In this document: piece by piece, positions 1 to 19,253 of the stretch | Numbering within the stretch: position 1 is the stretch's first letter | How the letters are laid out: each line of letters opens with the position of its first letter | Source: Lentimicrobium sp. | GTDB taxonomy: Bacteria > Bacteroidota > Bacteroidia > Bacteroidales > Lentimicrobiaceae | Direction of reading: 5' to 3' | Assembly (NCBI GenBank): GCA_013336205.1 | Contig: JAAXUD010000006.1 | Span: 1-19,253, forward strand | Length of the DNA: 19,253 bases | Notes under the pieces: generated by a model | Seen by the model: only the letters and a program-made list of their open reading frames with translations | Database searches by the model: none | What the model was told of the DNA's origin: nothing | Position numbers and translations under genes: made by a program

Positions 1-1462
1 TCAGATAATTTACGGCAAAAGCGGTGTCACCGGTATAACTGAAGTATTCATACATCATCAGCGTTTGTTCGATGCCGCTTTGAAAGTGATAAGTTATATA
101 GGTGCATTCATCAAGCGGATTTTTTCTTAATTCGAAGGGTGTCCAGCCATAATGCGCGCTTATATCGGTTCCCCAGGGAGTAACTGTTTCAGGGAAAAAA
201 GCCCCATCGTGATTGAAGTATTTCCGGGTTCTGTATTTAGCCAGTGGCAGCATGCTTTTATAGAAAGAGAACCAGGGCAGCATCAGGTCGTAATCACCCT
301 GCGCAAGCATTGGCCAGTAGATCAGGCGCTGGTTCTGATGCCAGAATCCACAACCGCCCCATTGCCGGTAGTCCGGATTTTCTTTAATGCCATAACTGAA
401 GATAGATCCATTGAATTTTATCGGCCAGGAGCCCCGGCCGGCGCAGGCATTCATGTAACGGCTCAGGTTGTAACCCCTGGCAACTTCCCACCCCTGGTCA
501 TGCGTGCCTTTGGGATTTATGATATCTATGCTGCTGCGGCTCCAGAATTTGTTCCACCAGTCGAGATGCCGGGCCCAGGCTTTGAAATACTCAATTTTGT
601 CGCAATGATCAATGAGTTGGTCCATTTGTTCAATCCAGCTTTCCTGAGTAGCCGGTTGCAGGGTGAGTGCATATATTTCAACCGATTGATTCCTGGCAGG
701 CTTAATGGATTGCAGGTTAAATTGATCATCAGCCCGGAATCCTTTCCCCTGAAATGTAATTCCAAAAATTCTGTCTCGCAATGGATTCGAATTTAGCGGC
801 TCATATTCTCCCATCCCCTGAAGTTGCATGTTTACTTTAAAGCCATCTGGAAAAACAGTCCGGTTTTTGTGATATGCATAAACTCTATCTGCCTGTTTTA
901 CAAGGGTGTCCGGATACGTGCAGGTAGGGTGCGGGTTAGGGCCATAAAGGTTATGAAACAAATCGCTGACCTGGGTTTTTTCAAGCTGGTTGATGGATGT
1001 TCGCCAGATCCCGGGAATTACCTGCAGGATAAAATCCTGCTTCCCCTTAGCTTCTATATGCACAACCGGATGGTTTGCATCCACCCATAACTTCAGCACA
1101 AGCCATTTGCCCATATTTATATCAATTGTGCTTTGGTGTAATCTGAGTACCTGATTAAATGAGCTGTCGCTGGCGAATGGGGCGGGTGTGATATGAAGCC
1201 GAATTCCGGCTGGCTTAACAAGGTTGGCATTCTCGTCAAAACTGTCGGTTTTGCCAATCAGCAGGAAAATGTCACCGTTTTTTTCAACCCATACATTCAG
1301 CCCGACATCACCGTTGCCGGTTGGCATCGATCCGGTGAAATCCTTCGAAGGCGCTGTCCATTCAACATTGTATGTTTCAATCCAGCTGTCTTTAAATAAC
1401 TGCGCATTTAAAGTGCATTGAATCAAAGATATAAATAAAATAATGGATGCCCTGAATTTCAC
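1..1462 (-). CDS. Secreted DUF5703 / GH95-like carbohydrate-active protein, 3' end cut by window
   Basis: Reading the minus strand from a GTG at 1462 gives 487 codons with no stop; the frame leaves the window, so the C-terminus is missing. The first 21 residues (VKFRASIILF...LNAQ) look like a Sec signal peptide, which supports the GTG; the next in-frame ATG lies deep in the conserved domain. Residues 28-85 match the N-terminal pattern of DUF5703 proteins: an NVEWTAPS stretch, then MPTGNGDVGLNVW, then a lysine-threonine-aspartate motif. Residues 362-386 (NPDYRQWGGCGFWHQNQRL) resemble the catalytic (alpha/alpha)6-barrel region of GH95-type glycosidases. The likely role is periplasmic or outer-membrane-associated polysaccharide breakdown; the substrate cannot be told. 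No SusC/SusD pair is visible, but the downstream side lies outside the window. Confidence 0.82.
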   Translation of the reverse strand, partial: MKFRASIILFISLIQCTLNAQLFKDSWIETYNVEWTAPSKDFTGSMPTGNGDVGLNVWVEKNGDIFLLIGKTDSFDENANLVKPAGIRLHITPAPFASDSSFNQVLRLHQSTIDINMGKWLVLKLWVDANHPVVHIEAKGKQDFILQVIPGIWRTSINQLEKTQVSDLFHNLYGPNPHPTCTYPDTLVKQADRVYAYHKNRTVFPDGFKVNMQLQGMGEYEPLNSNPLRDRIFGITFQGKGFRADDQFNLQSIKPARNQSVEIYALTLQPATQESWIEQMDQLIDHCDKIEYFKAWARHLDWWNKFWSRSSIDIINPKGTHDQGWEVARGYNLSRYMNACAGRGSWPIKFNGSIFSYGIKENPDYRQWGGCGFWHQNQRLIYWPMLAQGDYDLMLPWFSFYKSMLPLAKYRTRKYFNHDGAFFPETVTPWGTDISAHYGWTPFELRKNPLDECTYITYHFQSGIEQTLMMYEYFSYTGDTAFAVNYL

Positions 1463-1782
1463 CTTTAGCCGTCTTTTTTGGTTAAACTTTAGGAGTTATA
1501 ATTTCAGGTAAAGTTGATAAAAATTTTTAATAACTTAATTATTTCTGATGAATAATCTGTAACAAATCGATCTTAAAACTTCTTTAGATCGATTGTCGGA
1601 AAAAGTCCTGAAAATGTCAGTTTATAAAATAATAGTGAATATAGTATCTGATCAGGTGAATCGTATCTATACCAAACCGTCCGGCGTGTATTGCACCTCG
1701 TATTGAATTACGGATAAGAATATTTCTTGATTACAAAAAACTTTACTTCATAACTTAAGAACCAGCACCAGGTTTTGTGTGC
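1463..1782. other. 320-nt intergenic region with one inverted repeat
   Basis: AT-rich spacer between the mazG stop and the DUF5703 gene, both on the minus strand. No convincing small ORF, tRNA or strong terminator was seen, and no exact TAnnTTTG element on the minus strand. The one clear structure is the inverted repeat at 1565-1594, listed separately. Confidence 0.6.
1565..1594. promoter_or_regulatory. 9-bp perfect inverted repeat, possible operator
   Basis: AATCGATCT (1565-1573) is matched by AGATCGATT (1586-1594) with a 12-nt spacer. It lies about 100 nt upstream of the DUF5703 start codon and about 190 nt downstream of the mazG stop. There is no T-run on either side, so an operator is a better guess than a terminator. 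It contains two ATCGAT cores. Confidence 0.35.
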
Positions 1783-2568
1783 TCACTCCTTCGCCTTGGC
1801 CTCGTTCCAGAAAACATCCAGCTCAGCCAGTGTCATATCGTGCATCGACCTGCCTGCAAGGTTTGCTTGTTGTTCAATATAATTGAAACGGCGGATAAAC
1901 TTCTTATTGGTGCGTTCAAGCGCATCTTCGGGGTTTACTTCAATAAAACGGGCATAATTTATAAGCGCGAAAAGCAGGTCGCCAAATTCATCTTCTATTT
2001 TTTCAGGCGTACCGTTCAGTTTCTCATATTGCAGTTCATTCAGTTCCTCTTGAACCTTGTCCCAAACCTGGCCTACATGATCCCAGTCGAAACCAACACC
2101 ACGGGCTTTCTCCTGGATTCTGTATGCCTTCACCATGGCCGGAAGCGATGCAGGGACGCCCTCAAGCACTGTTTTGGGGTTATCTCCATTGTTGCCTTTT
2201 TCAGTCAGTTTTATCTTTTCCCAGTTGTTTTTAACAGTCTCAGCATCGTTTGCTGTAACATCAGCGTATATATGCGGATGACGACGAACGAGCTTATCGC
2301 AAATGCCGTTGAGCACATCGGTAATATTAAAAGCATTTTGTTCCGAAGCTATTTTCGAATAAAAAACAAGATGCAGCATCAGATCTCCTAATTCGCCCTT
2401 TATTCCGTTCATGTCCTTTTCCAGGATAGCGTCACTTAGTTCATAAGTTTCTTCAATGGTAAGGTAGCGCAAGGTTTCAAGGGTTTGCTTTTTGTCCCAG
2501 GGGCAACCGGCCCTTAGTTCATCCATTATAGTAAGCAGGCGTTCAAATGCAGTTAGCCGGGAGTCCAT
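1783..2568 (-). CDS. mazG: Nucleoside triphosphate pyrophosphohydrolase MazG
   Basis: The 261-residue protein has the two-domain layout of long MazG proteins, which hydrolyse (d)NTPs to NMP and pyrophosphate as house-cleaning enzymes in the cytoplasm. Domain 1 shows CPWDKKQT (22-29), the metal-binding EExxE as EETYE (39-43) and the ExxD pair in GELGD (58-62). Domain 2 has QEELNEL near residue 175 and EDEFGDLLF near 195, again with the acidic pairs. The N-terminus (ERLLTIMDELR before CPWD) matches the family, so the ATG at 2568 is the natural start. That ATG lies inside the last unit of a heptanucleotide array, and the upstream 230 nt consist almost wholly of short tandem repeats. Confidence 0.95.
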   Translation of the reverse strand: MDSRLTAFERLLTIMDELRAGCPWDKKQTLETLRYLTIEETYELSDAILEKDMNGIKGELGDLMLHLVFYSKIASEQNAFNITDVLNGICDKLVRRHPHIYADVTANDAETVKNNWEKIKLTEKGNNGDNPKTVLEGVPASLPAMVKAYRIQEKARGVGFDWDHVGQVWDKVQEELNELQYEKLNGTPEKIEDEFGDLLFALINYARFIEVNPEDALERTNKKFIRRFNYIEQQANLAGRSMHDMTLAELDVFWNEAKAKE

Positions 2569-2607
2569 AAGTTGAAGTACAAAGTTTAAAGTAAAAAGTT
2601 AAAATAA
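2566..2607. repeat. Degenerate heptanucleotide array at the mazG start codon
   Basis: On the minus strand the units are 7 nt variants of ACTTTTT/ACTTTAA, read in register: AACTTTT, TACTTTA, AACTTTG, TACTTCA, then ACTTATG. The last unit contains the mazG start codon. The same word family recurs at 4257-4291 and 5158-5200, and the unit ACTTATG occurs identically at 5193-5199. Confidence 0.7.
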
Positions 2608-2610
2608 TTA

Positions 2611-2690
2611 CAGAATTTCAGAATTACAGGGTTACAGAATTTCAGAATTTCAGAATTTCAGGGTTACAGGGTTACAGAATTTCAATGTTT
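2611..2690. repeat. Mosaic octanucleotide tandem array
   Basis: Ten consecutive 8-nt units in perfect register. Six are CAGAATTT-type at units 1, 4, 5, 6, 9 and (degenerate, CAATGTTT) 10; three are CAGGGTTA (units 3, 7, 8); unit 2 is the hybrid CAGAATTA. The two words share CAG and TT positions but alternate irregularly. It lies between two heptanucleotide arrays in the mazG leader. Confidence 0.9.
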
Positions 2691-2700
2691 GCTACTAGTT

Positions 2701-2798
2701 CCATGCCCCATGCTCCATGCTATTTGCTCTGTGCCCTGTGCACTTTGCCCTGTGCCCTGTGCCCTGTGCTCTGTGCTCTGTGCCCTGTGCCCTGTGCC
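2701..2798. repeat. Heptanucleotide tandem array (CTGTGCC / CCATGCT type)
   Basis: Fourteen 7-nt units with no register slip. The first three are CCATGCC or CCATGCT, the fourth is ATTTGCT, and the other ten are CTGTGCC, CTGTGCT, CTGTGCA or CTTTGCC. All share the pattern NNNTGCN. On the minus strand (mazG sense) it reads as GGCACAG units, with GGG tracts where units join. Confidence 0.93.
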
Positions 2799-2811
2799 TT
2801 TTAAAGTTTTG

Positions 2812-2819
2812 CAAAGTTA
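2812..2819 (-). promoter_or_regulatory. Putative -7 element for mazG
   Basis: On the minus strand this reads TAACTTTG, an exact fit to the Bacteroidota -7 consensus TAnnTTTG. I see no good TTTG at the usual distance upstream. If used, it would make the mazG leader about 240 nt long and place all three repeat arrays inside it. Confidence 0.4.
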
Positions 2820-2844
2820 AGTATTTTAACGGGGCCGGATTTCG

Positions 2845-2852
2845 TATTTTTG
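2845..2852 (+). promoter_or_regulatory. Putative -7 element for the PagL-like gene
   Basis: TATTTTTG matches TAnnTTTG exactly and lies 32 nt before the GTG start at 2885, a normal distance. The matching -33 TTTG is not clear. It is divergent from the mazG element at 2812-2819. Confidence 0.45.
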
Positions 2853-2884
2853 TTGATTGCTGTTAAACTGCCGAACTATCTCCT

Positions 2885-4054
2885 GTGAAAAAAGGTTTTT
2901 TTGATTTTACTTTTCTGCTAAGATTAATCCGGCTTCTGTTGGGTGCATTATTATTGTTGATATTCACTAACAATCTGAATGCGCAGAAGCAACGTTTTCA
3001 GGCGGCCAATCTTCTGTTCGAACCCAGGGTTAATTATGGATTTCTGATCGCCCACCATATTGAAATGGAAATCTATAACAGCCATTTTCCTTCTTTTGAA
3101 TTTTCGATAGCCCGGGCTACTTATGGAAAGCAGCAGTGGGAAGCGCTTTATAATTACCCGGTAACCGGACTAACTTATTGGACTGCCTGGCTGGGTAATT
3201 CGCCTGATCTGGGACAGGCTCACGCAATTTTTCCTTTTATCAGGTTTCCCTGGATAAAAAGTAACAATACAGAGCTTAGCTTCAGGCTTGGTGCTGGCGT
3301 TGCTTACCTGACCAAATATTTCGACCGGCTTGATAATTATAAATACAATGCAATTGGTTCTCACCTGAATGCAGCGATTAACCTGATGGTGGAATACCGG
3401 TGGAAACCACTCAACTACCTTCAGCTTTCGGCCGGGGTACAGCTGATGCACTTCTCCAATGGTTCAACTAAAACACCTAACTTCGGTTTAAATGTACCTT
3501 CGCTGAGTGGAGGTGTTGCTTTCAGGATAAATAAAGAAAACAGTTACATTCGCCGGAGAGCCCGTCCCGACCTTACTATGTTTGAGTTTGATGGAAAAAA
3601 ATTCCTCGAAATGAAAATCGGAACAACCTTTGCCATCAAACAAATCGGTGATATTGATGGTGCCCGTTATAGTGTTTATGCCGGCTTCCTGAGTGCTACA
3701 AAGAACATTGGGTATAAGCACAAACTTGGTTTGTGTTTTGATTTATCCTGGGATGGATCAGACGCACTGCTCGTTAATAAAACCGACCCGGAACCTTACA
3801 AGCAGTCAGCACTTACTAAGCCAGGCTTTAGCGCCGCCTATGAATTGGTGCTTGCACGCATGTCATTTGCTTTTAATCTTGGGTTTTATGTTGGTGGAAA
3901 AGATAAAAGCGAAGGCTTAACATATTACAAGGCTGGTATTAATTATCTGATTACCAAGAATCTATTTGCGAATCTAACTTTGAAAACGCATTATGCAAGG
4001 GCTGATTTTGTCGGTTTAGGCCTCGGCTATCGGTTCAGGTGGATTTATTACTAA
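2885..4054 (+). CDS. Acyloxyacyl hydrolase / lipid A 3-O-deacylase (PagL-like) outer-membrane barrel
   Basis: 389 residues starting at GTG; residues 1-34 form a signal peptide with a Leu-rich core ending in LNAQ. Around residues 189-192 the sequence HFSNGS matches the PagL catalytic His-x-Ser-Asn motif (His189, Ser191), which removes the 3-O acyl chain of lipid A in the outer membrane. Alternating aromatic and polar strands and the terminal RWIYY fit a beta-barrel. PagL itself is about 170-190 residues; this protein is twice that, with a further barrel-like half (about 230-389) after the catalytic region, as in other Bacteroidota members. Lipid A is therefore the expected substrate, but enzymatic activity is inferred from the motif alone. 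It stands alone, divergent from mazG. Confidence 0.75.
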   Translation: MKKGFFDFTFLLRLIRLLLGALLLLIFTNNLNAQKQRFQAANLLFEPRVNYGFLIAHHIEMEIYNSHFPSFEFSIARATYGKQQWEALYNYPVTGLTYWTAWLGNSPDLGQAHAIFPFIRFPWIKSNNTELSFRLGAGVAYLTKYFDRLDNYKYNAIGSHLNAAINLMVEYRWKPLNYLQLSAGVQLMHFSNGSTKTPNFGLNVPSLSGGVAFRINKENSYIRRRARPDLTMFEFDGKKFLEMKIGTTFAIKQIGDIDGARYSVYAGFLSATKNIGYKHKLGLCFDLSWDGSDALLVNKTDPEPYKQSALTKPGFSAAYELVLARMSFAFNLGFYVGGKDKSEGLTYYKAGINYLITKNLFANLTLKTHYARADFVGLGLGYRFRWIYY

Positions 4055-4121
4055 AGCCTGAATTTTGACTATGGTTGAAATATTGAAAGAATTTATTTGA
4101 GGTAGCTAACTGAATTGAAAC

Positions 4122-4985
4122 ATGCTTAAGCATAAGAATTTTTCCGGATTTAAATCTTTTGAAAGAGCTTTTTCAGCCACCTTTCCTGGACTTTATTCCA
4201 ATTATTTTTCAGGTATTATAACCTTTATAAAATGCCGCAGACATAACACTGCATGTACTTTTTACTTTTTACTTTTTACTTTTTACTTGTTAAGCGCCTG
4301 CACCCGCGAACAGCTCGACGACTGTTTCACCAGCACAGGGCCGCAGATTACCGAAGATCGCCCGGTTTCAGCATTTAACAGTATTGAATTGTATGATAAT
4401 GTTAATCTGGTGCTGCTGTCTGGAACTGAGCCTGAACTCAGGGTGGAAGGTGGTAAGAATGTTATAGATGCAGTTAAAACCGATATTAACGATAGCACCC
4501 TGATTATACACAATACGATGACTTGCAACTGGGTTCGCAATTTCAAAAAGGAACTCACCGTGTATGTTACCGTTACCGGTTTATATCAAATCAGGTACGA
4601 AGGTTCCGGCGACATCAGCACACAAAGTCAGTTGACATTCGATTCGCTTCAGGTAAATGTATGGGGCGGTGCGGGCTCTTTTAATCTTGACCTCAACGTA
4701 ACAAATCTGAAACTGGCCTTGCACTATGGCACAGTAGATTTCAATATCAAAGGTAACGCCTTGATAACAACCATTTTTGCAAATAGCTATGGGCCTTTTT
4801 ATTGTGACGGGCTGATGTCCAATATAGTTTATATACGTAATAGCGGAACCAACAATTGCTATGTGCATGCAAGGGATATTCTTGAAGTAGAGATTACTTC
4901 AGTCGGGGATATCTACTACTCCGGAGATCCTTACGATGTTAAGAGCAATATTACCGGCAGTGGCAAATTTGTAAAAATTGAATAA
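4122..4985 (+). CDS. Head-GIN domain (DUF2807) lipoprotein with repeat-encoded signal peptide
   Basis: Residues about 75-287 form a DUF2807 'putative auto-transporter adhesin, head GIN' domain: a beta-helix-like series of short strands, starting with the pattern FNSIELYDNVNLVLLSG and ending in the typical GSGKFVKIE. The hydrophobic segment TFYFLLFTFYLLSAC ends in a lipobox with Cys60, so a surface or periplasmic lipoprotein is likely. The start is uncertain: the ATG at 4122 leaves a 45-residue polar extension before the hydrophobic core, unusually long, and no other in-frame start exists in between. The core is encoded by a perfect 7-nt repeat (4257-4291). A second ATG at 4253 sits directly before the repeat but one frame off. 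Function within the family is not established. Confidence 0.8.
   Translation: MLKHKNFSGFKSFERAFSATFPGLYSNYFSGIITFIKCRRHNTACTFYFLLFTFYLLSACTREQLDDCFTSTGPQITEDRPVSAFNSIELYDNVNLVLLSGTEPELRVEGGKNVIDAVKTDINDSTLIIHNTMTCNWVRNFKKELTVYVTVTGLYQIRYEGSGDISTQSQLTFDSLQVNVWGGAGSFNLDLNVTNLKLALHYGTVDFNIKGNALITTIFANSYGPFYCDGLMSNIVYIRNSGTNNCYVHARDILEVEITSVGDIYYSGDPYDVKSNITGSGKFVKIE
4257..4291 (+). repeat. Coding heptanucleotide array (ACTTTTT)4 plus one variant unit
   Basis: Four perfect ACTTTTT units followed by ACTTGTT lie inside the DUF2807 gene. Since 7 is not a multiple of 3, every reading frame of the plus strand gives the same cyclic peptide (T-F-Y-F-L-L-F), hydrophobic and free of stops. The tract encodes the core of the lipoprotein signal peptide. 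The same unit occurs in noncoding arrays at 2566-2607 and 5158-5200. Confidence 0.9.
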
Positions 4986-5016
4986 CCAGAAAGATATCAA
5001 AAAGCCAGAAGTGAAT

Positions 5017-5046
5017 AAAAAAAGGGAATCCGCAAGGATTCCCTTT
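5017..5046. terminator. Bidirectional intrinsic terminator between convergent genes
   Basis: AAAGGGAATCC (5021-5031) pairs perfectly with GGATTCCCTTT (5036-5046) around a GCAA tetraloop. On the minus strand the stem is followed by a run of seven T, so it should end the proS transcript; on the plus strand the tail is weaker (TTTATAATTTA) but could serve the DUF2807 gene. Confidence 0.85.
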
Positions 5047-5157
5047 ATAATTTATAAACAGACTATAAGCTTTGTTCTGATATTAAGTCGGTTAAAAAAT
5101 GACACATTGAAGAAAATGAAAGATTGTCATTCAATCGGCTTTCTAAAATAACATTCA

Positions 5158-5200
5158 ACTTTTTGCTTTAGACTTTTTACTTTTTACTTTAGACTTATGA
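5158..5200. repeat. Heptanucleotide array abutting the proS stop codon
   Basis: On the plus strand six 7-nt units follow in register: ACTTTTT, GCTTTAG, ACTTTTT, ACTTTTT, ACTTTAG, ACTTATG. The array ends one base before the complement of the proS TAG (5201-5203). It lies between the proS stop and its terminator at 5017-5046. Confidence 0.85.
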
Positions 5201-6676
5201 CTAGTAAGCCCTTGCAAACACCACCCTCTTTGCTGAAGGTTTTCCGGTAAGGATACATTTCCCTTCTTCAGGTTTTGAATCGAGGAGGATACAGCGGATT
5301 GTTGCCTTGGTCTTTTCTTTGATCTCTTGTTCCGTTTCAGGTGTACCATCCCAGTGTGCCAGAATAAAACCGCCTTTATTGTCAAGCAGGTCATTGAATT
5401 CTTCCCAGCTATCAGCGTTTGTCGTCATAGTTTCCCTGAAATCAAGGGCTTTCTGGAAAAGATTGTCCTGAATACTTTGTAACAGGTGTTCAACCTTGGT
5501 TTCGATGTCCTGCAACTGGTAAGTAGCTTTTTCGAGGGTGTCGCGGCGCGAAACTTCCACCGTACCGTTTTCCAGATCACGTGGGCCTATAACCAGCCTC
5601 ACCGGCACTCCCTTAAATTCATATTCATTGAATTTCCAGCCTGGCTTGTAAGTGTCACGATCGTCGTATTTAACTGAAATGCCCTTTGCCTGCAGATTTT
5701 TCTTTATCTCGTTAACTTTAACTGTTATTGCGGCAAGTTGCTCATCATTTTTTGAAATTGGAATGATAACAACCTGTGTAGGAGCCAATTTTGGAGGAAG
5801 TACCAGCCCATTGTCATCGGAATGCGCCATAATAAGCGCACCAATAAGCCTGGTTGAAACACCCCAGGAGGTCGCCCACACATGTTCAAGCTTATTTTCT
5901 TTACTTAAAAACTTAACATCGAAGGCTTTGGCAAAATTCTGGCCAAGAAAATGTGAAGTGCCTGCCTGTAAAGCTTTACCATCCTGCATTAATGCTTCAA
6001 TACAATATGTTTCAACTGCACCGGCAAAACGTTCGTTGGGAGATTTTACCCCTTTAAGTACGGGGACAGCCATGAAATTCTCCACAAAGTCGGCGTAAAC
6101 ATTCAGCATCTGTTCGGTCTCAGCAATTGCTTCTTCAGCGGTTGCATGCGCAGTATGACCTTCCTGCCATAGAAATTCAGCAGTGCGCAGAAAAAGCCTG
6201 GTGCGCATTTCCCAGCGAACAACGTTGGCCCACTGGTTGATCAACAGCGGCAAATCACGGTATGATTGTATCCAGGTGCGGTAAGTGTCCCAGATAATTG
6301 TTTCTGAAGTTGGTCTTACGATCAGTTCTTCTTCAAGTTTAGCAGTTTCATCTACAATAACGCCTTTGCCATTCGGATCCTGTTTTAGCCGGTAATGAGT
6401 AACCACCGCACACTCTTTGGCAAAACCTTCAACATGGCTGGCCTCTTTACTAAAGAATGATTTAGGAATAAACAAAGGGAAATAGGCATTTTCGTGACCG
6501 GTATCTTTGAACATTTTGTCCAGTGCAGCCTGCATCTTTTCCCAGATTGCATACCCATAGGGTTTTATTACCATGCAGCCTCTAACTGCTGAATTTTCAG
6601 CCATATTGGCCTTAATTACGAGATCATTGTACCATTGAGAATAATTCTCAGCTCTTGTAGGAAAATCTTTAGCCAT
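5201..6676 (-). CDS. proS: Prolyl-tRNA synthetase, archaeal/eukaryal type
   Basis: This 491-residue class II synthetase charges tRNA-Pro with proline using ATP. The N-terminus ([15 protein letters not shown]) and the lack of the bacterial editing insertion mark the short archaeal/eukaryal form that Bacteroidota use. Visible motifs are RPTSETIIW (121-129), motif 2 as [20 protein letters not shown] (154-173) and motif 3 with [16 protein letters not shown] (272-287). The anticodon-binding domain follows, then a C-terminal domain ending in VVFARAY; only two cysteines (in IRCI and GKCI) remain of the zinc site known in archaeal forms. The ATG at 6676 gives the usual N-terminus. It is divergent from the Tyr-rich lipoprotein gene and convergent with the DUF2807 gene. 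Confidence 0.97.
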
Positions 6677-6738
6677 TACTTATTTGTGGTATAGTATTTG
6701 TTATTTTTCGGGAGTGCAAACATCCCGCGAAAGCGGCA

Positions 6739-6746
6739 CAAAATTA
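6739..6746 (-). promoter_or_regulatory. Putative -7 element for proS
   Basis: On the minus strand this reads TAATTTTG, an exact TAnnTTTG match, about 60 nt upstream of the proS ATG. The -33 TTTG is not at a standard distance. Confidence 0.4.
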
Positions 6747-6805
6747 ATAAATTTAACGCAGTTAAAACATCTGACAAATACCAGACCAACCAATACTGCA
6801 AATCA

Positions 6806-6815
6806 AAGGGAGGAC
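6806..6815 (+). promoter_or_regulatory. Strong Shine-Dalgarno sequence for the Tyr-rich lipoprotein
   Basis: AAAGGGAGGA precedes the ATG at 6821 by about 6 nt. It is the only clear purine-rich ribosome binding site in the window and decides the start over the upstream in-frame ATG at 6698. Confidence 0.7.
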
Positions 6816-6820
6816 TTAAA

Positions 6821-8650
6821 ATGAAAACCTTACTCACATTCGTAGCTGCATCAGCGCTGATATTATCCGCCTGCACTACTCAGTATCAGGCCAGTGCCAC
6901 TTATGACGACCTGTACTATTCGCCTAAGGATGCAGCAGCCTCTCCTGCGCCACCGGTTGCAACTTCTCAGCAAAGCTCCTCAAGTCAAGTGGCTCAGTAT
7001 GATCAGCCCCAATCCGGGCAGGACTATTATTCCAATGATAATACCTATGCGCCGGATACAACTTATTACCCTGAGGATGGCTACAATTATACAGTCAGTG
7101 AACAATATACCGACCCAGGTACCGGTAATACTTATGTAACAAACTACTACGATGCTGACGATTATTATGATTATGCCTATTCAGCCCGTCTCCGTAGGTT
7201 TCATTCAGATGTATACTACGATAGCTATTATTCACCGTATTATACAAATACTTACTGGTATGACTATAATCCATGGAGTTGGGGAGCCAGCATCTACTTA
7301 GGTTACAACTGGTGGTATCCAAGCTATTCAAGTATATATTTCGGCTGGGGATATCCCTCTTACGGATATGGATATCCATATTATGATTATCCGTATTATG
7401 GTTACGGAGGTGGTTACAGCTATTGGAACGGATATAATAACGGATATTACGACGGCTACTGGAACGGATACTATGATGGCTCGAATAATTACTATAACAG
7501 CTATGATAATTACTCCTATTATTATGGTCATCGTGATTCAGGACTGGGCGGTGGCTCAGGAAACGGGAGAACCGTTAGCGGACGCAGCAGCACTTTTGGT
7601 GAACGCTATGAGAAGGCCGTAAGTAGTGGAAGAGTTAATGACTACAATACTGAAGGTAGAGGAATCGGAACAAGCGGCAGAGCTGTCAATACCAATGAGC
7701 GTGAAGCAAAACCTGTAACAAATGAAAAGGTTGCCGGTACAAACGGTCGTGAAGCACAACCTGCAGCAACAACCAATACCCGTGAAGCAAAACCTGTAAT
7801 AAGTACAGAAAGTGTTATATCTACTGGTCGCGCTGCGCAATACGATACCAAAGCACGCATTGAGCAATCTGCAATCAATGGACGTTTAACACAACCTTCA
7901 ACCACTGAGCGTGAAGCAAAACCTGCTATAAACCAGGGTAACACAGTCACTCCTGGTCGTCAGGCTCAAACAGGTAGTGATAGCCGCGGTACTGCGAATC
8001 CGGGTTATATGGGTCAGCCAAAAACTAATGAAGGTACTATAACTCCGGGTCGCAACCAGCAAGCAGCACCTGCCACCCGGAATGCCGCCCCTAATCGTCA
8101 GGTTTATACCCGGCCGGAAGGACAGCAGCAACAACGTCAGCAGGCCAGCCCTTCTCAGGCACGCCCGCCGCAGTCCTACTCTTCGCCAAGCTACACCAAG
8201 CCTAAATCAAGCAATGAGTATACCAGTCCGCGTTACCGGAATATACGTGAAGGTGATGTAAATCAGCAGAGGCAAGCCGGACAACCTGCACAGCGCGAAG
8301 CCGCTCCTCAGCAGAATACACCTCAAAGACAATACACACCGGGCAACTCAAATCAGGGCAGGGAAGCAGCACCAAGCCAACAGGCAACTCCAAAACAGTC
8401 GCAACCCCAAAGGTACAGCGCACCTGCAAGTCCATCAAGGTCTAGCGAAGGGAAGAGTTCATACAGTGCTCCAGCCCGTTCATCCTCCTCTTCATCGTCT
8501 TCCTCCGGAAGTAGTTATTCGGCGCCATCACGTTCATCATCCTCGTCATCCTACTCAGGCGGAAGCAGTTCGTCATCTTCAAGATCATCCTCAGGAAGTA
8601 GTTCTTCTTCCGGTAGCAGCAGATCTTCATCAGGAGGTGGACGCAGGTAA
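6821..8650 (+). CDS. Tyr/Gly-rich, Ser-rich low-complexity lipoprotein
   Basis: Starting at 6821 the 609-residue protein begins with a lipoprotein signal (MKTLLTFVAASALILSAC, lipobox Cys18), so it is a lipid-anchored envelope protein. The first mature part has the YDDLYYSP motif seen in a Bacteroidota family often labelled 'vitellogenin II precursor'. Residues about 75-240 are extremely rich in Tyr, Gly, Trp and Asn. Residues about 275-400 carry spaced REAKP-type repeats, followed by a Gln/Pro/Arg-rich part and a C-terminal tail of about 70 residues dominated by Ser with Gly and Arg. There is no enzymatic motif. The composition suggests a flexible or self-associating surface protein; the function is unknown. 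An OmpP1-type barrel gene follows by 49 nt and may be co-transcribed. Confidence 0.85.
   Translation: MKTLLTFVAASALILSACTTQYQASATYDDLYYSPKDAAASPAPPVATSQQSSSSQVAQYDQPQSGQDYYSNDNTYAPDTTYYPEDGYNYTVSEQYTDPGTGNTYVTNYYDADDYYDYAYSARLRRFHSDVYYDSYYSPYYTNTYWYDYNPWSWGASIYLGYNWWYPSYSSIYFGWGYPSYGYGYPYYDYPYYGYGGGYSYWNGYNNGYYDGYWNGYYDGSNNYYNSYDNYSYYYGHRDSGLGGGSGNGRTVSGRSSTFGERYEKAVSSGRVNDYNTEGRGIGTSGRAVNTNEREAKPVTNEKVAGTNGREAQPAATTNTREAKPVISTESVISTGRAAQYDTKARIEQSAINGRLTQPSTTEREAKPAINQGNTVTPGRQAQTGSDSRGTANPGYMGQPKTNEGTITPGRNQQAAPATRNAAPNRQVYTRPEGQQQQRQQASPSQARPPQSYSSPSYTKPKSSNEYTSPRYRNIREGDVNQQRQAGQPAQREAAPQQNTPQRQYTPGNSNQGREAAPSQQATPKQSQPQRYSAPASPSRSSEGKSSYSAPARSSSSSSSSSGSSYSAPSRSSSSSSYSGGSSSSSSRSSSGSSSSSGSSRSSSGGGRR
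7700..7925 (+). repeat. Dispersed REA(K/Q)P coding repeats
   Basis: The 16-nt word CGTGAAGCAAAACCTG occurs exactly at 7700-7715, 7781-7796 and 7910-7925, and with one change at 7748-7763. Spacings of 48, 33 and 129 nt are all multiples of three, so the reading frame (REAKP) is kept. Degenerate relatives (GRAAQ, GRLTQP, GRQAQ) fill the gaps. Confidence 0.8.
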
Positions 8651-8699
8651 CAAAAATGCATAAGGAATTTAAGCTACTCATATAAAACTAAATAAACCT

Positions 8700-10151
8700 A
8701 TGAAAAAGCTGAGCATAACCCTGCTTTTACTCACCACTTTCAGCTCTTTTATTATAGCTCAAAGCGAAGTGGATGCCTTGCGCTATTCACGGTTAAATTT
8801 CTCCGGAACTTCCCGCTTCATAGCTATGGGTGGGGCTTTTGGCGCCCTGGGTGCTGACTTTACCACGCTGAGTCATAATCCTGCAGGTATAGGGCTTTAT
8901 AAGAGTTCGGAGATGAACTTCACCCCTTCACTTGCTGTGGCTCATTCTGAGTCTGTTTACAACGGGCGCTTCCGCGATGATTCAAAAACTACATTCAACA
9001 TCGGAAGTGTGGGCATTGTTATGGCAACCAACCCGACTCCGGGTAACCCAAAGTCAATGTGGAAGAATGTGCAGTTTGGCTTTGGAATGAACCGTATGGC
9101 TAATTTCAATAACCGTATCATTATTGAAGGTGAAAATAATGAGAATTCTTATCTCACACCATACCGCAATGATGCTCAGGGAATTGCGCCAAAGGACCTT
9201 GGCCCTTACAATACCGGGATGGCTTATGATGCGGACTTGCTCTTCCTGCAGGAAGGCGATTCAGTTAACTGGAATTACCGGATTGATTTGCCCAATGGCG
9301 GCGTTACGCAGCGGAAAAGCATAGAAACAGAGGGGTCACTCAACGAAATGGTATTTACATTTGGAGCCAATTATGGTGATAAATTATACCTGGGAGCTAC
9401 TATTGGTGTACCGTTTATCCATTATACGGAGTCGTCGAATTATACCGAAACTGATGAGGCAGGGAACAGTGATTATTTCAAATCATTTACCCGTACTGAT
9501 TATCTGGAGACCTCTGGTACCGGGGTCAATTTTAAGTTTGGAATTATATACAGGGCAGCTGACTGGTTGCGGCTTGGTGGCGCGGTGCATACCCCGACAT
9601 TTTATTCCGGGATGAATGACACCTGGCATGCAAGTATGAAATCCTATTTCGACAATGGCAGCAGTGAATCAGCGTTTTCACCTGAAGGTTTTTATGAATA
9701 TGAGCTTACAACTCCAATGCGTGCCATGGGAAGTATTGGCTTTATTATTGGCAAATTTGGTGTGATAAGTGCTGATTATGAATTTGTTGACTATTCAACT
9801 GCGCGGCTCTGGGCTTATGATTACGATTTTTACGATGAAAATCAAGCAATCCGTACTTCCTACGAGGCAACCAATAACTTCAGGTTTGGTACCGAATGGC
9901 GTTATGGTTCTTTAAACTTCAGAGCTGGATATGCCATTTCGGCAAACCCATACAGGTATGGCACAGATGCAACAAATACCTCCTATTCACTTGGTCTTGG
10001 AATCCGCGAAAAAGACTTCTTTGTTGACCTGGCATGGGTATATTCACAAATGGATGATGAATATTATCTGTATTCTTCTGAGTACAGTAATCCTGCTTAT
10101 ACAAAGCTAAATAATCAGTTGTTTCAGATGACTGTTGGGATTAAATACTAA
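8700..10151 (+). CDS. OmpP1/FadL-type outer-membrane beta-barrel transporter
   Basis: 483 residues with a signal peptide (residues 1-21, ending IIAQS). The mature start ALRYSRLNFSGTSRFIAMGG, then AFGALGADFTTLSHNPAGIGLY, is the typical opening of Bacteroidota OmpP1/FadL-like (hemin receptor/TodX-related) barrels, and NPAG is the family's conserved turn. Repeated amphipathic strands and the terminal MTVGIKY fit a 14-strand barrel. FadL proteins take up hydrophobic molecules across the outer membrane; the substrate here is unknown. The start ATG at 8700 has no Shine-Dalgarno sequence. It follows the Tyr-rich lipoprotein on the same strand with a 49-nt gap and no terminator, so a two-gene unit is likely. 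Confidence 0.85.
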   Translation: MKKLSITLLLLTTFSSFIIAQSEVDALRYSRLNFSGTSRFIAMGGAFGALGADFTTLSHNPAGIGLYKSSEMNFTPSLAVAHSESVYNGRFRDDSKTTFNIGSVGIVMATNPTPGNPKSMWKNVQFGFGMNRMANFNNRIIIEGENNENSYLTPYRNDAQGIAPKDLGPYNTGMAYDADLLFLQEGDSVNWNYRIDLPNGGVTQRKSIETEGSLNEMVFTFGANYGDKLYLGATIGVPFIHYTESSNYTETDEAGNSDYFKSFTRTDYLETSGTGVNFKFGIIYRAADWLRLGGAVHTPTFYSGMNDTWHASMKSYFDNGSSESAFSPEGFYEYELTTPMRAMGSIGFIIGKFGVISADYEFVDYSTARLWAYDYDFYDENQAIRTSYEATNNFRFGTEWRYGSLNFRAGYAISANPYRYGTDATNTSYSLGLGIREKDFFVDLAWVYSQMDDEYYLYSSEYSNPAYTKLNNQLFQMTVGIKY

Positions 10152-10191
10152 CAAAGAGTTTTCTCAACCTGCTATTTCTTCGATATCTTCC

Positions 10192-10221
10192 AAAGCGGCC
10201 TCATGGGTCGCTTTCTCTTTT
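10192..10221 (+). terminator. Likely intrinsic terminator after the OmpP1-type gene
   Basis: AAAGCGGCC (10192-10200) pairs with GGTCGCTTT (10206-10214) around a TCATG loop, with one G-U pair in RNA. A T-rich tail (CTCTTTT) follows. It lies 41 nt after the stop codon. Confidence 0.6.
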
Positions 10222-10320
10222 GATAAGGCTATTCAAGCTGCCTGCATTAATTGAATATAGGTTGTTTATTCATGTATAAAACGTTTTTCTTCAAAAGTCA
10301 GCTGGCTCGCAGTGTTTATC

Positions 10321-11820
10321 TTATTTTACTCTGGATAATCCAGCTTTTGCCTTTTGGCTTATGCTGTTGCGGTATTCGTCGTATTTAAGTCCCAGGCATT
10401 TTTCATAATATAACCTTGCTGTTTCGTTATCGCCTGATGCTTCATAAATAATACCAAGTTGCAGTGCTGAATTGGCAGCAAAGTAGAATGGAAACTCAGC
10501 TCCCTGGCTAAGGGACCTGGTATAGTAGACTTTTGTTTTTACAGTATTTCCCATTTTATGGTAAATCCTGGCCAGGCGGTAGGTATATTCAAGTTTTTCG
10601 CGGGGCGACATAAGATTGGCAGGTTTTAATTTATCCATTTGTAAAAGCGCTTCATCATAATAGCCTCCGTCGAAAAGTAACCTGGCCTTTAGCAGTGTTT
10701 GATCCGGAGGTTTCGGAAACCCCGATTCTTTTAGAGCCTGTTTATCGCCGTCAATATTATCATTACCGATTAACCTGACCCTTAACATATACTCCTGGTA
10801 TCCTTTCAGATTATTATTCAGTAACTCTATCCAGGCAAGTCGCTGGTAGGCTGATTTGAGAAAACTGGTTCCCTTGAAATTCACTACAAACCTCAGAAAA
10901 TATATGCTGGCGCCAGGGTCAAGTTTATTGAGTTTTGCAATCCCGGTTAGGTAGTCAAGGTAGTGAAAGGGATAATATTCCTGGCCTTTCGGTCGGGTTT
11001 GCAATAGATTTAAAGCCAGATCATTCTCGCCATTATGCAGATAATAAGCTGAGGCAGCATAAACCAGCAACGGGCTTCCGGCAATAAGCGATTTGTTTTG
11101 CGGGGCTTTCAGCAGGTGGGCGAGGAAGTTTGAATCGTCCTGATTGGAAGAAAAGTTAAAAGTGATAAAACTAAGCAGGAATATGCTTTCCGACTTTAAA
11201 AACGGGAACTTCACAGCGCTTTCGGAATTATTTAAAGTAAATTTCAGCTCATCGATTCCTTGTTTGACTGTGCCCTGGAAAGAAAGCGTTTCAATAATCC
11301 ATTTGTAATTATCCGGGACTGAACCAATGAGCACATGCAGAAGCCCAAGCGCGGCATTGTTTGGACTAAAATCCGGGAATAATTCCTGGTTACGGGCAAG
11401 CAGTTTATATGATCTGTTAAGTTCAAGCGCGGCTGTTGTAAATTCTCCGAATTTTATCCTGGCAAAGGCCCATTGCATATTAACCTGAGCCTGACAATAT
11501 AGGTGCCAGGGCGATTTGACATTGCCTTTTTCCAGTTCGGAAATTCTTTTCTTTTTTAAAGGAGACAGGGCGTTGAAGACAGCTTCTTCCTCTGATATTA
11601 CAATTCGTAAAAAATCATTGTAATTTTCCAGATAGCTGATAATGTTGTTTGAGGGATTGGCTTTCCGGGTAATTTCCAATAAATCTCTGGCTTCGTCAAG
11701 TCTGAGTTGCAGAATCAGGTCGTAGGCTTTCAGGCAATTCTTGTCCATGCTATAGGAAGAAGCATGTGCAAAAATCTGGCTTGTGGTCATCAGAAAAAGT
11801 AGAATTAACCTGATTTTCAC
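10321..11820 (-). CDS. Secreted tetratricopeptide-repeat protein
   Basis: I place the start at GTG 11820, giving 499 residues beginning VKIRLILLFLMTTSQIFAHA, a clear signal peptide. An in-frame ATG at 12051 is open but would put the start inside the zinc-ribbon gene. The mature protein is all-helical; the C-terminal third contains recognisable TPR units (LARIYHKMGNTVKTKVYY and LGIIYEASGDNETARLYYEK), and a degenerate unit lies near the N-terminus (AYDLILQLRLDEARDLLEI). TPR proteins are protein-interaction scaffolds; no partner or enzyme domain is visible. It reads in the same direction as the nif3/zinc-ribbon pair, but a strong terminator separates them. Confidence 0.75.
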   Translation of the reverse strand: MKIRLILLFLMTTSQIFAHASSYSMDKNCLKAYDLILQLRLDEARDLLEITRKANPSNNIISYLENYNDFLRIVISEEEAVFNALSPLKKKRISELEKGNVKSPWHLYCQAQVNMQWAFARIKFGEFTTAALELNRSYKLLARNQELFPDFSPNNAALGLLHVLIGSVPDNYKWIIETLSFQGTVKQGIDELKFTLNNSESAVKFPFLKSESIFLLSFITFNFSSNQDDSNFLAHLLKAPQNKSLIAGSPLLVYAASAYYLHNGENDLALNLLQTRPKGQEYYPFHYLDYLTGIAKLNKLDPGASIYFLRFVVNFKGTSFLKSAYQRLAWIELLNNNLKGYQEYMLRVRLIGNDNIDGDKQALKESGFPKPPDQTLLKARLLFDGGYYDEALLQMDKLKPANLMSPREKLEYTYRLARIYHKMGNTVKTKVYYTRSLSQGAEFPFYFAANSALQLGIIYEASGDNETARLYYEKCLGLKYDEYRNSISQKAKAGLSRVK

Positions 11821-11834
11821 GCCATTTGTTTTAT

Positions 11835-11862
11835 AAAAAAAAGGGAAAGCTATTGCTTTCCC
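11835..11862 (-). terminator. Intrinsic terminator of the nif3/zinc-ribbon unit
   Basis: On the minus strand GGGAAAGC, an AATA loop and GCTTTCCC form a perfect 8-bp stem followed by eight T. It starts 25 nt after the zinc-ribbon stop codon, and its tail ends only 14 nt before the GTG of the TPR gene. Confidence 0.85.
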
Positions 11863-11887
11863 AAAAATATATTTTAAGCTTTCAGGC

Positions 11888-12748
11888 TTAGTTGTTTTTT
11901 GAAGCCAGGCCGCTGTCAACAAGTATACGACCACAGTATTCACATACAATAATTTTTTTATGCATCCTGATGTCGAGTTGACGTTGAGGAGGGATTGCAC
12001 TGAAGCAGCCTCCGCAGGCATCGCGCTCAACGCTAACAACGGCGAGGCCATTACGTGCGTTTTTGCGGATTCGCTTGTAGGCAGTTAGCAATCTTTCTTC
12101 AATAAAGCGCTGGTAGTCTTCCGATTTTGACAACAGACTCTGTTCTTCTTTTTCAGTTTCGTTTACTATGTCAGAAAGTTCACTCTTTTTGATGTCGAGG
12201 TCATTTCTTAGTTCTTCGAGCACTTTCTGGGAAGAGGCGATTTCCTCGTTTTTGAGACTCAGACTGTGCGAAAATTCTTTGATTCGTTTCTCTGCAAGTG
12301 CAATTTCAAGATTCTGAAATTCAATTTCTTTGGAGAGAGAATCATATTCGCGGTTGTTGCGGACATTCATCTGCTGCTCTTCGTAACGTTTGATCTGGGT
12401 CAGGCTTTCTTTAATCTGAAGTTCTTTTTCTTTAACCTGCCCTTTGAGGTTTTCAATTTCCTGGATATAATTGTCGACCCTGGTCTCAAGTCCGATAATT
12501 TCATCTTCAAGATCTTCAACTTCTAAGGGAAGTTCGCCCCTGATAATCCTGATTTTATCTATCTGCGAATCGATCTGTTGCAGGCTGTATAAGGCAACCA
12601 GCTTTTTTTCAATTGAAATTTCTGTTTCTTCACCATCAGAGTGTGAGAGCGAAACATGCGCAGAAATTACACTTTGTTCTTCTATATTCTCTACCGGGGT
12701 GTTTTCAACCTCAGGGGCGCTTTTTGCTTTCGATGGTGTTTTTGCCAT
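11888..12748 (-). CDS. Coiled-coil zinc-ribbon protein (C4-type, CT398-like)
   Basis: 286 residues. Residues 1-45 are a charged, probably disordered tail; residues 46-235 form a long helical hairpin rich in Glu, Lys and Leu with heptad spacing. The C-terminus has a zinc ribbon with CGGC (Cys245, Cys248) and CEYC (Cys269, Cys272). This is the build of the CT398/HP0958-like family, whose members have been linked to RNA binding or to secretion and flagellar factors; in Bacteroidota the role is not known. It follows nif3 by 24 nt, a pairing found in many genomes, so the two are probably one operon and act together. There is no signal peptide, so it is cytoplasmic. Confidence 0.88.
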   Translation of the reverse strand: MAKTPSKAKSAPEVENTPVENIEEQSVISAHVSLSHSDGEETEISIEKKLVALYSLQQIDSQIDKIRIIRGELPLEVEDLEDEIIGLETRVDNYIQEIENLKGQVKEKELQIKESLTQIKRYEEQQMNVRNNREYDSLSKEIEFQNLEIALAEKRIKEFSHSLSLKNEEIASSQKVLEELRNDLDIKKSELSDIVNETEKEEQSLLSKSEDYQRFIEERLLTAYKRIRKNARNGLAVVSVERDACGGCFSAIPPQRQLDIRMHKKIIVCEYCGRILVDSGLASKNN

Positions 12749-12772
12749 ATTGACCTGCTTTAAATAATTAGT

Positions 12773-13867
12773 TTACAGATAGTTAACCGGATTGGTATCG
12801 ATCATGGAAATTTGGAGTGCAAAGGTAGGAAATTTTTCTTTAACAATCTGATACAATAATTCTTTCGTAAATTGTTCTGTCTCATAATGGCCTGCTTCAA
12901 CCAGTAAAATCCGGCCTTCTGCCAGAAAATAATCATGATATTTTAATTCTCCGGTTACAAATGCATCGGCACCAGCCCTGAGAGCGTCGTGAATCAGAAA
13001 ATTACCAGATCCTCCACAAACGGCTACTTTATTGATCTTGCGGCCTGAAAATGGGGAGCATCTGATTGCGGGTGTATTCAATGCTGTTTTAATGGATTGA
13101 ATGAAATCTGTTTCAGTGACCGGATTTTTATAAAACCCTGACATTCCGGCACCTGTATTTTGTGATTGATTATTCAGTGGATAAGAATCCCACGCAACTT
13201 CTTCGTAGGGATGTACATTCTTTGCGGCAGACAGCGCTTTTGCTTCGAGCCATGCGGGCACTATGGTTTCAATTCTTATTTCGGGCTCCGTATGAATTTC
13301 TCCCATGCTTCCAACAAATGGGTTCGTCCCTTCAAGTGCTCTGAAAGTTCCATTGCCTGTAATGTTAAAACTGCATGAATCGTAATTTCCTATATGCCCG
13401 GCTCCTGCAGAGAAAAGTGCCTGCCTTACTTTTTCGGCATAGCTTTCAGGAACAAACATAACCAGTTTGCGGAGATTTCCCTGAATCGGGCTAAGGATTG
13501 AAGTGTTGTCAAGTCCAAGTTTCCGGCACAGAATTGCATTCACTCCTTCCGATGAATTATCGAGATTGGTATGGGCTGCGTATAGTGCAATGCCATTTTT
13601 AATAGCTTTTATTATGCATCGCTCAACTTCGTTGTTGCCATTGATTTTTTTCAGGGGCTTGAAAATTATGGGATGATGTGCAATGATAAGATTCAGGCCA
13701 AGTTTTATAGCTTCATCAATAACAGCTTCAGTAACATCAAGGGTAATCAATGCACCACTAACTTCGTCATTGGGGTGTCCGGTCAGTAATCCTGCATTAT
13801 CATAAGATTCCTGTAATGGGAGCGGGGCAATTGTTTCAATACAATGTACTATTTCTTTAAGCAGCAT
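12773..13867 (-). CDS. Nif3-like dinuclear metal-centre protein (YbgI/YqfO family)
   Basis: 364 residues, the longer family form in which a CutA1/PII-like domain (about 130-235) is inserted into the Nif3 fold. The metal ligands are visible: HH at 64-65 in IIAHHPIIF, Asp103 in HTNLDN, and His327 with the following glutamates in EAGHYETEQF. The family forms hexameric toroids with two metals per subunit. It is often annotated 'GTP cyclohydrolase I type 2', but that activity is not a safe inference; the role remains uncertain. It is the first gene of a pair with the zinc-ribbon gene. A -7-like element lies about 20 nt upstream. Confidence 0.93.
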   Translation of the reverse strand: MLLKEIVHCIETIAPLPLQESYDNAGLLTGHPNDEVSGALITLDVTEAVIDEAIKLGLNLIIAHHPIIFKPLKKINGNNEVERCIIKAIKNGIALYAAHTNLDNSSEGVNAILCRKLGLDNTSILSPIQGNLRKLVMFVPESYAEKVRQALFSAGAGHIGNYDSCSFNITGNGTFRALEGTNPFVGSMGEIHTEPEIRIETIVPAWLEAKALSAAKNVHPYEEVAWDSYPLNNQSQNTGAGMSGFYKNPVTETDFIQSIKTALNTPAIRCSPFSGRKINKVAVCGGSGNFLIHDALRAGADAFVTGELKYHDYFLAEGRILLVEAGHYETEQFTKELLYQIVKEKFPTFALQISMIDTNPVNYL

Positions 13868-13888
13868 AACCTATATAAATTGATGATT

Positions 13889-13896
13889 CAAATCTA
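13889..13896 (-). promoter_or_regulatory. Putative -7 element for nif3
   Basis: On the minus strand it reads TAGATTTG, an exact TAnnTTTG match, 21 nt before the start codon. No clear -33 TTTG was found. Confidence 0.45.
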
Positions 13897-14217
13897 GCTA
13901 TTTTTTTAGTACTTTTCTTTGATTCTTTGTGTTTTATGTTTGGGAATACTAAGGATTTATTTTCCGAAAATAATTTTAAAAACTGGTGTTACTTTATTCC
14001 TGCCCATACAGCGCAATTCAGTAACCAGCGGTAGGTGCTTACGATAAATTTTAACTCATGTTTAGGAATCTTAAATTGTATAAATATCAGATAATCAAGG
14101 AGGATTCCTTAACAGGATTTATAAACCGGCTATGATCTAATACCATTCAACCGGTAGTAAATATTTTTACCATTTTTTTGCCCGCCCGGAATTGCACTGC
14201 TGATTGCCTTGTTATTG

Positions 14218-14246
14218 TTAACATAATTATAATGTTAAAATATTTG
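14218..14246 (+). promoter_or_regulatory. Inverted repeat next to a weak -7 element of lpxK
   Basis: A perfect 7-bp inverted repeat (TTAACAT, 7-nt spacer, ATGTTAA) ends directly before AATATTTG (14239-14246), which matches TAnnTTTG in five of its six fixed positions. The element is 31 nt before the GTG of lpxK. The repeat would overlap the promoter spacer, as an operator might. Confidence 0.3.
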
Positions 14247-14277
14247 CAATGAGTTGTAAATTTTATATTTTTAAGCC

Positions 14278-15345
14278 GTGGAATTTCTAAAAATACTTTT
14301 ACTTCCCCTGGCTATTTTTTATGGCCTGGTTGTGGGTTTGCGAAACTTACTGTTTGGCTGGAAAATACTTCCGTCAGAAAAGTTTAACCTGCCTGTAATC
14401 TCAGTTGGGAACCTGTCGACAGGCGGCACCGGTAAAACCCCACATGTAGAATATCTGATCCGTTTGCTTTCGGGTTCATTAAAAGTTAGCTCGTTAAGCA
14501 GGGGATATGGTCGCAAAACAAGTGGGTTTATTGCGGCTGCTGAAAACGATACCGCAACTACCATTGGGGATGAGCCAATGCAGTATTTGAGAAAATTTGA
14601 TTCTCTTGGTGTCTTTGTTGATGAAAACCGCAGAAGAGGCATCAAAACCATTTTAAATGTAAGCCCGGAAACTGAGGTAATACTTCTTGATGATGCTTTT
14701 CAGCACCGGTATGTTAAACCGGGACTCTCAATCCTGCTCACTGATTATCATAAGCTTTATTGTAATGACTACCTGTTGCCTTCCGGGACATTGCGCGAGC
14801 CCATCAAGGGCGCTGGTCGAGCTGATATTATTATAGTAACCAAGACGCCAACCGTATTATCTCCATTTGTCAGACGAAAGATAACAAACGATCTGAGACC
14901 CAGACTTCACCAGAAGGTTTATTTTTCATTTATTAAATATGGTAAAATTCAATCCTTGTGGAAGGAGGAATGTAGTTTTATACCTGAAAAGAAATATAGC
15001 CATATTCTTTTATTCGCGGGGATTGCCAATCCTTATCCGCTACAGGATCAACTCAAAAAATATTGCAACGAGCTGACTACTATTCAATTTTCAGATCATC
15101 ATCAATACACTTTATCCGACCTTGAGTGGATTAATAAAAAATTTAACGACCTTTACAGCCGGAATAAGCTTCTTGTCACCACCGAAAAGGATGCAATGAG
15201 ACTAATCAATCCTGAAATAATGGATAAAGCGGTTCATATGCCTGTTCATTATCTGCCGATTGAGGTTGATTTTCATAATGGCGATAAAAGCGATTTTGAT
15301 GAACAAATCTGGAATTATGTTAACAAAAATCAAAGAGAGCGTTGA
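14278..15345 (+). CDS. lpxK: Tetraacyldisaccharide 4'-kinase LpxK
   Basis: The 355-residue enzyme phosphorylates the 4' position of the tetraacyldisaccharide lipid A precursor with ATP, at the inner membrane. The N-terminal hydrophobic helix (about 5-24) anchors it. The Walker A motif is GNLSTGGTGKTP (44-55); SRGYGRK (74-80), GDEPM (97-101), VDEN (114-117) and LLDDAFQHR (136-144) are standard LpxK blocks, and the C-terminal lobe has FSDHHQYT (271-278) and TTEKDA (301-306). The start is GTG, directly upstream of the conserved N-terminal helix. The gene overlaps punA by 29 nt, which implies translational coupling. Confidence 0.96.
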   Translation: MEFLKILLLPLAIFYGLVVGLRNLLFGWKILPSEKFNLPVISVGNLSTGGTGKTPHVEYLIRLLSGSLKVSSLSRGYGRKTSGFIAAAENDTATTIGDEPMQYLRKFDSLGVFVDENRRRGIKTILNVSPETEVILLDDAFQHRYVKPGLSILLTDYHKLYCNDYLLPSGTLREPIKGAGRADIIIVTKTPTVLSPFVRRKITNDLRPRLHQKVYFSFIKYGKIQSLWKEECSFIPEKKYSHILLFAGIANPYPLQDQLKKYCNELTTIQFSDHHQYTLSDLEWINKKFNDLYSRNKLLVTTEKDAMRLINPEIMDKAVHMPVHYLPIEVDFHNGDKSDFDEQIWNYVNKNQRER

Positions 15346-16135
15346 TTATATCAACAAGTTTGTGAAAGAGGCCCCGGAGGCAGGTATTATTTTAGGAACA
15401 GGTTTGGGTGGACTGACTACCGAAATAATTATAGAGAAAGAGCTTCCTTATAGTGAAATTCCCAATTTCCCTGTCTCGACTGTCGAAGGTCATAAGGGTC
15501 AGTTGATTTTTGGCAGCCTTGGCGGTAAACGCATTGTTGCGATGCAGGGCCGCTTTCATTTTTATGAAGGATGGTCAATGCAGGAAATTGTTTTTCCGAT
15601 CAGGGTGATGAAAGCCCTGGGGATTAAAATTCTACTGGTTTCGAATGCAAGCGGAGGTTTGAATGCAGGTTTTGAAGTTGGCGATATTATGTTCATCACC
15701 GATCATATTAACCTGATGGGGACTAATCCGCTTATTGGTAAAAATGACGATAGGGTCGGGCCGAGGTTCCCTGACATGAGTGAAGCTTATGACCGGGTTA
15801 TTCTGGATAAAGCCTGTGATATAGCCAGTCGTGAAGGAATTCCATTTCGCACCGGTGTTTATGCTGCAGTTACCGGGCCTACTTTTGAAACGCCGGCTGA
15901 ATACCGGTATATTCATACCATTGGGGCTGATGCCGTTGGAATGTCAACCGTTCCTGAGGTAATCGCCGCAAGGCATATGAATGTGCCTGTTTTTGCGGTT
16001 TCTGTTATTTCTGACCTTGGTGTTCCCGGTAAAATTGTTGAAGTTTCGCACAAGATAGTCATTGATGCTGCCAGCAAGGCAGAGCCCCGGATGACGCGTG
16101 TTATTACAGAGCTGTTGAAGGAACTTACACTCTGA
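15317..16135 (+). CDS. punA: Purine-nucleoside phosphorylase, trimeric (PunA/DeoD-like low-mass class)
   Basis: I choose the ATG at 15317, giving 272 residues, the normal family length; an upstream in-frame ATG at 15260 would only add a tail coded inside lpxK. The enzyme splits purine nucleosides with phosphate in salvage. Motifs: phosphate loop ILGTGLGG (25-32), EGHKGQL (57-63), MQGRFHFYEG (76-85), SNASGGLN (109-116), GPTFETPAEYR (187-197) and GADAVGMSTVPEV (203-215). At the base-recognition position, where human PNP has Asn243, the sequence reads VISDLG with Asp233, which could widen use toward 6-aminopurines. It is translationally coupled to lpxK, although the two pathways are unrelated. 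Confidence 0.95.
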   Translation: MLTKIKESVDYINKFVKEAPEAGIILGTGLGGLTTEIIIEKELPYSEIPNFPVSTVEGHKGQLIFGSLGGKRIVAMQGRFHFYEGWSMQEIVFPIRVMKALGIKILLVSNASGGLNAGFEVGDIMFITDHINLMGTNPLIGKNDDRVGPRFPDMSEAYDRVILDKACDIASREGIPFRTGVYAAVTGPTFETPAEYRYIHTIGADAVGMSTVPEVIAARHMNVPVFAVSVISDLGVPGKIVEVSHKIVIDAASKAEPRMTRVITELLKELTL

Positions 16136-16195
16136 TGCAATAATATCTTTATATCTGTCTGCACAATTGGCCGAAGGCTCGAACGTTCATTTACT

Positions 16196-17365
16196 ATGAG
16201 ACGTCAACATATTTTTTCCAGACTTTCTGCCATTTCTATTCTTTTCCTGTTGTTGATGGCATCCTGCAATCAGCAGCGCAACCCTGATATGGTATCTGTT
16301 TGCGGAAACGCTGCTTTATTTCAGGATACTTATATTAAGCTTGTCAGGGTTGACACTGCTGCCTATACCGTTATCGATTCAGTAAAACCTGGCCGTGATG
16401 GTTCATTCTGTTTGAATTTCCTCCCTGAGATGGCTGGTTTTTACCTGCTCCGTGCTGACAATAAGGTTATAGCTCCACTGGTAATTCTTCCCGGCGACTC
16501 TATTATTGCTGAAATAAGACAGGATACGGTTATTATTTCAGGCGGGGCAGAGGCTGGTACTTTCGATAATTTTCGCCGTTCATTGCTGGCTGATGAAGAG
16601 AAAGTTGATTCTCTGGGAACCATATTGATGCTTGCACGCGATCTGGGCAATTACACTGAAATAAAGCAGGAAACGGATGCTGCTTATTACGCCCTTATGC
16701 AAAATGCGAAACGGAGGGGCGTGTCCTATCTCCAACAAAATCAGAATTATTTTTCGATGCTACTAGTTATAAACAGTAAAATTCAGCAATCATTTCTGTT
16801 TGATGAAGTAAACGATAGTTCCTGGTTCTTTTATGCTGATTCAATGTTAATAAATGCCAATCCTGAAAATCCGCATGCTTTGGCGTACCATAAGCGGATG
16901 CAGTTATTGAGGATCGCCAGCGCGAAGGAAAGGAAAGCTATTGAAAATATGAAAGCAGGGAATAAGGCACCTTCTCTTGGTTTGCCCGGGCTGAATGGTT
17001 TAATTGAAAAGCTGGACCCTGCCGAAAACAGATTTACCCTGGTTTATTTCTGGTCACCGGCTGATGCGCTCAGCCGCAAAGCAAACCTGGAATTAAAGAC
17101 CCTTTACGATCAATATAAAGGAAAGAATTTTGAAGTTTTTGCTGTTTCACTTGACAAGTATCCTGATCGCTGGAAGGCGGCCGTGAACCTCGACAAGCTC
17201 TGGTGGGCAAATGTTAACGATACCCTTGCCCTTGAATCAAAAATTGCCGCCGAATGGTATATTCAGAAATTGCCTGTTTTTGTGTTACTTGATCAGCAGG
17301 GCAGGATAGTAGAACGGTTTACCTCCGTAAATCTGCTGGCCAGGCGGCTGGAAGCTGAGTATTAA
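16196..17365 (+). CDS. DUF4369 / thioredoxin-fold lipoprotein lacking the CxxC
   Basis: 389 residues with a lipoprotein signal (LLLMASC, lipobox Cys24). Residues about 30-115 fit the DUF4369 domain common before TlpA-like domains in Bacteroidota; a helical linker follows, then a thioredoxin/AhpC-TSA-like fold at about 253-389 (KAGNKAPSLGLPGLNG, TLVYFWSP, VFAVSLDKYPDRW, QKLPVFVLLDQQGRIV). The cis-Pro position (Pro360) is kept, but the active-site WCxxC is replaced by WSPADALS (286-293), with no cysteine anywhere in the fold. It therefore cannot act as a thiol-disulfide oxidoreductase and may be a binding or structural protein. It starts 60 nt after punA on the same strand. Confidence 0.82.
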   Translation: MRRQHIFSRLSAISILFLLLMASCNQQRNPDMVSVCGNAALFQDTYIKLVRVDTAAYTVIDSVKPGRDGSFCLNFLPEMAGFYLLRADNKVIAPLVILPGDSIIAEIRQDTVIISGGAEAGTFDNFRRSLLADEEKVDSLGTILMLARDLGNYTEIKQETDAAYYALMQNAKRRGVSYLQQNQNYFSMLLVINSKIQQSFLFDEVNDSSWFFYADSMLINANPENPHALAYHKRMQLLRIASAKERKAIENMKAGNKAPSLGLPGLNGLIEKLDPAENRFTLVYFWSPADALSRKANLELKTLYDQYKGKNFEVFAVSLDKYPDRWKAAVNLDKLWWANVNDTLALESKIAAEWYIQKLPVFVLLDQQGRIVERFTSVNLLARRLEAEY

Positions 17366-17408
17366 CTCTTCCTCAACGGATTAAACAGGCTTGATAAAGC
17401 TAAATCAC

Positions 17409-17416
17409 TATTTTTG
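17409..17416 (+). promoter_or_regulatory. Putative -7 element for lpxH
   Basis: TATTTTTG fits TAnnTTTG exactly and lies 29 nt before the TTG start of the LpxH-type gene. A CTTG at 17390 is 15 nt upstream, closer than usual for the -33 box. Confidence 0.5.
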
Positions 17417-17445
17417 CACTGTACGAATCAGTAAAAGAACCAGAT

Positions 17446-18237
17446 TTGAAGATATACTTTGCCTCCGATTTTCATTTAGGAATCCCCGATCACGCTTCAA
17501 GCCTGTTGCGTGAGAAACTATTGGTACAGTGGCTTGACAAGGTTTGTTTTGATGCTACGGAGTTGTACCTGATGGGCGATGTATTTGATTTCTGGTTCGA
17601 GTACAAAACGGTTGTACCGCGTGGATTTACCAGGCTGTTTGGGAAACTGGCCGAAATTGTTGATCGCGGTGTGCCGGTTTATCTTTTCAGGGGAAACCAT
17701 GATATCTGGGCATTTAACTATTTTGAACAGGAAATTGGGATTAAGCTTCAACGCGAGGGAGTGATTAAAGAATGGAATGGCAAGCGGTTTTTCCTTGCCC
17801 ATGGTGATGGTTTGGGCCCGGGTGACAACGGTTATAAATTTCTGAAAAGGGTTTTTGAATTCAAACCCAACCAATGGCTGTTTCGCTGGATGCATCCGGA
17901 TATCGGCACCCGGCTGGCGCTTTATTTTTCAAGAAAAAGCCGTTATGCCAATGAAATCCGTGATGAAAAACAGATTTCGAAAGAAGGGGTGATTGAGCTC
18001 TCGAAGGAACGTTTGTATACATTTGCCAACGACTATCTTAAAACAGATCCCGGCATTGATTATTTTATTTTTGGTCACCGCCACGTGCCTGCCAACCTGC
18101 CACTTACAGGCAATAGCCGTTTTGTAAACCTGGGGGACTGGATTACTAATTTTAGTTATGCTGTGTTTGATGGGGAGGAGTTACATTTAATGTCCTATAA
18201 AACAGGAAAATCAGAACCACTTAAGAACAATCAATAA
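17446..18237 (+). CDS. lpxH: UDP-2,3-diacylglucosamine diphosphatase, LpxH type
   Basis: 263 residues of the calcineurin-like metallophosphoesterase family, which cleaves UDP-2,3-diacylglucosamine to lipid X and UMP in lipid A synthesis. The full metal-ligand set is seen: SDFH (Asp8, His10), GDVFD (Asp45), GNHD (Asn84, His85), HGDG (His119) and GHRH (His211, His213), with the same spacing logic as E. coli LpxH. Start: KIYFASDFHLG is the conserved beginning and is preceded directly by TTG, with no ATG nearby, so the gene uses a TTG start. The helical cap region (about 125-175) matches the lipid-binding insertion. A close relative acting on another substrate is possible, but the LPS context favours LpxH. 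Confidence 0.88.
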   Translation: MKIYFASDFHLGIPDHASSLLREKLLVQWLDKVCFDATELYLMGDVFDFWFEYKTVVPRGFTRLFGKLAEIVDRGVPVYLFRGNHDIWAFNYFEQEIGIKLQREGVIKEWNGKRFFLAHGDGLGPGDNGYKFLKRVFEFKPNQWLFRWMHPDIGTRLALYFSRKSRYANEIRDEKQISKEGVIELSKERLYTFANDYLKTDPGIDYFIFGHRHVPANLPLTGNSRFVNLGDWITNFSYAVFDGEELHLMSYKTGKSEPLKNNQ

Positions 18238-18287
18238 TTCGGGACTTCCGTTTATTTGAGTACTATCAGGTTTGTAAACTTATAATT

Positions 18288-19178
18288 ATGCTGTTTTCAA
18301 GTATCGACATTGGCTCAAACGCGGTCAGGCTCCTTTTTGCCAATGTTTACGAAAGTAAAGCAGGCCCGGTTACCGAGAAGGCTTCGCTTATCCGGATTCC
18401 CATCCGTTTGGGGATGGATGTTTTTAATAATGGACGCATCTCTGACCAAAAGGCAGATGATCTGGTTAACACCATGAAAGCCTTCAAGCTGCTGATAGAC
18501 GTATATAAACCACTCGGATACCGGGTAGCTGCCACTTCCGCAATGCGCGAAGCATCCAACAACGAGGAAGTAATGGCACGGGTTAAACAGGAAGCCGGGC
18601 TTGAAATCGGTATTATCGATGGGATTGAGGAAGCCAACATTATCAGTTCGCTCAGCAATGTTTTTGTCAACAAAAATTTCAGCAAAACCATCTATGTGGA
18701 TGTTGGGGGCGGATCAACCGAGATTTCCGTGCTCGATGGTGCCCGTTTTGTGACTTCCAACTCATTCCGGATCGGAACCATCCGGCTGCTGGCCGATAAG
18801 GTTGAAGAAACTGAATGGGAGGTGATGCGCAAATGGCTGAATCAGTTTAAGGCGGACTTTGGCCGGATGAATTGTATCGGTTCAGGAGGCAACATTAATA
18901 AAATTACCAAGATGTATGGCTATCCGATTAACAATATGGTCAACTTTGACCAACTCCAATATGCCTACAAGCAGTTGAACAGCATGCCGCTTGATTTACG
19001 CATTGAGCGAATGGGTCTACGACCCGACCGTGCTGATGTAATTGTACCTGCCGCCCGTATTTTTATTAAAATTTTGAAGTGGACCGATATCAATGTGATT
19101 ATTGCCCCTAAAATCGGATTGGCAGATGGCCTGGTGTTGCTGCAGTATAAGGAGATGAAGGAAAGTGGGGTGATTTGA
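18288..19178 (+). CDS. Ppx/GppA-family phosphatase (exopolyphosphatase or pppGpp phosphohydrolase)
   Basis: 296 residues, the short form with only the two ASKHA-fold domains and no C-terminal HD or helical domain. The phosphate-1 loop is SIDIGSNAVRLL (5-16), followed by ATSAMREA (82-89), the catalytic glutamate in DGIEEANII (111-119), and the phosphate-2 loop DVGGGSTE (138-145). C-terminal APKIGLADG is the family's usual ending. Family members remove terminal phosphates from polyphosphate or pppGpp; sequence alone does not tell which. The start ATG at 18288 is 50 nt after lpxH. A heptanucleotide array begins on the base after its stop codon. Confidence 0.93.
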   Translation: MLFSSIDIGSNAVRLLFANVYESKAGPVTEKASLIRIPIRLGMDVFNNGRISDQKADDLVNTMKAFKLLIDVYKPLGYRVAATSAMREASNNEEVMARVKQEAGLEIGIIDGIEEANIISSLSNVFVNKNFSKTIYVDVGGGSTEISVLDGARFVTSNSFRIGTIRLLADKVEETEWEVMRKWLNQFKADFGRMNCIGSGGNINKITKMYGYPINNMVNFDQLQYAYKQLNSMPLDLRIERMGLRPDRADVIVPAARIFIKILKWTDINVIIAPKIGLADGLVLLQYKEMKESGVI

Positions 19179-19253
19179 TTTGCGGTTTGCGATTTACAAA
19201 TGACGAATAACGAATAACGAATAACGAATGACAATTGACGAATGACTAATAAT
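19179..19253. repeat. Heptanucleotide array starting directly after the ppx/gppA stop codon
   Basis: Ten consecutive 7-nt units in register plus a partial one, running out of the window: TTTGCGG, TTTGCGA, TTTACAA, ATGACGA, three ATAACGA, ATGACAA, TTGACGA, ATGACTA. The pattern drifts stepwise from TTTGCGA to ATAACGA to TTGACGA. The first unit starts on the base after TGA (19176-19178). Confidence 0.9.

Follow-up and report, generated by a model that had tools for sequence, protein, structure and literature searches.

A heptanucleotide array encoding the signal-peptide core of a predicted DUF2807 lipoprotein in Lentimicrobium looks like a reused gene-edge repeat and not an on/off switch

The window, by which we mean the whole 19,253-nucleotide stretch of Lentimicrobium sp. 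DNA that was analysed, carries on its plus strand at 4122-4985 a gene for a predicted 287-residue lipoprotein of the DUF2807 family, identified by its open reading frame, by its match to PF10988 (E 5.5e-33; 114.7 bits, above the cut-off of 24.2) and by the gene order PagL-DUF2807-ProRS, which is kept in relatives. Near the 5' end of this gene, and on the same strand, lies an array of four perfect ACTTTTT units (4257-4284) followed by one variant unit, ACTTGTT (4285-4291), which Tandem Repeats Finder (TRF) reports as a tandem repeat at 4256-4292 with a period of 7, 5.3 copies and 96% matches. A 28-mer of four units, allowing up to three mismatches, has three matches in the window, namely two registers of the focal array and 5158-5185, and it had none in 200 dinucleotide shuffles of the window. 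The array codes for residues 46-57 (TFYFLLFTFYLL), the h-region of the predicted signal peptide; ahead of it is a 45-residue N-terminal extension (4122-4256, plus strand), and behind it is the lipobox L57-S58-A59-C60 (4290-4301, plus strand, with the Cys codon at 4299-4301). Thus, 59 residues precede Cys60: the extension, the repeat-coded core and the S-A of the lipobox. Read by eye, the predicted protein has the features of a type II signal peptide, with the charged residues K37, R39 and R40, the hydrophobic stretch 46-57 and L-S-A-C. By the lipobox rule, L57-S58-A59-C60 presumably marks a lipoprotein with a type II signal peptide, and the protein would be exported and lipidated at Cys60. Ahead of this residue the only in-frame ATG, GTG or TTG codons are the ATG at 4122 and one TTG in the last unit (4287), and the ATG at 4122 is presumably the start codon that is used.

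The initial annotation held that the repeat encodes the core of a signal peptide, and this is confirmed by the translation of the array just before Cys60 and by the recurrence of repeat-like cores in orthologues described below. It was equally right that the unit, in any frame, reads as a T-F-Y-F-L-L-F cycle without stops. The further statement that the repeat is a ready-made core wherever it lands is too broad because 45 of the 48 merged arrays of the ACTTTTT unit in the same genome are intergenic. An out-of-frame ATG at 4253-4255 (plus strand) had been put forward as an alternative start that a change in unit number would activate. It lies 46 nt from the Cys codon, and the loss of one unit (39 nt) or the gain of two (60 nt) would indeed bring it into frame, as had been calculated. 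Either in-frame product would begin with M-Y-F-L-L and would have no positive charge ahead of the core, K37, R39 and R40 all being dropped, which counts against frame switching.

The focal array belongs to a class that is abundant in its own genome (4.1 Mb in 914 contigs, 89.75% complete), where ACTTTTTACTTTTTAC has 91 matches and the reversed pattern has none. The pattern is matched in 8 of the 19 genomes of the genus, and the reversed control gave one match in G017 and four in G013, where the pattern itself gave one. Among 295 genomes drawn from the order, the 23-mer was found in five, own genome included, one of the five being G144, in which the reversed control had 18 matches against one of the pattern. 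Surroundings of the arrays were fetched for six of the eight genus genomes with matches (116 regions including the window, 631.7 kb; G004 with 25 matches and G006 with one were left out). The three arrays of the own genome that are not intergenic are the focal one, one with a 4-nt overlap at a stop codon and one within a leader that is called as an ORF from a TTG, and we judge the focal array to be the only one of the 48 that is truly coding. When arrays of at least three [AG]CTTTNN units were collected from the six genomes, 114 of 124 were outside called genes under an 80% overlap rule; by eye, the ten placed in ORFs were six on the same strand ahead of a likely ATG (for one of which, in L126, this placement is backed by other genomes as well), three antisense at gene 3' ends and the focal array. 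A looser scan of 436 called genes gave 13 period-7 runs, sorted by eye into ten ahead of a likely ATG, two at 3' ends and the focal one. The genes were called with a simple hexamer-based program, which sets the start at the first start codon that an ORF offers. Antisense arrays extend over the final codons of genes in L080 (1659-1693), L122 (2976-2996) and L163 (4139-4159), and since the AAAAAGT strand has TAA in every frame, an antisense array can supply the stop. Several arrays in L076 and L093 of G000 are preceded by a motif ending in CGGGTAAACTT, and GCGTCGGGTAAACTT occurs three times, all within the fetched G000 regions.

The arrays are strongly polar with respect to the genes beside them. 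Of the intergenic arrays, 88 are flanked by genes on either side, and in 79 of these the ACTTTTT strand has its 3' end closer to a gene edge than its 5' end (two-sided binomial p 4e-15, shared ancestry ignored), the median distance to the edge being 11 nt from the 3' end and 187 nt from the 5' end. This holds by genome, with 30/32 in G000, 21/22 in G012, 20/23 in G010, 6/8 in G017 and 2/3 in G011. Nine of the 88 run against the polarity, and for 17 the edge ahead is over 70 nt away. Either kind of edge is faced, since of 110 arrays with a gene ahead 61 point at a stop codon and 49 at a start codon. Within 30 nt of the edge ahead, 48 of 69 arrays end in a partial unit, ACTT or GCTT, and the median gap from this partial unit to the edge is 4 nt at 28 stops and 6 nt at 20 starts, the start-side distances being biased short by the gene caller. 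The decay of units with distance was considered as a clock for the direction of growth; perfect and family units do thin out beyond units 3-6, but the definition of an array forces the first three to match, and this measure was rejected.

Among 33 gene pairs between genomes, 14 have family arrays at the shared edge in both genomes (counted by eye), and the unit counts differ at seven of the eight shared intergenic edges that were checked. At the start of an mnmA-like gene (L182-L197), the heptamer family varies between species or is absent: reading by eye was feasible at 16 of the 17 loci, and four have TTTTTAC-type heptamers, seven have GAAATC-type heptamers and five have no visible heptamers. 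Reading outward from this start, GAAGT stands ahead of the heptamers in 6 of the 11 arrays (one TTTTTAC-type and five GAAATC-type) and ACAAGT in three of the 11. These bases are hints, in sequence, that arrays may grow outward from a seed near the gene.

Other heptamers are present in the window. A sister array (ACTTTTTGCTTTAGACTTTTTACTTTTTACTTTAG; 5158-5192, plus strand) is located directly past the stop of the minus-strand ProRS gene (5201-6676), in a DUF2807-ProRS interval that is 215 bp here and 8-150 bp in 13 relatives, none of which has the sister-array heptamers in this interval. The greater length favours added sequence over overwriting at that place, but one case is not decisive. AAAGTTA/AAGTAAA heptamers (2575-2604) flank the start of the minus-strand MazG-like gene (1783-2568) on its outer side, with the polarity of the ACTTTTT class; a TGCCCTG array (2725-2798) has its G-rich strand, CAGGGCA, reading away from the PagL-like gene start at 2885; and AATAACG/AATGACG heptamers (19199-19252) follow a gene stop at 19178. 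The gap between the MazG-like and PagL-like genes (2569-2798) consists mostly of short tandem repeats, namely AAAGTTA, AATTACAG of period 8, TCCATGC and TGCCCTG, and the AAAGT strand there reads away from the MazG-like gene. In 292 intergenic regions, which were chosen for holding an array of the ACTTTTT kind, there are 195 period-7 runs, compared with two in gene interiors and none after letter shuffling; there were 141 runs of period 14, a multiple of 7, and 28 of period 8, and no other period between 4 and 15 exceeded four. Among 75 runs outside the ACTTT family, a tally in which a single array sometimes appears as several overlapping runs, 54 carry more G on the outward strand and 18 carry more C (p 3e-5), and purine content gives a weaker outward bias, 45 versus 29.

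Homologues of the lipoprotein were examined in a protein search that returned 191 proteins at E <= 0.001, and the N-termini were read by eye for the first 103 of 120 listed. Of these 103, we classed 13 as having repeat-like cores, for example LFTFYFLLFTFFFLTSC in P0006 and LFTFHFSLFTLSLTTSC in P0039. P0002-P0011 are known from proteins alone, so that repeat coding is deduced there from the peptide and the starts are gene-caller predictions; the DNA behind such a core was seen for one orthologue, L046 of G017, in which degenerate heptamers, read by eye as acttttcacttttaactttgagcttttcgtttattactttaaac, are at the matching place of the signal-peptide DNA. P0002 (89% identity) and P0003 (86%) have the predicted start of the window protein and cores, TFYFLLFTFY and TFYFLLFTFS, similar to its own, and in P0001, P0002 and P0003 alike 59 residues stand ahead of the Cys, over a divergence smaller than that spanned by the comparison of intergenic edges. 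Compared with the window protein, residues 1-35 are identical at 29/35 positions in P0002 and 27/35 in P0003, residues 36-45 at 2/10 and 4/10, and residues 46-57 at 10/12 and 11/12; over the three pairs among P0001-P0003, identity is 71-83% in residues 1-35 and just 20-40% in residues 36-45. In a tree of 99 mature domains, with the repeat type assigned by eye from protein sequence as elsewhere, at least three changes are needed for the 13 repeat-type proteins, and one branch unites nine of the 13, the window protein included, with support of 92/88, which is under the tool's mark of 95/80. In an alignment of 15 chosen proteins Cys60 is invariant, and 10 of the 11 repeat-type members show no gap from the core to this Cys, the exception being P0004 with nine extra residues. 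The four members without a repeat-like core likewise have no gap there, and therefore constant spacing alone is no proof of selection on the repeat.

The length ahead of the Cys varies widely in the family, many members having short segments of 15-27 residues, and the distance from the PagL stop to the Cys codon is 244 nt here compared with 85-270 nt in relatives. Long open N-termini also occur in several array-free orthologues, among them L031 and L038 (the latter from G018), whose cores are T-rich. Whether the extension is kept in orthologues without the repeat had been named as a check on frame switching, and it gave half an answer: P0002 and P0003 have retained both extension and repeat, and the long N-terminus of array-free L031 aligns only with gaps. 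The idea that the array had overwritten an older sequence, suggested by the 59-residue length in L031, was dropped because the alignment needs gaps.

A composite form of the repeat connects one homologue to sequences outside genes. The heptamers are interrupted at nine listed places (eight in G012, one in G000) by a hairpin piece, some 26-33 nt long, CTGTCTGC...CAGGCAGG; such arrays are seen in L112, L115, L116, L123, L124, L131 and L133 of G012 and in L068 of G000. Four of the eight G012 rows share the most frequent form, ACTTTTTAC-CTGTCTGCCTGTGGCAAACAGGCAGG-CTTT, and CCTGTCTGCCTG occurs 34 times in the fetched regions, four of them inside called genes. The hairpin piece encodes a lipobox-like L-S-A-C. 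Translated in one frame, the G012 composite element gives TFYLSACGKQAGF (13 residues), a peptide that the P0004 signal peptide contains without a single difference, a match on the protein level. This homologue thus has inside its signal peptide a sequence that in relatives lies outside genes or in leaders.

The most probable explanation, in our view, is that a heptamer array from a gene edge extended up to the lipobox of a lipoprotein gene and has been retained, in frame, as its signal-peptide core. The tract is a member of the genus class of arrays next to gene edges, in which the ACTTTTT strand runs towards the gene. The array may have arrived by overrunning the 5' gene edge, and it lies inside the DUF2807 gene and extends to the lipobox, the first strongly constrained residues. 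Because it translates into hydrophobic residues, free of stops, in each frame, it could serve as a signal-peptide core, and selection would then keep its length in frame. The same core could also have arisen by local drift, that is, a T-rich signal-peptide stretch may have become repetitive by slippage in place and independently of the intergenic arrays. Signal-peptide cores tolerate such sequence, and the array-free L031 and L038 already have their T-rich cores at equal spacing, but the identity of the unit with the many arrays elsewhere in the genome, a polarity that matches that of the intergenic arrays and the composite element in P0004 make this improbable. Another reading, which we consider unlikely, is that the true start is another codon, perhaps a non-standard one a short way ahead of the core, so that the extension is mostly untranslated leader. 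The many family members with short segments before the Cys and the weak conservation of residues 36-45 would fit this; against it are the strong identity of residues 1-35 and the shared predicted start in three lineages, and the long open N-termini of array-free orthologues.

The tract had been taken for the switch of a phase-variable surface lipoprotein, in which slipped-strand gain or loss of 7 bp changes the frame as does CTCTT in the Neisseria Opa leader. A signal-peptide region, in a predicted lipoprotein, that contains four perfect units whose length is no multiple of three invites this reading, and so do the variation in unit number between species in intergenic arrays of the class, the Opa precedent as given in PMC3960869, and work which PMC4692102 cites as having taken short repeats enriched near N-termini as a sign of phase variation. 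Frame switching is nevertheless unsupported, and we regard it as very unlikely, because P0002 and P0003 share length, frame, predicted start and core with the window protein, all repeat-type homologues but one in the alignment are ungapped from core to Cys, a start at 4253 leaves no charged n-region, arrays of the class flank housekeeping genes too (ProRS and the mnmA-like gene), and there are only four to five units. The tract looks like a reused repeat and not an on/off switch. It has a partial likeness to the Rickettsia palindromic elements, which according to PMC10969869 are likewise interspersed repeats in frame inside proteins. Those elements are about 150 bp long and lie in unrelated genes, whereas here heptamers are found in signal peptides of one family and, in P0004, together with a 27-nt-equivalent hairpin piece. 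From Opa, as portrayed in PMC3960869, the focal array differs in that Opa varies in number and switches and here one length is found in three lineages; the likeness is that of a short leader-coding repeat whose unit is not divisible by three, here of 7 bp and inside the ORF. In the open-licence literature, judged by titles and the beginnings of abstracts, we found no heptamer array that serves as a signal-peptide core.

For the class as a whole the closest parallel is that of Rehm et al. (2015, PMC4692102), who describe intergenic GGGAATC-type repeats, nearly all of which are closer to the ORF on their 5' side, irrespective of the direction in which that ORF runs; the authors discuss G-quadruplexes, report no regulatory role and deem phase variation unlikely. 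The GGGAATC and GGGGA(C/T)T heptamers of Xanthomonas and Nostoc, as presented there, have the polarity of the ACTTTTT arrays, and they vary in length at the same genes in two species as the arrays do here. An excess of period 7, strand polarity at starts and stops and a mostly non-coding class, the focal array being coding, are found in both systems. The units here are A/T-rich, and AAAAAGT has no G-tract for quadruplexes; unlike the GGGAATC-type system, several unit families coexist and one array is coding, and we do not place the class in that family. MacGregor (2015, PMC4679880) reports TAACTGA heptamers from Beggiatoaceae, Cyanobacteria and five Bacteroidetes, proposes a role in translation and cites a survey in which heptanucleotides are the commonest category in most genomes. 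As described there, those repeats are also intergenic heptamers near start codons, with other heptamers beside them in Bacteroidetes, but the unit is a different one.

The polar A/T-rich heptamer arrays at gene edges are an extension of a known, unexplained phenomenon. A tentative and rather doubtful generalisation is that bacteria of several phyla have in common an unknown mechanism by which heptamers are added to gene edges in the outward direction, at starts or stops, with a fixed strand polarity and with any unit; the unit would be exchangeable between species at one edge, with the gene-nearest bases alike, as at the mnmA-like gene, and arrays would sometimes enter genes and become new signal-peptide cores. 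If our reading of the focal array is correct, the DUF2807 gene illustrates a route from normally non-coding repeats to a working part of a protein, and the odd polarity of heptamers at gene edges does not need G-quadruplexes, which would open the origin of the arrays to tests in another phylum and in a genus that has several unit families. It would also be a warning that repeats in signal peptides do not have to imply phase variation.
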